A stretch of 64,000 nucleotides of DNA, taken from the NCBI GenBank assembly GCA_035645145.1, contig DASQNC010000047.1:1-64000 (forward strand). The letters are read 5' to 3'. Each line of letters starts with the position of its first letter. Position 1 is the stretch's first letter. Under the pieces are notes generated by a model. The model made no database searches. It was not told the origin of the DNA and saw only the letters and a list, made by a program, of their open reading frames with translations. This stretch comes from Azospirillaceae bacterium. GTDB taxonomy: Bacteria; Pseudomonadota; Alphaproteobacteria; Azospirillales; Azospirillaceae. The translations under genes and the position numbers were made by a program. Below, in pieces: positions 1 to 64,000 of this stretch.

Positions 1-159
1 CGTTTGACGATCCCTTCCACGCTCAAGGCCGGCGTGGCGCGCGACGGTGCGGGGTCGAGGGGCATGGGACGGCTCGAAGCAGGTGGACGGTAAAGGGGCC
101 GCATTCAACGGCGCCCGGAGCTCGCGCGCAAGAGGGAGGCAGCACTCCGGCCCTCGTCC

Positions 160-1140
160 ATGCCCCGGCACGCCCCCCCCCCGGCGCAACCGCCTGTACA
201 GGAGGGATGGCTTTCCGTGCCGATGCGCTTTTGTCCGGGACCGGCGCCGCGGCCTAGGGTTTGGGCGTGGCAGTGCCGGCATGCGCAGGGCTTCCGGACA
301 GGCGAACGGCCGTTCCTGCCCACCGGCGGCGGCAACAGGCCGGCGGACCTGGGCGACGCCCTCCAGGCATTCCAGGACAATGTGGAGGCCTCGCGGACCC
401 TGATCGCGGTCGGCACCAGCAAAAAGGTCTGGGGCTCGGCGCCGGTGCCGACCCGCGAAGGCGACCGGTTCTTCCTCGACTACATCCGCGGCACCGGAGG
501 CGGGCAGCCGATCTTCCACATCGACATGTTCATCACCCTGGTCGGGCGGGACGGGAACGGCCGGTTCCGCGTCATGGTCGGGTCGCCAAGGCGCGCCGCG
601 GAAATCGCCAACCGGCCCTTCCATCCCGGCCTTGCCATGCAGGCGGCCTTCGACGACATCGCGGACCTGCTCGAAGCCAGGGGGTTCGAGGTGATCCGCA
701 ACCCGCTGCCCCAGGTCCACACGGCCGGCGCAGCCCACCCCTTGTCCATGATCCGGGAGCACGCCCGGTCCTTTCCCCGCGGGGACGAACGGACGGCGTG
801 GACGGCCATCGTGGACGAACTCACGGCTCTTGGCGCGGGGGACGACACGCTGGTGGAAAGCCGCAGATGGTACTTTGCGACCGCCAACAACTGCCTTGTG
901 CAAACCGCAGCGGACGGCGGCAATGTGGTGCTCCTGCCCACATACGGGCACGCCCCGTTCGATTGGCTTCGGGCGGTCGATGCGGAGATGCGCCGGCTTT
1001 GGACCGATCTCGGCTACGAGGTCCGGGAACTCGCCAACTTCCACCCGTTCGCCGAAAGTCTCGGCGCGGTCCACTGCATCAAGAAATATCTGGAGCGGAG
1101 CGAGGGCGGCGTTGCGGCGCGCCTCCAAGCGTCGGGTTGA
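160..1140 (+). CDS. Deiminase/amidinotransferase-fold protein, probably lacking its N-terminal half
   Basis: From about residue 75 onward the protein reads like the C-terminal half of guanidino-group-modifying enzymes (agmatine deiminase, peptidylarginine deiminase). A His-Ile-Asp motif (H120, D122, in FHIDMFI) supplies the catalytic His and Asp, and a Cys near the end (C306, in GAVHCIKKYL) is the expected nucleophile. The first 60 or so residues are rich in Pro and Arg and do not look coding. In frame there is a stop at 91-93, and no ribosome binding site precedes the ATG. A GGAGGG at 201-206 precedes an ATG at 207, but that start is in another frame and stops at 255. Relatives are about 330-370 residues with the substrate-binding N-terminal half present, so this is probably a 5'-truncated or decaying gene. 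The substrate cannot be told. It converges on serA. Confidence 0.55.
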   Translation: MPRHAPPPAQPPVQEGWLSVPMRFCPGPAPRPRVWAWQCRHAQGFRTGERPFLPTGGGNRPADLGDALQAFQDNVEASRTLIAVGTSKKVWGSAPVPTREGDRFFLDYIRGTGGGQPIFHIDMFITLVGRDGNGRFRVMVGSPRRAAEIANRPFHPGLAMQAAFDDIADLLEARGFEVIRNPLPQVHTAGAAHPLSMIREHARSFPRGDERTAWTAIVDELTALGAGDDTLVESRRWYFATANNCLVQTAADGGNVVLLPTYGHAPFDWLRAVDAEMRRLWTDLGYEVRELANFHPFAESLGAVHCIKKYLERSEGGVAARLQASG

Positions 1141-1166
1141 GGAGGGGGGCGAACAACGCCCCCTCC
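1141..1166. terminator. Hairpin between convergent genes
   Basis: A GGAGGGGG...CCCCCTCC inverted repeat (one bulged G, loop AACAA) fills the 35-bp gap between the deiminase-like gene and serA. It directly follows the stop codon of the first. It probably serves as a two-way terminator, although neither side has a long T run. Confidence 0.5.
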
Positions 1167-1175
1167 CCATAGCCC

Positions 1176-2753
1176 CTAGAAACGGAGCGTCCGCACCCGG
1201 ACGACACCGGGCAGGGCCGCGACCCTCGCCCGCAGATCCTCGCCCAGCGCCTGGTCGATGGCCACCAGCGCCACGGCGTCCGCCCCCGGTGCCGAGCGGC
1301 CCAGGTGGAAGGTGGCGATGTTCACGCCGGCGTCGCCCAGGGTGCTGCCCAGGCGGCCGATGAAGCCGGGCTTGTCCTCGTTGCGCACGAAAAGCATGTG
1401 GGGCGCCAATTCCGCCTCCATACCCACCTCGTCGATCTGGACGATGCGGGGCTTCTCGCCGCCGAAGAGGGTGCCGGCGACGGTGCGCAGACGGTTTTCG
1501 GTCCGGACCGTCACGGTGATCAGCGTTTGGTAGTCGATGTCGCCGGTACGCTTGGTTTCCTTCAGTTCGATGTCGCGTTCGCGCGCGATCACCGGCGCGT
1601 TGACCATGTTCACGCTGTTCAGAAGCGGCTGCAGCAGCCCTTTCAGGACCAACTGCGTCAACGGCCGGGTGTTCAATTCCGCAACGGCGCCCGAATATTC
1701 AACGGTGACCGACCGCAGCCCGCTTTCGGTGATCTGGCCGGCAAAGCTGCCCAACTGCTCGGCCAGCTTCATGTACGGCCTGAGCTTGGGCGCATCCTCG
1801 GCCGAGACCGACGGCATGTTCAACGCGTTGGTGACGGCGCCGGTCATCAGATAGTCGGCCATCTGCTCGGCCACCTGGAGCGCCACGTTCTCCTGCGCCT
1901 CGGTCGTGCTGGCGCCCAGGTGCGGCGTGCAGACCACCTGCTCCATGCCGAACAGCGGATTCCCCTTTGCCGGCTCCTCGGCGAAGACGTCCAGTGCCGC
2001 GCCGGCCACGTGACCGGACTCCAGCGCCGCCTTGAGGTCGGCTTCGACGATCAGGCCGCCGCGGGCGCAGTTGATGATGCGCACGCCCCGCTTCATCTTC
2101 GCGAACGCCTTGGCGTCGATGATGCCGCGGGTCTGGTCGGTCAGCGGCGTGTGCAGCGTGATGAAGTCGGCCGTCGCGAACAGCTCGTCCAGATCGACCT
2201 TCCGCACGCCGATGTCCTTGGCCCGCTCGTCGGACAGGAACGGGTCGTAGGCATGGACGCGCATCTTCAGGCCGATCGCCCGGTCGGCGACGATCGCGCC
2301 GATGTTGCCGCAGCCGACGATGCCCAGGACCTTGCCGGTCAGCTCCACGCCCATGAAGCGGTTCTTCTCCCACTTGCCGGCGTGGGTGGAGGTGTTGGCG
2401 GCCGGGATCTCGCGGGCGAGTGCGAACATCATGGCGATGGCGTGCTCGGCCGTGGTGACCGAATTGCCGAAGGGCGTGTTCATGACGACCACGCCCGCCG
2501 CGGTGGCGGCCGGCACGTCGATGTTGTCCACGCCGATGCCGGCACGGCCGATGACGCGCAGCGATGTCGCCGCGGCCAGGATGTCCTTGGTGACCTTGGT
2601 GGCCGAACGGACGGCCAAGCCGTCGTAGCCGCCGATGATGGCCTTCAGCTCGTCCGGCTTGAGGCCGGTCTTCACATCGACCTCGACCCCGCGTTCGCGG
2701 AAGATCTCCACCGCACGGGGGGAAAGACTGTCGGAAATCAGGACCTTGGGCAT
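1176..2753 (-). CDS. serA: D-3-phosphoglycerate dehydrogenase
   Basis: It catalyses the first step of serine synthesis, oxidising 3-phosphoglycerate to 3-phosphohydroxypyruvate with NAD. The 525-aa protein has the long (type I) layout. An N-terminal substrate domain is split around a Rossmann domain (GIVGCGNIG near residue 150, catalytic Arg/Glu/His in CARGG, the following Glu and the CTPHLGAST stretch). An allosteric substrate-binding domain follows, and the C-terminus is an ACT domain (about 450-525) that in this family senses serine. I chose the ATG at 2753 (MPKVLIS), with an AAGGA upstream, over a longer in-frame start. It is downstream of serC on the same strand with a 112-bp gap, so the two are probably cotranscribed. 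Confidence 0.97.
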   Translation of the reverse strand: MPKVLISDSLSPRAVEIFRERGVEVDVKTGLKPDELKAIIGGYDGLAVRSATKVTKDILAAATSLRVIGRAGIGVDNIDVPAATAAGVVVMNTPFGNSVTTAEHAIAMMFALAREIPAANTSTHAGKWEKNRFMGVELTGKVLGIVGCGNIGAIVADRAIGLKMRVHAYDPFLSDERAKDIGVRKVDLDELFATADFITLHTPLTDQTRGIIDAKAFAKMKRGVRIINCARGGLIVEADLKAALESGHVAGAALDVFAEEPAKGNPLFGMEQVVCTPHLGASTTEAQENVALQVAEQMADYLMTGAVTNALNMPSVSAEDAPKLRPYMKLAEQLGSFAGQITESGLRSVTVEYSGAVAELNTRPLTQLVLKGLLQPLLNSVNMVNAPVIARERDIELKETKRTGDIDYQTLITVTVRTENRLRTVAGTLFGGEKPRIVQIDEVGMEAELAPHMLFVRNEDKPGFIGRLGSTLGDAGVNIATFHLGRSAPGADAVALVAIDQALGEDLRARVAALPGVVRVRTLRF

Positions 2754-2865
2754 GGATGCTGTTCCTTGGATGCGGGGCGCCGGCGGTCCGGTTTCCAACA
2801 TGGAACCGGACCGCGTCGCCGAATCGCCCGTGAGGGGGAGCGCCGCAAGGCGGCGCTTGGAAAGG

Positions 2866-4026
2866 TCAGGCGGCGGGTGCGGACGCCTTGACGGTGGCGT
2901 AGGCCCAATCGAGCCACGGGACGAGGGCCGTCATGTCCGACGGCTCCACCGTTGCCCCGCCCCACAGGCGCAGGCCGGGCGGCGCATCCCGGTAGGCGGC
3001 GGCGTCGAACGCCACCCCTTCCTTTTCCAGCAGCTCGGCGATCTGCTTGGCCACGGCGGCTTGCGTGTCCGCCCCCAGCGCCGTGAACCAGGGGTCCACG
3101 ATCCTCAGGCAGATGGAGGTGCAGGAGCGCGTGGCCGGATCCTCGGCCAGGAAACCGGCCCAGCCGCTCTGCTCGACCCAGGCCTCGACGACTTCGAGGT
3201 TGGTTTCCGACCGCTCGACCAGCGCCGGCAGGCCTCCGATCCGCTCGGCCCAGGCCAAGCCGTCGATGGCGTCCTCGACCGCGATCATGGACGGGGTGTT
3301 GATGGTTTCGCCCTTGAAGATGCCTTCGTTGATTTTTCCGTCCTTCGTCAGGCGGAAAATCTTGGGCATCGGCCAAGCCGGGTTGTGGCTTTCCAGCCGC
3401 TCGACCGCACGGGGCGACAGGGCAAGCATCCCGTGTGCCGCCTCGCCGCCCAGCACCTTCTGCCAGGACCAGGTGACCACATCCAGCTTGTCCCAGGGCA
3501 ATTCCATCGCGAACGCCGCGGACGTCGCGTCGCAGATCACCAGCCCCTTGCGGTCGACCTTGATCCAGTCGCCGTCCGGCACCCGCACGCCCGAGGTCGT
3601 GCCATTCCAGGTGAAGACAACATCCCGGTCGAAATCAACCTGGGACAGGTCGGGCAGACGACCGTAAGGCGCCTTGATTTCGCGCACGTCGGACAGCTTC
3701 AGCTGCTTCACGACGTCGGTGACCCAATCCTTGCCGAAACTCTCCCACGCCAGCATGTCGATGCCGCGGGGCCCCAGCAGGGACCATATGGCCATCTCGA
3801 CCGCCCCGGTGTCGGATGCGGGAACGATGCCCAGCCGCCAATCGGCGGGCATGCCGAGCACACGCTTGGAGCGCTCGATCACATCGGCCAGCTTGGATTT
3901 TCCGGGTTTCGAGCGGTGGGACCGCCCAACGAGAGCCCCTTGAAGGGCGTCGAGCGTCCAACCAGGACGCTTTGCACAGGGTCCCGACGAAAACAGCGGG
4001 ACCTTTGGCCGAATGCTCGGCTTCAT
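2866..4026 (-). CDS. serC: Phosphoserine aminotransferase
   Basis: A PLP enzyme of about 386 aa that converts 3-phosphohydroxypyruvate and glutamate to phosphoserine, the step after SerA. The sequence matches the alphaproteobacterial SerC form: an N-terminal [12 protein letters not shown], a substrate loop with GTTSGVRVP, and a PLP-binding lysine in [10 protein letters not shown]. The ATG at 4026 has AAGGA about 8 bases upstream. A longer in-frame reading from 4131 has no such site and its extra residues do not look coding. It lies directly upstream of serA and is likely the first gene of a serCA operon. A GC-rich hairpin sits just before the ribosome binding site (separate entry). Confidence 0.97.
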
Positions 4027-4049
4027 GTCGCTATCCTTCCAGATAGTCG

Positions 4050-4067
4050 CGTCCCGTTGGGGGGACG
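4050..4067 (-). promoter_or_regulatory. Hairpin in the serC leader
   Basis: A perfect 6-bp stem, CGTCCC/GGGACG with a 6-base loop, lies about 12 bases before the serC ribosome binding site in the transcript. A structured leader called the serC RNA motif has been described upstream of serC in alphaproteobacteria. I cannot confirm a match from the sequence alone, so this is only a candidate control element. Confidence 0.3.
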
Positions 4068-4663
4068 TGGCCCGCCGCCGAGAATGATGAGGAAGGCCTC
4101 CGGCGTCAACGTTGCCCTTGCGGCGCAACATGCCACCGCTATGTGATCAGGCGACGTAGGCTCCTTCGTGGAGACGCGGGGGGCTTGCGCCTGCTTCGCT
4201 TTCCCGTGCGAACTCAACGTCACCGGCAAAGCCACCATCCGCCAGCTTGCGCCCGGATACGCCGGCGCGGATCGGATCCGCGACTTGATGCGAGCCGTCC
4301 GGCCAACGTTCGCCGGCCGGGATGATGGCGACTCGGCGCCGATGGCTCGGGCGGCCTTGGTCACGGTCTCGGCATTGCGCACGGGAACCGGCGAAGGTCG
4401 GCACCGGTCCTGTCGGCAGCGACAGGGCGGCCCCGTTGGGAATGGGAAATCAAGCGGGTGCCGGGCGCGATGGACGTCAGCGATGCCGGCGGCGGTTTTC
4501 CGGTCTCAACGGCACATGGAGTCACCACGGCCCCACCACCGGCGCACACGCCCCTGCAATTCGAGGAGACGGGACGCCAGCGACTACGAATACGCCGGCG
4601 CAGGGCCGCAGCGACCCGATACGACCCGTCCCCCACTCGCATGCGGCGCGCCGCACCCCATGC
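4068..4663. other. Intergenic stretch with no gene recognised
   Basis: About 600 bases between the serC leader and the 569-aa unknown gene. Frames here are open by virtue of GC content, but none has a ribosome binding site with a protein-like product. The left part should contain the serC promoter. I see no tRNA, repeat or clear terminator. Confidence 0.5.
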
Positions 4664-6373
4664 TCAGTTGGCGAACAAACCCGCGTCGCGCAGGATGTCC
4701 TTCAACTTCGCCAACGCGGCTTCCCGATCGACCTCGGAGGGGAACCGCTCGGCATAGCTCTGGGCGAATTCCGGCGTGGCGAGAACCTGCCGGATCACCT
4801 CGGACGCAAGCTTACGGGCCCGGCCCGGTGGCAGGGGCGGCTGGGTGCACAGGCGAATCAGCTTCTGCATGCGCTCCAGTTGGGAGCCGCGGCCCTTCGT
4901 CGCCTCGTTCCGCACCACATCGGTCAGAATGCCGTCGATGGCATTCACGAATTCGGCTTGGGCATTGGTGTCGAAACCGATGCTGGCGAAGCGATTGGCC
5001 AGGGTCGAAAGGGTCGGGATCGACATGGACCGGTCCTTAAGCGGCGCCACATAATCCCGGACCAAGTCATCGGCCTTCATTACATTGCGCAACGGCTCGG
5101 CCACCCGTTGACGCCCAAGCTCGATGGGCGAGGACTCCGCCAGGGCCAGCAGACGGTCCAGCTTGTCGGACAGTGGCTTCGCACCCTGCAGGTATTCGCT
5201 GATGTTGTCGACATGGGTCATCCGGTCGACGCGCTCGCGCACCGCTTCGGCGAACTCCAATTCCGCCCCCAGGCCGGGACTGGTTGCTTCGACGCGCTTT
5301 ACCACGGCGTTCAGCGCCTGCATCTCGTCCGACAGGACACCGTCGTTGGTCAGGTTTTGCCGCACGACGATTTCGCGAAGCAGACGCTCCCGCAGCGCCT
5401 CCCGGCAGCGGGGCATCCCGTCGTCGCGCAGGAGCTTGCCCAGGGCGCGCAACCCGATCGGAAGCTGGTCAAGTGGCTTGTGGAACTCGCCTTGAAGCAT
5501 GTCGACGAGCCCCAACAGCAGATCGGCCCGGCGGCGGCCGGCCACCGGCAGGATCTCGCGCACGGCCGATGCGTGGATCAGGATCTCGGAACCGATGGCA
5601 TCGAACAGGCTGGCATGCTCGTTCGACAGATGCGGTTCGTAGAGCTGGAAGAGAAGCTCGAACTTCTCATTCCACGATTTGCCTGCCGACAAATAGTGGG
5701 TCAGTGCCTTGAACTGATGATAGCGGGCCTCCGCTCCGGAATGCTGGGCTTCGATGCTCAGCATGGCTTCCTGGAACTTGCCCGGGCGCAACGTCACCGG
5801 CGCACCGGCCTGCGCTTCCGTCTTCAGGCGGCGCACGCGCGCCGACACCAGCGCCTCCAGTTCCTTCATCCGGGCGCTGGGCGGTTTCTGGGTGCCGAAG
5901 ACCTGAACCACGGCGATGCGCTGCATGACGGTTTGCACCAGCGCCCCGGAACTCATGATCCGGTCGGCGGCACGGTCACTGTGGAGCAGCTCGACAAGGG
6001 TCAGGGTGTTTTCTTCGAGGTACTTGCCCAACACGGCGAAAATCAACGCCCGTGCATCATCGGACACCAAGTCCTCGGGCGTCTCGCAGGCGACCGCCAC
6101 GCTGCCGGGCACGACGATCGGCATCCAGGGATCGGGCACGGCAACGCCGGGTTTGGACCAACGCGCCACATCCCGGTCATAGACGCAATCGAAGTCCGTC
6201 CGTGTGACCCGCCTGGTCAACCGGATGCCATCGACACTCCCACTATCCCGCAGCTTGTCCACCGCCACGCGGAAAGGAGCTTCGTCGCGGCCGGACTGAA
6301 CGAGCACCCATCGACCGTTGCTCAACGTCTGGAGGAGGAATTCCACGCGCATAAATTCAGAGTTGAACGACAT
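4664..6373 (-). CDS. Conserved-looking protein of unknown function, 569 aa
   Basis: I do not recognise the family. The protein is soluble-looking, mostly helical and Leu/Ala/Arg/Glu-rich, with no signal peptide or membrane segment. The N-terminal 80 residues (MRVEFLLQTLSNGRWVLVQS) look like a small beta-rich domain, followed by a long array of amphipathic helices with no catalytic motif I can name. Codon use is typical of the neighbours, so it is a real gene. The start is either the ATG at 6373 or the one at 6352, and neither has a strong ribosome binding site. It stands alone between serC and a GNAT gene, with a relatively AT-rich patch upstream at about 6430-6465 that may hold its promoter. 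Confidence 0.85.
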   Translation of the reverse strand: MSFNSEFMRVEFLLQTLSNGRWVLVQSGRDEAPFRVAVDKLRDSGSVDGIRLTRRVTRTDFDCVYDRDVARWSKPGVAVPDPWMPIVVPGSVAVACETPEDLVSDDARALIFAVLGKYLEENTLTLVELLHSDRAADRIMSSGALVQTVMQRIAVVQVFGTQKPPSARMKELEALVSARVRRLKTEAQAGAPVTLRPGKFQEAMLSIEAQHSGAEARYHQFKALTHYLSAGKSWNEKFELLFQLYEPHLSNEHASLFDAIGSEILIHASAVREILPVAGRRRADLLLGLVDMLQGEFHKPLDQLPIGLRALGKLLRDDGMPRCREALRERLLREIVVRQNLTNDGVLSDEMQALNAVVKRVEATSPGLGAELEFAEAVRERVDRMTHVDNISEYLQGAKPLSDKLDRLLALAESSPIELGRQRVAEPLRNVMKADDLVRDYVAPLKDRSMSIPTLSTLANRFASIGFDTNAQAEFVNAIDGILTDVVRNEATKGRGSQLERMQKLIRLCTQPPLPPGRARKLASEVIRQVLATPEFAQSYAERFPSEVDREAALAKLKDILRDAGLFAN

Positions 6374-6548
6374 GAACGCTGGCCCGCGGGTCTGGACTGG
6401 TCGCCCCCAAATCCGGGTGCGACCATTAGATTAGCACTTTAGGGCAATGCATTCTACTTTCACACTCCAAACCGCCGAAATCCCCCGCTTCCGGACAGCC
6501 CGCTCTGACAGCGCTTGGCGTCGTTCCCGCTCGGGAAATATTCCACAC

Positions 6549-7004
6549 CTAGGCCGCCCCGCCGCTGCGGATCATCAGGCGATTGGGATCGTCGATCGGG
6601 CCGAACCCGAACCGGCTGTACAGGTTCTGGGCATCACGGGTGAACAGGACCCAACGGCGGATCGCCTGCAGGTCCGGGTCGCCGCAAATGGTGCCGACCA
6701 GCCATTTGGAAAGTCCCCGGCCCCGCCACGGCTCCCGCACGAACACATCACAGACATAGGCGTGCGCGACATAATCGGTGACGACCCGGGCATAACCGGC
6801 CTGATACCCTTCCGGGGCATACAAGCCATAGCAACGGCTGTTCGCGGCTGCGGCCCGGACGCGGTCGAGCGTGATTCCCGGCGACCAGTAGCTGCGCGTC
6901 AGGAATCCGTGGACGGCGTCCATATCCAGTAGCGCCGGATCGGTGCTGATCCGGAACCCGTCCCGGACCCATGTGCGGTGGGCGTTCTCAGGCGCTGAGG
7001 ACAT
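6549..7004 (-). CDS. GNAT-family N-acetyltransferase
   Basis: A 151-aa protein with the GNAT fold: a strand ending VCDVFVREPWRGRGLSKWLV (residues about 79-98) is the acetyl-CoA-binding motif A (R-x-x-G-x-x), and a C-terminal LYSRFGFGPI is the usual motif B. It resembles the group of short acetyltransferases related to the YjdJ/Aac type whose substrate is unknown. The ATG at 7004 follows AGAGGA. The longer frame to 7091 was not used because it lacks a ribosome binding site. The acceptor substrate cannot be predicted. Confidence 0.9.
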   Translation of the reverse strand: MSSAPENAHRTWVRDGFRISTDPALLDMDAVHGFLTRSYWSPGITLDRVRAAAANSRCYGLYAPEGYQAGYARVVTDYVAHAYVCDVFVREPWRGRGLSKWLVGTICGDPDLQAIRRWVLFTRDAQNLYSRFGFGPIDDPNRLMIRSGGAA

Positions 7005-7328
7005 GGATGGTCCTCTCTGGATAATGCGCGGTCCCGGCCGCGAAACCCCGTTTCCGCCAGCGCGTCGAGCCGCAGTCGACCCCGGACACATTCCCGGAGC
7101 AGACGGATCGAATCAACAGTGTCCGTGGAACCGCCACCCGAACGCCAAATCGGTGGGGCGGGGCCGCCGGCCGGTGTGTTTCAGGTTTCGCGGATCTCAT
7201 TGGCCATCCGCATTACCGTCATCCATGAACATGCGTTTCTCGGAAATCGCCGGCGGCGCGCAATGATCCGCCCCGGCCTGTCGGGAAGGCCCTCTGCGCC
7301 CGGAAGCGGTCGCGGTGGACGGAACGGC
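7005..7328. other. Intergenic stretch, nothing recognised
   Basis: Between the GNAT gene and the VOC gene, both on the minus strand. I see no convincing ORF, RNA gene or terminator. It probably carries the GNAT promoter at its left edge. Confidence 0.5.
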
Positions 7329-7700
7329 CTACTCCCTGCGACCATGGTGAACGGCCTCAATGTTGTTGCCGTCGGGGTCCAATACAAAGGCGGCGTAGTA
7401 GCCGGGGTGGTAATGGCGTTCGCCCGGACCGCCATTGTCGCGCCCGCCGGCAGCCAATGCCGCGGCATGGAAGCGGTGCACGGTTTCACGATCGGGCGCT
7501 TGAAACGCCAGATGAAGCCGCGCCGTCGGCGATTCGCCGGCACTCACATACAGCTCGTCGGCCTCGAACCAGTCACCGCCTTCGCCCGTGAGGGGGATTC
7601 CCAGAACATCGAGGATCGCGCCATAGAGCCGCCGGCTGGCCGCAACGTCGCGGACGCGCAGGTGGACATGGTCGATCAGCCGCCCCTTGCAATGCCGCAT
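7329..7700 (-). CDS. VOC (glyoxalase/bleomycin-resistance) family protein
   Basis: A 123-aa single-domain vicinal-oxygen-chelate protein. The N-terminal DHVHLRVRDVAASRRLYGAI (about residues 10-29) gives the first metal-ligand His and the helix of the first beta-alpha-beta-beta-beta unit. The C-terminal YYAAFVLDPDGNNIEAVHH (about 101-119) carries the second unit with its Glu ligand. It belongs to the glyoxalase-like group, and the substrate is unknown. The ATG at 7700 is preceded by GGGGGC. It lies 65 bases upstream of the glmM stop on the same strand, but a functional link is not evident. Confidence 0.92.
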   Translation of the reverse strand: MRHCKGRLIDHVHLRVRDVAASRRLYGAILDVLGIPLTGEGGDWFEADELYVSAGESPTARLHLAFQAPDRETVHRFHAAALAAGGRDNGGPGERHYHPGYYAAFVLDPDGNNIEAVHHGRRE

Positions 7701-7765
7701 GCACAGCCCCCACGGTCGAAACCACCCGTGGAAGGTGGCACGCCCCCGAGAGGTTCCCGCCGCCC

Positions 7766-9130
7766 CTACTCCGCGGCTTTGACCAGGCCAGCCGCGGCCT
7801 CGATGGCGGCGACGATGTCGGCAACCACGGACTTGACCAGGGCCTCGTCGTCGCCTTCGGCCATTACGCGGATCAGCGGCTCGGTGCCGGACTTGCGGAT
7901 CAGCACGCGCCCCGTGCCCTCCAGCCGGGCCTTGCCGTCCTCGATCGCGGCGACCACGGACGCGGCCTCCAACGGCGGCGCGCCGCTGTAGCGCACGTTG
8001 CGCAACACCTGCGGGGCCGGATCGAACAGCTTGGCAACCTCGCTCACCGGCCGGCCACTCTCCTGCACGCAGGCCAGCACCTGCAACGCCGCGACCAGCC
8101 CGTCGCCCGTGGTGGCATAGTCGCCAAGGACGATGTGCCCGGACTGCTCGCCGCCGACGTTGTAGCCCTCCGCCCGCATCCGCTCGACCACGTAGCGGTC
8201 ACCCACGGGCGTGCGCACCAGCGCCACCTTGTGGCCGTTCAGGAACCGTTCGAGCCCCAGGTTGGACATGACGGTGGCCACGACGCCGCCGCCCTTCAAT
8301 TGGCCGGACTGGGCCCAGCGGTGGCCGATCAGCGCCATGATCTGGTCGCCGTCGATCATGTGGCCCATCTCGTCGCACACGATCAGGCGGTCGGCATCGC
8401 CGTCCAGCGCCAAGCCGATATGCGCCCCGGTCTCGACCACCATCCGCTGGATCCGTTGCGGATGGGTGGCACCGCAGTCCTTGTTGATGTTGAAACCGTC
8501 GGGCTGCACGGCGGCCGGGATCACCTCGGCCCCCAGCTCCCAAAGGACGGTCGGGGCCACCTTGTAGGCGGCGCCGTTGGCGCAATCGACCACGATCTTA
8601 AGACCGTCCAGGCGCAGGCCGCGGGGGAAGGTGGCCTTCACCTGCTCGATATAGCGGCCGATGGCATCATCCAGACGGCGGGCACGGCCCAATTCCTTCG
8701 CCGGCGCCAGTTCGCCCGACAGCGGACCGCCGATGCGCCGCTCGATCGCCATTTCGACCTCGTCGGACAGCTTGTAGCCGTCGGGGCCGAACAGCTTGAT
8801 ACCGTTGTCGTGGAACGGGTTGTGCGAGGCGGAGATCATCACACCCATGTCCGCCCGCATGGAGCGCGTCAGGAATGCAATGGCCGGCGTGGGCATCGGC
8901 CCGACCAGCACCACGTCCATGCCCATGGAGATGAAGCCCGCCGTCAACGCCGGCTCCAGCATGTAGCCGGACAGGCGCGTGTCCTTGCCGATGACCACCA
9001 GATGGCGGTGATCCCCCCGGCGGAACTCCAGAGCGGCGGCCATGGCGACCTTCAGCGCCGTCTCGGCGGTCATCGGCTCGATGTTCGCAGTGCCGCGAAT
9101 GCCGTCGGTGCCGAACAGGGTGCGAGACAT
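7766..9130 (-). CDS. glmM: Phosphoglucosamine mutase
   Basis: It interconverts glucosamine-6-phosphate and glucosamine-1-phosphate on the way to UDP-GlcNAc for peptidoglycan and lipopolysaccharide. The 454-aa length is normal. The active-site serine that carries the phosphate is Ser102 (in MISASHNP). The Mg-binding loop reads DGDADR, the sugar-binding loop GGEQSGH, and the phosphate-binding loop RKSGTEP near the C-terminus. It ends the ftsH-folP-glmM run, a very common order in proteobacteria. It starts about 70 bases after the folP stop. Confidence 0.98.
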
Positions 9131-9204
9131 GGGCGGGTGTCCTTCCGTTTGCTCCGACCCTTATACCAAGAGGGTCGGAGCAATGCGCTGCGCCATTCCT
9201 GGGG

Positions 9205-10302
9205 TCAACCTTGGGAGGCAGGCGATGCCCGGAGGGCGCACCACAAAGCGCGAAGCTGCGCCGTCTCCGCAGCGTCGTGGACGCGCAGGACCGGCACGCC
9301 GCGATCCAAAAGGACCATGGCCGCGGCCAGCGAGCCGGGAAGCCGCTCCTTCGCGGGCTCGCCCCGGCTCAGCCGGCCGAGGAAGGATTTCCGGGAGACG
9401 CCGTAGAGGACGGGCGCGCCCAGCCCGTGGAACAGGGCGGCCCGGCACAGAAGATCCAGGTTGTGCTGGACGGTCTTGCCAAAACCGATTCCGGGATCGA
9501 CCGCGACCGATTGGGCAGCAATCCCCGCGGCCCGGCAGGCCACCAAACGGGACTCGAGGAAATCATAGACATCCAGCGCGACGTCGTCGTAGCGCGGGTC
9601 GTCCTGCATGGTGCGGGGTTCGCCCAGCATGTGCATGACGCAGACCGGGACCCCTGCCCGGGCCACCACCGCCAAGCTTTCGGGATCGCCTGCAAGCGCC
9701 GTCACGTCGTTGACGATCCGCGCCCCGGCCGCCAGCGCCCGGCGCATGGTGGCGGCATGGCGCGTGTCGACCGAGACGGCGTGCCCGTCGCGCGCCAATG
9801 CCTCGATCACCGGACCGATCCGCCGCCACTCGGCGTCGGCGTCCACGGGTGCCGCCCCCGGCCGGGTCGACTCGCCGCCCACGTCCAGGATGTCCGCCCC
9901 GGCCGCGGCCATGGCGCGGCCGTGCGCAATGGCGGTCTGCGCGTGCGCGAAGTCCCCGCCGTCGGAGAAGCTGTCCGGCGTGACATTGACGATCCCCATC
10001 AGGCGTGGACGGCCGAGATCCAGCCCGGCCCAGGGGGGCCGGGGGGATGTCAGGGCGTGCAGACGGTCGTGCAGGGCCGGCGCCACCCCGCGCGCCGCGG
10101 CCCATGCCTCGGCCTGCGCGGGCGTCGCCGTGGCACGCGAGATCCGCCCCGGTCCGGTGCGGACCATCAGATCCAGCAGGGTGAAGCGGACGGCCCCGCC
10201 TGCCAGCGCCAACCCGCCCGGCGAACCGGGATTGAGAAAGCCGGTGGGTTCGACGTAGAGGCGGCCGTCGCGGGCGTCGGGGGCGAAGGTGGAAAGCGGC
10301 AT
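9205..10302 (-). CDS. folP: Dihydropteroate synthase
   Basis: It condenses p-aminobenzoate with the pterin pyrophosphate to make dihydropteroate, a folate precursor, and is the sulfonamide target. Signature segments are all present: NVTPDSFSDGG, DVGGESTRPGA, SVDTRHA, DPGIGFGKT and GVSRKSFLG. The protein is 365 aa, longer than the roughly 280 aa of short FolP, because of a 130-residue N-terminal extension found in many alphaproteobacterial forms. I placed the start at the ATG at 10302 (MPLSTFAPD). No strong ribosome binding site is seen, so the exact start is less sure. A strong terminator lies just upstream, which suggests that folP has its own promoter or is reached by read-through from ftsH. 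Confidence 0.95.
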   Translation of the reverse strand: MPLSTFAPDARDGRLYVEPTGFLNPGSPGGLALAGGAVRFTLLDLMVRTGPGRISRATATPAQAEAWAAARGVAPALHDRLHALTSPRPPWAGLDLGRPRLMGIVNVTPDSFSDGGDFAHAQTAIAHGRAMAAAGADILDVGGESTRPGAAPVDADAEWRRIGPVIEALARDGHAVSVDTRHAATMRRALAAGARIVNDVTALAGDPESLAVVARAGVPVCVMHMLGEPRTMQDDPRYDDVALDVYDFLESRLVACRAAGIAAQSVAVDPGIGFGKTVQHNLDLLCRAALFHGLGAPVLYGVSRKSFLGRLSRGEPAKERLPGSLAAAMVLLDRGVPVLRVHDAAETAQLRALWCALRASPASQG

Positions 10303-10370
10303 GGCGGGATAGAGGCGCCCCCCGAAGCGGCTGTCAACATGGGCGGAACGGCCCCTCGACCACATCATGA

Positions 10371-10396
10371 AAAAGGGGCCCCGGTGGGGCCCCTTT
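10371..10396 (-). terminator. Rho-independent terminator after ftsH
   Basis: A perfect 11-bp stem (AAAGGGGCCCC/GGGGCCCCTTT) with a 3-base loop begins 25 bases past the ftsH stop. It is followed in the leftward direction by a T5 run. This is the cleanest terminator on the minus strand of the window and separates ftsH from folP-glmM. Confidence 0.85.
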
Positions 10397-10420
10397 CCCT
10401 GTCGTCGGTGTTTCCGGCCG

Positions 10421-12355
<1,935 letters not shown>

Positions 12356-12461
12356 TGCCGATGCCTTTCGTGCGCGGCGTCGCCCGTCCTCGAACCGCCG
12401 CCGGTCACGGCAGGACCCAATCCGGACGTTTGCTTCATCATGAGATAATGCATTGCCGTGT

Positions 12462-13829
12462 TCAAACAACGGTCCTTGCGGGGAGGAACACCGCGGAAGA
12501 GAGCGAAATCCCCGGAAGGAATGTCGCGGTCACCCCTGCGGCATCCGGTGTACGGGCGTAGCCTATAGCTGGAACGGCCAGAAGCCCCGCACGATCCCAC
12601 ACCGCCGGAAGAGATGCGCGCGCACCCGAGGGAAGGGATGCCGAGAAAGCCGAAAACCTTTGCCCATCAGGGCCCTGCCCCACCCGGCCAAGGCTGGCGA
12701 CCGTCCATCCCCCCTCGCCTGCCGGTGCGGGCAAAGCGACCCGGAACCGGCGGTCCCAATGCACCGCCTCCCCCGGCCGGATCGGTACCCGCCCGGTGGC
12801 CGCGGGTTCCCGTGTCACCAAAATGCTTCCGCGCCAAAAGCCGATGCGGCAGCCGGCAAGGGTGCGGGCAGGCGGACGCGCAACCGGCATGCGCGCCTCG
12901 GCCGCCAGGTGAGTCCACAGGCGCTCCAGCGCCCCGTCGCGCACAGGACGACTCGAAGCCCCCACCACCGCCAGAACCTGCCGCAACGCACGCAGCGCAA
13001 GTTCGTCCGGGGCACCCGCAAGCTGCCGCGGATCGAGCAGAACGTAGCCCTCCGGATAGATCCGGGCGGCGCGGCCCAGCAACGCCGCCATCGCCGCGTC
13101 CAGCGCAGCCCGCGCCCGTCCGGCCCGGCGCGCCGCGTCGAACAGACGTTCGGCGTCCATGCCTTCGGCCGCCAGTAGCGGCGCCACGGCGCGCAGACGC
13201 CCTCGTGCGAACCGGGCAACCGTGTTGGACGGGTCCTCCACCCACGGCAGCCCGAATGTCCGGCAGGTCGCCTCGATCCGCGCACGGGCAATCCCCAGCA
13301 GGGGCCGCAGGATGCGCGCCGGCCCCTCCTCCCGGATGGCGGCCATCCCTGCCAAACCGTCCGGCCCGCTGCCGCGGCTCAACCGTAGAAGCAGGGTTTC
13401 GGCTTGGTCCTCAAGGCGGTGGCCCAGGGCCAGGTGCAGGATTCCGCGGTCGGCGCAGCGGGCCAGCAGCAGGCGCCGTCGCTCCGCCCGCGCCCAGGCC
13501 TGGATGCCGGTGGCCGGCGCCGCGGCTTCGATCCGCAGGATCTCGTGCTCAATGCCACGGTCGGCCAGAAGGCGTCCGACGGTCAGCGCCTCGGCCGCCG
13601 CCTCCGCGCGCAGTCCATGATCAACAGTCAGGGCCACAACGCGACCGCCGCGCTGCACGGCCCAATCCCGGAAAAGAAGGCAAAGTGCGAGGCTGTCCGG
13701 CCCGCCCGAAACGCCAACCGCGATCAAGGGCGAGGGTTCGAAGGGCCCCAGCGGGGCCATCAGCTCGGCGAACGTCTCCCGATCCAGCTCCCCAAGGTCG
13801 GGACCGCCGGTGCCGTCGCCGCCCGCCAC
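12462..13829 (-). CDS. tilS: tRNA(Ile)-lysidine synthase
   Basis: It modifies the wobble C34 of the AUA-reading tRNA-Ile to lysidine using ATP and lysine, which is essential for correct AUA decoding. The N-type ATP pyrophosphatase loop SGGPDS lies near residue 41, followed by VDHGLR and [11 protein letters not shown], all typical of TilS. The 455-aa length fits the long form with a C-terminal tRNA-binding extension. I chose the GTG at 13829, which begins 7 bases after the cpoB stop. An ATG 8 bases further upstream is in another frame. It belongs to the tol-pal-cpoB-tilS-ftsH string, a usual alphaproteobacterial arrangement. Confidence 0.96.
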
Positions 13830-13836
13830 CCCGGCA

Positions 13837-14793
13837 TCACCCTACGCAATTCAGCTTTGAGCGTTCCTGCTGGACGCGCTGGCGCTGGGTGGTCGGCAGG
13901 TTCGGAAACTGCTGCTGCAATGCGTTGAAGGTGTTGCACGCGTCATCGCGACGGCGGAGCTGGGACAGCGAAAGTCCCAGTTTCAGCAGGTTGTCCGCCG
14001 CCTTTTCGCCGCGGGGCGCGGCCTGGTAGGCCTCGGCGAAGGCCACCGCCGCCTGGTCGAACTGGCCGCGGGCATAGTGGGTTTCCGCCAGCCAGTAGCG
14101 GGCATTTTCGGCCAGCTTGTGGGTCTTGTGCCTTTGCAGGAACTGCTCGAACCCCTGCTGCGCTTGGGCAAGCTGGCGCTGCTCGATGTTCCTGTAGGCG
14201 GCGTTGTACATCTCTTCCGGCGTTCCGGCGGCGGGCGCGGCCTGGGCGGGCGCCGATTGCGGCGGGCGACTGGCCTGGGCGGGCGGGGACTGTGCCGGAG
14301 CCGACGGCGCCGGCATCGGCGCCGATTGCGCCTGCGGGGCCGGCGTAGCCGAGGCCGCGGGGCGGGTGGCCTGCGCCGAAACCTTTTCTTCGATCTGGGA
14401 CAGGCGGAATTCGATGTCCGACGACAGGCGGTCGAGCCGCTCGCGCAACTGGCGGGCGGCGAATTCGTTCTCTTCGACCCGGCCGGTCATCGTCCGGATG
14501 ACGTCTTCCAATTGCGTGATGCGCACCTCGTAGGCCGCCGCCGACCCGGCCGGCGCGCTGGACACCACCGCCCCGCCGCTGGCCGCCCCACCACTGGCCG
14601 AGCCGCCGCGCGCGGATTGGCGCTGCAGCGTCTGAACCTCGGTCTCCAGCCTGTTAAGGCGGTTCAACAGTTCCCTCAGGTCGCCCGACTGCGCGGCAGC
14701 CGGCCCCAACTGGGCGGATCCGGCCAGAACCGCAAGGCCGAGAACGGCCGTCGCCGCCAAACGGGCGCGCGCGGGCATCCGGGGGAAACGCAT
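13837..14793 (-). CDS. cpoB: Tol-Pal system coordinator CpoB (YbgF)
   Basis: A periplasmic protein that links Tol-Pal constriction with peptidoglycan synthesis. The N-terminus (MRFPRMPARARLAATAVLG, then LAVLAGSAQLGPAAAQ) is a signal peptide cleaved near AAAQ. A coiled coil follows (about 38-60 and 85-130) that should trimerise the protein. Next is a low-complexity Ala/Pro/Gln linker, and then a C-terminal tetratricopeptide domain (about 205-318) with the repeat signature ARYWLAETHYARGQFDQAAV. The ATG at 14793 follows a good GGAGG, and the protein is 318 aa. It lies after pal in the tol-pal cluster. Confidence 0.95.
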   Translation of the reverse strand: MRFPRMPARARLAATAVLGLAVLAGSAQLGPAAAQSGDLRELLNRLNRLETEVQTLQRQSARGGSASGGAASGGAVVSSAPAGSAAAYEVRITQLEDVIRTMTGRVEENEFAARQLRERLDRLSSDIEFRLSQIEEKVSAQATRPAASATPAPQAQSAPMPAPSAPAQSPPAQASRPPQSAPAQAAPAAGTPEEMYNAAYRNIEQRQLAQAQQGFEQFLQRHKTHKLAENARYWLAETHYARGQFDQAAVAFAEAYQAAPRGEKAADNLLKLGLSLSQLRRRDDACNTFNALQQQFPNLPTTQRQRVQQERSKLNCVG

Positions 14794-14916
14794 CACCAAG
14801 CCTCCGTCACGGGATGATTCAACCGCTAGCGGTGCATACCGGCAAAAATAAGGCGCCGCCGGCAACGGACCGGTCTGCCCGATCCGCCGCCGACGGCGCC
14901 GTTACTCGTCCTCAGA

Positions 14917-14937
14917 CGCGACGCGTCAAGCGTCGCG
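14917..14937 (-). terminator. Hairpin just after the pal stop codon
   Basis: A perfect 8-bp stem (CGCGACGC/GCGTCGCG, 5-base loop) starts 2 bases after the pal stop. No T run follows, so it may be a partial terminator or a 3'-end stabiliser that lets pal mRNA outnumber cpoB mRNA. Confidence 0.45.
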
Positions 14938-14939
14938 GC

Positions 14940-15464
14940 TTACAGGAACGGGGCGACCGGGCAGCCGGCGCCACGGTTCGGCGCCAGGCCGACACCCGTG
15001 ACCGCACGACGGTTCTGGGCCCAGTTGGCCTCACCCGTGCCCATCGCGCGCGCGCACTCCTTGCCGTACGAGATGGTCTCGACGCGCGAGCGGTCGATGC
15101 CCTGCGAGACGAGGTAGTCGCGGACGCGGGCAGCTCGGCGGTCGCCGAGCGCCAGGTTGTACTCGCGGGTGCCGCGCTCGTCGGCGTGACCCAGGATGGT
15201 CACGCGGGCCTGCGGGAAGCGGCGCAGCCAGCCAGCCTGGGCGTCCAGGGTGGTGCGGGCTTCCGGATTCAGATCCGAGCGATCGAACGCGAAGAACACG
15301 CGGTCGCCGACGCTGGCGGCCAGGTCTTCCTGCGTGCCCGGGGTCGGGCCCGAGGCAGTGGTACGCTGCTGGGTGTTCGCAGCCGAGTTGGCCGACTCAT
15401 CGGTGCTCGAGCACGCCGCGAGGGCGAGCATGGCCGCGAAAACGCTGATAACCTTAAGGTTCAT
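14940..15464 (-). CDS. pal: Peptidoglycan-associated lipoprotein Pal
   Basis: An outer-membrane lipoprotein that binds peptidoglycan and TolB. The signal peptide ends in a lipobox LALAAC with the acylated Cys at position 18. A short Ser/Thr-rich linker leads to the OmpA-like domain (about 55-165). There, FAFDRSDLNPEA begins the domain and HADERGTREYNLALGDRRA gives the diaminopimelate-binding Asp/Arg pair. The length of 174 aa is usual. It is 149 bases downstream of tolB, a larger gap than elsewhere in the cluster, so an extra promoter for pal is possible. The ATG at 15464 has an AGGGGG ribosome binding site. Confidence 0.98.
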   Translation of the reverse strand: MNLKVISVFAAMLALAACSSTDESANSAANTQQRTTASGPTPGTQEDLAASVGDRVFFAFDRSDLNPEARTTLDAQAGWLRRFPQARVTILGHADERGTREYNLALGDRRAARVRDYLVSQGIDRSRVETISYGKECARAMGTGEANWAQNRRAVTGVGLAPNRGAGCPVAPFL

Positions 15465-15613
15465 TTTTAAGACCCCCTAGTAACGACTTCGGGTTGCACG
15501 ACCGGAGAAGCCACCGGTTTCGGATGTCACGCCTGGCCCTCTGCGCGCGCACGGTCGTCCAGCCGTTTTACCGAGGCCGTTGTCTTTGCGGTGCGGAACT
15601 TAGTCCGATCGTT

Positions 15614-16963
15614 TTAGGGAATCAAGGGCGACCAAGCGGGATCCGATGCATCTCGCGGTGTTATGACTTCGCGTTCGTTCGCGCCGGTCAAGTCAACGGA
15701 ATAGAGTTTTGCAACCCTGCCGCGTCCGCCATCGCTCGGCCGTTCCTTGAAAAACATAAGGACGCGGCCGTTCGGAGCCCATGTCGGCCCTTCCACATGG
15801 AACGCGGACGTGAGCATCCGCTCACCAGTCCCGTCGGGACGAATCACTCCGATATGGAAATTGCCCTCATGAATTCGCGTGAAAGCGATCAAGTCTCCGC
15901 GGGGCGACCATACCGGGGACGCATAACGGCCGGCGCCGAAGGTCAGCCGGCGCGCGGAGCCGCCGCCCGCATCCATGATGTAGAGCTGCTGCGTGCCGCC
16001 GCGATCCGACTCGAAGACCACCTGCCGGCCGTCGGGCGAGAAGGACGGAGCCGTGTCGATGGCCGGATCGTCGGTCAGCCGGGTCGACCGCCGCGTGCGC
16101 AGGTCCATCACATGGATGTCGGAATTGCCGTTCTGCGCCTGGCTGAAGATGACCGAGTTGCCGTCCGGCGAGAAGCGCGGGGCGAAGGTCATGTTCGGAA
16201 AGTCGCCCAGGACCTCCTGCCGGCCCGAATCGATGTCGAACAGGTAGACCCGCGGGCGGTTTCCGACATAGGCCATGTAGGTGATCATGCGCGCCGACGG
16301 CGAGAACCGCGGCGTCAGGATCAGCGCACGGCCGTCGGTCAGGTCGCGGTGGTTTTCACCGTCCTGGTCCATGATCGCCAGCCGCTTGGCCCGCTGGTTG
16401 GCGGGGCCGCTCTCCGAGATGTAGACGATCTGGGTGTCGAAGTAGCCTTCCTCGCCCGTGATCCGCTTGTAGATTGCGTCCGAGATCTTGTGGGCGATGC
16501 GCCGCCAGGCGTCCGGCCCGGCCTGGAGGCCGAACCCCTCGATCTGCTGCCGCGTGGTCACGTCCCACAGCTTGAAGTCCACGCGCATCCGGCCGTCCGG
16601 CAGGGTGGAGACGCTGCCGCTGACCAGCCCCTGGACCAGCTGCGCCCAGTCGTCGTAGCGCGGCGCGTTGACGGACATCAATTGCTGGGCGGACTGGATG
16701 TTCGCCCGCTGATCCACCACCCGGAACAGGCCCGAACGGCTGAGGTTGTTGGCGATCACCTGGGCCATGTTCCGCCCGAGGTCCCCGTCGCGGCCGCTTT
16801 CGCCGAAGAACGGTGTGACGGCGACCGGGATCGGTTCGCGCACGCCCTGGCGCAGGTCGAGCCGGAGCTGGGCCTGCGCCGGGGGCGTCTGGACCGCAAG
16901 GCCGAACAGCGCAAGGAGCAGTGCGAGCACCGCGGCGGGTTTGACGTTTCTTATGGTCCGCAT
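15614..16963 (-). CDS. tolB: Tol-Pal translocation protein TolB
   Basis: A periplasmic beta-propeller protein that connects the inner-membrane TolQRA motor with Pal. The signal peptide (residues 1-32) ends at QAQ. An N-terminal alpha/beta domain (about 33-165) is followed by a six-bladed propeller (about 170-449) whose blades carry the repeated P-x-x-SPDG/SP-x-G sequences ([36 protein letters not shown]). The 449-aa length is standard. The start lies 2 bases after the tolA stop, so translation is coupled. Confidence 0.98.
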
Positions 16964-16965
16964 GA

Positions 16966-18084
16966 TCAGAACATGTCCCTCGGGTCGAAGCGGAACTCGA
17001 AGCCTTCCTGCATGGCCTGCGCGGCGCGGGCCGGCTCCAGCGGAAGGAGATTGCAGCGCGGGTTGTTGAGCGCGCGCATGGCACGGTCGGCGGCCTGACG
17101 GAACGCGGGGTCGGACGCGTACCGGGCGCGGTCCGTCACCTCGGTCGAGACGACGTTCCCTTGCGTGCCGATCTTGGCGTGAATGACCACCACCAGCGAT
17201 TGGGCGTCGCGTGCACCGAGGTCCACGTTCCAGCAGGGCCGGATGTGCTCACGCAGCGCGTCCGCCTCCTTCGCCGTCAACTGACCGGTGGCGGCCATGC
17301 TGTTGGGCGCCCCCCGCTGCGCGGGCGCGGTCGCCGCTGACGGCGGCGCCGGCGCGCGCGTTTGCGCCTGGGCCGTCTGTTGCGGCGCCGGCTGCGCCGG
17401 GGTTTGCGGCGCGGGCTTGGGCGGCTGCTGCGCCAACTGCTGGACGTTCTTCAGCACGTTGGCCAGCGGATCCGGCTTGGCCGGCTCCGGCTTGGGGGGC
17501 TGCGGCTTGGGCGGCTCCGGTTTCGGAGGCTGCGGCTTGGGCGGTTCCGGCTTGGGCGGTTCCGGCTTGGGCGGCTCGGGTTTCGGGGGCTCGGGCTTGG
17601 GCGGAACCTGCGCGACCTGCGGCTTCGGCGGCTCCGGCCGGCGCGTCGGCGCCTTGGGCGGGGTCCACTCCACGGCCTCGCGCTCGTCCTCCTCGTCCGT
17701 CGGCTGGGGCGTGGGCTGCGGTGGCGCGGGTTGGCGCGCGGCCGGCGGAAGCTGGGCCAGCTTCGGCGGTTCCGGCGCACGCGGCGGCGGGGGCGGCTCC
17801 GGCGGCGGCGTCATCTGCGTCTGCGGTGCCGGCGCAGGTGGCGGGGGCGGCGGAGGCGGCGTCTGGGCCTGTCTCGGCGGCGGCGGGGGCTGCTTCTGCT
17901 CCTCCGGCGTGCCGTCGGTCTGTCCCTGGCGCAACTGCTGCAGATCGCTTTCCGAAATCAGCTCCAGCGAGATCGCATCCGGCTCGAATTCGTCGGGGAA
18001 CTTGGGCAGGGGCAGCCCGAACAGCGCGATCAGGATGACCGCGACGTGGACGACGACGGAAGCGAAGAGGCCGTGCCGCTGCAT
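16966..18084 (-). CDS. tolA: Tol-Pal energy transducer TolA (TonB-like)
   Basis: The inner-membrane anchor of the Tol-Pal machine. One N-terminal transmembrane helix (about residues 6-25) carries the Ser-His-type motor contact region (SVVVHVAVI). A long periplasmic stalk follows. Instead of the Ala/Lys/Glu-rich helix of the enterobacterial protein, the stalk is almost wholly Pro/Lys/Glu/Gln repeats (see the repeat entry). The C-terminal domain (about 275-372) has the TolA/TonB_C pattern with a Cys pair (IRPCWNVD and PRCNLLP). It is 372 aa and lies 4 bases downstream of tolR. Confidence 0.95.
17471..17611 (-). repeat. Tandem 15-base repeats encoding the TolA proline stalk
   Basis: About nine near-identical 15-base units encode K-P-E/Q-P-P repeats in the middle of TolA. 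Units differ mainly at third positions and by E/Q exchange. Such a stalk is stiff and extended. The array is a likely site of repeat-number change between strains. Confidence 0.85.
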
Positions 18085-18088
18085 GGGT

Positions 18089-18547
18089 CTACCGGCCTGC
18101 GCGGGCGGCCTGCTCGGCCGGGGTCGCGACCAGCCCCACCCGGGTGAAGCCCGACACGCTGAGCGTGCCCATCACCTGCACCATGCGGCCGTAGGCGAGG
18201 TTGCGGTCGCCGCGCACGAAGATCCGGGCCTCGGTGTTGCGCTGGGTGATGGCCTGGAGCAGTGGGATCAGGTTCTCCAGTTCGACCGGGCTGTCGCCGA
18301 CGAAGATCCGGCCCTGGGCGTCCACCGAAACGACGATCGGCTTCTGGTCGCTGTTGGCCGCGGATCCACGGGCCTGCGGCAGGTCCACGGGCACGCTGAC
18401 GGTCAGGAGCGGGGCCGCCACCATGAAGACGATCAGGAGCACCAGCATCACGTCCACGAAGGGCGTGATGTTGATGTCGGCCTGGAGCGCGCGCGACCGG
18501 CGGCGCCCACGGCCGCGCGCCTGCGGCTTTTGTATGCTCGCGCCCAT
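18089..18547 (-). CDS. tolR: Tol-Pal proton-channel subunit TolR
   Basis: A bitopic inner-membrane protein of the ExbD/TolR family that, with TolQ, uses the proton gradient to energise TolA. A single transmembrane helix (about residues 29-50) contains the essential proton-carrying Asp in ITPFVDVMLVLLIVFMVAAP. The periplasmic domain runs to residue 152. The N-terminus is unusually Arg-rich (GRGRRRSR). It starts 3 bases after the tolQ stop. Confidence 0.97.
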   Translation of the reverse strand: MGASIQKPQARGRGRRRSRALQADINITPFVDVMLVLLIVFMVAAPLLTVSVPVDLPQARGSAANSDQKPIVVSVDAQGRIFVGDSPVELENLIPLLQAITQRNTEARIFVRGDRNLAYGRMVQVMGTLSVSGFTRVGLVATPAEQAARAGR

Positions 18548-18550
18548 GGA

Positions 18551-19273
18551 TCAGGCGGCCCGCTGTTCTTCGAGATGGCGCGACAGGATGGCGAGGAACT
18601 CCTCGGCGAAGCTGTCCAGCCGGTCGCCGTAGGCCGCGATGTCCGCGGCGAACTTGTTGTAGGCGATCACCGCCGGGATGGCGGCCACAAGCCCGAGCGC
18701 CGTGGCGAACAACGCCTCGGCGATGCCGGGGGCCACGACCGCCAGGCTGGTGTTGCGCGACCCGGCGATGGCGATGAACGAGTTCATGATGCCCCAGACG
18801 GTCCCGAACAGGCCGATGAAGGGGGCCGCCGGACCGATCGTTGCCAGGAACGTCATGTTCTTCTCGACGCGCTGCATCTCGCGCCCGATCGTCACCTGCA
18901 TGACGCGCTCGACGCGCTCCTGCAACGAGGAACCGGGGCCGCGCGCCGCGATCCCGCGCTCGGCCGCATGGCGCCATTCGCGCATGCCGGCGGCGAAGGT
19001 GGCCGCCATCGGGTCGGCGGGTTCCTTGCCGACGCGCTCGTAGAGCGCATCCAACGAGCCGCCGGACCAGAAGGTCTCCTCGAAGTCGGCTGCCGCCGCG
19101 TTCAGCCGGCGCATACGGACCATTTTCTCGAAAACGATGGCCCACACCACCACGGAGGCGCCGAACAGGCCCAGCATCACCGCCTTCACGACGATGTCGG
19201 CCTTCAGGAACATGCCCCAGAGGGACACGTCGTGGGTGGCCGCGGCCGCGGCGTCGATCAGGCTCGGATCCAT
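18551..19273 (-). CDS. tolQ: Tol-Pal proton-channel subunit TolQ
   Basis: A MotA/TolQ/ExbB-family inner-membrane protein, 240 aa, with three transmembrane helices (about 27-47, 142-165 and 178-200). The conserved motifs are GTVWGIMNSFIAI, with the channel-lining Thr, and the APGIAEALFATALGLVAAIPAVIAYN stretch. It forms the proton channel with TolR. It begins the tolQRAB-pal-cpoB series and lies 56 bases after ybgC. Confidence 0.97.
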   Translation of the reverse strand: MDPSLIDAAAAATHDVSLWGMFLKADIVVKAVMLGLFGASVVVWAIVFEKMVRMRRLNAAAADFEETFWSGGSLDALYERVGKEPADPMAATFAAGMREWRHAAERGIAARGPGSSLQERVERVMQVTIGREMQRVEKNMTFLATIGPAAPFIGLFGTVWGIMNSFIAIAGSRNTSLAVVAPGIAEALFATALGLVAAIPAVIAYNKFAADIAAYGDRLDSFAEEFLAILSRHLEEQRAA

Positions 19274-19329
19274 GTGCGTTTCACTCGGGTGTCAGGTCAC
19301 GGGAAAGGCGGATCACGCGATCTCGGGTC

Positions 19330-19839
19330 TCATGTCCCGCCCGTCGCGGCCAAGGCCGCCAGGGCGTCGCGTACGCGCACCGGCAGACGGGCGGGCCGTC
19401 CCGCCCCGTCGATGCACGCAAGCCGCAACTCGATATGCGCCAACTCTGGCGGCTTTGCGGCAGCATCGGGGAAAGCCGGCGATGCACCCTGGCGGAGGAT
19501 CGTCTGCACCAGGCGCAGGGACGCGCCGCCCATGGCGGTGACCCGGGTCTCCACCACCAGGTGGTCGTCCAGGCGGGCGGGCTGGCGATAATCGACGGAC
19601 ACGGCGCGCACGGCCCAGATCACCCCTTCCTCCGACCGGATGGCGGAGTGCTCGGCGCCCAGCAGGCGCATCATTTCGGTCCGGGCACGCTCGGCGAAGC
19701 GGAGATAGTTGGCGTGGTACACGATGCCGCCGGCATCGGTGTCCTCGTAATAGATGCGCACCGGGAACAGGTGGACGCCGGCCGCGATGACGCCGGACGG
19801 GGCGGACGCGGGCAAAACGGCGGGGCGGGCGTCGATCAT
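19330..19839 (-). CDS. ybgC: Acyl-CoA thioesterase YbgC
   Basis: A hot-dog-fold thioesterase of the tol-pal neighbourhood, acting on short acyl-CoAs or acyl-ACP. The catalytic region [23 protein letters not shown] (about residues 33-55) has the YbgC signature with the active-site Asp. The 169-aa protein has an N-terminal extension of about 25 residues beyond the E. coli protein. Its ATG overlaps the ruvB stop (ATGA), so it is translationally coupled to the ruv genes. Confidence 0.95.
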
Positions 19840-20924
19840 TCCCCTCCCCCCTCGCCGGGCTCGTCCTCGGCGCCCCCGGACAGCAGGTCCATTTGCCGCA
19901 CCGGGGTCGCAGGCGGGGTCAGGCCCATGTACCGGAAGCCCCCGTCGGTCAGCATGCGGCCGCGCGGCGTGCGCTGCACCAGTCCCTGCTGAAGGAGGTA
20001 CGGCTCGATCACCTCCTCCAGCACGTCGCGCTGTTCGCCCATGGCGGCGGCCAGCGTGTCCAGGCCGACCGGCCCGCCGCCATAGGTGTTGGCGATCAGC
20101 CCGAGGTAGCGGTGGTCCATGGCGTCCAGGCCGTTGCGATCCACCTCCAGCCGGGTCAGGGCGGCGTCGGCCACCCGGGCGTTGACCGTCTTGCCGCCGG
20201 CCACCGCGGCGAAGTCGCGGACCCGGCGCAACAGGCGGCCGGCAATACGGGGCGTGCCGCGCGACCGTTTCGCGATCTCCATCGCGCCGTCCTCGGTGAT
20301 CGGCACGTTGAGCACGCCGGCGGCACGCAGGACGATCCGCTGCAACTCCTCGGGCTCGTAGAAGGTGAGGCGCAGCGGAATGCCGAACCGTTCGCGCAGC
20401 GGCCGGGTGATCAGGCCCGAGCGCGTCGTCGCCCCCACCAGCGTGAAGGGCGGAAGGTCGATGCGCACCGACCGGGCCGCCGGCCCTTCGCCGATGATCA
20501 GGTCCAGGTGGAAGTCCTCCATCGCCGGATAGAGGATCTCCTCGACCGCCGGTGACAGGCGGTGGATCTCGTCGATGAACAGGACATCGTGGGGCTGCAG
20601 GTTGGTGAGCAGCGCCGCCAGATCCCCCGCCCGCGCGATCACCGGGCCGGACGTGGCGCGGAACCCCGCGCCCATCTCCTTGGCGACGATCTGGGCCAGC
20701 GTGGTCTTGCCCAGGCCCGGCGGGCCGAACAGGAGCACATGGTCCAGCGCCTCGTTGCGCGAACGCGCCGCGGCGATGAACACGGCCAGGTTCTCGCGGG
20801 CCTGGCGCTGGCCGGTGAAATCGGCCAGCGAGCCGGGACGGATCGCGATCTCGGCGGCATCGCCGTCCAGGCGGTTCGCCGACACCATGCGGTCCGGGTT
20901 CGGGTTTCCGGGGCCGCCGGTCAT
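19836..20924 (-). CDS. ruvB: Holliday-junction branch-migration ATPase RuvB
   Basis: The motor of the RuvAB complex, which moves Holliday junctions during recombinational repair. Walker A reads [12 protein letters not shown] (about 67-78), Walker [10 protein letters not shown], and the sensor segment [18 protein letters not shown] contains the arginine finger region. The C-terminal winged helix (about 275-345) ends with the family motif [17 protein letters not shown]. It is 362 aa. Its start overlaps the ruvA stop by 4 bases. Confidence 0.98.
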
Positions 20925-21535
20925 CGGGCCAGCTCCTTGAGGGCGACGCGGATCAGATCGCCGGTGCCCGCCCCGTCACCGACCTGCTGCTTGGCGGCGG
21001 TCACAGCCGCAAACGCTTCGGTGCGCTTGTAGCCGAGGTTCACGAGGGCGGAGACCGCCTCGCCCGCCGCAGCCCCCGCGGGTGCCGCGGCCGCCACGGG
21101 GGTGCCCAACGCGGCGGCCGGGCCCAGGGACACATCCGCGACCTTGTCCTTCAACTCGTTGAGGATGCGGGCGGCCAGCTTCGGCCCGACCCCGTCGGCC
21201 TGACCGATCGCCGCCTTGTCCTGGGCCAGGATGGCCTGGGTGGCCTGGGCCGGATCCAGCACCGTCAGGATGTTCAGCGCGACGCGCGGGCCGACGCCCT
21301 GCACGGTGGTGAGCAGGCGGAACACGTCCCGCTCGGCCGTGTCGGCGAAGCCGTACAGGACCATGCGGTCCTCGCGCACATGCATTTCGGTCACCAGCTG
21401 GACGGCGGAGCCGGTGTCGCCCAGCCGGCGCAGCGTCTTGCCCGAGCAATGCACCAGATAGCCCACGCCGTTCACGTCGACGACCGCGTGGTCGAGCGCG
21501 ACCGAATCGAGCAGGCCGGACAGCTTGGCGATCAC
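20921..21535 (-). CDS. ruvA: Holliday-junction DNA-binding protein RuvA
   Basis: It tetramerises on four-way junctions and loads RuvB. The 204-aa protein begins [11 protein letters not shown]. Two helix-hairpin-helix motifs ([13 protein letters not shown] and [17 protein letters not shown]) bind DNA. An Ala-rich linker leads to the C-terminal RuvB-contact domain ([13 protein letters not shown]). I chose the GTG at 21535, which is overlapped by the ruvC stop (GTGA) and has GGAGG 10 bases upstream. A longer open reading to 22147 is only the ruvC region read in another frame. Confidence 0.97.
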
Positions 21536-22242
21536 GACGACTTGTCCTCCGGCCGGACGCCGTCCGCCGGGGCATCCGCCTCGTCGTCGCCCAGCAGATC
21601 CGGCGGCAGAGCGATGGAAATGCCGGCAGGGAGGCGCGGCGGCTGGCCCACCGCCGAGCCGGGTTTCGCCGGGATGCGGCTCCACCGGTCGAAGCGCGTT
21701 TCCAGCCCCCAGCGGCGGTTGATGGCCGCGTGGTGGGCATGGCAGATGGCGACCGCCAACGCATCGGCGGAGTCGGGGGAACTCGGCTGCGCCCCGGGCA
21801 GCAGCTGCTTGACCATGACCTGGACCTGAAGCTTGTCGGCATGTCCGGCGCCGACCACGGACTTCTTCACTAAATTGGTCGGGTACTCGGCAACCGGAAG
21901 GCCGCAGCGCGCCGGCACCAGGAGTGCGACGGCGCGTGCCTGCCCGAGCTTCAGCGTCGTGGCCGCGTTCTTGTTGACGAAGGTCTCCTCGACCGCCGCC
22001 TCGTCCGGCCGCCAGGCTTCCAGGACCGCCATCAGACCGTTGTGGAGCTGCAGCAGCCGTTCGGCGAGCGTGCCGTCGCCGTCGGACCGGACCGTGCCGT
22101 CCGCGACGTAGGACAGGCGTCCGCCGACGACGTCCACCACGCCCCATCCGGTGTTGCGCAGCCCCGGGTCGATCCCGATCAGGCGGCGGCGCTCCGCCAC
22201 GAGGGCGGAACCCGGATGGGTCCGGTGGCCGGGGGAGGACAT
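21532..22242 (-). CDS. ruvC: Holliday-junction endonuclease RuvC
   Basis: It resolves Holliday junctions by paired nicks. The RNase H-like core has the four acidic catalytic residues: Asp in [13 protein letters not shown], Glu in VEETFVNKN, and the two Asp in [14 protein letters not shown]. At 236 aa it is some 60 residues longer than E. coli RuvC. The extra C-terminal tail (about 180-236) is Pro/Asp-rich and probably disordered, as in several alphaproteobacteria. It is coupled to yebC upstream (TGATG overlap) and to ruvA downstream. Confidence 0.96.
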
Positions 22243-22994
22243 CAGGCGGTCAGCCGTTCCAGAACGTCCTGGGCGATCTCGAAATTGGCCGAGACGTTCT
22301 GCACATCGTCATCGTCGTCCAACGCATCCAGCAGCTTCAGCAGCGTCTGCGCGGCGTCGGCGTCGGGTGCGACGGTGTTCAGCGGCTTCCAGGTCAGCTT
22401 GGCCTCGGACGGCGCCCCGAACTTGGCTTCCAGCGCATCGCGCACCGCCGCGAAATCCTCCACCGTGGTGGTGATCTCGTGGCCGTCGGGTCCGCTCTCC
22501 ACGTTGTCGGCCCCGGCTTCGAGCGCCACCTCGAACATGGCGTCGGGCTCGGCGGTGTCCGCGGCATAGAGGATCTGGCCGCAGCGGTTGAACATGAACG
22601 AAACCGACCCCGTCTCGCCCATGGTCCCGCCATGCTTGGTGAAGGCGGAGCGCACATTGGCGGCGGTACGGTTGCGGTTGGGGGTCAGCGCCTCGACGAT
22701 GATCGCGATGCCGCCGGGGCCGAACCCCTCGTAGCGCACCTCTTCGTAGATCTGGTCGTCGCCGCCGCCGGGCTGCGCGCTCTTCAACGCGCGCTCGATG
22801 CGGTCGCGCGGCATGTTCTGCGCGCGGCCGGCCGCGATCGCCGCACGCAGGCGCGGGTTCGCCGCCGGATCGGGCGCGCCCGTCTTCGCCGCCACCGTGA
22901 TCTCGCGGGCGATCTTGTTGAAGATCTTGGCGCGCTTCGCGTCCTGCGCGCCCTTGCGATGCATGATGTTCTTGAATTGGGAATGGCCGGCCAT
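22242..22994 (-). CDS. yebC: YebC/PmpR-family (TACO1-like) protein
   Basis: A member of the widespread YebC family, members of which act as DNA-binding regulators or translation factors that relieve ribosome stalling. The N-terminus [20 protein letters not shown] is the family signature. The three-domain layout is intact over 250 aa, with a Asp-rich run near residue 230 ([11 protein letters not shown]). The start is the ATG at 22994, with only a weak GAGCAGGG upstream. It leads the yebC-ruvCAB-ybgC string, all joined by overlaps. A very stable hairpin stands 34 bases before it. Confidence 0.97.
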
Positions 22995-23027
22995 GCTGCC
23001 CTGCTCGTCTAACGTCCAAAGCCCCGC

Positions 23028-23058
23028 CCCGACGGCCGCACCGGGTGCGGCCGTCGGG
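23028..23058 (-). terminator. 13-bp perfect GC hairpin upstream of yebC
   Basis: An uninterrupted 13-bp stem (CCCGACGGCCGCA/TGCGGCCGTCGGG, loop CCGGG) ends 34 bases before the yebC start. In the leftward direction it is followed by GGCGGGGCTTT, so it could end transcripts from the small secreted-protein gene. It would also lie in the yebC leader if transcription reads through. Confidence 0.5.
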
Positions 23059-23169
23059 AACGGAGCGCTAGTGACGCAATATGGCGACTTTGCGGCCGCA
23101 GGTCTCCTGCCTGTGCGGGACCACCCCCAACGAATTCTCCCGGCCCTGCGTCGGGCAGGGCTGGCGATG

Positions 23170-23496
23170 TCAGCGGCTGCCGGACCGCGCCTGCAACTCG
23201 TCCCGGAGTGCGCGCAGTTCGGCATCGATCTGACGGCGCTGTTCGGTCAGGCGCTCGAACTCGGTGCGGATCTCGCGGTCGGAATAGCCCCGGTACGCCG
23301 AGGATCCCCGGCGGTACTCGTCCGACGATCCGCTGCGCCCGCGCGTCCGGTCCGTCTCCTGCGGCTGGACGTCGTTGCGGGGACCGTCGGCGTCCAGGAT
23401 CCGGCCCAACTCCCTCAGGATGTCCTGCGAGAAGGCGGGCGGCGCCGTCAGGACGACGGTCCCCAATGCCAATGCGGCGATCCTCATCCTACGCAT
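23170..23496 (-). CDS. Small secreted protein with a C-terminal coiled coil
   Basis: A 108-aa protein of unknown function. The signal peptide [23 protein letters not shown] is expected to be cleaved after FS or FSQ. A charged, Arg/Ser/Asp-rich, probably disordered middle (about 30-70) follows. The last 40 residues ([23 protein letters not shown]) form a heptad coiled coil. The start is the ATG at 23496 with GGAGAAG upstream. It is a single gene between the YmdB-type gene and yebC, transcribed with both. A structural or scaffold role in the periplasm is possible but not shown. Confidence 0.8.
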
Positions 23497-23595
23497 GGGG
23501 TCTTCTCCGTTCTTCGCCACCAGCCCCAGGGGCCGGCGTTTCAAACGGAATCAACGTTTTGGGGAGGACGTTGTTTCGGTTTTCCAGCGCGAGGG

Positions 23596-24408
23596 CTACT
23601 CGGGAACGGCCGGCGACAGTCCCCCGCCGACCCGGACCGGCTCCACACGGACGGCCAGGCCGGTGCGGTCGTCGGCGTCCACCAGCACGCCCGAAACCGA
23701 CCCCTCGCCTTCGGCCGGGGTCAGGCGTTCGCCCGGCATCTTGCGGACGAATCGAAGCGTCGCGGGTTCCTTGCGCATGCCGATGACGCTGTCGTAGTCG
23801 CCGCACATGCCCGCATCCGTCATATAGGCGGTGCCGCCGGGCAGGATGCGGTGGTCGGCCGTGGGCACATGGGTGTGGGTGCCCACCACCAGGGTGGCAC
23901 GGCCGTCCAGGAAGTGCCCCAGGGCCTGTTTCTCGCTGGTGGCCTCGCCGTGGAAATCCACCACGATGCCCTGCACGGTGGCGCCCAGACGGTGCTGCTT
24001 GAGGATCCGGTCCATGGCGGCGAACGGATCGTCCAGCGGGTCCATGAAAAGGCGTGCCATCAGGTTGACGACCAGCAGCCGGCGCCCGCCCGCCCCGGCC
24101 AGCAGCACGAACCCGCGGCCCGGCGTGCCGTCGGGATAGTTGGCCGGCCGCGCCATGCGGGGATCCCGGTCGATGGTCCCGATCAGTTCCTTCTGGTCCC
24201 AACTGTGATTGCCCAACGTGATGGCGTCGGCGCCGGCGGCATAGATCTCCGCGGCGATCTTCTCGGTGATCCCGTATCCGCCGGCGGCGTTCTCGCCGTT
24301 CACCACGACGAAGTCCGGCCGCAGCCGGGCCTTCAGTTCGGGCAGGTGCCGGGTGACGGCGTCGCGGCCGGCACGGCCGACCACATCGCCCAGGAACAGG
24401 ATACGCAT
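23596..24408 (-). CDS. YmdB-type metallophosphoesterase
   Basis: A dinuclear-metal phosphodiesterase of the TIGR00282/YmdB family. Bacillus YmdB hydrolyses 2',3'- and 3',5'-cyclic nucleotides and affects biofilm choice. The metal ligands are visible in LGDVVGRAGR, NGENAAGGYG, LGNHSWD, DFHGEATSEK and GTHTHVPTADH. The 270-aa length matches the family, and the ATG at 24408 begins MRILFLGDVV. It follows the 5-FCL gene with a 20-base gap, as in many alphaproteobacteria, and is probably in its operon. The physiological substrate here is unknown. Confidence 0.93.
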   Translation of the reverse strand: MRILFLGDVVGRAGRDAVTRHLPELKARLRPDFVVVNGENAAGGYGITEKIAAEIYAAGADAITLGNHSWDQKELIGTIDRDPRMARPANYPDGTPGRGFVLLAGAGGRRLLVVNLMARLFMDPLDDPFAAMDRILKQHRLGATVQGIVVDFHGEATSEKQALGHFLDGRATLVVGTHTHVPTADHRILPGGTAYMTDAGMCGDYDSVIGMRKEPATLRFVRKMPGERLTPAEGEGSVSGVLVDADDRTGLAVRVEPVRVGGGLSPAVPE

Positions 24409-24428
24409 TCGGGAAAGTCTCCGGAAAA

Positions 24429-25172
24429 TCAGGCCGCCGGGCCCGGGTCGGCGTCGGAATCCGCCGCCTCGGATGCGGGGTTGCGGGCGGGCGCGGCCGG
24501 AACGGGGGAAGCCGGCGGATCGGGGATCCGGATCGCCTCGCGCTCGGTGACGATCCAGTCCACCCGCTCGTCGAAGGCGTCCCGTGGGACGGCCTCGACC
24601 TCCTGGACCGCATAGCCGACGCCCACCGCCAGGATGCGCTTGGACGCACGCAGTCCGGCCAGCGTCATGTCGTAGTATCCCGCCCCGTAGCCCAGCCGGT
24701 AACCCCGGCGGTCAAAGGCCAGGAGCGGAACCAGCAGCACGTCGGGCACCAGCTCCGGCTCGGAGGCGGGCGGCTCGGGGATGCGGAACCGGCCGGCGGG
24801 AATCAGCAGCGTCGCGGTGGTCCAGCGCCGGAACAGGAGCGGGCGACCGCGGCCCTGTATCACCGGAAGCGCGCAGGGGCGGCCGGAGGCGGCCAGCACC
24901 GTCAGCAAGGGGCGCACGTCCATTTCCGGGCCGAACGGCCAATAGCCGGCGATGCAGGCGTCTTCGGGAATGGGCACGGACGCCAGGACCCGGTCACGCA
25001 GGGCGAGGCCGGCCTGGGGATCGCCGAAGCGTTCCCGCTCCGCCCGCAGCCGCTGGCGCAGGGCGGTTTTCGCAGCCGCGATGGATGGGTCGGAAGCCAA
25101 GCTGGGTCCCGCCGCACGAGGATCCGGGGGGGCAAAGAGGGGTGCGGAAGGTGCCGCCTCGGCCGTTGGCAT
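24429..25172 (-). CDS. 5-Formyltetrahydrofolate cyclo-ligase
   Basis: An ATP-dependent enzyme (FAU1/YgfA family) that returns 5-formyl-THF to 5,10-methenyl-THF. The family motif RLGYGAGYYD (about 170-179) is present, with the nucleotide-binding lysine expected in the helix AAKTALRQRLRAERE near residue 30. The 247-aa protein carries Pro/Ala-rich tails at both ends that go beyond the usual 190 aa. The ATG at 25172 has GGAGG about 8 bases upstream. The position directly after a small-RNA gene and zapA is the classical ygfA position. Confidence 0.95.
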   Translation of the reverse strand: MPTAEAAPSAPLFAPPDPRAAGPSLASDPSIAAAKTALRQRLRAERERFGDPQAGLALRDRVLASVPIPEDACIAGYWPFGPEMDVRPLLTVLAASGRPCALPVIQGRGRPLLFRRWTTATLLIPAGRFRIPEPPASEPELVPDVLLVPLLAFDRRGYRLGYGAGYYDMTLAGLRASKRILAVGVGYAVQEVEAVPRDAFDERVDWIVTEREAIRIPDPPASPVPAAPARNPASEAADSDADPGPAA

Positions 25173-25185
25173 TTGAGTATCCTCC

Positions 25186-25312
25186 GCGCCCTGCTTACGC
25201 AGGTGGGCGCCATGTACCGGGGCCACGACCCCGGCAGGGACAGCTCCCGAGAGGTACCACTATCGGGCCCGGGGATAAATCAACCTGACGAACCGCGCAG
25301 CAGCTTCCGCAC
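25186..25312 (-). ncRNA. ssrS: Candidate 6S RNA
   Basis: The 147-bp space between zapA and the 5-FCL gene holds a highly structured RNA on the minus strand, and this is where 6S RNA lies in many proteobacteria. Seen in sequence: an outer long-range pairing CTGCTGCGC/GCGTAAGCAG (25295-25303 with 25191-25200), an apical hairpin CCCGA...TCGGG, a side hairpin CCGGGG/CCCCGG, and a local 3' hairpin GCGCC...GGGCGC that would compete with the outer stem. 6S RNA mimics an open promoter and holds RNA polymerase. The candidate is somewhat shorter than usual (about 130 against 150-185 nt), so the ends are approximate. Confidence 0.5.
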
Positions 25313-25319
25313 CTTGTAT

Positions 25320-25664
25320 TTAGGCACTGCGCAGGCGCGCGGCAATATCCTCCACCCTTTGGGTGAGGTGTTCGACCGCGGCGGTCACCTGCTGCTGGTC
25401 CTCGCTGGACATGCCGCTGGCGCGAAGCTCGTCCATTTCGGCCCGGAGCTGCCGCACCTCGGCGTCCAGGTCCGAGATCCGGTCGGCAAGGGCAAGGCTT
25501 GCGAGCGCCAGCAGGTGCGTGTCGGTGGCCCCCTGCGCCCCGTGCGCGATCTGGCGGACGGTCGCGTCCACCATATGCGCCAGTTCGGCCACGCGCTCCT
25601 CCTCGCCGTCGCCGACGACCACCGGAAAGGTGCGGCCATTGAGGACAACATCGACCTTCGCCAT
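25320..25664 (-). CDS. zapA: Cell-division protein ZapA
   Basis: It binds and bundles FtsZ at the Z ring. The 114-aa protein begins AKVDVVLNGRTFPVVVGDGEEERV, the ZapA globular head. It continues into a helix and a coiled coil (about 62-110, LDAEVRQLRAEMDELRASG), the usual dimer/tetramer stalk. The start is the ATG at 25664. A much longer in-frame opening upstream is non-coding read-through. It follows the DUF4164 gene by 5 bases. Confidence 0.93.
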   Translation of the reverse strand: MAKVDVVLNGRTFPVVVGDGEEERVAELAHMVDATVRQIAHGAQGATDTHLLALASLALADRISDLDAEVRQLRAEMDELRASGMSSEDQQQVTAAVEHLTQRVEDIAARLRSA

Positions 25665-25669
25665 GGCGC

Positions 25670-25903
25670 CTAGTCCTCCAGCACGGTCTGCAACCGCTCG
25701 ATGGCGCCGTCCAGGCGCTGCGACACGGTCTGGGCGGCCTGACGGGTGCGGGCCTCGGACGCGCGGCTCTGGTCCAGCGCCAACGCCAACTGCTGACGCT
25801 CCTCGGCCCCGGCCGCCTCGCGTGCCAGCCGCTCCTCCACGGCGCGTTCCAGCACGTCCAGTGTCTCGTCCAGTCGTTCCAGGGCGGCCTTCAAGCTGTC
25901 CAT
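25670..25903 (-). CDS. DUF4164-like coiled-coil protein
   Basis: A 77-aa, almost entirely helical protein (MDSLKAALERLDETLDVLER). Heptads run through the whole length, and it has no signal peptide. Small proteins of this type (DUF4164) are regularly found immediately upstream of zapA in alphaproteobacteria. The 5-base spacing points to coupled synthesis with ZapA. A role near the division ring is inferred only from this linkage. Confidence 0.8.
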   Translation of the reverse strand: MDSLKAALERLDETLDVLERAVEERLAREAAGAEERQQLALALDQSRASEARTRQAAQTVSQRLDGAIERLQTVLED

Positions 25904-25960
25904 GGTCCACGCGCGCAAATGGCAGGTCGCGCGGAAAGTACGGCCCCCCATCCAAACGCG

Positions 25961-26968
25961 TCAACTCCCCCGGGGAGGCGGTCCGGGCGCCCTGCCCTGC
26001 CCTGGACCGCGCCGAAGGCCGAGCCCGATCCCGGCCAGGATGAGCACCGTCGCGCCGACGACCCTGGCCGACAGCGGCTCCCCCAGCCACAAGGCGCCCC
26101 CGGCCGCCGCGATGGCGGGAACCAGCAATTGCGAAATGCCCGCCACCGTCACGCTCAACCGTGGCAGCACCGTGTACCAGACCGCATAGCCGATCGCCGA
26201 CGTGACCGCACCCGACAGGATCGCCAGCGCAACGCCCCGGACGCCGGGCAATTCCAGGGCACCGGCGGAACCGGCCGAAGCCAGGGCAAGCAGCACGAGG
26301 CCGAGCGGAGCGGCGCCGACGAAGTAGCGCGCCGTCTGCGCCAGCGGGTCGGCCGCCCCGCGGCCGAGCAGCGTGTAGACACCCCAGGCGGCCCCCGCCA
26401 GGCCCATCAGCAACGCCGCTGCCATCGGCGGGGCGACCAGCCCCGGGGCGAGCAGCCAGCCGAAGCCCGCCAGCGCAACGGCCAAGCCCGCCATCTCGCG
26501 CCGCCCCGGCGGCGTGCCGCGGATCGTTGTGACCGCGGTCATGGTGAACTGCACCATTCCGAACAGGATGAGCGCACCGGTCGCCGCACCGAGATCGAGA
26601 TAGGCGTAGGTGAAGGCGGCGGCATAGACCACGAGCGCGGCGATGCCGGGCAGGTCGGCGCGGCGCGGAACGACAACGGCGCCGCGCGGAAGCGCGATGA
26701 CGGCAAGCATCGCGGCGCCGGCGATCAGGCGGATTCCGGCGAACGCCTCCGCACCGATCCGCCCATCGCCGAGCGCCGCGCGGGTGAGAAGCGAATTGCC
26801 GGCGAAGGCGAGGATGGCGAACCCCGCAAGCCCGGCCGTCCACACCGCCCGCGGGATTGCCGGTGCCCTTGCGCCGACGGTGCCCACCTTCGACCGCACT
26901 CCCCTGCGCCCCCCCGTGGCAAGGCCCGCCGCCCGACGTGCGAGGGGCATTCCGGCCGGCAGAGGCAT
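25961..26968 (-). CDS. EamA/DMT-family transporter
   Basis: A 335-aa inner-membrane protein with about ten transmembrane helices in two homologous halves of five (EamA repeats, roughly residues 40-175 and 180-315). The first has a [12 protein letters not shown] loop, the second [15 protein letters not shown] and [16 protein letters not shown]. Members export or import small metabolites, and the substrate here cannot be read. I chose the ATG at 26968, preceded by GGGGA, over a TTG three codons earlier. It is divergent from tkt, with a 188-bp shared upstream region. Confidence 0.9.
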
Positions 26969-27156
26969 GTTCCCCAATCACGACAGCTATAATCGCAGGC
27001 TCCGGCGACCACCAGCCCGATCCCGGCCGGGTCGGGAAAGGACCGAAATCCGCAAACAGGCTGGCGGTTGACGCTGCAGGGACGGGGCGGCATGGTGCGC
27101 CCCGTTCCGTGTGCCGGCCGCCCGCTGCCGGCAGGCCCGACGATGAGGACGATTCC

Positions 27157-29157
27157 ATGGCGCCCACGACCGTCTCCCACCAGGACAAGGCCAACGCGAT
27201 TCGCGCATTGGCCATGGATGCCGTGGAGGCGGCCCAGTCCGGCCATCCCGGAATGCCCATGGGCATGGCGGACGTTGCCACGGTGCTGTTCGAACGCTTC
27301 CTGAAGTTCGACGCCCAGGCCCCGGATTGGCCGGACCGCGACCGTTTCGTGCTGTCGGCCGGCCATGGCTCGATGCTGCTGTACGCGCTCCTGCATCTGA
27401 CCGGCTATCCGGAGATGACGCTGGATGAGATCAAGCGCTTCCGGCAGATGAAGTCGAAGACGCCGGGCCATCCCGAGAACTTCGTCACGAAGGGCGCCGA
27501 GACCACCACCGGTCCGCTCGGCCAGGGGATCGCGACGTCGATCGGCATGGCCATCGCCGAACGGCACCTGAACGCGCGGTTCGGCGATGCGCTGGTGGAC
27601 CACTACACCTATGTCATCGCGTCCGATGGCGACCTGATGGAAGGCATCAGCCACGAGGCGGCGTCGCTGGCCGGCCACCTCGGCCTGGGCCGGCTGATCG
27701 TGCTGTGGGACGACAACGAGATCTCGATCGACGGGCCGACCAGCCTGTCCTTCAGCGATGACACCCTGGCCCGGTTCGAGGCGTACGGCTGGGACACGTC
27801 GCGAGTCGACGGCCACGACCCCGAGTCCATCGCCGCCGCCATCGCCGCCGCCCGCGAAACCGACCGGCCCAGCCTGATCGCCTGCCGGACCACCATCGGC
27901 TACGGCGCCCCGAACAAGGCGGGCACCGCGTCCAGCCACGGTTCGCCGCTTGGCAAGACCGAAATCGAAGGCGCCCGTGAACGGTTGGGCTGGCCGCACG
28001 CGCCGTTCGACATCCCGGCGCCGATCCTGGAGGCCTGGCGTGCCGCCGGGCGCCGGGGCGCCGACGCCCGCAAGGCGTGGAACGACCGTCTGGCCAAGGC
28101 CGACGCCTCGCTGCGCGCCGCCTTCGACGAGGCCATCAAGGGCGACCTGCCGCAGGCGGCACGGGCGGCGCTCGACGCGGCCAAGCGCAAGGCGTCCGAG
28201 GACAAGCCGAAGATCGCGACCCGGCAGGCGTCCGGCAATGTGCTGGACGTGCTGGTCCCCGCCCTGCCCACCCTGGTCGGCGGCTCGGCCGACCTGACGG
28301 GCTCGAACAACACGTATGTGAAGAACACCCCGCGCCTGGCCCGCGGATCCTACGGCGGGCGTTACATCCACTGGGGCGTGCGCGAGCACGGCATGGCCGC
28401 GGCCATGAACGGCATGGCGCTGCACGGCGGCGTCATCCCCTACGGCGGGACCTTCCTGGTGTTCGCCGACTATTGCCGCCCGGCCATCCGCCTGTCGGCG
28501 CTCATGCGCCAGCGCGTGGTCTACGTGATGACGCACGATTCGATCGGCCTGGGCGAGGACGGCCCGACCCACCAGCCGGTCGAGCATCTGGCGTCCCTGC
28601 GCGCCATTCCGAACCTGCTGGTGATGCGCCCGGCCGACATGGTCGAGGCGGCGGAATGCTGGCGTGCGGCGCTGGAGCGCAAGGACGGGCCGAGCCTGCT
28701 GGCGCTCACCCGCCAAGCCCTGCCAACCGTCCGCACCACCCACACCGACGAGAACCTGTCCGCCCGCGGCGCCTATGTGCTGGCCGAGGCCGAGGGCGGG
28801 GCACGGCGGGTCACCATCCTGGCCACCGGCTCGGAGGTCGAGATCGCGCTCGACGCCCGCGCCCGGCTGCAGGCCAAAGGCGTGCCGGCCGCCGTGGTGT
28901 CGGTGCCGTGCATGGAGCTGTTCGCGGCCCAGTCCGCCGACTACCAGGCCAAGGTCCTGGGCCCGGACGACGCCCAGGCGAACCTGCGCATGGCCATCGA
29001 GGCGGGCGTGCGGCAGGGTTGGGACCGCTGGATCGGCGCCAACGGCCTGTTCGTCGGCATGAGCAGCTTCGGCGAGTCCGCCCCCTACCAGGAGCTGTAC
29101 GAACACTTCGGCATTACCGCCGCATCCGCGGTGGACGCCGCGCTTGCAAGGCTGTAA
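27157..29157 (+). CDS. tkt: Transketolase
   Basis: A thiamine-diphosphate enzyme that moves two-carbon units between sugar phosphates in the pentose-phosphate and Calvin pathways. The TPP motif is [21 protein letters not shown] followed by DDNEI (about residues 154-184). The transketolase signature [15 protein letters not shown] lies near 68-82, and the second-half residues [11 protein letters not shown] and [16 protein letters not shown] are intact. It has 666 aa, the normal length. The ATG at 27157 has GAGGA 7 bases upstream. It is followed by gap after 29 bases and probably forms an operon with it. Confidence 0.97.
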
Positions 29158-29186
29158 CCCGCCCAAAAGAAAAACGGAGGACCCCA

Positions 29187-30194
29187 ATGGCTGTTCGCGT
29201 TGCAATCAATGGCTTCGGCCGCATCGGCCGGCTGGTGCTGCGGGCGATTTACGAGAGCAAGCGCACCGATGTGGAAGTGGTGGCGATCAACGATCTCGCC
29301 GACCTCGCCACCAATGTCCACTTGCTGAAGTACGACAGCGTCCACGGCCGCTTCCCCGGCACGGTGGAGGCGCGCGACGGGATGCTGGTGGTCAACGGCC
29401 ACGCCATCAAGGTCGTGCAGGAGCGCGATCCGGCCAAGCTGCCCTGGGCGGATCTCGGCTGCGAGATCGCGATGGAGTGCTCCGGCATCTTCACCAAGCG
29501 CGAGGACGCGGCCAAGCACCTGCAGGCCGGCGCCCGCAAGGTGCTGATCTCGGCCCCGGCCACCGATGAGGACCTCACGGTCGTCTACGGCGTGAACCAC
29601 GACAAGCTGACGGCCGAGCACCGGATCGTCTCCAACGCTTCGTGCACCACCAACTGCCTGGCTCCGGTCGCCTACGTCCTGCACAACGCGGTCGGGATCG
29701 AGCACGGGTTCATGACCACGATCCACAGCTACACCGGCGACCAGCGGATCGTGGACACCATGCACAAGGACCTGCACCGCGCCCGCGCGGCGGCCCTGAA
29801 CATGATCCCGACGTCCACGGGCGCGGCCAAGGCGGTGGGCAAGGTCCTGCCGGACCTCAAGGGCAAGCTGGACGGCACCGCCATCCGCGTGCCGACGCCG
29901 AACGTGTCGGTGGTGGACTTCAAGTTCACGGCCAAGCGCGAGACCTCGGCCGAGGAGATCGCGGCCGAGATCAAGAAGGCGGCGGACGGCCCGCTCAAGG
30001 GCATCCTCGGCTACTACACCGAGGATCTGGTCTCGACCGACTTCAACCACGACGAGCGCTCGTCGATCTTCGCCATCAAGGAGACGAAGGTCATCGACGG
30101 CCGCTTCGTGCGCATCATGACCTGGTACGACAACGAGTGGGGCTTCTCCAACCGCATGAGCGACACGGCCGTCGCCATGGCCAAGGTGGGCTGA
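29187..30194 (+). CDS. gap: Glyceraldehyde-3-phosphate dehydrogenase
   Basis: A phosphorylating GAPDH of 335 aa. The NAD-binding GFGRIGR is at residues 9-15, and the Asp at position 36 (AIND) favours NAD. The catalytic Cys is C153 (SNASCTTNC), and the His partner lies in TIHSYTGDQR. The C-terminal YDNEWGFSNRM is typical. GGAGG precedes the ATG. A strong terminator stands 22 bases after the stop. The gene pair tkt-gap is common in alphaproteobacteria, where pgk and fba usually follow. pgk is not next to it here. Confidence 0.98.
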   Translation: MAVRVAINGFGRIGRLVLRAIYESKRTDVEVVAINDLADLATNVHLLKYDSVHGRFPGTVEARDGMLVVNGHAIKVVQERDPAKLPWADLGCEIAMECSGIFTKREDAAKHLQAGARKVLISAPATDEDLTVVYGVNHDKLTAEHRIVSNASCTTNCLAPVAYVLHNAVGIEHGFMTTIHSYTGDQRIVDTMHKDLHRARAAALNMIPTSTGAAKAVGKVLPDLKGKLDGTAIRVPTPNVSVVDFKFTAKRETSAEEIAAEIKKAADGPLKGILGYYTEDLVSTDFNHDERSSIFAIKETKVIDGRFVRIMTWYDNEWGFSNRMSDTAVAMAKVG

Positions 30195-30216
30195 AGCCGG
30201 CCACACGGTCGACCTG

Positions 30217-30250
30217 CAAGGGCGCCCCTCGTGGGCGCCCTTGTTCTTTC
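30217..30250 (+). terminator. Rho-independent terminator after gap
   Basis: An 11-bp stem (CAAGGGCGCCC/GGGCGCCCTTG) with a 5-base loop is followed by TTCTTTC. It ends the tkt-gap transcript. Confidence 0.85.
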
Positions 30251-30306
30251 GGGACCCGCCCAACCTGCGGCCGCGTCCCCTCCGATGCTCAATCCGGCGG
30301 CTGCAA

Positions 30307-30810
30307 ATGACCGACAAGACGCGCGAAGCCCGAGACCTTTTGATCGCCGCCACCCGCGGGTCGGGACAGCCGGAAGCCCTCCTGGCCGCAGCGGAGCGGG
30401 CTTTCCGTAGCCTGGTGGGGCTGACGCTGTTCACGGCATCGGCCTTCGACCCGATCACGGGCGACGCCGAGCGCATCCACACCACCCACCCGGGCGCCTA
30501 TCCTCTGACCGGCCGCAAGCCGATGCCCGACAACGCCTGGACACGCCGGGTGGTCGTCGAGGCGCGGCCGTACCTGATGCGCACGCCCGAGGAAATCGCC
30601 GCCGTCCTGTTCGACCACGAGCTGATCGCCTCGCTCGGCTGCGGTTCCGGCATGAACGTGCCGGTGGTCTGGGATGGCCGGGCGCTCGGCACCGTGAACC
30701 TGTTCGACCGCGCCGGCGCCTATGGCCCGGAACATGTGGACCTGGTCAACCAGGTGGCGCCGCTTGTACTTCCGGCGCTGATGGCAAAAAATGCCCGAAA
30801 ATCCGCATAG
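30307..30810 (+). CDS. GAF-domain protein
   Basis: A 167-aa soluble protein made of little more than one GAF domain: FTASAFDPITGDAERIHTTHP, the central MRTPEEIAAVLFDHELIASLGCGSGMNVPV and the C-terminal strand LGTVNLFDRAGAYGPEHVDLVNQ. The Cys in LGCGSG sits where some GAF domains bind heme or sense redox state. No output domain is attached. It lies 15 bases upstream of the substrate-binding protein gene, and the two are likely cotranscribed. The ligand is unknown. The start ATG at 30307 has only a weak ribosome binding site. Confidence 0.82.
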   Translation: MTDKTREARDLLIAATRGSGQPEALLAAAERAFRSLVGLTLFTASAFDPITGDAERIHTTHPGAYPLTGRKPMPDNAWTRRVVVEARPYLMRTPEEIAAVLFDHELIASLGCGSGMNVPVVWDGRALGTVNLFDRAGAYGPEHVDLVNQVAPLVLPALMAKNARKSA

Positions 30811-30825
30811 GGGGGAGAGGTGACC

Positions 30826-32415
30826 ATGAAACTGCTTCGGGCCGCGCTGACCGCGGCGAGCCTTTCGGCGTTGTCCGCCGCCGCGTTCGCCGCCACGCCG
30901 CAGGACGCCCTGGTCGTTGCCAAGAACATCGACGACATCGTCAGCCTGGATCCCGCACAGGCCTACGAGTTCACCTCGGGCGAAGTGGTCAACAACGTCT
31001 ACGACCGGTTGGTCCAGTACGATGCCACCGATGTGCAGAAGATGGTCGGCGGCCTGGCGGAAAGCTGGGAGGTTTCGGAGGACGGCCGTACGATCACCTT
31101 CAAGCTGCGCCCCCGTGTGACCTTCCAATCCGGCAATCCGGTGCGGCCCGAGGACGTGGTCTTCTCATTCCTGCGGGTGGTGAAGCTGAACAAGGCGCCC
31201 GCCTTCACGCTGACCCAGTTGGGCTGGACGCCCGACAATATGGAACAGATGGTCAAGCCGGTCGGAGCAGACCGGGTGTCCATCACGGTGAAGGCCGACC
31301 TGTCGCCCGACTTCGTCCTGAACGTCATGGCCTCGCGCACCGCCTCCGTGGTGGATGAGAAGACCGTGCGCCGGAACGAGGCGAACGGCGATCTGGGCAA
31401 TGCCTGGCTGAACACCAATTCCGCGGGGACGGGGCCGTTCTCGCTGCGCAGCTACCGCCCGGCCGAGGCGGTGACGCTGGCGGCGAACGCCAATTACTTC
31501 AACGGCGCACCCAAGATCCGCTCCGTCGTGATGCGCCATGTGCCGGAACCGGCCACCCAGCGCCTGATGCTGGAGGCACGGGACGTGGACATCGCCCGCA
31601 ATCTGTCGCCGGAGCAGGTGCGCGGCATCGGTGAGGGCAAGGGCGTCAAAATCGGGGTCTATCCGCAGGCCGCCGTGCATTTTCTCAGCCTGAACCAGAA
31701 GACCGAGGTCCTGCGGAATCCCAAGGTGTGGGAGGCGGCCCGCCATCTCGTGGACTACGAGGGAATGGCCAACTCCTTCCTCAAGGGGCAGATGAAGGTC
31801 CATCAGGCGTTCTGGCCCGAAGGTTTCCCCGGCGCGGTCACCGACACCCCGTACAAGCTGGACGTGGCGAAGGCCAAGGCGCTGCTGGCCGAAGCGGGCT
31901 TGGCCAACGGGTTCACCGTCACCCTGGACGTGATCAACAGCCCGCCGTTCAACGAGATCGCCCAGTCGCTCCAGGGCACCTTCGCCCAGGCCGGCATCAA
32001 GCTGGAGCTGGTGCCCGGCACCGGCAGCCAGGTCATCACCAAGTACCGGGCGCGCACCCATCAGGCGATGCTGCTGTATTGGGGCCCGGACTTCATGGAT
32101 CCGCATTCGAACGCCAAGGCGTTCTCGTACAACGTCGACAATTCCGACGGCGCGTACCAGAGCACCACGACCTGGCGCAACGCCTGGCTGCCCCCGGAAG
32201 CCGTGAGCAGGAAGACCATGGCCGCACTGGCGGAGCGGGACCCGGCCAAGCGGATCCAGATGTATCAGGAACTCCAGCGCGAGGTGCAGAAGGAGTCCCC
32301 GATCGTCATCATGTTCCAGGCCGTCAGCCAGGTCGCCCTGCGTGACAACGTGGACGGCTACGTGAACGGCGCAACCTCGGACCAGGTGTATTACCGCCTG
32401 GTCAATAAGCGCTGA
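30826..32415 (+). CDS. Peptide/nickel-type ABC transporter substrate-binding protein (SBP_bac_5), orphan
   Basis: A periplasmic binding protein of 529 aa. The signal peptide (MKLLRAALTAASLSALSAAA, cut near AFA) is followed by the two-lobed family 5 fold. Family landmarks are LDPAQAYEFTSGEVVNNVYDRL, LAESWEVSEDGRTITFKLR, NSAGTGPFSLRSY and the long DpkxAkxLLaEAG segment LDVAKAKALLAEAGLANG. Such proteins deliver oligopeptides, nickel chelates, opines or similar solutes. No permease or ATPase gene is adjacent, so the partner transporter is elsewhere or missing. The ATG at 30826 follows GGGGGAGAGG. A GTG two codons earlier is possible. Confidence 0.93.
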   Translation: MKLLRAALTAASLSALSAAAFAATPQDALVVAKNIDDIVSLDPAQAYEFTSGEVVNNVYDRLVQYDATDVQKMVGGLAESWEVSEDGRTITFKLRPRVTFQSGNPVRPEDVVFSFLRVVKLNKAPAFTLTQLGWTPDNMEQMVKPVGADRVSITVKADLSPDFVLNVMASRTASVVDEKTVRRNEANGDLGNAWLNTNSAGTGPFSLRSYRPAEAVTLAANANYFNGAPKIRSVVMRHVPEPATQRLMLEARDVDIARNLSPEQVRGIGEGKGVKIGVYPQAAVHFLSLNQKTEVLRNPKVWEAARHLVDYEGMANSFLKGQMKVHQAFWPEGFPGAVTDTPYKLDVAKAKALLAEAGLANGFTVTLDVINSPPFNEIAQSLQGTFAQAGIKLELVPGTGSQVITKYRARTHQAMLLYWGPDFMDPHSNAKAFSYNVDNSDGAYQSTTTWRNAWLPPEAVSRKTMAALAERDPAKRIQMYQELQREVQKESPIVIMFQAVSQVALRDNVDGYVNGATSDQVYYRLVNKR

Positions 32416-32507
32416 GCCCACGGCGCTCGGACCCGGACGCGCGGACGACCCCGGGGCGGGCCCCCGCCCCCCCGGATCGCGCGATCCGTGTCCACGGCCT
32501 GGACGAG

Positions 32508-32972
32508 TTGCGGGCCGCGCTGGCGGCTGCGGCCCAACTGGGCGTCCCCCTGACGGTGGTGAGCGCGGCCGGCGCCGGTGTCCACGCTGGCGCCGGCTGG
32601 TGGGCGGCCATGGTCGAAGCGGCCCGCCCGACGTTCCCGTCGGTGCATCTTACGGCCGTGCTCGACTGCGGCGACCAGCCCGGACATGTGCTGGCGGCCT
32701 GGCGTGCCGGCGTCGCCGATGTCCGGTTTTCCGGTGAAGGCCCGGCCGCGGACCGTCTGGACGCCATCGCCGTGTCGCTGGGCCGTCGGCTCTGGCGCGA
32801 ACTACCCCCTTCGATCGAGCTTCGCTTCCGACGTGACCCCGTTGCGACCGCCCGGAATTGGCTGGTCCCGGATGGGGAAACCGACCACGCGGCGTTGCAA
32901 AGGTCCGGTTCGTCGGCTAATCAGGCCCCCGATCCCGCCACCGGACATGTCAAAACAAGGAAAAAGCCATGA
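32508..32972 (+). CDS. Conserved small protein of unknown function preceding the aldolase gene
   Basis: A soluble-looking alpha/beta protein (about 154 aa from the TTG at 32508) with segments VPLTVVSAAGAGVHAGAGWWAAMVEAA, TAVLDCGDQPGHVLAAWRAGVADVRFSGEG. The protein-like reading extends upstream to IRVHGLDELRAALAAA, but between the in-frame stop at 32406 and that point there is no ATG, GTG or TTG. The real start is therefore unclear (a CTG at 32412 overlapping the previous stop is one option). Its stop overlaps the ATG of fba by 4 bases. I know no function. Co-occurrence with the aldolase suggests a role in sugar-phosphate metabolism, as inference only. Confidence 0.65.
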   Translation: MRAALAAAAQLGVPLTVVSAAGAGVHAGAGWWAAMVEAARPTFPSVHLTAVLDCGDQPGHVLAAWRAGVADVRFSGEGPAADRLDAIAVSLGRRLWRELPPSIELRFRRDPVATARNWLVPDGETDHAALQRSGSSANQAPDPATGHVKTRKKP

Positions 32973-33898
32973 AGCTGACCCGGCGCGTGAAGGAAATCCT
33001 GTCCTGGTACGAGAGCGACAACCCCGGCACCAAGGCGAACCTCGCCCGCATGCTGATGGAAGGGCGCCTCGGCGGCACCGGCAAGATGATCATCCTGCCC
33101 GTCGACCAGGGCTTCGAGCACGGCCCGGCGCGTAGCTTCGCCCCGAACCCGGCGGCCTACGACCCGCACTACCATTACCAGTTGGCGGTCGACGCCGGCC
33201 TGAACGCCTATGCGGCCCCGCTCGGTCCGCTCGAGGCCGGTGCCTCGACCTTTGCCGGCTCGATCCCGCTGATCCTGAAGATGAACAGCGCCAACAGCCT
33301 GGCGCGGGCCAAGGAGGATGCGGACCAGGCGGTGACCGCCAGCGTGTCCGACGCCCTGCGCCTGGGCTGCTCGGCTATCGGCTTCACCATCTATCCCGGC
33401 TCCGATCAGGCGTACGACCAGTACGAGGAATTGCGCGAGCTGGCCGAGGAGGCGAAGGCCGTCGGCCTTGCGGTCGTGACGTGGGCCTACCCGCGTGGCG
33501 GCGACATCTCCAAGGACGGCGAGACCGCCATCGACATCGTCGCCTACGCCGCGCACATGGCGTGCCTGCTCGGCTCGCACATCATCAAGGTGAAGCTGCC
33601 CAGCGCGCACCTTGAGAACGCCGAGGCCAAGAAGGTCTACCAGAGCAAGGAAATCCCGATCGCCACCCAGGCCGACCGGGTCCGCCACGTGGTGCAGAGC
33701 TGCTTCAACGGCCGCCGCATCGTCGTGTTCTCGGGCGGCGCGGCCAAGGGCGAGGACAGCGTGATCGAGGACGCCAAGGCGATCTACGAGGGTGGCGGCA
33801 ACGGCTCGATCATCGGCCGCAACGCCTTCCAGCGCTCCCGCGAGGATGCGTTGAACCTGCTGGACGCGCTCGTGCGCGTCTACCAGGGCAAGGCTTGA
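32969..33898 (+). CDS. fbaB: Class I fructose-bisphosphate aldolase (DhnA type)
   Basis: A Schiff-base aldolase of the archaeal/DhnA family, 309 aa, splitting or forming fructose-1,6-bisphosphate without a metal. The TIM-barrel segments ILPVDQGFEHGPARSF, FTIYPGS, VVTWAYPRGG and the Schiff-base lysine in HIIKVKLPS are clear. The C-terminal FSGGAAKGED and GSIIGRNAFQR form the phosphate site. It overlaps the unknown gene upstream (ATGA) and the ThiE-like gene downstream (TTGA), so all three are one translational unit. Confidence 0.95.
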   Translation: MKLTRRVKEILSWYESDNPGTKANLARMLMEGRLGGTGKMIILPVDQGFEHGPARSFAPNPAAYDPHYHYQLAVDAGLNAYAAPLGPLEAGASTFAGSIPLILKMNSANSLARAKEDADQAVTASVSDALRLGCSAIGFTIYPGSDQAYDQYEELRELAEEAKAVGLAVVTWAYPRGGDISKDGETAIDIVAYAAHMACLLGSHIIKVKLPSAHLENAEAKKVYQSKEIPIATQADRVRHVVQSCFNGRRIVVFSGGAAKGEDSVIEDAKAIYEGGGNGSIIGRNAFQRSREDALNLLDALVRVYQGKA

Positions 33899-34545
33899 CC
33901 GGCACCTTGGCCACCGACTGCCGCCTTTATCTCGTGACGCCGCCGCGGTTCGACCCGGCGGCGTTCCGGGATCATCTGGCCGCCGCACTGGACGCGGGCG
34001 ATGTCGCCTGCGTCCAGTTGCGTTTGACGGACGCGACCGACGACCAAATCCGTCGGGCGATCGACACCCTGCGTCCGGTCGTGCAGGACCGCGACGTGGC
34101 GTTCCTGCTGTGTGGCCGGCCGGATCTGGCGGCGGCCACCGGCTGCGACGGCGTGCATGTGGAACAGGGCGGCGCCGCCCAGCGCGATGCCCGCCGGATC
34201 GTGGGGGCGGATCGCATCGTGGGCGTGTCCTGCCGCACCAGCCGGCACGAGGCCATGACGGCCGGCGAGGACGGTGCCGACTACGTCTCCTTCGGCCCGT
34301 TCTTCCCGAGTGCCACGGTTCCCGACGTCACCGACTACGCCGCGGCCGAACTGGTTGCGTGGTGGGCGGAGCTGTTCGAAATCCCGTCCGTGGCCATTGG
34401 CGGCATCACGCCCGCCACCTGCGGCCCCTTGGTCGCCGCCGGTACCGATTTCCTGGCGGCCGCCTCTTCCGTGTGGGACCACCCCGACGGCCCGGCCGCC
34501 GCGGTGCGCGCCTTCAATACGGCGATCGAGAACGCCCGGGGCTGA
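33895..34545 (+). CDS. ThiE-like (thiamine-phosphate synthase family) protein, diverged active site
   Basis: A 216-aa TIM-barrel protein clearly related to ThiE: LYLVTPPRFD at the start, QLRLTD (41-46), CDGVHVEQ (84-91), IVGVSCRTS, SFGPFFPSATVP (132-143) and VAIGGITP (167-173). Several positions that bind the pyrophosphate and pyrimidine in true ThiE are changed. QLREK has become QLRLTD, without the lysine. GVHLGQxD has become GVHVEQGG, without the Mg-binding Asp. FPTxTK has become FPSATV. It may therefore have another job. The start is a TTG overlapping the fba stop, so it is made with the aldolase. Confidence 0.8.
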   Translation: MTGTLATDCRLYLVTPPRFDPAAFRDHLAAALDAGDVACVQLRLTDATDDQIRRAIDTLRPVVQDRDVAFLLCGRPDLAAATGCDGVHVEQGGAAQRDARRIVGADRIVGVSCRTSRHEAMTAGEDGADYVSFGPFFPSATVPDVTDYAAAELVAWWAELFEIPSVAIGGITPATCGPLVAAGTDFLAAASSVWDHPDGPAAAVRAFNTAIENARG

Positions 34546-34853
34546 AGCAGAACGGCCAGACTGCGCGATCGGCGGTGACACCGGCAAGAACGGCCGTTCG
34601 GCTGGCGGCCTGTACATTTTGCCCCCGTAGGGGGGTACTGGTCGGGCCAAGTCGATCCACACGGCCGGGGCACGCAGGCACCGCCCCGACCGCGCAGCCC
34701 CCGCGGCTCCGGGTGCGGCCGGCGGAAAATCCCCCGCCTGTCACCACCGATGGCTGGTTTCCTTCGACCACAGCGGATCCAAGGCCACCAAGCCACCCCA
34801 GGCGGCGTCGGTTCCGTCCTTGTTGGCACGCGGAAGCGGAGACGTGCGGGCCG
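34546..34853. other. Intergenic stretch with a C5-GTA-G5 inverted repeat
   Basis: About 300 bases between the ThiE-like gene and the RTX reading frame. The only structure I see is CCCCCGTAGGGGG at about 34622-34634, preceded by TTTTG and followed by GTACTGG. It could be a short terminator-like hairpin or a G-tract operator. No protein-like reading frame is seen, although frames stay open. Confidence 0.4.
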
Positions 34854-34950
34854 GTGCAGTCCCGGCGTGTCAGAAAGCACGCCGAAACCCTGTACGGCAC
34901 CGAGTTCGACGACGTTATTGAGGCCTACGACGGTAACGACACAGCACCGT
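34854..34950 (+). pseudogene. Out-of-frame N-terminal piece of the RTX gene
   Basis: Starting from a GTG at 34854 (GGAGAC upstream), this frame reads ETLYGTEFDDVIEAYDGNDT, a good RTX-type opening, and then turns into nonsense. The RTX reading resumes at once in the next frame (VYAGGDGYDRLYVDA). One missing base, or about five extra bases, at roughly 34938-34950 would explain it. Confidence 0.55.
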
Positions 34951-35608
34951 GTACGCCGGCGGCGACGGCTACGACCGGCTGTACGTGGACGCCCAGGAGC
35001 GCACGGGGCCCAGGCCGTTTCCGGTGACCACGTTCTACCTCAAGGACAGCCACAACATCGAAGCCCTGTACGGCAGCCTGGGCGACGACCGGTTGGACGT
35101 GGGGACCAGCTACGGTGTCCACGCCGGGGCCGGCTCCGGCAACGACTACATCCACGGCGGCTCGGGTAACGATACCCTATTCGGCGAGTCCGGCAACGAC
35201 CACGTCTCCGGCGGCCTCGGCGACGACGAGGTCTGGGGCAACAACGGTGACGACTATCTCCTCGGCGGCACCGGCAACGACACGCTGTTCGGCAACGAAG
35301 GCGCCGACCTCCTGGCCGACGACGAGGGCAGCAACGTCTTCTGGGGCGGCGCCGGCGACGACGTGTTCGGCTTCAACCGCTGGCACGAGACCAACACGGT
35401 CATGGACTTCGAAGGGGCGGGCGTGGCTGGTGGCGACCTGATCAGCGTCTTCCGCCCCGGCGTGGAGCAGCTCACCTTCGAGTACTTCATCGACAACCAC
35501 GTGGCGCAGGTCGGCAACGACACGCATCTGGTGTTCAACAGCAGCGTGATGGTGCTGGTCGGCGTCGACAAGAGCACCCTGGGCGCGGACGACCTCGTGT
35601 TCCTCTGA
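34949..35608 (+). CDS. RTX-repeat calcium-binding protein, probable type I secretion substrate
   Basis: A 219-aa protein from a GTG start. The centre (residues 59-140) is a run of RTX nonapeptides of the G-G-x-G-N-D-x-L-x type (GGSGNDTLFG, GGTGNDTLFG), which fold into a calcium-binding beta roll. The tail (about 150-219) ends ADDLVFL, with a hydrophobic end like type I secretion signals. There is no N-terminal signal peptide. The sequence immediately upstream encodes another RTX-like segment in a different frame, so the native protein was probably about 30 residues longer, or the gene is broken. No type I secretion genes are nearby. The function beyond calcium binding is unknown. Confidence 0.75.
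   Translation: MYAGGDGYDRLYVDAQERTGPRPFPVTTFYLKDSHNIEALYGSLGDDRLDVGTSYGVHAGAGSGNDYIHGGSGNDTLFGESGNDHVSGGLGDDEVWGNNGDDYLLGGTGNDTLFGNEGADLLADDEGSNVFWGGAGDDVFGFNRWHETNTVMDFEGAGVAGGDLISVFRPGVEQLTFEYFIDNHVAQVGNDTHLVFNSSVMVLVGVDKSTLGADDLVFL
35123..35368 (+). repeat. RTX nonapeptide-coding repeats
   Basis: About eight to nine 27-base units that encode the Gly/Asp/Asn-rich calcium-binding nonapeptides of the RTX protein. The sequences are diverged at the DNA level. Confidence 0.75.
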
Positions 35609-35661
35609 TCCAGGGTTTATCGCGTAAAGCGGGGCGCCTTCCTGTCAAGGCGTCCGGGGTT

Positions 35662-35700
35662 CTTGCCGGTCGGGTCCCTCCCGGCCGGCAAGGCAATTTC
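35662..35700. terminator. Terminator between convergent RTX and lipoprotein genes
   Basis: An interrupted stem CTTGCCGG-CGGG/CCCG-CCGGCAAG (35662-35692) followed on the plus strand by GCAATTTC. It lies between two convergent genes and can serve both. Confidence 0.65.
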
Positions 35701-35742
35701 GGTGTGTGACAGCCCGCCTCCCAAAACGGACCACGTAGACCA

Positions 35743-36009
35743 TCAATCCGCTGTCCGTGGCGGATGGCCGAGGCGGTGCATGCAGGCGTCGTAGAAGGCC
35801 CAACGCGCATCCGCCTGGGGTGTACCGGGACTGGGCCGGGCGGGCCAACCGCGGCTGGTCAATTCGAAATCGGTGCGGTCCAGGCAGTGGAGATGGGCAC
35901 GGTCGGCTTCGGACAGCGTCGAAGCGACTGAACCCGCCGTTCGGGACGGCCCCGGTGCGCAGCCTGCCAACAGGGCCGCAACACCCGCCATGACCGCAAT
36001 CCGCACCAT
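35743..36009 (-). CDS. Small putative lipoprotein
   Basis: An 88-aa protein. The first 17 residues (MVRIAVMAGVAALLAGC) are a lipoprotein signal with lipobox LLAGC and Cys17. The mature part has two further Cys (HLHCLDRTDF, FYDACMHRLG) that might pair, and no domain I recognise. The ATG at 36009 follows GGAGGAGGG. It is 63 bases downstream of the TIGR02444 gene on the same strand. Confidence 0.78.
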   Translation of the reverse strand: MVRIAVMAGVAALLAGCAPGPSRTAGSVASTLSEADRAHLHCLDRTDFELTSRGWPARPSPGTPQADARWAFYDACMHRLGHPPRTAD

Positions 36010-36072
36010 GTCCGCCCTCCTCCGGCCGGTCCCGGCCATCCCTGGCGTCAACGCGAAGGTCGGTGGTTCGGT

Positions 36073-36582
36073 TCAGGCGGTGGTTGCTGCCACCAGGGTT
36101 TCCAACGCGGCCCGGTCGTCGGCACCGGAATCGGGCAGAAGAAGGGTCAGATTCGCCCGGACGGCATCGGCTGTCCGCACACGTCCTGCCCCACCTCCCC
36201 CATCTGGAGCCAACCCCGAAAGTCCGGCCAGCCGGTCCAGGACCAGCCGTTCCGCATCGACCTCAAGCGCCTTGAGCCCCGTTCGCAACCGCTCGGTGGC
36301 CGGCGAGGGGGCGGGAGGCGGCCCGGCTTTCAGGCGGCGGCGCACCGTGCGCAACGGCCCAACCACCTCGTCCTGCCAACGCCGCGCGTCGGCCGCCAGC
36401 CGCCCCATCTCGGCCGGCGTCAGCCGTGCGCCGCAGACACTGCCCGCCCACAGGGCGAACAGCACAACGCACACGTCCAGGCCGCGCCGGTCCTGGAGAT
36501 GCAGGCAGGCGGCCTCCACGCCGGGGCGGGCATAGACCGCAAGGGCGAAGGTCCAGATGTCCAGCCCCCCCGCCCCGCTCAT
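36073..36582 (-). CDS. TIGR02444/DUF2390-family protein
   Basis: A 169-aa helical protein. The N-terminal DIWTFALAVYARPGVEAACLHLQDRRGLDVCVVLF (positions about 8-43) is the signature of this family, whose function is unknown. The rest is charged and helical, with a Pro-rich insert (KAGPPPAPSPA). It begins 7 bases after the pfkA stop, so it is cotranscribed with phosphofructokinase. The ATG at 36582 was chosen because the family homology starts there. Confidence 0.8.
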   Translation of the reverse strand: MSGAGGLDIWTFALAVYARPGVEAACLHLQDRRGLDVCVVLFALWAGSVCGARLTPAEMGRLAADARRWQDEVVGPLRTVRRRLKAGPPPAPSPATERLRTGLKALEVDAERLVLDRLAGLSGLAPDGGGGAGRVRTADAVRANLTLLLPDSGADDRAALETLVAATTA

Positions 36583-36589
36583 GCCGGCC

Positions 36590-37675
36590 TCAATCGCCCA
36601 GGCTGATGCCGAGCGCGCGTGCGGTCCGAACCAGGGCCCCATCCGGATCGACGGCCTGGTAGGTGGCGATGGCCTGGTCCATCGGAACGTCCACCACCTC
36701 GCGGTTCTGCCAGGCGACCATGCGGTCGAAGCGTCCCTGGGCGACCAGATCCACCGCATGGACACCGAACGCCGCGGCGATGGTGCGGTCGCGCGCGCTC
36801 GGCATGCCGCCGCGCTGGACGTGGCCGAGCACGGTCACCCGGGTTTCCGCGCCGGTCAGCTCGGAGATGCGGTGGCCGACATAGTTGCCGATACCGCCGT
36901 AGCGCTTCTGGCCGTCGGCGAACTCCTTCATGATGGCGCCGCCCTCGCCGGAATTCACCGCCTCGGACACGACCACCAGGGCGAAGTTCCGACCACGCTG
37001 GCGCACCTCGCGGATCTTCGCCGCGACCTTCTCCATCGAGCAGGGGATCTCGGGGATCAGGATCACGTCGGCCCCGCCGGCGATGCCGGCCGACAGCGCG
37101 ATATGCCCGGCGTCGCGGCCCATCACCTCCAGCACCATCACGCGGTGATGGCTGGCCGCCGTCGGCTGCAACCGGTCCAGCGCCTCGGCCGCGATGGCGA
37201 CAGCGGTGTCGAAGCCGATCGCGATCTCGGTGTGGCCGACATCGTTGTCGATGGTCTTGGGAATGCCGATCAGGTTCCAGCCGCCGGCCGCCGCCAGCTT
37301 GCGCAGGATCGCCAGCGAGCCGTCGCCGCCGATGCCGATCAGCGCGTCCAGCCCCAGCTCGCGGTAGCCGCCGACGATCTCCGCCGTCCGGTCCTTCAAG
37401 CTGCCGTCGGGCATGGGATAGGCGAACGGATTGCCCTTGTTCGTCGTGCCCAGGATGGTGCCGCCCTGGCGCATCATCTGCTGGTTGACCATGTCCAGCG
37501 TCAGCACCTGGTAGCGCACCGGGCGGGACAGCAGGCCCTGCGTGCCTTCGACGAGGCCGATGACCTGCCAGCCGTAGGTCAGGACCGCGCGGTGCACCAC
37601 CGCCCTGATGGCCGCATTCAAGCCGGCGCAGTCGCCGCCGCTGGTGAGGATGCCGATCCGCTTCTCGCCGGACAT
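36590..37675 (-). CDS. pfkA: 6-Phosphofructokinase, mixed-type (group III)
   Basis: It phosphorylates fructose-6-phosphate in glycolysis. The 361-aa PFK fold has TSGGDCAGLN at the phosphoryl donor site, the catalytic PKTIDND and the substrate loop VMGRDAGHIA. The two positions that separate donors disagree: Gly119 in GGDGS is the ATP-type residue, while Lys140 in IPKTIDND is the residue of PPi-dependent enzymes. This G/K pairing is known for the mixed group III enzymes, several of which use ATP. The ATG at 37675 follows AGGAG. It is divergent from the DUF465 gene across 139 bp. Confidence 0.94.
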   Translation of the reverse strand: MSGEKRIGILTSGGDCAGLNAAIRAVVHRAVLTYGWQVIGLVEGTQGLLSRPVRYQVLTLDMVNQQMMRQGGTILGTTNKGNPFAYPMPDGSLKDRTAEIVGGYRELGLDALIGIGGDGSLAILRKLAAAGGWNLIGIPKTIDNDVGHTEIAIGFDTAVAIAAEALDRLQPTAASHHRVMVLEVMGRDAGHIALSAGIAGGADVILIPEIPCSMEKVAAKIREVRQRGRNFALVVVSEAVNSGEGGAIMKEFADGQKRYGGIGNYVGHRISELTGAETRVTVLGHVQRGGMPSARDRTIAAAFGVHAVDLVAQGRFDRMVAWQNREVVDVPMDQAIATYQAVDPDGALVRTARALGISLGD

Positions 37676-37814
37676 GGAGTCTCCTGGTACTTATCCGCTC
37701 ACGTGTTTGGGAAGATGAGCCGGTCCCTGCGACGCTGCAACTGTGCAGGTAATTCGCGCCCCGCCCCGCGAAGCTGCTATAACCCGGAATTCATGCGACG
37801 TGCCCGGGCCAAAG

Positions 37815-38015
37815 ATGAGCGAACAGGATTTGCTTCGCGCCAAGCTTGAGGAACTGACGGTCGAACACCGCGACCTCGACGACGTGATCGCGCGCCTGAC
37901 CGAACAGGGGCCGCTCGACCAGTTGCAACTGCAACGGTTGAAGAAGCGCAAACTGGCGCTGAAGGACCAGATGCAGAAGCTGCAATCCCGCCTGCTACCG
38001 GACATCATCGCATGA
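37815..38015 (+). CDS. DUF465 (YdcH-type) small coiled-coil protein
   Basis: A 66-aa all-helical protein, [20 protein letters not shown] followed by [23 protein letters not shown], the DUF465 pattern. The function is unknown. It overlaps purE by 4 bases (ATGA), an arrangement seen in many alphaproteobacteria, so it is made together with the purine enzymes. I used the ATG at 37815, since the residues upstream do not match the family. Confidence 0.88.
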
Positions 38016-38545
38016 ACGCCACCTCCTCCCGGACGCCGGGCATCCCGTCGCCGCCGGGCGCCCCGCTCGTCGGGGTCATCATGGGCAGCCAGTCCGACTG
38101 GGCCACCATGCGCAACACCTGTGCCGTCCTGGCCGAACTGGGTGTGCCGTTCGAGGCCCGCATCATCTCCGCCCACCGCACGCCGCAGCGCCTCTACGAA
38201 TACGCGGCCGCCGCGCGCGGCCGGGGGCTCAAGGTGATCGCGGCGGGCGCCGGGGGGGCTGCGCACCTTCCGGGCATGGTGGCGTCGATGACCACCCTGC
38301 CCGTCCTCGGCGTGCCGGTGGAAAGCAAGGCCCTGTCCGGGATGGACAGCCTTCTGTCCATCGTCCAGATGCCGGGCGGCATTCCCGTGGGAACGCTCGC
38401 AATTGGCAAGGCCGGGGCGGTCAACGCCGGCCTGATGGCGGCCTCGATCGTCGCCTTGGGGGATCCCGACCTTGCCGCCCGCCTGGAAGCCTGGCGGGCC
38501 AAGCAGACCGACATGGTGGCCCTGGAACCGGAGGACGAGCCGTGA
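38012..38545 (+). CDS. purE: N5-carboxyaminoimidazole ribonucleotide mutase
   Basis: It moves the carboxyl group of N5-CAIR to give CAIR in purine synthesis. The class I signature is present: [10 protein letters not shown] (about 21-30), [12 protein letters not shown] with the catalytic His, and [15 protein letters not shown]. It is 177 aa with an N-terminal extension of about 18 residues. It overlaps purK by 4 bases, and the two enzymes act in sequence. Confidence 0.97.
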
Positions 38546-39639
38546 CCGGCACCCCGGCAGCCCTGCCGCCCGGCTCGACGCTGGGCATGCTCGGGGGCGG
38601 GCAGTTGGGCCGCATGGCGGCCCTGGCCGCGGCGCGCCTGGGATACCGCGTCCACGTCTTCACCCCCGAATCCGAGAGCCCGGCGGCGGAGGTCTGCGCC
38701 GCGGAAACGGTGGCAGGGTTCGACGATTTCGACGCGCTCGCCCGTTTCGCCGACTCGGTGGATGCGGTGACGCTCGAATGGGAAAACGTGCCGGTGTCGG
38801 CACTGGAATTCCTCGCCGAACGCGTCCCCGTCCGCCCCGGTGCCGGTGTATTGGCCGTCACGCAGGACCGAATCGCGGAAAAAGCCTTCGCCAACCGGCT
38901 GGGCATCGCAACGGCACCTTGGCGCGAGGCCCGCAACGCCGACGAGTTGGCGACCGCCCTGGCGGCGTTGGAGCGGCCCTGCATCGTCAAGACCGCGCGC
39001 ATGGGCTACGACGGCAAGGGGCAGGTCCGCCTGGATCCCGGCGGCGACCCGGTGGCCGCGTGGGCACGCATCGGCAATCCGGACAAGGCCATCGTCGAGG
39101 GTGTCGTCGACTTCCGGTGCGAGGTCTCGGTGGTGCTGGCCCGCGGCGCGGACGGGACCGTTGCCGCCTATCCGCCGGTCGAAAACCGGCACGAGCACCA
39201 CATCCTGGCCGAAACCGTGGCCCCGGCCACCATCGACGCGGACACCGCGGCCGTCGCGGGTTCCGCCGCGCGGACCCTCGCCGAGGCGCTGGACCTGGTG
39301 GGCGTTTTGGCGGTGGAGTTCTTTGTTCTCCGGGACGGTGGGGTGGTCATGAACGAAATGGCCCCCCGGCCCCACAATTCCGGTCACTGGACCATCGACG
39401 CCTGCCCGGCCAGCCAGTTCGAACAGCAGGTGCGTGCCGCTTGCGGGTTGCCGCTCGGCGACCCCACGCCCCATTTCGCGGCGCGCATGCGCAACCTGCT
39501 GGGGGACGAGGCCGGACGCTGGGCCGATATCCTGGCCGACTCGGGGGCACGCCTCCACCTGTACGGCAAGCGCGAAGCGCGGCCGGGGCGCAAGATGGGG
39601 CATGTGACGCACCTGACCGGCCGATGGCCGGGCATCTAG
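38542..39639 (+). CDS. purK: N5-carboxyaminoimidazole ribonucleotide synthase
   Basis: An ATP-grasp enzyme that carboxylates AIR with bicarbonate, feeding PurE. The N-terminal [12 protein letters not shown] (about 14-25) is the biotin-carboxylase-like motif, the ATP-grasp lysines lie in [15 protein letters not shown], and the Mg-binding segment is [16 protein letters not shown]. It is 365 aa. Its 3' end overlaps the MFS gene by 16 bases. Confidence 0.97.
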
Positions 39640-40874
39640 GCTTCGCCGGAATCCGCGCAGCGCTGGGCCAGCGCAACTTCGCCATCTACACGGCCGGCAA
39701 TGCCGTCTCGCTGGTCGGCACGTGGATGCAGCGGATCGCCATCGGCTGGTTGGCGTGGGAACTCACCGGCTCCGGTTTCTGGCTGGGGCTGGTGGCTTTT
39801 GCCGACCTGTTCCCCGCTGTCATCCTCGGCCCGCTCGCCGGTGCCGTATCGGACCGGTTCGACCGGTTACGGGTGGCGAAGACCACGCAGGTCCTGGCCT
39901 GCATCCAGGCCGTGTCCCTTGCGGTCCTCACCCATGCCGGTGTCGTCACCATCGGACACCTGGTGGGCCTTACCTTCCTGCTGGGGACTGTCACCGCCTT
40001 CGCCCAGCCCGCCCGTCTGGCGCTCGTGCCGAGCCTGGTGGGGCGCGACCGCGTGGCGGCCGCCATCGCCATCAATGCCATCGTGTTCAACTCGGCCCGG
40101 TTCGTGGGGCCCGCGGCGGCCGGTGCGGCCATTCTCGGCGGCGGCGTGGAACTCGCGTTCCTGGCGAACGCCGTCAGCTTCGTCGTCGCCTTCGCCTCGC
40201 TGCACTGGGTCCGCCTCGTCGAGGAGCGGCCCGCCCGCAAGCCGCAGGGGCTGCTGCACGACATGCGCGACGGGATCGCCTACACCGTGCGACACCCGGG
40301 CATCGGTCCGGTCCTGCTGATGTTCCTGACCAGTACGCTGCTGGTCCGGCCTGTGGTGGAACTGCTACCGGGCTTTGCCTCGGCCGTCTTCGACCGCGGG
40401 GCGGAGGGGCTGGCGGTGCTGAGCGCCGCCGTGGGCACCGGCTCGATCGTCGCCGGCCTGCATCTGGCCGGCCGTGCCGGGACGGAGGGGCTGGTGCGGC
40501 TGACGCTGCTGGGCCATGCCGGCGCTTCGTTGGCGTTGCTGGCTTTCACCGCCACGGATGCGCTTTGGCCGGGCGCCCTGTGCGTGGCCATCTACGGTCT
40601 GTTCGTCGCCTCCAGCGGCATTGGCACCCAAACGCTGGTGCAGGTCGCGGTCGAACCCGGCATGCGTGGGCGGGTCATCAGCCTTTACGGGATGATTCTG
40701 CGGGGCGGCCCGGCGATCGGCGCCCTTGCCATGGGGTCCGCATCGGAATGGTTCGGTCTGGGCCCACCCGTCGCCGTCGGCGCGGTCGCAACGCTTCTGG
40801 TCGCCCTCGTCGCCCTGCGCGGGCGCAAGCGCCTGGCCGCGGTTCTGGAGGCTCCCGGGGCGGCCAGCGGCTGA
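39624..40874 (+). CDS. MFS transporter, EntS-like (MFS_3)
   Basis: A 416-aa inner-membrane protein with about 12 transmembrane helices. The opening RNFAIYTAGNAVSLVGTWMQ and the loop GPLAGAVSDRFDRLRV are typical of the MFS_3 branch that includes the enterobactin exporter EntS and many drug or small-molecule exporters. The substrate is unknown. Its start lies inside the end of purK, so it is expressed with the purine genes. It ends in front of a hairpin shared with the convergent kinase gene. Confidence 0.9.
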   Translation: MAGHLGFAGIRAALGQRNFAIYTAGNAVSLVGTWMQRIAIGWLAWELTGSGFWLGLVAFADLFPAVILGPLAGAVSDRFDRLRVAKTTQVLACIQAVSLAVLTHAGVVTIGHLVGLTFLLGTVTAFAQPARLALVPSLVGRDRVAAAIAINAIVFNSARFVGPAAAGAAILGGGVELAFLANAVSFVVAFASLHWVRLVEERPARKPQGLLHDMRDGIAYTVRHPGIGPVLLMFLTSTLLVRPVVELLPGFASAVFDRGAEGLAVLSAAVGTGSIVAGLHLAGRAGTEGLVRLTLLGHAGASLALLAFTATDALWPGALCVAIYGLFVASSGIGTQTLVQVAVEPGMRGRVISLYGMILRGGPAIGALAMGSASEWFGLGPPVAVGAVATLLVALVALRGRKRLAAVLEAPGAASG

Positions 40875-40890
40875 TGCCCCAAGGCGCGCG

Positions 40891-40912
40891 AACAGCGGCC
40901 GTGCCGCTTGTT
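40891..40912. terminator. Hairpin between convergent genes
   Basis: AACAGCGGC/GCCGCTTGTT with a 3-base loop and one bulge lies between the MFS gene and the hybrid kinase gene, overlapping the stop of the latter. It is probably a bidirectional terminator. Confidence 0.5.
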
Positions 40913-43133
40913 ACGCCACCTTGACCGCGGACCGTGCCTCCTCGGCGGCACCGCTCAGCATTTCCACCACCTTGCGACCGAGTTCCTTGGGGGTGAAGGG
41001 TTTGGGCAACAGCTCGAACGGTTCGTCCGGCCGCATGTCGGACAACTGCTCGCGGCTGTAGCCGGACACCAGCAGGACCTTCAGGTTCGGCATCAGCCGA
41101 ATGGCTTGGCGTGCCAAATCCAATCCACTGACGCCGCGCGGCATCACCACATCGGTCACCACCGCATCGAAGCCGCGGTCGCGCGAGAGCACGTCCAGCG
41201 CATCCACCCCATCCGCCGCGCCGACCACCTGGAATCCCATCTCGACCAGGCTTTGTTCGGTCACCAGGCGCACCAGCGCATTGTCCTCCACGACCAGCAC
41301 GCGTCCGCGGATCCGGTCCTCAGCGGGTTGCGCCGGCTTCACGGCCTCCACGCAGGCCGAACAGGTGGGCATGGGACTGGCGAACGAGCGCGGCAGCAGC
41401 AATCTCACCGTGGTGCCATGGCCCGGGCGGCTGGCCAGTTCGGCGGTGCCTCCGCTCTGCCGGGCAAAGGCGTAGACGGTGCTCAGACCCAGCCCGGTTC
41501 CCTGCCCCACCTCCTTGGTGGTGAAGAAGGGGTCGAACGCCTGCGCCGCGACTTCGGGCGTCATGCCGATGCCGGTATCGATCACTTCGACGACAAGGGT
41601 GGGGATCGGTTGCCGCGTCCGCCGCGTGGCCTCGGCGGATGCCATGCCGTCGGCCTCCATTGCGGCAATACGCGTGCGGAAACGCACCTTGCCACCCGAC
41701 GGCATGGCGTCGCGCGCGTTCGCGGCGAGGTTCAGAAGGGTCGCCTCGAACTGCGCGGGGTCGATCTCGGCAACGCACCTCTCCTCGGTCAGGTCGAATT
41801 CGAGCGCGATGTCCGCGCGCAATGTGCGCTCGATCAACGGCGTCAGGCACCGGATCGATGCATTCACGTCGATGACCTCGCGGTGTGCGGCCTCGCGGCG
41901 GGAAAAGGCCAGAAGTTGGCGGGTGACGCTGGCGGCGATCTCCGTCGCCTGAATCGCCGAATCGAGCTTCGGGCGCCCGGTCGGCGGGACGTCGGCAAGC
42001 AGAAGACGCAGGTTGCCGCCGATTGCGGTCAACATGTTGTTGATGTCGTGGGCCACGCCGCCCGTCAATTGGCCCAGGGCCTCCATCTTCTGGATGTGGA
42101 TCGCCGCGGCTTCCGACGCCTCGCGCCGGGCGATCTCCGCTTGCAGCCGTTCCGCCGTCTCCGCGAGCGCAGCCCTGGCCCCCGCCTCGGCCCGGGCCCG
42201 GCACATGGCCAGCAGCGTCATGGCGATCAGCAGGCCCACGCCCAATGCGGTGAGACCGGCCACCGCCCCCCATGTCCGCCGCCAGATCGCCAACGCCGGT
42301 CCCAGCGGAACCTCGTAGACGATGGACAGCGGCAGTCCACCGACCCGCATGTGTGCAGAGATGCGGTCGAGCCCGTCGGCGGAGCGCGCGCGGAAAGCCC
42401 CTTCCGGGGCAGCGGCAATCGCCTGCATGAGCGGCGAAGTCGCAGGGCTCAGGCGCAACGGCCCCTCGGCCGGCAGCGCCGGCATCCGCACGATCGCCAC
42501 CCCGTCGTCCCGGAGCAGCGTGACAAGCCCGTCCGGTCCGGGATCGACCGATGCCCATACACTCCGGAAGTAATCCGGCGACAGCTCGGCGACGAGCACG
42601 CCGTCGGCCCCCTGGATCCGCCCGGTCCGGGGCCGGCTGATGTGGAACAGGTTCCGGCCGGTGATGCGGTCGGGAACGATCGGACTGACGTGATACCGGA
42701 AGCCACCGCTTCGATGGGCCGTCACGAACTCACGGTCCGCATAGGACAGGCCCGGTTCCAGCGGCGTGCTCAGCGTCAGAAGGGCGGGCCGTCCGTCCGG
42801 ATCGACCGCGACAAGGGTGCGCGTCGGCTCCAACCATGCCACCAGCGGGTCGAGTTCCACGGACAGGGCGGCCCTGTTGAGCCGGATCGCGTCCCAGCCC
42901 ATGTCGGACATGCGCTCGTTCAGCTGGTCCAGGACCAGCATGTTGCTCTCGAACACCTTGGAGGCGTGCTCGGCCAGAAGGGCCGCATGCTGGCTGGCGG
43001 TTCCCATCAGCCCGGCGATCGTCCGGTCGTAGTCGCGCCAGGCGAGCGCACCGATCAGCATCGCCGGAAACAGAACCACCCCGGCCAAAAGCGCCTCCAG
43101 GGCCGAGAAGCCGGCCCCACGGCGCCATCCCAT
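40911..43133 (-). CDS. Membrane hybrid histidine kinase with periplasmic sensor and receiver domain
   Basis: A 740-aa two-component sensor. A transmembrane helix near 12-33 and a second near 300-325 enclose a PDC/Cache-like periplasmic domain of about 260 residues. A short coiled coil leads to the HisKA domain with the phospho-acceptor in GGVAHDINNML. The ATPase domain has N box LNLAANARDAMP, G1 DTGIGM and G2 GQGTGLGLST. A C-terminal receiver (LVVEDN, Asp in VTDVVMP, Lys in LPKPF) follows. The HDxNN type usually passes phosphate within the protein. I chose Met 43133, with GAGGG upstream. An earlier ATG at 43223 would add 30 residues. The stimulus is unknown. Confidence 0.92.
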   Translation of the reverse strand: MGWRRGAGFSALEALLAGVVLFPAMLIGALAWRDYDRTIAGLMGTASQHAALLAEHASKVFESNMLVLDQLNERMSDMGWDAIRLNRAALSVELDPLVAWLEPTRTLVAVDPDGRPALLTLSTPLEPGLSYADREFVTAHRSGGFRYHVSPIVPDRITGRNLFHISRPRTGRIQGADGVLVAELSPDYFRSVWASVDPGPDGLVTLLRDDGVAIVRMPALPAEGPLRLSPATSPLMQAIAAAPEGAFRARSADGLDRISAHMRVGGLPLSIVYEVPLGPALAIWRRTWGAVAGLTALGVGLLIAMTLLAMCRARAEAGARAALAETAERLQAEIARREASEAAAIHIQKMEALGQLTGGVAHDINNMLTAIGGNLRLLLADVPPTGRPKLDSAIQATEIAASVTRQLLAFSRREAAHREVIDVNASIRCLTPLIERTLRADIALEFDLTEERCVAEIDPAQFEATLLNLAANARDAMPSGGKVRFRTRIAAMEADGMASAEATRRTRQPIPTLVVEVIDTGIGMTPEVAAQAFDPFFTTKEVGQGTGLGLSTVYAFARQSGGTAELASRPGHGTTVRLLLPRSFASPMPTCSACVEAVKPAQPAEDRIRGRVLVVEDNALVRLVTEQSLVEMGFQVVGAADGVDALDVLSRDRGFDAVVTDVVMPRGVSGLDLARQAIRLMPNLKVLLVSGYSREQLSDMRPDEPFELLPKPFTPKELGRKVVEMLSGAAEEARSAVKVA

Positions 43134-43287
43134 GATGGCCCTCAACACCACAAAACCTCCCTGGGAGGTACCGACAGCCCGAAAGAAAGATGATTTCGAG
43201 CGCCGATGGGCAAGCCGAAACATGGGGGATGGCCAATGTGGTTAATCACCTACGCCGAAGGCGGCAGGCGCCTGCGGGGCTTATCCC

Positions 43288-44511
43288 CTACCCCTGGCCG
43301 AGCGCCGCGATCACACCGGCTGCGGCCTGCCGACCGGTCAGATAGGCCCCATGAGCCGTGGAATAGGCCGTCCGCGAGCAGGCTTCCCCGGCAAAGAACA
43401 GCCGCCTGTCCACCGGGGCCGCCAGCGCCCGGCGGGCGTCGGCACAGCCGGGCACCGCATAGGAATAGGACCCCAGCGACCAGACGTCGCGTCCCCAGGC
43501 CGACTGGGCCAGTGGCCGCAGCCGCCGGCGGATCCCGCCGCCGAACAGCCGGGCAAGCTCATCCATTGCGAAGGCCACCATCCCGTGCGGTCGGGTGCGC
43601 TCCATCTCCGCCGCCAACGCGCCCGCGAAGAAACCTTCGATGATGGGACGGCCGAACGGACGCAGATGATAGGACCCGGTGTCCGCCGTTCCGACGCTGC
43701 CGATCCGGTGCCCCTCCAAAGGCAGATCATCGGCCGGGCCGTCGAGCGCCAGGAAGAGCTTGTCCGCCAAGCCCAACGGCAGGGCGGCCGCGGCATTCAC
43801 CTTGTCCGGCAACGCCGGGGTGAATTTCAGGCCGCCGCGGGCAAGCGTCGTCGTCGGGACCGCGACCACCACGGCCCGGCATCCGATGGTCCCCCGGTCG
43901 GTCTCCACCCGGATGCGCGCGCCCCCGTGGTCGATCCGGCGGACGGGCGTCCCCCGCTCCACGGACAGGTTGCGGCCATAGTGGGCGACCAGGGTGCCGT
44001 AGCCGCCGACCGCACGCCAATTCCGCCCTGTGTCCGAATAACGGGCCGTGTCCACCGCCGACAGCTTGTCCGGTCCGGCACCGCTGATGTACCCGGCGAT
44101 CGCGCAGATCAGCGGGTTCCAGCGGTTGCCCGGCTCCAGCGCGTCGGAGGCGGGCCGGTCCACCGGTCCAGCCGCCAACGCATCCAGGCGGTCGAAATAG
44201 GCGGCATGCGCCCCGGCCCACTCGGCCTGGTCCGCCTCCGCCACATGGCCCCAGGCGGGTTCCGTCCGGTCCACGGCGCAACCGATCGCCCCGGCAATCC
44301 GGGTCCAGGGGTTGCGGTCTGCGGAATGCAGCCAGCCGCATCCCAGATCCAGCGCGAATCCCGGTTCGGGCACGACCGTGTGGGCCCGCCCGCCGATCCG
44401 GTTGCGTGCTTCGAGCACCAGGACGTTCAGGCCGGCACGGGCCAGCCGCCGCGCCGCCGCCAACCCTGCTGCACCCGCCCCCACGACGACGACATCCCTG
44501 TCCTGCGACAT
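43288..44511 (-). CDS. FAD-dependent amine oxidase family protein
   Basis: A 407-aa flavoprotein of the monoamine-oxidase/phytoene-desaturase superfamily. The N-terminal dinucleotide-binding fold is [21 protein letters not shown] followed by [13 protein letters not shown]. The C-terminal FAD-binding motif is [23 protein letters not shown]. These enzymes oxidise polyamines, amino acids or aromatic amines, and the substrate here cannot be read. There is no signal peptide. I used the ATG at 44511 because the family homology begins there. The ribosome binding site is weak. Confidence 0.9.
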
Positions 44512-44780
44512 GCCGGTCCAACGCCAAACCAAAACCCTGCAAACGCGCGGCAGGATACTACCACTTGGATAGGGTGGCTCCACTTCGGTTTCGCAACCGC
44601 ACACGTGGGGGCGATCCCCGATGGCCGGATGGCGCCAAGCCTGTGCCCGGCCGAAACTGCATCAAAGTTTAGACATCGCTTGCCAACCCCGGACATGGCC
44701 CGCGCATCCGCCAACGCCACCCCTGTTCAGAGCCCCCGCGAGGGGTGTCGGCACCCGCGCCTCCGTCGGCGGGTTGGCGT

Positions 44781-45017
44781 ATGAGCGCCCTGTCCGAACC
44801 CTGGCGCCGGTGGCGTGATCCCGAGCGCGGCCCCGCTTCGGAGCACCCGTTCGACCACCGGCAGGTGGAAATCATGCGCAGCGGCTGGCACCGGCCGCTG
44901 GTCGTCAACCCTCGTGAAATCCACCCGGCGACGGACGGAACCGGCTTGTTGTGGCGCCCCGTCGGGCACACGACCGCGCGGTCCGGGCCCGAACCGGTCG
45001 GCATCTCCAACGACTGA
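44781..45017 (+). CDS. Small hypothetical protein, 78 aa
   Basis: I do not recognise this protein. It is rich in Arg, Trp and Pro (SALSEPWRRWRDPERG, RSGWHRPLVVNPREIHPATD) and has no signal or membrane segment. Third codon positions are mostly G or C, like real genes nearby, and this is the main argument that it is coding. No strong ribosome binding site is seen. It ends about 50 bases before the kinase-like gene on the same strand and may be cotranscribed with it. Confidence 0.45.
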   Translation: MSALSEPWRRWRDPERGPASEHPFDHRQVEIMRSGWHRPLVVNPREIHPATDGTGLLWRPVGHTTARSGPEPVGISND

Positions 45018-45065
45018 GCGGCCAATCGCGCCGGAATCCCGGTGCGCGGCCTAATGGAGGATCGA

Positions 45066-45740
45066 TTGTCTCTCATCAGCCCTCGGGACGGTGCGTGCAA
45101 CGGCGTCGCGGAGTTCGCTCGGTCGCGGGAGAGTGCGGAGAGCCTGCTGCACGATCTGAACCAGCGGGTTGAGAACTGCCTCACCATCGTCTCGACCCTG
45201 ATGGGGCAGCAAGCGAGGGACACCGTCGATCCGACCGCCCGCCAAGCCATCTCGACGGCGCAGGGCCGGTTGCAGGCGTTGGCGCGCTGCCACAAGGCAT
45301 TGCTGCGCCAGCCCCGCCCGGACCGGCTGCATGTGTCGGCGGTGATCCGGGACGTGGCCGCCTCGCTCGCAGTCTCCTGGGAGGCGCTGGATCGGGGGAT
45401 CGACGTGTCGATCGGCACGGATTCGGCATGGATGCCCCCGGATACGGCCATCCCGCTGGTGCTCATCACCAACGAACTGGTCAGCAACGCACTCCGTTAC
45501 GCCTTCCGTGGGCGGACCTCGGGATTGGTCAAGGTGGAGCTGCGCGTCCAGGGACCGGGCCTGGTCCTGGCCGTCCGCGACGACGGCATCGGCATTTCCG
45601 ACAAGACGCTCCGCAGCGCCGGCGCGGGGCTGAAGCTGATCCACGAGATGGCACACCAGATCGGGGCGACGGTGCTGTTCCACCGCGAAGCCGGGACGAC
45701 GGCGCTGGTCTCGGTCCCGTTGCGGAACGCCGCGGGCTAA
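45066..45740 (+). CDS. Histidine-kinase-like protein (HisKA_2/HWE type) without the phospho-acceptor histidine
   Basis: A 224-aa soluble protein with a HisKA_2-type dimerisation helix pair (about 20-95) and a C-terminal HATPase domain. The ATPase boxes are intact: NELVSNALRYAF (N box), DDGIGI (G1) and GAGLKLIHEMAHQIGA (G2). In the helix where the family has H-R-V-K-N, this protein reads Q33-R-V-E-N, so the usual phospho-accepting His is a Gln. It has no sensor domain. The start is judged to be the TTG at 45066, with GGAGG five bases before it. An ATG at 45054 lacks such a site. It may be a pseudokinase or regulator of another two-component protein. Confidence 0.8.
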   Translation: MSLISPRDGACNGVAEFARSRESAESLLHDLNQRVENCLTIVSTLMGQQARDTVDPTARQAISTAQGRLQALARCHKALLRQPRPDRLHVSAVIRDVAASLAVSWEALDRGIDVSIGTDSAWMPPDTAIPLVLITNELVSNALRYAFRGRTSGLVKVELRVQGPGLVLAVRDDGIGISDKTLRSAGAGLKLIHEMAHQIGATVLFHREAGTTALVSVPLRNAAG

Positions 45741-45843
45741 ACCGCCCGGCGGACGTTTCGACGTTCGCTGGGCGGCGGGCGCGACCGCGCCCCCCATTCT
45801 TGCGTCTGGCAGGAAGGGCGCCAGGGAACTACATCTCTGCCGC

Positions 45844-46710
45844 ATGTGCCTTTGCGACCACCATCCGGCCCCCTCCCCGGCCGAACCCACGGAATGCGCC
45901 CCCTCCTTCGTCGCCGGACAGGTGCCGCGCGCACGCACGGGAGTGAGCCGGCGTACGGCGTTGCGGCTGTTCGCCGGCACGGGGGCGGCCGTTGCGCTGA
46001 CCGGCTGCGGCGAGGACGGCATCAACCTGCCGTTCGACCTGGTGTCGGATCAGACGGTTGCGGAACTGGGCCTGCAATCCTGGCAACAGATCCAGGCCAA
46101 GGTTCCGGTGTCGCGGAATGCCGAGCGGCAGGACGCCGTCCGGCGCATTGCGGACCGGTTGCTGCGCACCGCCGGGCACGACCCGCGCCGGTGGGAAGTG
46201 CAGGTCTTCGCAAGCCCGGAGGTGAACGCCTTCGCCCTGCCCGGCAACCGCATCGGCGTGTTCGAGGGTCTGTTCCGCGTCGCCGCCACGCCCGGCCAGA
46301 TGGCGGCCGTCATCGGGCACGAGATCGGGCATATCCAGGCCGAACACGGGAAGTCGCGGGTGGAGGCGGAGCTGCTCAAGAGCTACGGCCTGAGCATCGT
46401 GAACTTCGCCCTGAGTCTGGGCGATGTCCCGTTCAGTCGCGAGATCGGCGCCCTCCTGGGCTTGGGCGCGGAATTCGGAATCACCCGCCCCTACGGCCGC
46501 CGCCAGGAGACCCAGGCGGACCGGCTGGGAGTCCTGTTGATGGCCCGGGCCGGCTACAAGCCGGAAGAGGCCATCGCCCTGTGGGAGCGCATGGGGCAGG
46601 TGTCCCGCGGGGACATGCCGGCGTTCCTCGGCACCCATCCCGCCCCGGGCGACCGTATCGAGACGATCCGCGCACTTCTGCCGGAAGCCCGGGCGGCCCT
46701 TCCCGGCTGA
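45844..46710 (+). CDS. M48-family metalloprotease, predicted exported lipoprotein
   Basis: A zinc protease of the M48 family (the group of YcaL, LoiP and BepA), 288 aa. The zinc site is H159-E160-I-G-H163 (GHEIGHIQAEH), and the third ligand is a Glu in RRQETQADRLG. The N-terminus has a twin-arginine pattern (SRRTALRLFAG) followed by a lipobox LTGC with Cys55, so it should be exported and anchored to a membrane. The reading from the ATG at 45844 places 33 extra residues before the signal. A GTG at 45922 or 45943 would give a more usual signal peptide. It probably acts in envelope quality control. It converges on the cysteine synthase gene. Confidence 0.88.
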   Translation: MCLCDHHPAPSPAEPTECAPSFVAGQVPRARTGVSRRTALRLFAGTGAAVALTGCGEDGINLPFDLVSDQTVAELGLQSWQQIQAKVPVSRNAERQDAVRRIADRLLRTAGHDPRRWEVQVFASPEVNAFALPGNRIGVFEGLFRVAATPGQMAAVIGHEIGHIQAEHGKSRVEAELLKSYGLSIVNFALSLGDVPFSREIGALLGLGAEFGITRPYGRRQETQADRLGVLLMARAGYKPEEAIALWERMGQVSRGDMPAFLGTHPAPGDRIETIRALLPEARAALPG

Positions 46711-46737
46711 CGGACCGGCTTGGCGGGACCGGGCCGG

Positions 46738-47790
46738 CTATACGAAGCCGGGGTCGATCCGGGTGGTGCGGTCCAGCCAGGCCGGGACGAGCAGGTTCTT
46801 CGAGCGCAGGAACGCGGGGTTGAACAGCTTGGACTGGTAGCGGGTCCCGTAGTCGCAAAGGACCGTCACGATCGTGTGGCCGGGTCCAAGCTCCCTTGCC
46901 AGCCGGACGGCCCCGGCGACATTGATGCCCGACGAGCCCCCCAGACACAGGCCCTCGTGCTCCAGAAGGTCGAACAGGACGGGAAGCGCCTCTTCGTCCG
47001 GGATCTGGAACGCAAGGTCGACAGGCGCGTCCTCCAGGTTCCCGGTGATGCGACCCTGGCCGATCCCCTCGGTGATCGAGGAACCGGCGGACTTCAACTC
47101 GCCGGTCGTGTAGTGGCTGTACAGCGCCGCCCCCATCGGATCGGCAAGCGCGATCCTCACGTTCGGATTGCGCGCCTTGAGGGCCATGCCCACGCCCGCC
47201 AGCGTGCCCCCCGTCCCCACGGCGCAGACGAAGCCGTCGATCGCGCCCCCGGTCTGGTCCCAGATCTCCGGCCCCGTGGTGTCGATGTGCGCCTGCCGGT
47301 TCGCCACATTGTCGAACTGGTTGGCCCAAACCGCCCCGTTCGGCTCCTCGCCCGCCAAGCGTTCGGCCAAGCGGCCCGAGACCTTCACGTAGTTGTTCGG
47401 ATTGGCGTAGGGGACGGCCGGCACCTCCACCAGCTCGGCGCCGGCCAGCCGCAGCATGTCCTTCTTTTCCTGCGACTGGGTCTCCGGAATCACGATCACG
47501 GTGCGGAAGCCCAGGGCATTGCCGACGAGTGCCAGGCCGATGCCGGTATTGCCCGCCGTGCCTTCCACGATAACGCCGCCCGGCTTGAGCGCGCCGCGCC
47601 GGATCGCATCCCGGATGATGAACAGGGCCGCCCGGTCCTTCACGGACTGGCCGGGGTTCAGGAACTCGGCCTTGCCGAGGATCGTGCAGCCCGTGAGCGC
47701 GGACGCCCGCTCCAGTCGGATCAGCGGCGTGTTGCCGATCGCGTCCACAATGCCGTCGTAAACCGGAGGTGCGGCAGCCCTGTTTTCCAT
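46738..47790 (-). CDS. cysK: Cysteine synthase (PLP-dependent)
   Basis: It makes cysteine from O-acetylserine and sulfide. The PLP lysine is in NPGQSVKDRAALFII (about 46-60), the substrate loop is EGTAGNTGIGLA, and the phosphate-binding GTGGTLAG follows. It is 350 aa, about 30 longer than typical CysK, and its sequence resembles the alphaproteobacterial cysteine synthase A branch with a C-terminal extension (LRSKNLLVPAWLDRTTRID). The related cystathionine beta-synthase-type enzymes cannot be fully excluded. It lies 40 bases after argH on the same strand. Confidence 0.92.
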   Translation of the reverse strand: MENRAAAPPVYDGIVDAIGNTPLIRLERASALTGCTILGKAEFLNPGQSVKDRAALFIIRDAIRRGALKPGGVIVEGTAGNTGIGLALVGNALGFRTVIVIPETQSQEKKDMLRLAGAELVEVPAVPYANPNNYVKVSGRLAERLAGEEPNGAVWANQFDNVANRQAHIDTTGPEIWDQTGGAIDGFVCAVGTGGTLAGVGMALKARNPNVRIALADPMGAALYSHYTTGELKSAGSSITEGIGQGRITGNLEDAPVDLAFQIPDEEALPVLFDLLEHEGLCLGGSSGINVAGAVRLARELGPGHTIVTVLCDYGTRYQSKLFNPAFLRSKNLLVPAWLDRTTRIDPGFV

Positions 47791-47830
47791 CCCTGTCGCC
47801 CCCGTCTGGGTTCCTACGGCGTTTCGGTCC

Positions 47831-49222
47831 CTACAACCGTGCCCGCCACCAGGCCGCCTGCTCGGCCACCCGCTCGGGCGCGGTTCCGCCGAAGCTGCGG
47901 CGCGAGCGGACCGAGTTCTCGACGCCGAGAACGGCGTAAATGTCCTGGGTGATCCGGGGTTCCACCGCCTGCATGACGTCCAGCGGCAGATCCTCCAGCC
48001 CGCAACCGCGTCCTTCGGCCTCGGCCACCAGGCGGCCGGTGACATGGTGGGCGTCGCGGAACGGCATGTCCAGGTTCTGCACCAGCCAGTCCGCAAGGTC
48101 GGTGGCGGTGGCGAACCCGGCACCGGCCGCCGCGCGCATGCGCTCGGGCACCGGCTCCATGTCCGCGACCATGCCGGCGGTGGCGGCCAGGCACAGTTCC
48201 AGCGTGTCCGCGGCGTCGAAGATCCGCTCCTTGTCCTCCTGCATGTCCTTGCCGTAGGTCAGCGGAAGGCCCTTCATCAGGGTCAGCATGCCCATGAGCG
48301 CGCCGAACACACGGCCCGCCTTGCCGCGCACCAGCTCGGCGGCATCGGGGTTCTTCTTCTGCGGCATGATGCTGGAACCGGTGGTCCAGCGGTCGGACAG
48401 GCGGATGAAGCCGAACTGCGGCGTCATCCAGATGATGATCTCCTCGGCCAGCCGCGACAGGTGCACCGCGCAGATCGAGGCCGCCGCCAGGTACTCCATG
48501 GCGTAATCGCGGTCGGATACGGCGTCCAACGAGTTGCGCATCGGACCGTCGAAGCCCAGCGCCGCCGCCGTCATGTGCCGGTCGATGGGGAACGAGGTGC
48601 CGGCCAGCGCCCCCGCCCCCAACGGGCTTTCGTTCAGGCGCTTGCGGCTGTCCCGGATCCGGTCGCGGTCGCGGCCCAGCATCTCGACGTAGGCCAGCAT
48701 GTGATGGCCGAACGTGGTCGGCTGCGCGCTCTGCAGATGGGTGAAGCCCGGCATGATGGTGGCGGCGTGCCGTTCGGCCTGGGTCAGCAGCGCGTCCATC
48801 AGCTTGGTGATGGCGGCCTCGGCCCGGTCGTGGGCGTCGCGCACCCACAGGCGCACGTCCACGGCCACCTGGTCGTTGCGGCTGCGGGCGGTGTGCAGGC
48901 GGCCGGCGGGCGCGCCGATCAGTTCGGACAGCCGCGCCTCCACGTTCATGTGGATGTCTTCCAGCGCGGTGGAGAATTGGAAGTTGCCGGACTCGATCTC
49001 CGCCAGGACGGCCTTCAGCCCCTCGTGGATGCGGTCGCGGTCCTCGGCCTTGAGGATGCCCTTGGCCGCCAGCATGTCGGCATGGGCGAGCGAGCCCTGG
49101 ATGTCCTGGCCGGCCATGCGCTGATCGAAGCCGATGGAAGCGTTGATGGCCTCCATGACGCGGTCCATCGCCTCCGCGAACCGCCCGCCCCACATGGCGT
49201 TGGATTTGGTCCCGCCCGACAT
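47831..49222 (-). CDS. argH: Argininosuccinate lyase
   Basis: The last enzyme of arginine synthesis, cleaving argininosuccinate to arginine and fumarate. The fumarase-superfamily signature [12 protein letters not shown] (about 278-289) carries the catalytic Ser, and [14 protein letters not shown] carries the catalytic His region. Length is 463 aa. I chose the ATG at 49222 ([15 protein letters not shown]), where the family homology begins. The much longer openings upstream run into the divergent riboswitch region and are not coding. Confidence 0.97.
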
Positions 49223-49336
49223 CGCACCCGTCCCGCAACCGTTTGCATGAAAGGCACTGGTTGTAGGGAACAGGGACACCGGCCGCAAGTCGGCGGGACT
49301 TGACGGCCCGTGCCGATCGGTGGTGTATCCCCGCCA

Positions 49337-49530
49337 TCGACGGTTCCGCGAGAGCGGATGAAAAGGGAATGCGGAAGGCACCCACGCCAAGTGGGGCCGA
49401 AGCCGCAGCTGATCCCCCAACTGTGAACGGCGAGCACCGCCGCCCCTCCGCCCCGTGCGGGGGGATGGCCACTGGGCGACTGGGAAGGCCCGGCGGTGCG
49501 ACGACCCGAAGCCAGGAGACCTGCCGTCGA
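49337..49530 (+). promoter_or_regulatory. Cobalamin riboswitch
   Basis: A full B12 aptamer lies upstream of btuB. The B12 box AGCCAGGAGACCTGCC is at 49510-49525. The core segments GCCACTG (49468-49474) and GGGAAGG (49482-49488) and the 5' piece with GGTTCC and AAAAGGGAA (49342-49369) are in the right order. The closing stem P1 is exact: TCGACGG (49337-49343) pairs with CCGTCGA (49524-49530). When adenosylcobalamin is bound it should repress the btuB operon. Almost 200 bases separate it from the btuB start, room for an expression platform. Confidence 0.95.
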
Positions 49531-49725
49531 AATGCGTCGCGCATCCATCGGGCGGGGTGTCCTGGTGGGACGGGTTTCCGTTTCGCGCTGGCGCTGTCGA
49601 GGCGTGCGAGGCGCGGGCGGGCCCATGGTGGGCCGTCCACGACCGCGGCCATTTCGGCGGCGTCGCCCGGGTTGTCCGGGCGCCAACCGTGCGTCTCGAC
49701 CGATCCATTGCGAACGGAACGATCG

Positions 49726-51603
49726 ATGCACACCAAGCGCAAGACCACCCGCCGCCCCTTCACCGCCGCCCTGATGGCATCCGCCGCCGCGGCCGCCCTG
49801 ATGGCCGGTCCCGCCACCGCCCAGGAGAGCCAGCCCGAGGTGGTCGTCACCGCCACCCGCCTGCCCACCCCGGTCGACCAGGTCGGCAGCTCCATCTCGG
49901 TCATCACCGGCGCCCAGATCGAGCGCAGCCAGCAGCCCAACCCGCTGGACCTGCTGAAGCGCACGCCCGGCGTCAGCATCACCCGCGCCGGCGGTGTCGG
50001 ATCGACGGCGAACGTCCGCATCCGGGGATCGGAACCCGGCCAGGTGAAGGTGCTGGTGGACGGGATCGAACTGAACGATCCCTCCAGCACCGACCGCGGC
50101 TTCGACTTCAACAGCCTGCTGGTCGGCGGCACCGACCGGATCGAGGTCCTGCGCGGACCGCAGAGCGCGCTCTACGGCAACGACGCCATGGGCGGCGTGG
50201 TGAACATCCTGACCAGCCCCGGCGAAGGCCCGCTGACCACCACGCTGGAGGCCGAGGCCGGCGCGTTCCGGACCTTCCGCCAACGCGCCCATGTGGGGGC
50301 AAGCGGCGAGCGGTGGTCCGCGGCGGTCACCGGGGCGAACCTGACGACCGAGGGGTTTTCGCGCGTCCGGGCCGGCGGGGAGAACGACGGCGCCATCAAC
50401 CGGGGCGCCCACGGCCGGTTCGGGTTCCACGCCACGGACGACATCCGCTTCGACGCCACCCTCGGCTATTGGCACCTGGACACGGAATTCGACCCGCTGA
50501 TCACCCAGGATGGCCCGGCCAGCCAGACCAAGGACACGATGTACGGCCGCTTCGCCACGACCTTCGAAGCGTTCGACGACCGGCTGTCCACGACCCTGTT
50601 CGTCAATGGCAGCCGCACCGACCGCGCGTTCGACGAACCCGTGGGCTTCTTCCGCTTTTCCACCTTCGACGGCTGGCAGCGCACGTTGGGCCTGCAATCC
50701 ACCTACAATGTGGACGGGGACGACAAGCTGACAGTGGGCGCGGAACGGCGGACCGAATACGCGGAGACCACGAGCACCGACGGGACCGGCGTGCGCACCC
50801 GGGGCCTGGACGACGCCAACAGCACCAACGGCCTGTTCGCGCAATACCAGCTCGGCCTGTTCGACAGCCTGTACCTGACCGCCGGCCTGCGCCGCGACAC
50901 CAACGAGAATTTCGGCGGCAGCACGACCTACCGCCTGGCTGGGGCCTATGTGCTGAAGCCGACCGGAACCACGTTCCGGGCGAGCGTCGGCACGGCGGCG
51001 AAGGCCCCGACCCTGTTCCAGCTCCACGCGCCCGGGTTCGGCAACCCCGAACTGGAGGTGGAACGCAGCACCGGCTACGAGGCCGGGGTCGAGCAATCGC
51101 TGCTGGACGACCGGGTGGTCCTGGGGGCGACGGTGTTCCGCAACAACCACCGCGACCTCATCGCCTTCGAGGGATCGACCTACCGGAACGTCGCCCGCGC
51201 CCGCACCCAGGGCTTCGAGCTGACCGGCACCGTCCGGCCGCTGGAGTGGCTGGAGGTTTCGGCCAACTACACGCTTCTGGACACGCTGGACCTGGAGACG
51301 GACCGCGAGTTGGCCCGTCGCCCGCGGCACACGGCGAACCTGCTGGCGGACGTCCAGGCGACGGACGAGCTGAAGATCGGCGCCAACCTGCGCTATGTCG
51401 GCCAGCAACGCGACCGGGCCGCGGCGAACTCGGCCGAACTGGCGCCGGCCTTCGTCCTGGACCTCCTCGCCACGTACAGGCTGACCGACCACCTGACCGC
51501 CTTCGGCCGGGTGGAGAACCTGACCAACGCGGACTACGAGGAGGTGCGGGGCTACCGCACGTCCGGCCGCGCGGCCTATGTCGGGCTGAGGGCCGCGTTC
51601 TGA
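49726..51603 (+). CDS. btuB: TonB-dependent cobalamin/corrinoid receptor BtuB
   Basis: An outer-membrane beta-barrel importer, 625 aa. The signal peptide (about 1-33) ends at ATAQ. The TonB box is PEVVVTATR just after. The plug domain (about 50-160) includes [21 protein letters not shown] and [21 protein letters not shown]. The rest is the 22-strand barrel, ending in a C-terminal aromatic (YVGLRAAF). The B12 riboswitch upstream and the btuFCD genes downstream fix the substrate as a corrinoid. The ATG at 49726 has GGAAC upstream. Confidence 0.96.
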
Positions 51604-52472
51604 TGGGGCGGGCGGCGGCGACGGTCCTGGCTGGAGTGCTGGCCGTCGCCGCAGTGCCCGCGGCGGTGGCGGAGACACCGCCGCGGCGCATCGTCTCGAT
51701 GAACGTCTGCACCGACCAGTTCGTCCTGCTGCTGGCCGACCGCGCGCAGATCGCGGGGCTCGGCCGGACGGCGGACGATCCCCACAACTCGGCCTATTTC
51801 GAGCGGGCCGCGGGACTGCCCAAGCACCGGGCGCGGGCCGAGGAGGTGTTGGCGCTCAAGCCGGATCTGGTGGTCACCGGCGGCTATGCCCGGCGCCAGA
51901 CCAACGAGATGCTGGAGCGCCTGAAGGTGCCGATGCTGCGCCTGGGGACGCTGGCCGGCATCGCGGACATTCCGGCCGAGATCCGAAGGGCGGCGACGGC
52001 CTTCGGGCATCCGGAACGGGGCGAGGAGATGGCCGCCGCGTTCGAAGCCCGTCTGGCGCGGATCGTGCCACCGCCCGATGCGCCCCGCCCCTCCACCGTG
52101 GTCTGGCGTCAGGGCGGGTACGTCCCGGGCAAGGGCTGGATCGTGAACGACGTATTGACCGCCGCCGGGTTCGACAATCTGGCCGCCCGCCTGACACTGC
52201 GGCCGGGCGGCCAATTGCCCTTGGAAACCCTGGTGATGAGCGCGCCCGACGTGATCGTCCAGGACTCCCGCCACGATGACCGTCCGACCCTGAGCCGCGA
52301 GCTGGTCGCCCATCCGGCCCTCGCGCGCATGGGCGGCGTGCCGGTGCTGGACGTCCCGCTGCGCTGGTGGCTCTGCAGCACACCGGCCGTCGTGGACGCC
52401 GCCGAGACCCTGGCCGAGGTGCGGGCCGGAATGGTTGCGGATACGTCGGCCGGCATGCGGAAGGCGCCATGA
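51603..52472 (+). CDS. btuF: Corrinoid ABC transporter substrate-binding protein BtuF
   Basis: A periplasmic binding protein of the helical-backbone class, 289 aa. The signal peptide (about 1-24) ends at VAE. RRIVSMNVCTDQFVLLLADR opens the first lobe, PDLVVTGGY and PDVIVQDSRHDD mark the two lobes, and a long connecting helix lies near 115-145. Its start overlaps the btuB stop by one base (TGATG), and its end overlaps btuC (ATGA). It hands corrinoids from BtuB to the BtuCD importer. Confidence 0.93.
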   Translation: MGRAAATVLAGVLAVAAVPAAVAETPPRRIVSMNVCTDQFVLLLADRAQIAGLGRTADDPHNSAYFERAAGLPKHRARAEEVLALKPDLVVTGGYARRQTNEMLERLKVPMLRLGTLAGIADIPAEIRRAATAFGHPERGEEMAAAFEARLARIVPPPDAPRPSTVVWRQGGYVPGKGWIVNDVLTAAGFDNLAARLTLRPGGQLPLETLVMSAPDVIVQDSRHDDRPTLSRELVAHPALARMGGVPVLDVPLRWWLCSTPAVVDAAETLAEVRAGMVADTSAGMRKAP

Positions 52473-53464
52473 TCCGGATCCTGTTGCCCCTTCTCCTGCT
52501 GCTGGCGGGACTGTTCCTCCTGTCGGTGGGGGTTGGGCCGGCCCTCCCCGCCGGCCCGTCCATCCGCACCCTTTTCGCCTTTGTCGGCGGCGCTCCGGTG
52601 GATCCGGCGGTTGCCATCGTCGTTCAGGAAATCCGCCTGCCTCGCGCCGTTCTGGGCGTGGTGGTCGGGGCCAGCCTGGGCGTGGCCGGCGCCTGCCTGC
52701 AAGGGCTGCTGCGCAATCCCCTGGCGGAACCCGGCCTGGTCGGCGCCTCGTCCATGGCGGCGCTGGGCGCGGTGTCGATGATCTATTTCGGCGTGTTCGC
52801 GTCGGCGCCGCTGGCCCTGCCGGCGGCGGGCATCGCCGGTGCGCTGCTGGCGGTGGGTCTCATGTACCTCCTGGCCGGCCGCGATGCCGGACCACTGACC
52901 CTGATCCTGGCCGGCGTGGCCATCAACACGTTGGGCGGGGCGCTCACCTCGCTTCTGCTGAACCTGGCGCCGAACCCGCATGCCGCGCTGGAGATCGCGT
53001 TCTGGCTGCTGGGGTCGCTGGCCGACCGCAGCCGGGACCATGTCCGCGTCGCCCTGCCCTTCGCATTGGCGGGGCTGGCGCTCCTGCTGTCCGCCGCCCG
53101 TGGCCTCGACGCGCTGACATTGGGCGAGCGCACGGCCCACACGCTGGGCACGTCGGTCCGGTTTCTGCACCTGCGCATCATCGTGGGCACGGCGCTCGCG
53201 GTCGGGGCATCGGTGGCGGTGACCGGATCGGTCGCCTTCATCGGGCTGATGGTGCCCCACCTTGTCCGCCCGCTGGCCGGGCACCGGCCGGGCGCGGCCC
53301 TGCTGCCCAGTGCCGTCGCCGGGGCCTGCCTGCTGCTGGCCGCCGACGTCGGGGTGCGCCTGCTGCCCACCAACGAGGAGCTGAAGCTGGGCGTGGTCAC
53401 CGGACTTCTGGGCGTGCCCTTCTTCCTGGCGATCCTGTTCCGAACCCGTCGGGAGGCGCTATGA
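52469..53464 (+). CDS. btuC: Corrinoid ABC transporter permease BtuC
   Basis: A FecCD/BtuC-type permease, 331 aa, with ten predicted transmembrane helices. The family segments RLPRAVLGVVVGASLGVAGA, QGLLRNPLAEPGLVGASS, LGVVTGLLGVPFFLAILFR and the ATPase-coupling stretch GSVAFIGLMVPHLVR are clear. Four-base overlaps join it to btuF and btuD. Confidence 0.96.
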   Translation: MIRILLPLLLLLAGLFLLSVGVGPALPAGPSIRTLFAFVGGAPVDPAVAIVVQEIRLPRAVLGVVVGASLGVAGACLQGLLRNPLAEPGLVGASSMAALGAVSMIYFGVFASAPLALPAAGIAGALLAVGLMYLLAGRDAGPLTLILAGVAINTLGGALTSLLLNLAPNPHAALEIAFWLLGSLADRSRDHVRVALPFALAGLALLLSAARGLDALTLGERTAHTLGTSVRFLHLRIIVGTALAVGASVAVTGSVAFIGLMVPHLVRPLAGHRPGAALLPSAVAGACLLLAADVGVRLLPTNEELKLGVVTGLLGVPFFLAILFRTRREAL

Positions 53465-54264
53465 CCATCCTGTCCGCATCGGACCTGTCGGTGGATCTCG
53501 GCGGCCGTCGGGTGGTGGACGGCGTTTCGTTTTCCGTCGGGCGCGGCGAGCTGGTTGGGCTTCTGGGGCCCAACGGCGCCGGCAAATCCACGCTGCTGCA
53601 CGCGCTTGCGGGGGTGCGCCGGCCCACGGCCGGCGCGGTGACGCTCGACGGCCGGGCACTGGCGGACTGGCCGCGACGCACACGTGCCCAGCGCCTGGGC
53701 TTCTTGGAACAGGGCGCATCGGCGGCTTGGCCGATCACCGTGCGGCAGATCGTGTCGCTGGGCCGGATGCCCCACCGCGGCCCCTGGCAGGGCGAAAGTG
53801 CGGCGGACCGGGCGGCCGTGGATCGTGCCATGCGGGCCTGCGCGGTCGAGGGCTTTGCCGATCGCAGCGTGGCGGCGCTGTCGGGGGGCGAGCGGGCGCG
53901 TGTCATGCTGGCCCGCGTTCTGGCCGGCGAACCATCCGCGATCCTGGCGGACGAGCCGGCGGCGGGCCTGGACCCGCTGCACCAGCTCAACGTCATGCAG
54001 GGCTTCGCGGATGTCGCGCTGCGGGGAACGGGCGTGGTGGTGGTGCTGCACGACGTGGCATTGGCGCTGGGTTTCTGCGCCCGCATCTGCCTGATGGACG
54101 CGGGCCGGATCGCGGCCCAAGGCACGCCCGCGGAGATCCTGGCGGGCGGTGCGCTGGAGCGGGTGTACGGGGTGGAGTTCCTGGCCGGCGTCAACGGGGG
54201 CCGCGCCTATGCCCTGCCCTGGCGGCGGAAAACCGAAATCATGGGAGCAACGCATGTCGGATGA
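53461..54264 (+). CDS. btuD: Corrinoid ABC transporter ATPase BtuD
   Basis: The ATPase of the BtuCDF importer, 267 aa. It has Walker A GPNGAGKST (about 38-46), signature LSGGERARVMLARVLA, Walker B AILADEPAAGLDP and the switch His in VVVLHDVALAL. The sequence falls in the FecE/BtuD/HmuV group. It overlaps btuC by 4 bases and cobO by 11 bases. Confidence 0.95.
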   Translation: MTILSASDLSVDLGGRRVVDGVSFSVGRGELVGLLGPNGAGKSTLLHALAGVRRPTAGAVTLDGRALADWPRRTRAQRLGFLEQGASAAWPITVRQIVSLGRMPHRGPWQGESAADRAAVDRAMRACAVEGFADRSVAALSGGERARVMLARVLAGEPSAILADEPAAGLDPLHQLNVMQGFADVALRGTGVVVVLHDVALALGFCARICLMDAGRIAAQGTPAEILAGGALERVYGVEFLAGVNGGRAYALPWRRKTEIMGATHVG

Positions 54265-54883
54265 GACGGACGACCGGGCTCCGGACGAGGGGGCCGCGCG
54301 CTACAAGGCGAAGATGGAAAAGCGCAAGGCGCTCCAGGACAGGCTGGTCGCCTCGAAGACCATCGAGAAGGGCCTGCTGATGGTCCACACCGGCGCCGGC
54401 AAGGGCAAATCCACGGCCGCGTTCGGCCTGATCCTGCGCGCCATCGGCCATGGCCACCGCGTGGGTCTGGTCCAATTCGTGAAGGGCACCTGGGCGACGG
54501 GCGAACAGGAGGCGCTCAAACGCCTGTCCGACCTGGTGGACCACCACGTCATGGGCGAAGGCTTCACCTGGGAGACCCAGGACTGCGACCGCGACCGGGC
54601 CGCCGCCCGTGCCGCATGGAACAGGGCCCTGGACATGATGGCGGACCCGTCCTACCGCCTGATCGTGCTGGACGAGCTCAACATCAGCCTGCGCTACCAA
54701 CAGCTTCCGGTGGACGAGGTGGTGGCCGCGCTGAATGCCCGCCGTCCGGACCTTCATGTCCTGGTCACCGGCCGCAACGCACCGCCCGAACTGGTCGAGG
54801 CCGCCGACCTGGTCACAGAGATGAAGCTGGTGAAGCATCCGTTCCAGGCCGGCGTGAAGGCCCAGGCGGGGATCGAGTTTTGA
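54254..54883 (+). CDS. cobO: Cob(I)yrinic acid a,c-diamide adenosyltransferase
   Basis: A CobA/CobO-type ATP:corrinoid adenosyltransferase, 209 aa, that puts the adenosyl ligand on cobalt. A P-loop [14 protein letters not shown] lies at about 45-58. LVQFVKG, the GFTWETQD substrate loop and [12 protein letters not shown] (Walker B) follow. A charged N-terminal helix ([16 protein letters not shown]) covers the active site in the family. It overlaps btuD and cobQ, so the imported corrinoid is adenosylated by the same operon. Confidence 0.96.
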
Positions 54884-56343
54884 TGCGGACGCCGGCCCGC
54901 GCGCTGATGTTCCAGGGGACCGGCTCGGACGTGGGCAAGTCGCTGGTGGTGGCGGCCCTTTGCCGGGCGCTCACACGGCGCGGGCTGGTGGTGCGTCCGT
55001 TCAAGCCGCAGAACATGTCCAACAACGCCGCCCCCGCACGGGACGGTGGTGAAATCGGGCGGGCGCAGGCGTTGCAGGCCCGCGCCTGCGGCGTGCCGCC
55101 CAGTGTGCACATGAACCCGGTGCTGCTGAAACCGCAGAGCGAAACCGGCGCACAGGTGGTGGTCCAGGGCCGCGTTCTCGCCACGGCGCAGGCCCACGCC
55201 TACCAGGACCTGAAAGGCACGCTCCTGCCCCAGGTGCTGGAGAGTTTCCGCATCCTGCGGGGCGAGGCCGATATCGTGGTGGTGGAAGGGGCCGGCAGCC
55301 CGGCCGAGGTGAACCTGCGTGCGCGGGACATCGCCAACATGGGCTTCGCGCGGACCGCCGACGTTCCGGTGGTCCTGGTGGGCGACATCGACCGGGGCGG
55401 CGTGATCGCCTCGTTGGTGGGCACCCATGCCGTCCTGGACGCGGCGGACCGCGCAATGGTGGCCGGGTTCATCATCAACAAGTTCCGCGGCGACCCCCGC
55501 CTGTTCGACGACGGGCTCGCCGAGATCGTGCGCCGGACCGGCTGGCCGGGCTTCGGCGTGCTGCCCTGGCTGGACCAGGCGTGGCGGCTGCCCCCGGAGG
55601 ATGCCTACAGCCTGCGGGCGGACCGGCGGCCGGGCCGGACGGTGGTGGCTGTGCCGCTTCTGCCGCGGATCTCCAATTTGGACGATCTGGATCCGCTGAA
55701 GGCCGAGACCGGCGTCGACCTGCGGCTGGTGCCCCCCGGCACCCCCATCCCGGCCGATGCGGCATTGGTCCTGCTGCCGGGCAGCAAGGCCACCATTGCC
55801 GACCTGCGCGTCGTCTACGCCCAGGGATGGGACGTGGACATCCGCGCCCATTTCCGGCGCGGCGGATTGGTGGCGGGCTTCTGCGGCGGCTACCAGATGC
55901 TGGGCCGCCGGATCGAGGACCCGCACGGGCTGGAAGGTCCGCCCGGCGGCATCGACGGCCTGGGCCTGCTGGACGTCCGAACCGTGCTGACACCGGACAA
56001 GATCGTGCGCGAGGCGGAAGGGGCGAGCACGGCCGACAACCTCCCCTTCCGCGGCTACGAGATCCATTTGGGCCGGACGGAAGGCCCCGACTGCGCACGC
56101 CCGCTGCTACGCCATGCCGATGGCCGCCCGGACGGCGCGATCTCGGCCGATGGCCGGGTGCGCGGTGCCTATGTGCACGGGCTCCTGGCCGTGGACGCAC
56201 AACGGGATGCCTGGTTGCGCTGGCTGGGCGGGAATGGCGCGACGGCGGCGTTCGAGGCCGGGGTCGACGCGGCGCTCGATGCCATCGCCGACGGCGTTGA
56301 GAGGCATTTGGACGTGGATGGTTTGCTGGCGCTGGCGCGGTGA
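54883..56343 (+). CDS. cobQ: Adenosylcobyric acid synthase
   Basis: It amidates the b, d, e and g side chains of adenosylcobyrinic acid diamide with glutamine. The N-terminal dethiobiotin-synthetase-like ATPase has P-loop GTGSDVGKS (12-20) and [10 protein letters not shown]. The C-terminal glutamine amidotransferase (about 250-486) has the nucleophile in [10 protein letters not shown] and a His in GYEIHLG and AYVHGLL. It is 486 aa, normal length. It overlaps cobO by one base (TGATG) and ends the riboswitch-controlled operon, converging with cbiB 24 bases away. Confidence 0.97.
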
Positions 56344-56367
56344 ATGCGCGAACGGCCACATCGGCGG

Positions 56368-57348
56368 TCAAACCCGCGACACCCCGACCGCGAGACCCGC
56401 CAGCAATCCCCACAGCAGTCCCGCGGCACGGCGGTAGAGCGCCAACGCCCGGTCGATGTCGTCGGCCGTCAGCCCGGCCCGGCCCGCCCCCATCCAGGCG
56501 TCCTCGACGCGGACGTCGCCATAGGTGCGCGGGCCGCCCAGCCGGAGGCCCAGCGCTCCGGCCATGGCGGCTTCCGGCCAGCCGGCGTTCGGCGACCGGT
56601 GCCGGGAAGCATCGCGACGCATGGCCGACCATGCCGTCCGCGGATCGGCGCCAGGCAGCAGGACGGCGGCCACGGCCAGCACCGCGCCGGTCAGGCGGCT
56701 GGCCGGCAGGTTCATGGCATCGTCCAACCGGGCGGCCGCCCACCCGAACGCCTCGTGCCGGGGCGTGCGGTGGCCGATCATGCTGTCCGCCGTGTTCACC
56801 GCCTTGTACGCCAGGAGGCCCGGCAGCCCGAACAGCGCGAGCCACAGCGCGGGCGCCACCACGCCGTCGGAGAAGTTCTCGGCCAGGCTTTCCACGGCGG
56901 CCCGCGCCACGGCGGGCTCGTCCAGCGTGGCGGGGTTGCGCCCGACGATGTGGCGCACCGCCAGCCGCCCCGCCTCCAGCCCGCCCGTCCGCAGGGCCTG
57001 GGGCACGGCGGCGACGAACCGGTGCAGGCTGCGCTGGGCCAGAAGGGTGGATGCCAAGGCGGCCTCGACCAGCCAACCACCGGGGACCGTGCCCAGAACC
57101 GCCGACACGACCCATCCGGCACCGGCGGACACGGACAGGAGAACCACGACCGCGGCGACCCCGGCGGCGCGCCGCACGGCCGGACGCGCGCCGTCCCGGT
57201 TCAGGCCGGCATCAAGACGGGCGATGAGCGCGCCGATCCACACCACGGGATGGCGGACGGCGGCATAGAAACGATCCGGATAGCCGAACAGTGCCTCGAT
57301 CGCGAGGGCGGCGGCGACCAAGGACAGGTGGCTGGAGACGGCGGGCAT
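56368..57348 (-). CDS. cbiB: Adenosylcobinamide-phosphate synthase (CbiB; CobD in Pseudomonas naming)
   Basis: An inner-membrane enzyme that attaches (R)-1-aminopropan-2-ol O-phosphate to adenosylcobyric acid. The 326-aa protein has several membrane helices and the family segments HPVVWIGALIARLD, ESLAENFSDGVVAPALW, YKAVNTADSMIGH and GWPEAAMAGALGLRLGG. It uses the products of CobQ and CobC. I chose the ATG at 57348. Its start is only 43 bases from the divergent cobC start. Confidence 0.95.
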   Translation of the reverse strand: MPAVSSHLSLVAAALAIEALFGYPDRFYAAVRHPVVWIGALIARLDAGLNRDGARPAVRRAAGVAAVVVLLSVSAGAGWVVSAVLGTVPGGWLVEAALASTLLAQRSLHRFVAAVPQALRTGGLEAGRLAVRHIVGRNPATLDEPAVARAAVESLAENFSDGVVAPALWLALFGLPGLLAYKAVNTADSMIGHRTPRHEAFGWAAARLDDAMNLPASRLTGAVLAVAAVLLPGADPRTAWSAMRRDASRHRSPNAGWPEAAMAGALGLRLGGPRTYGDVRVEDAWMGAGRAGLTADDIDRALALYRRAAGLLWGLLAGLAVGVSRV

Positions 57349-57391
57349 GGCGGTGCGGGACCATTCGGACAGGACAATGCCGGGAACGGGA

Positions 57392-58384
57392 ATGCACGCC
57401 GTCCGGCATGGGGGCGACGCGGGCGAGGCCTCACGCCTGTTCCCCCGTGCGCCCGGACCCTGGCTCGACCTGAGCACGGGAATCAACCCCATCCCCTATC
57501 CGGTCGGACCGCTCCCGTCCGAAACCTGGACCCGCCTGCCCGGCAGCAACGAGTTGGACCGGTTGCGCCGGGCGGCGGCGTCCGCCTACGGGGTGCCGGA
57601 CGCCGGATGCGTGGTTGCCGCACCGGGCACCCAGATCCTGATCAACCTGCTGCCCCGTCTGCGGCCACCCGGCCGGGTCGCGGTCCTGGGCCCCACCTAC
57701 GGGGAGCATGCGCCCGCCTGGGCCGCAGCGGGGCACCGGGTGGACACGGTGCGCGAGGCCGCGGCATTGGAGGATGTGGATGTGGCCGTGGTGGTGAACC
57801 CCAACAACCCGGACGGCCGCGCCCTGCGCCCCGACCGCCTCCATCGGTTGGCCGACGCGCTTGGCCGGCGCGGCGGCCTGCTGGTGGTGGACGAGGCGTT
57901 CGCGGATGTGAGCCCCGAAGTGTCGGTGGCGGGCGGCATCGCGACGGACGGGTTGGTGGTGTTGCGGTCGTTCGGCAAATTCCACGGGCTTGCCGGGCTG
58001 CGCCTGGGCTTCGCACTGGCATCGGGACCGCTCGCCGCCCGGATCGAGGACGCGCTCGGACCATGGGCGGTTTCGGGGCCGGCGCTCGCCATCGGGGCGG
58101 CGGCGCTCTCCGATGCGGCGTGGGCGGCGGCGACCCGGGCCCGGCTGGCGGCCGACGCCCGATGCCTGGACGGGCTGCTGCACGACGCCGGTCTGGACGT
58201 GGTCGGGGGAACCGCCCTGTACCGGTTGGTGGCTTCCGACTTCGCCCTGGAATGGTTCACGCGGTTGGGGGAACAAGGCATCTACGTGCGCCGGTTCGAC
58301 CACGATTCGCGCCTGCTGCGGTTCGGATTGCCGGGCACCGAGGCGGACTGGCGCCGCCTCGGTGCGGCCCTGCGGTTGGCGTGA
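57392..58384 (+). CDS. cobC: Threonine-phosphate decarboxylase (CobC; CobD in Salmonella naming)
   Basis: A PLP enzyme of the aspartate-aminotransferase fold that makes aminopropanol phosphate for CbiB. It has 330 aa, an N-terminal HGGD and WLDLSTGINPIPYP typical of the family, NPNNPDGRAL, DEAFADVSPE, and the PLP lysine in LRSFGKFHGLAGLRLGF. Three in-frame ATGs exist (57347, 57377, 57392). The last fits the family start best. The short 43-base gap to divergent cbiB means that the promoters lie inside each other's leaders or coding starts. Confidence 0.93.
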   Translation: MHAVRHGGDAGEASRLFPRAPGPWLDLSTGINPIPYPVGPLPSETWTRLPGSNELDRLRRAAASAYGVPDAGCVVAAPGTQILINLLPRLRPPGRVAVLGPTYGEHAPAWAAAGHRVDTVREAAALEDVDVAVVVNPNNPDGRALRPDRLHRLADALGRRGGLLVVDEAFADVSPEVSVAGGIATDGLVVLRSFGKFHGLAGLRLGFALASGPLAARIEDALGPWAVSGPALAIGAAALSDAAWAAATRARLAADARCLDGLLHDAGLDVVGGTALYRLVASDFALEWFTRLGEQGIYVRRFDHDSRLLRFGLPGTEADWRRLGAALRLA

Positions 58385-58532
58385 CCCCAGACCTACCGAT
58401 TGGGATTACATAGGACGGATAGTGCGTTCCGGAGCGTAACGCTGACCGGAACCGGCCGGTGGAAATCCCCGCGCCTCTATGCCAGAAGGGCGGCTCCTAC
58501 CCCGTCCAAGGTCCCCTCGAGAGACCAGATCA

Positions 58533-58901
58533 TTGATCCCCGAGGACGTCCTCAGCTTCATCCGCAGCGCCATCAAATCCGTTTGGGCGCTCGAACTGCT
58601 TCTCCACCTCCACCGCGCCCCGGACCGGTCGTGGGATGCGGAGGCGTTGAGCCTTGAGATGCGAAGCAACCGCGACCTCGTGCAGTCCATCCTGACGACC
58701 TACGAGCAATCGGGACTGGTGGCGGTGGGAAGCGACGGCAAATACACCTACCGGCCGGCGAGCCCGCATCTGGCCGCCGTCGTGGACGAGATCGCAAAGG
58801 CCTACGCGGCAACCCCGCTGACGCTCATCAAGCACATCATCTCGGCGCCGAACGAAAAGATCCAATCGTTCGCGGATGCCTTCAAGTTCAGGACGGATTG
58901 A
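58533..58901 (+). CDS. Winged-helix-like protein of unknown target
   Basis: A 122-aa soluble protein. Residues about 1-75 look like a winged helix: IPEDVLSFIRSAIKSVWALE, a helix-turn-helix around DAEALSLEMRSNRDLVQSIL and a wing VAVGSDGKYTYRP. A helical tail follows (IAKAYAATPLTLIKHIIS). The start is uncertain. The TTG at 58533 has GAGAGA upstream and places the likely first helix at the N-terminus. An ATG at 58479 would add 18 residues that look non-coding. It overlaps the next gene region and is probably coupled to the two small membrane proteins. Confidence 0.72.
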   Translation: MIPEDVLSFIRSAIKSVWALELLLHLHRAPDRSWDAEALSLEMRSNRDLVQSILTTYEQSGLVAVGSDGKYTYRPASPHLAAVVDEIAKAYAATPLTLIKHIISAPNEKIQSFADAFKFRTD

Positions 58902-58906
58902 GTCCG

Positions 58907-59173
58907 ATGCGCAATCCCCAAGCCATCGTTTACCTGCTGTGCTTCGCGGCCAGCGCGCTGTGCCTGACGCTTCTCGTCCGGTCCTACCTGCAGCGACGCG
59001 CCCGGCTCCTGCTCTGGAGTGCGTTGAGCTTCGTGGGTTTGGCCATGAACAACCTGCTGGTCTTCCTCGATCTCATCATCCTGCCGCACATCGACCTGAC
59101 GCCGGCCCGGAGCCTCAGCGCCCTGGCGGCGGTCGGCGTACTTCTCTACGGGTTCATTTGGGACACCGATTGA
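58907..59173 (+). CDS. Small membrane protein, DUF5985 type (first of two)
   Basis: An 88-aa protein with three predicted transmembrane helices (about 6-25, 33-55 and 66-84): IVYLLCFAASALCLTLLVRS, RLLLWSALSFVGLAMNNLLVFLDLIIL and SLSALAAVGVLLYGFIWDTD. Conserved Arg residues sit between helices 1 and 2. No function is known. It starts 5 bases after the winged-helix gene and is followed by a second protein of the same type, which suggests a membrane hetero-complex. Confidence 0.78.
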   Translation: MRNPQAIVYLLCFAASALCLTLLVRSYLQRRARLLLWSALSFVGLAMNNLLVFLDLIILPHIDLTPARSLSALAAVGVLLYGFIWDTD

Positions 59174-59178
59174 GGCCC

Positions 59179-59448
59179 ATGATGCAGCAATACCTGTCCG
59201 GCATGATCACCATGGGCTTTGCCGTCTCCGGCGTGTTCTTCCTGCGCTTCTGGTCCCGGACGCAGGAGAGATTGTTCCTGGCCTTCGCATGCGCGTTCGG
59301 ACTGTTCGCCCTGAACCAGATGCTGGTCGCAATGGCGGACATTCCGCGTGAGGAACAGGGCTGGTTCTACCTGCTGCGGCTGACCGGCTTCGGCCTGATC
59401 ATCGCCGGCATCTGCCTGAAGAATTTCGGCCGCGCCACCCGTCCCTGA
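59179..59448 (+). CDS. Small membrane protein, DUF5985 type (second of two)
   Basis: An 89-aa protein with three transmembrane helices: GMITMGFAVSGVFFLRFW, the Arg-rich turn SRTQERLFLAFACAFGLFALNQMLVAMA and YLLRLTGFGLIIAGICLKNFG. It starts 5 bases after its partner, with GAGG upstream of two adjacent ATGs. The family has no described function. It converges on the histidine kinase gene and shares a terminator with it. Confidence 0.8.
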   Translation: MMQQYLSGMITMGFAVSGVFFLRFWSRTQERLFLAFACAFGLFALNQMLVAMADIPREEQGWFYLLRLTGFGLIIAGICLKNFGRATRP

Positions 59449-59450
59449 AC

Positions 59451-59482
59451 GGCCGGGCATGGCGTATCGACCACGCCCGGCC
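59451..59482. terminator. Bidirectional terminator
   Basis: A 12-bp stem with one mismatch (GGCCGGGCATGG/CCACGCCCGGCC, 8-base loop) between the second DUF5985 gene and the convergent kinase gene, followed by a C run rather than T. Confidence 0.65.
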
Positions 59483-59493
59483 CCCCCTGGCGT

Positions 59494-61605
59494 TCAGTCG
59501 CTGTCGATGGCATTGCGGATGGCGTGGGCCAGTTCGGGCTCACGGTACGGCTTGCCCAGGAAACGCAGGGCCGTCCCGCGGGCTTCGACCGACAGCCGGT
59601 CCGCATAGGCCGATGTCAGCAGCACCCGCAGTCCGGGTTTGCGGCGGACGGCCTCTGCCGCCAGACCGCGGCCGTCGAGTTCGCCCGGCATGGCAAGGTC
59701 CGTGAACAGCAGGTCCACACGCGGCAACCGTTCCAGTGCATCCAGCGCGGTCGCGGCGTTCTCCGCCTCCTCAACGATATACCCCAGGTCCTTCAGGGCA
59801 CTGACGGCCGCAAGCCGTACGCCGGGATCGTCCTCGACCGCCAGCACCACCTCGCCCACGGCGGCCCGCGGCACATCCGTTTCCGGCAGGATTGCGGATG
59901 CGGATGCCGGCACCAGCGCGGCGTCCGCCCGCGGCAGCAGGATGGTGATGGTCGTGCCCCGGCCGACACGGGTGTCGAGCATCAGGTGTCCACCCGACTG
60001 CTTGACGAACCCATAGATGATGCTGAGACCGAGGCCAGATCCGCGGCCCATCTCCTTTGTCGTGAAGAAGGGTTCGAAAACGTGGTCGACGATTTCCGGC
60101 GGGATCCCTTCGCCCGTGTCGGACACACTCAAGGACACGTATTCGCCCGGGGTCACGTCGACGTAGCGGGCACGGTCCTCGTCGCCGAGGCGCACGTTGG
60201 ATGTCGCAATGCGCAACGTGCCGCCGCGCGGCATCGCGTCCCGGGCGTTCACCACCAGGTTGAGCAGCGCGGACTCCACCTGCGTCGGATCGGCCGACGT
60301 CAGCCAAAGCTCCTGGCCGCAGTCGATCGAAAGCTCGATCTCCTCGCCCAGCACGCGGCGGACCATGTCCGCCACCGCGATCACCAGATCATTCAGATCC
60401 ACTGCCTTCGGCTGGAGCGGCTGCCGCCGCGCAAAGGCCAGGAGCTGTCGGGTGAGGTCGGCACAGCGGGTGGCCCCCTCCAACGCCATTTCCACCTGGC
60501 GCAGCGAGCGTGCGTCCTCGGCCAGGGCCTTGCGCAGCCGGTCCAGGTTGATGGTGACGACCGTCAGCATGTTGTTGAAATCGTGGGCGATGCCGCCGGT
60601 CAGCTTGCCGATCGCTTCCATCTTCTGGGCCAGGACCAATTGCTGCTCCAGGCGCCGGCGTTCGCTGACATCCAGCAGCGTTCCCAGGATTTCCTTGGGC
60701 TGGTCGTTGTCATCGCGCACCAGAACCGCCTGATCCAGCAGGAAGCGGTATTGCTCGTCCGCGCATCGCCAGCGGTATTCGACCGAGAGCGATCCGGTGG
60801 TTCCCAGCCGCTCAAAGCTCCCCAGGACGCGGTCGCGGTCCTCCGGGTGGATGCGGTCGGCCCATAGGCCGGGCGTGTCCTGGAACCGTTGGGCGGGGAA
60901 GCCGGTGATCCCCTCGATGTTGCCGCCGACGAATTGCGGCGACAGCAGCAGATCCCCCACCAATCCGGCATACAGAGCGATGGGCAGGGAGCGGATGATG
61001 ACCCCCTGGCGCTCCTCGCTCCGGCGCAAGGCCTGTTCGGCGACGATCTTTTCCGTGCGGACGCGGAAATATTCCCGCAGCAATGCCTGTTCCTGCTCGG
61101 CCTTGCGGGTCACCTCCTGCGTCTTCTCGAACAGGTCGACGAAGACCGTCACCTTGGACTTGAGGATCAGGGGCTCGACCGGTTTGAAGACGTAGTCGAC
61201 CGCCCCCATCGCGTAGCCGCGCAGCATGTGCGCGTCGTCCTTGTTGACCGCCGTCAGGAAGATGATGGGCACACGGCGGGACCGTTCGCGTGAACGAACG
61301 AGCGAGGCCGTCTCATACCCATCCATGCCCGGCATGAACACATCCAGCAGGATGACGGCGAAGTCGTCGGCGAGCAGGCGCTTCAACGCCTCCTCGCCCG
61401 ACCGGGCCTTCACCACCTCGCCGACATCGGCCAGGACCTCTTCCATCGCGAAGAGGTTGCGCTCGTCGTCGTCGACCAGAAGAATGCGGGCACGCCGGGC
61501 CGCAGCCGGGATCATCCCCCCGCGATCCAAACCGGGCGACTGCGCCTCATCAAACCCGGTGGACACAGGTGTCGGACCCTGCGGCGTCCGTTGCAACCCC
61601 ACCAT
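59494..61605 (-). CDS. Soluble hybrid histidine kinase (receiver-PAS-HisKA-ATPase-receiver)
   Basis: A 703-aa protein without membrane segments. It has an N-terminal receiver (about 38-155; LLVDDDERN, Asp in [11 protein letters not shown], Lys in FKPVEP), a coiled coil, and a PAS domain (about 215-325; [26 protein letters not shown]). A HisKA of the [11 protein letters not shown] type and an ATPase domain follow ([26 protein letters not shown]). A second receiver (about 585-700; AVEDD, Asp in FTDLAMPG) ends it. The first receiver can take phosphate from another kinase, so it may sit in the middle of a relay. Its ATG lies 3 bases after the stop of the upstream kinase gene, so the two are made together. 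Confidence 0.93.
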
Positions 61606-61608
61606 CGG

Positions 61609-64000
61609 TCATTCGCCTGCCGGCATTGAAACGCCCACCTCTTCCCATGTGCCGTCGATCACCTTCGGCGACTTCGACGACCGCGCGATCCAGACACGCA
61701 GTAGCGAAAGCAGGAGATCGATGTCCACGGGTTTGGCGACATAATCCGAAGCGCCGGCCTCTATGCACTTCTGGCGGTCTCCCTTCATCGCCTTTGCCGT
61801 CACCGCAATCAGCGGCACGTCCTTGAGATGGTCGTGGCGCCGGATTTCGCGGATCGTCTGGAACCCGTCCATCTCGGGCATCATGATGTCGATCAGGGCG
61901 ACGTCGATGTCCGGCGTGGTGACCAGACGCGATACGCCGTCCCGGCCGTTCTCCGCGTACAGCACCTCGATCCGGTACTGCTCCAGCACGCTGGTCAGCG
62001 AGAAGATGTTCCGGATGTCGTCGTCGACGATCAGGATCTTGCGGCCCTGCAGCGACGGCTCCTTCTGGCGGAGCTGGTTCAGCATCTGACGCCGGTCCTC
62101 GGACAGGTTGGCCACCGTCCGGTGCATGAAGAAGGCCGTCGCATCCACGAGTTCGCCCGGCGTTGCGGCGTCGCGGTGGATGACCGTGCCCTCGTCCAAC
62201 CAGCCGAGACCCGCACCGCGGCGCTCGCCGGCCGGGGAATAGAAGACCACGGGCGGCAGCTCCGACCGCTCCTCCGCATCCAAGCCCTCGAAGATCCTGG
62301 ACGCGACGGAATGCGACGAGGACAGGTTCATCACCACGCAATCGAATGTGCCGGAGCGCAGCATTTCGATGGCGGAACCGTGCTCCTGCACGGCCTCGAT
62401 GTGGATGTCGTCGCCGGCCATCAACTCGGCGACCTTCTTGCGCTGGACGTTATCGGTATCGACCAGGAGCACATGGCGCAGCCGGCGTTCGACGAACCCC
62501 ATCAGCTTGTCGAAGACCGCCCGCAGATCCTCCAACTCCGCCGGCTTCCGGATGAAGCCGAAAGCCCCCATCTCGAGCGTCCGCTGCCGTTCGCTGCCGC
62601 CCGAGACGATTTGCACCGGGATATGGCGGGTCTGCGGATCGCGCTTCAGCATGTCCAACAGCGCCCACCCGTCGATGTCGGCCAAGCCCAGGTCGAGGGT
62701 GATGGCATCCGGCCGGAACTTCTTGGCCAGCGACAGGGTGGCGGCGCCCGACGTGCTGACCACTCCCTTGAAGCCCCGCTCGCGTGCGAGGTCCAACAGG
62801 ATGATGCCGAACTTCACGTCGTCCTCGATGATCAGGAGGACCCGGTCGCCCAGGCGGATGGTTTCGCGGTCGTCCTGTATCTCCAACGGCGCCACCAGCG
62901 CGATGCCAACGTCGGCACCGCCGTTGACGTAGCGGGCGGGTGTTCCCGCCGAAGCCGCGGGCTCGACCACCGGCACGAAGTCCAACGGCAGGTACAAGGT
63001 GAAGGTGCTGCCCGCCCCCGGCTTGCTGACGACCTGGATTTCGCCACCCAGAAGGCGCGCGATCTCGCGGCTGATCGACAGGCCGAGGCCGGTGCCGCCG
63101 TACTTGCGGCTGGTGGTGCCGTCGGCCTGCTGGAATGCCTCGAAGATCAGCTTCTGCTTGTCCTCGGGAATGCCGATTCCAGTGTCGGTGACGGCAATGG
63201 ACAGCGCCCGCGTTGCCGCCTTCAGGACGGGGTGCGACGGGTTCCAGCCCGACGCCACGGCCCGCACATCCAGTGTGACGCCACCTTGTTTGGTGAACTT
63301 GAAGGCGTTCGACAGCAGGTTGAGCACGATCTGCTGCAGGCGCTTCTCGTCCGTCTTGATCACCTCGGGCACGCCGTCGTGATAGCGGATATTGAACTTC
63401 AACCCTTTGTCGTTGGCGATCTGGTTGAAGGTCCGCTCCATGTGCTGGCGCAGGTTGGCCATCGGCATCTCGCCCAGCTCGATGGTCACGGTGCCGGACT
63501 CGATCTTCGAAAGGTCGAGGATGTCGTTGATGAGCGACAGCAGATCCGAACCCGCGGCGTTGATGGAACGGGCGAACTCCATCTGCTTGTCGGTCAGATT
63601 GCCCAGCGGGTTGTCGGCCAGGAGCTTGCTCAGGATCAGCAGGCTGTTCAGCGGCGTCCGCAGCTCGTGGGACATGTTGGCCAGGAACTCGGACTTGTAC
63701 TTGGAGGTCAGCGCAAGCTGCTCGGCCTTCTCCTCCAGCGCCCGGCGGGCCATTTCGATTTCGAGGTTCTTCGCCTCGACCTGCTTCTTCTCGTTGGACA
63801 GGAGCTGCGCCTTTTCCTGCAACTCCTCGTTGGTCCGGCGCAGCTCCTCCTGCTTGCGCTGCAGCTCCTCCTGCTGACTTTGCAGCTCGGTCGTCAGAAG
63901 CTGGGACTGCTTCAGCAGACCCTCGGTGCGCATGGTAGCGGCGATCGTGTTCAACACGATGCCCACCGACTCCATGAGCTGGTCCAGGAAGAGCTGGTGG
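61609..64000 (-). CDS. Large hybrid histidine kinase with three receiver-like domains (5' end outside the window)
   Basis: The visible 797 residues start near the end of what looks like a GAF-type domain. A long Gln/Glu-rich coiled coil follows (LQSQQEELQRKQEELRRTNE). The HisKA domain has the acceptor in LANMSHELRTPLNSLL, and the ATPase domain has LNLLSNAFKFT, DTGIGI and GTGLGLSIS. Then come three receiver-like domains. The first (LLIIEDD, Asp in TLDLGLADIDG) and third (LIVDDDIRN, Asp in LIDIMMPEMDG, Lys in VAKPVD) look active. In the middle one the acceptor Asp is replaced (VVMNLSSS), so it is probably structural. The gene continues past position 64000 and is probably the first of the two-kinase operon. 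Confidence 0.93.
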   Translation of the reverse strand, partial: HQLFLDQLMESVGIVLNTIAATMRTEGLLKQSQLLTTELQSQQEELQRKQEELRRTNEELQEKAQLLSNEKKQVEAKNLEIEMARRALEEKAEQLALTSKYKSEFLANMSHELRTPLNSLLILSKLLADNPLGNLTDKQMEFARSINAAGSDLLSLINDILDLSKIESGTVTIELGEMPMANLRQHMERTFNQIANDKGLKFNIRYHDGVPEVIKTDEKRLQQIVLNLLSNAFKFTKQGGVTLDVRAVASGWNPSHPVLKAATRALSIAVTDTGIGIPEDKQKLIFEAFQQADGTTSRKYGGTGLGLSISREIARLLGGEIQVVSKPGAGSTFTLYLPLDFVPVVEPAASAGTPARYVNGGADVGIALVAPLEIQDDRETIRLGDRVLLIIEDDVKFGIILLDLARERGFKGVVSTSGAATLSLAKKFRPDAITLDLGLADIDGWALLDMLKRDPQTRHIPVQIVSGGSERQRTLEMGAFGFIRKPAELEDLRAVFDKLMGFVERRLRHVLLVDTDNVQRKKVAELMAGDDIHIEAVQEHGSAIEMLRSGTFDCVVMNLSSSHSVASRIFEGLDAEERSELPPVVFYSPAGERRGAGLGWLDEGTVIHRDAATPGELVDATAFFMHRTVANLSEDRRQMLNQLRQKEPSLQGRKILIVDDDIRNIFSLTSVLEQYRIEVLYAENGRDGVSRLVTTPDIDVALIDIMMPEMDGFQTIREIRRHDHLKDVPLIAVTAKAMKGDRQKCIEAGASDYVAKPVDIDLLLSLLRVWIARSSKSPKVIDGTWEEVGVSMPAGE

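What the first reader, a model, noticed from the sequence alone, without database searches (positions are those of the whole stretch)
45066..45740. HisKA_2-type kinase with intact ATP site but Gln in place of the phospho-accepting His
The motif that should read H-R-V-K-N reads Q-R-V-E-N at residues 33-37, while all three ATP-binding boxes are preserved. This pattern suggests a pseudokinase that binds ATP and acts as an allosteric partner, or an enzyme phosphorylating elsewhere (His29 is three residues away). It sits with a small Arg/Trp-rich ORF of unknown function.
Basis: partly seen in the sequence, partly recalled or inferred. Interest (0 to 1): 0.6.

Follow-up and report, generated by a model that had tools for sequence, protein, structure and literature searches.

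The report
Histidine-less kinase keeps ATP site
A small soluble bacterial signalling protein has the body and ATP pocket of a histidine kinase but has lost the histidine it should phosphorylate, and its closest relatives show the same part of the protein wearing away, so it probably now works by binding partners rather than by passing on phosphate.

Summary
Window 45066(TTG)/45054(ATG)-45740 (+) encodes a 224-228 aa sensor-less HisKA_2 transmitter whose phospho-accepting His is Gln (H-R-V-K-N reads Q-R-V-E-N). The N, G1 and G2 boxes are intact. "His29" is four residues away, not three. Other HisKA_2 proteins of these genomes keep H, R and N in 80 of 80 cases. The Gln itself is not conserved: in an Azospirillaceae clade of eight homologues the site is Gln here, Glu in the only other genome of the genus, and His in six. 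What is clade-wide is decay of the H-box (HRxxN broken in seven of eight) with the ATP-binding domain kept in all eight. Between the two same-genus genes the CA domain is under purifying selection (dN/dS about 0.4) while the DHp domain looks unconstrained (about 1.1, near saturation). So it is not a dying gene, and it is very unlikely to autophosphorylate at the usual place. Best reading: a pseudo-histidine kinase, an ATP-binding partner or regulator of another kinase or response regulator, by analogy with DivL. No partner is identified; the allosteric step is inference. H-less HWE/HisKA2 kinases are already reported, so this is a new variant of a known kind.

The parts
45066..45740 (+). CDS of the HisKA_2-type pseudo-histidine kinase, 224 aa from TTG (228 aa from the ATG at 45054), no sensor domain
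45056..45060 (+). Shine-Dalgarno-like GGAGG, 5 bases before the TTG start
45150..45152 (+). codon of the upstream His (His29 in TTG numbering, His33 in ATG numbering), four residues before the Gln
45162..45176 (+). degenerate H-box motif Q-R-V-E-N in place of H-R-V-K-N; CAG (Gln) at 45162-45164
45267..45269 (+). R-box Arg72, conserved in all eight clade members
45471..45506 (+). N box, NELVSNALRYAF (E141, N145)
45579..45611 (+). G1 box and lid, DDGIGISDKTL; I181, S182, T185, L186 are signature residues of this clade
45621..45632 (+). G2 box, GAGL (G192)
44781..45017 (+). small Arg/Trp-rich ORF (78 aa) just upstream, no convincing homologue; may or may not be a gene and its link to the kinase is unproven

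Best explanation
It is a soluble, sensor-less HisKA_2 (HWE/HisKA2) transmitter that has become a pseudo-histidine kinase. Shown by sequence: the acceptor His is replaced by Gln, every ATP-binding motif is kept, the gene is intact, and within its clade the H-box erodes while the CA domain is conserved. Inferred: it still binds ATP, cannot autophosphorylate at the canonical site, and acts through protein contacts, with its nucleotide state setting the shape of the DHp/CA module that binds another HisKA_2 kinase or a response regulator, in the manner of DivL. I put loss of canonical autophosphorylation at about 0.93 and the partner/allosteric mode of action at about 0.5.
For: HisKA_2 + HATPase_c domains; Gln aligned to the EL346 phospho-His; AlphaFold model (pLDDT 84.6, pTM 0.78) has the DHp hairpin (helices 14-56, 60-85) and a full CA fold, closest to EL346 (VIA Z 21.9, 179 residues, rmsd 3.3). 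H-R-N kept in 80/80 other HisKA_2 loci but broken in 7/8 of the clade, while E141, N145, D176, G178, G180, G192 and R72 are kept in 8/8. H-box identity is lower than CA identity in 20 of 21 clade pairs against 15% of 590 comparator pairs. Window versus same-genus homologue: DHp dN/dS 1.29/1.13, CA 0.39/1.03. The same-genus homologue has Glu at the site. Precedents: DivL (PMC4211667) and a subgroup of EL346-like LOV-HKs without the acceptor His (PMC10359499).
Against: No partner, response regulator or conserved neighbourhood is identified. In the window the rest of the H-box (R, N, and D at -3) is retained, so it could still contact a response regulator or act as a phosphatase. The dN/dS values are near saturation and rest on 55 and 130 codons of one pair. 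ATP binding is inferred from motifs only. There is one genome of this species, so a strain-specific state cannot be excluded.
Confidence: 0.55

Rival explanations
1. Dedicated phosphatase: with His replaced by Gln but R(+1) and N(+4) kept, the protein dephosphorylates a response regulator and cannot phosphorylate it, with the CA domain and nucleotide as cofactor.
For: The window protein keeps R and N of the H-box. From general knowledge, the residue at +4 in HisKA kinases is a phosphatase determinant and His-to-other mutants of several kinases keep phosphatase activity.
Against: N(+4) is lost in six of eight clade members and the DHp looks unconstrained between the two genus members, which a phosphatase surface should not be. 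Whether +4 has that role in HisKA_2 was not tested, and no response regulator is known.
Confidence: 0.13
2. Kinase in trans: its ATP-binding domain phosphorylates the His of a partner HisKA_2 kinase in a heterodimer, so only the partner needs the acceptor.
For: CA domain fully conserved and under purifying selection; the genome has at least a dozen other HisKA_2 matches, most read with intact H-boxes. RT-HK, an HWE/HisKA2 kinase, autophosphorylates in trans (PMC12148442).
Against: Unconstrained DHp argues against a conserved dimer interface; its closest structural relative EL346 is monomeric (PMC12148442).
Confidence: 0.15
3. Alternative acceptor: the protein autophosphorylates on another residue, such as the His one helical turn upstream, or a Ser/Thr.
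For: A His sits at -4, roughly on the same helix face. Ser residues occur at +4/+6 in several clade members.
Against: His at -4 is absent from all other clade members and also occurs in a canonical kinase that has the normal His.
Confidence: 0.06
4. Recent loss of function: a redundant orphan kinase on the way to becoming a pseudogene.
For: Patchy distribution (8 of 82 family genomes); DHp unconstrained between the two genus members; no conserved neighbourhood.
Against: Intact frame, strong codon bias, Shine-Dalgarno site, every ATP-site residue kept and CA dN/dS about 0.4.
Confidence: 0.11

Closest known systems
HisKA_2 / HWE (HisKA2) histidine kinases, e.g. EL346 of Erythrobacter litoralis (4R39, 4R3A)
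   Same: Domain match, profile alignment over the whole transmitter, best fold match, Glu in place of the first N-box Asn, R-box Arg.
   Different: No phospho-accepting His, Lys-to-Glu at +3, no sensor domain.
H-less subgroup of EL346-like LOV-HKs (PMC10359499)
   Same: HWE/HisKA2 kinases reported to lack the conserved phosphoacceptor His.
   Different: Those carry LOV sensor domains; this one has none and belongs to a clade found here only in Azospirillaceae. The identity of their replacing residue was not available to me.
DivL (Caulobacter)
   Same: Alphaproteobacterial transmitter with a non-His residue (Tyr) at the acceptor site, working as a sensor of DivK~P without kinase activity (PMC4211667); appears among the fold matches.
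   Different: Has PAS domains, and its Tyr is conserved across nearly all homologues; here the residue is not conserved and there is no sensor domain.
PhyK / LovK (Caulobacter)
   Same: HisKA_2 proteins with conserved CA that do not autophosphorylate (PMC5964349).
   Different: They keep the His and act as phosphotransferases; this protein has lost the His. The NCBIfam PhyK hit is generic: ordinary HisKA_2 paralogues score higher.

Membership tests
HisKA_2 (PF07568) sequence family | Score above the curated cut-off | tested here: met
   44.4 bits against 22.3; 46.3 bits in the genome search.
Functional HWE/HisKA2 histidine kinase | Phospho-accepting His in the H-box | tested here: not met
   Gln at the position that is His in 80/80 other loci.
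Functional HWE/HisKA2 histidine kinase | N, G1 and G2 boxes of the CA domain | tested here: met
   E141, N145, D176, G178, G180, G192 present.
Functional HWE/HisKA2 histidine kinase | R-box Arg and N-box Glu | tested here: met
   R72 and E141 conserved in 8/8; features as listed in PMC12148442.
Functional HWE/HisKA2 histidine kinase | Autophosphorylation with ATP | not testable with these tools
   Needs a protein assay.
DivL-type pseudo-histidine kinase | Non-His residue at the acceptor site of an otherwise complete transmitter | tested here: met
DivL-type pseudo-histidine kinase | Replacing residue conserved across orthologues | tested here: not met
   Gln here, Glu in the same-genus homologue, His in six others.
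DivL-type pseudo-histidine kinase | Phospho-specific binding of a response regulator | not testable with these tools
   No candidate response regulator next to the gene; needs binding assays.
PhyK (NF051872) | Score above the equivalog cut-off | tested here: not met
   92.7 bits against 750; other HisKA_2 paralogues score higher.

The most novel reading that the evidence does not exclude
An Azospirillaceae clade in which a histidine-kinase transmitter is being converted, caught in the act, into a free-standing ATP-binding regulator: N(+4), R(+1) and in places the His itself are lost while the ATP site and a clade-specific lid (GIS-KTL) are held by selection, giving a nucleotide-dependent switch with no phosphorelay role.
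Probability: 0.25. Interest if true: 0.6.

Novelty: new variant of a known kind. Interest (0 to 1): 0.36.

Why it matters
It gives a natural series, from a canonical H-box (HRAKN) through HRARS, HRALS, HRLHS and HHAALG to QRVEN and no His at all, in one small protein without sensor domains. That makes the question of what a histidine-kinase ATP domain does once phosphotransfer is lost directly testable by assaying a handful of 230-residue soluble proteins.

Tried and rejected
Is the Gln conserved? No. Is it a PhyK relative? No, the PhyK score is generic. Is the match to HATPase_c_2 (anti-sigma kinases) special? No, canonical HisKA_2 proteins score much the same. Is there a conserved operon or response regulator? 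No: G001 and G003 have the gene in a polysaccharide cluster (FkbM methyltransferase, epimerase, flippase), G027 and G032 between a radical-SAM gene and an FAH-type gene, G013 near glycosyltransferase and flagellar genes, the window between an amine-oxidase-like gene and an M48 peptidase (gene names in these neighbourhoods are mostly my reading of the translations). The window genome's own copy of that flippase has no kinase beside it. Is the small ORF a conserved partner? No. No RNA family, promoter or terminator signal was found near the gene. Clade members outside the family: none among 385 class-level genomes at the threshold used, but only the top 7 candidates per genome were scored. Families absent from the NCBIfam and VIA lists are not excluded by that absence.

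Full report
What is there. The plus-strand ORF ending at 45740 is intact. The protein is a bare transmitter: HisKA_2 (44.4 bits, cut-off 22.3) followed by HATPase_c (39.9 bits, cut-off 26.4), with no sensor domain. The H-box reads LLHDLNQRVENCL. Aligned through a profile to EL346, the Gln falls on the His of its QHRVKN motif. The nearest His is four residues upstream, not three.

How unusual it is. In 53 comparator HisKA_2 sequences the H, R(+1) and N(+4) are invariant. A second set of 80 other HisKA_2 loci, most of them from the eight genomes that carry this clade, also gave H, R and N in 80 of 80 (the sets overlap). Some of those 80 have weak CA boxes with an intact H-box, the opposite direction of loss. 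In the window genome itself the other complete HisKA_2 matches that I read carry HRxKN-type motifs.

The clade. Searches of 82 genomes of the same family, which includes Oleisolibacter albus of the Azospirillaceae, give one such protein each in eight genomes: the window genome, G001 (same genus), G003, G009, G013, G027, G032 and G087. They group together in a tree from the CA domain alone (support 0.84) and from the whole transmitter (0.97), with window and G001 as sisters (0.99). At the acceptor site they have Gln (window), Glu (G001) and His (six). The full triad H-R-N survives only in G087; N(+4) is Ser, Gly or Met in six. By contrast R72, E141, N145, G157, D176, G178, G180, G192 and G214 are present in all eight, and the seven core members share invariant residues R148, R154, I181, S182, T185 and L186, mostly around the ATP lid, that are uncommon in comparators. 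H-box identity is lower than CA identity in 20 of 21 pairs of the seven core members, against 15% of 590 comparator pairs in the same range of CA identity. The class-wide search found no member elsewhere, but it scored only seven candidates per genome.

Selection. Between the window gene and its same-genus homologue, dN/dS is 0.39/1.03 in the CA domain but 1.29/1.13 in the DHp domain. Between G027 and G032, which keep the His, both domains are under purifying selection (0.26/0.55 and 0.22/0.61). Synonymous sites are near saturation in most of these comparisons, so the figures are rough, but the contrast between domains is large. The gene is therefore not simply decaying: the ATP-binding half is being kept.

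Structure. The AlphaFold model (pLDDT 84.6, pTM 0.78) has a DHp helical hairpin (14-56, 60-85) and a full CA fold. Its best match in the PDB is EL346 (Foldseek E 2.7e-13; VIA Z 21.9 over 179 residues), with DivL among the further matches.

Context. No neighbourhood is shared by the clade. In G001 and G003 the gene lies in a polysaccharide cluster beside an FkbM methyltransferase and a flippase, and in G001 its stop codon overlaps the start of an epimerase gene. In the window it lies between an amine-oxidase-like gene (minus strand) and an M48 peptidase; the nearest two-component gene is a hybrid kinase at 40911-43223. The small Arg/Trp-rich ORF upstream has coding-like GC3 but no homologue better than E 0.002 in 82 genomes.

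How it probably works. Shown: no acceptor His, intact ATP motifs, intact gene, clade-wide H-box erosion. Inferred: ATP binding, absence of autophosphorylation, and action by contact with another kinase or response regulator. DivL is the model for such a role: Tyr at the acceptor site, no kinase or phosphatase activity, specific binding of DivK~P (PMC4211667). Rivals are a phosphatase-only protein, a kinase acting in trans on a partner's His, an alternative acceptor, and early decay; the evidence for each is set out in its entry.

Novelty. HWE/HisKA2 kinases without the acceptor His have been reported among EL346-like LOV-HKs (PMC10359499), and pseudo-histidine kinases are known (DivL; ChrS variant, PMC9491836). 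New here is a sensor-less clade with a graded series of H-box loss and a selected ATP domain. I rate it a new variant of a known kind and of moderate interest.

Noticed in passing
window 40911-43223 (-): CckA/VirA-like hybrid histidine kinase (dCache-like sensor, HisKA with normal His, HATPase_c, receiver), the nearest two-component gene to the pseudo-kinase.
   Followed up: partly
loci L155-L234, CA signatures EADGPA and EQDGGA: Some other HisKA_2 paralogues in these genomes keep the H-R-N triad but have degenerate ATP boxes, the opposite loss, as expected for phosphotransferase-type proteins such as PhyP.
   Followed up: no
L071 3000-3800; L075 6520-9881: In G001 and G003 the clade member sits in a polysaccharide gene cluster; in G001 its stop overlaps the start of an NAD-dependent epimerase gene (ATGA).
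   Followed up: partly
window 44781-45017 (+): 78-aa Arg/Trp-rich ORF with coding-like GC3, no convincing homologue in 82 family genomes.
   Followed up: yes
L083 (G009), L078 (G032), L079 (G027), L080 (G013): Clade members that keep His have Ser instead of Asn at +4 (HRLHS, HRARS, HRALS), a residue that may bear on phosphatase activity.
   Followed up: no
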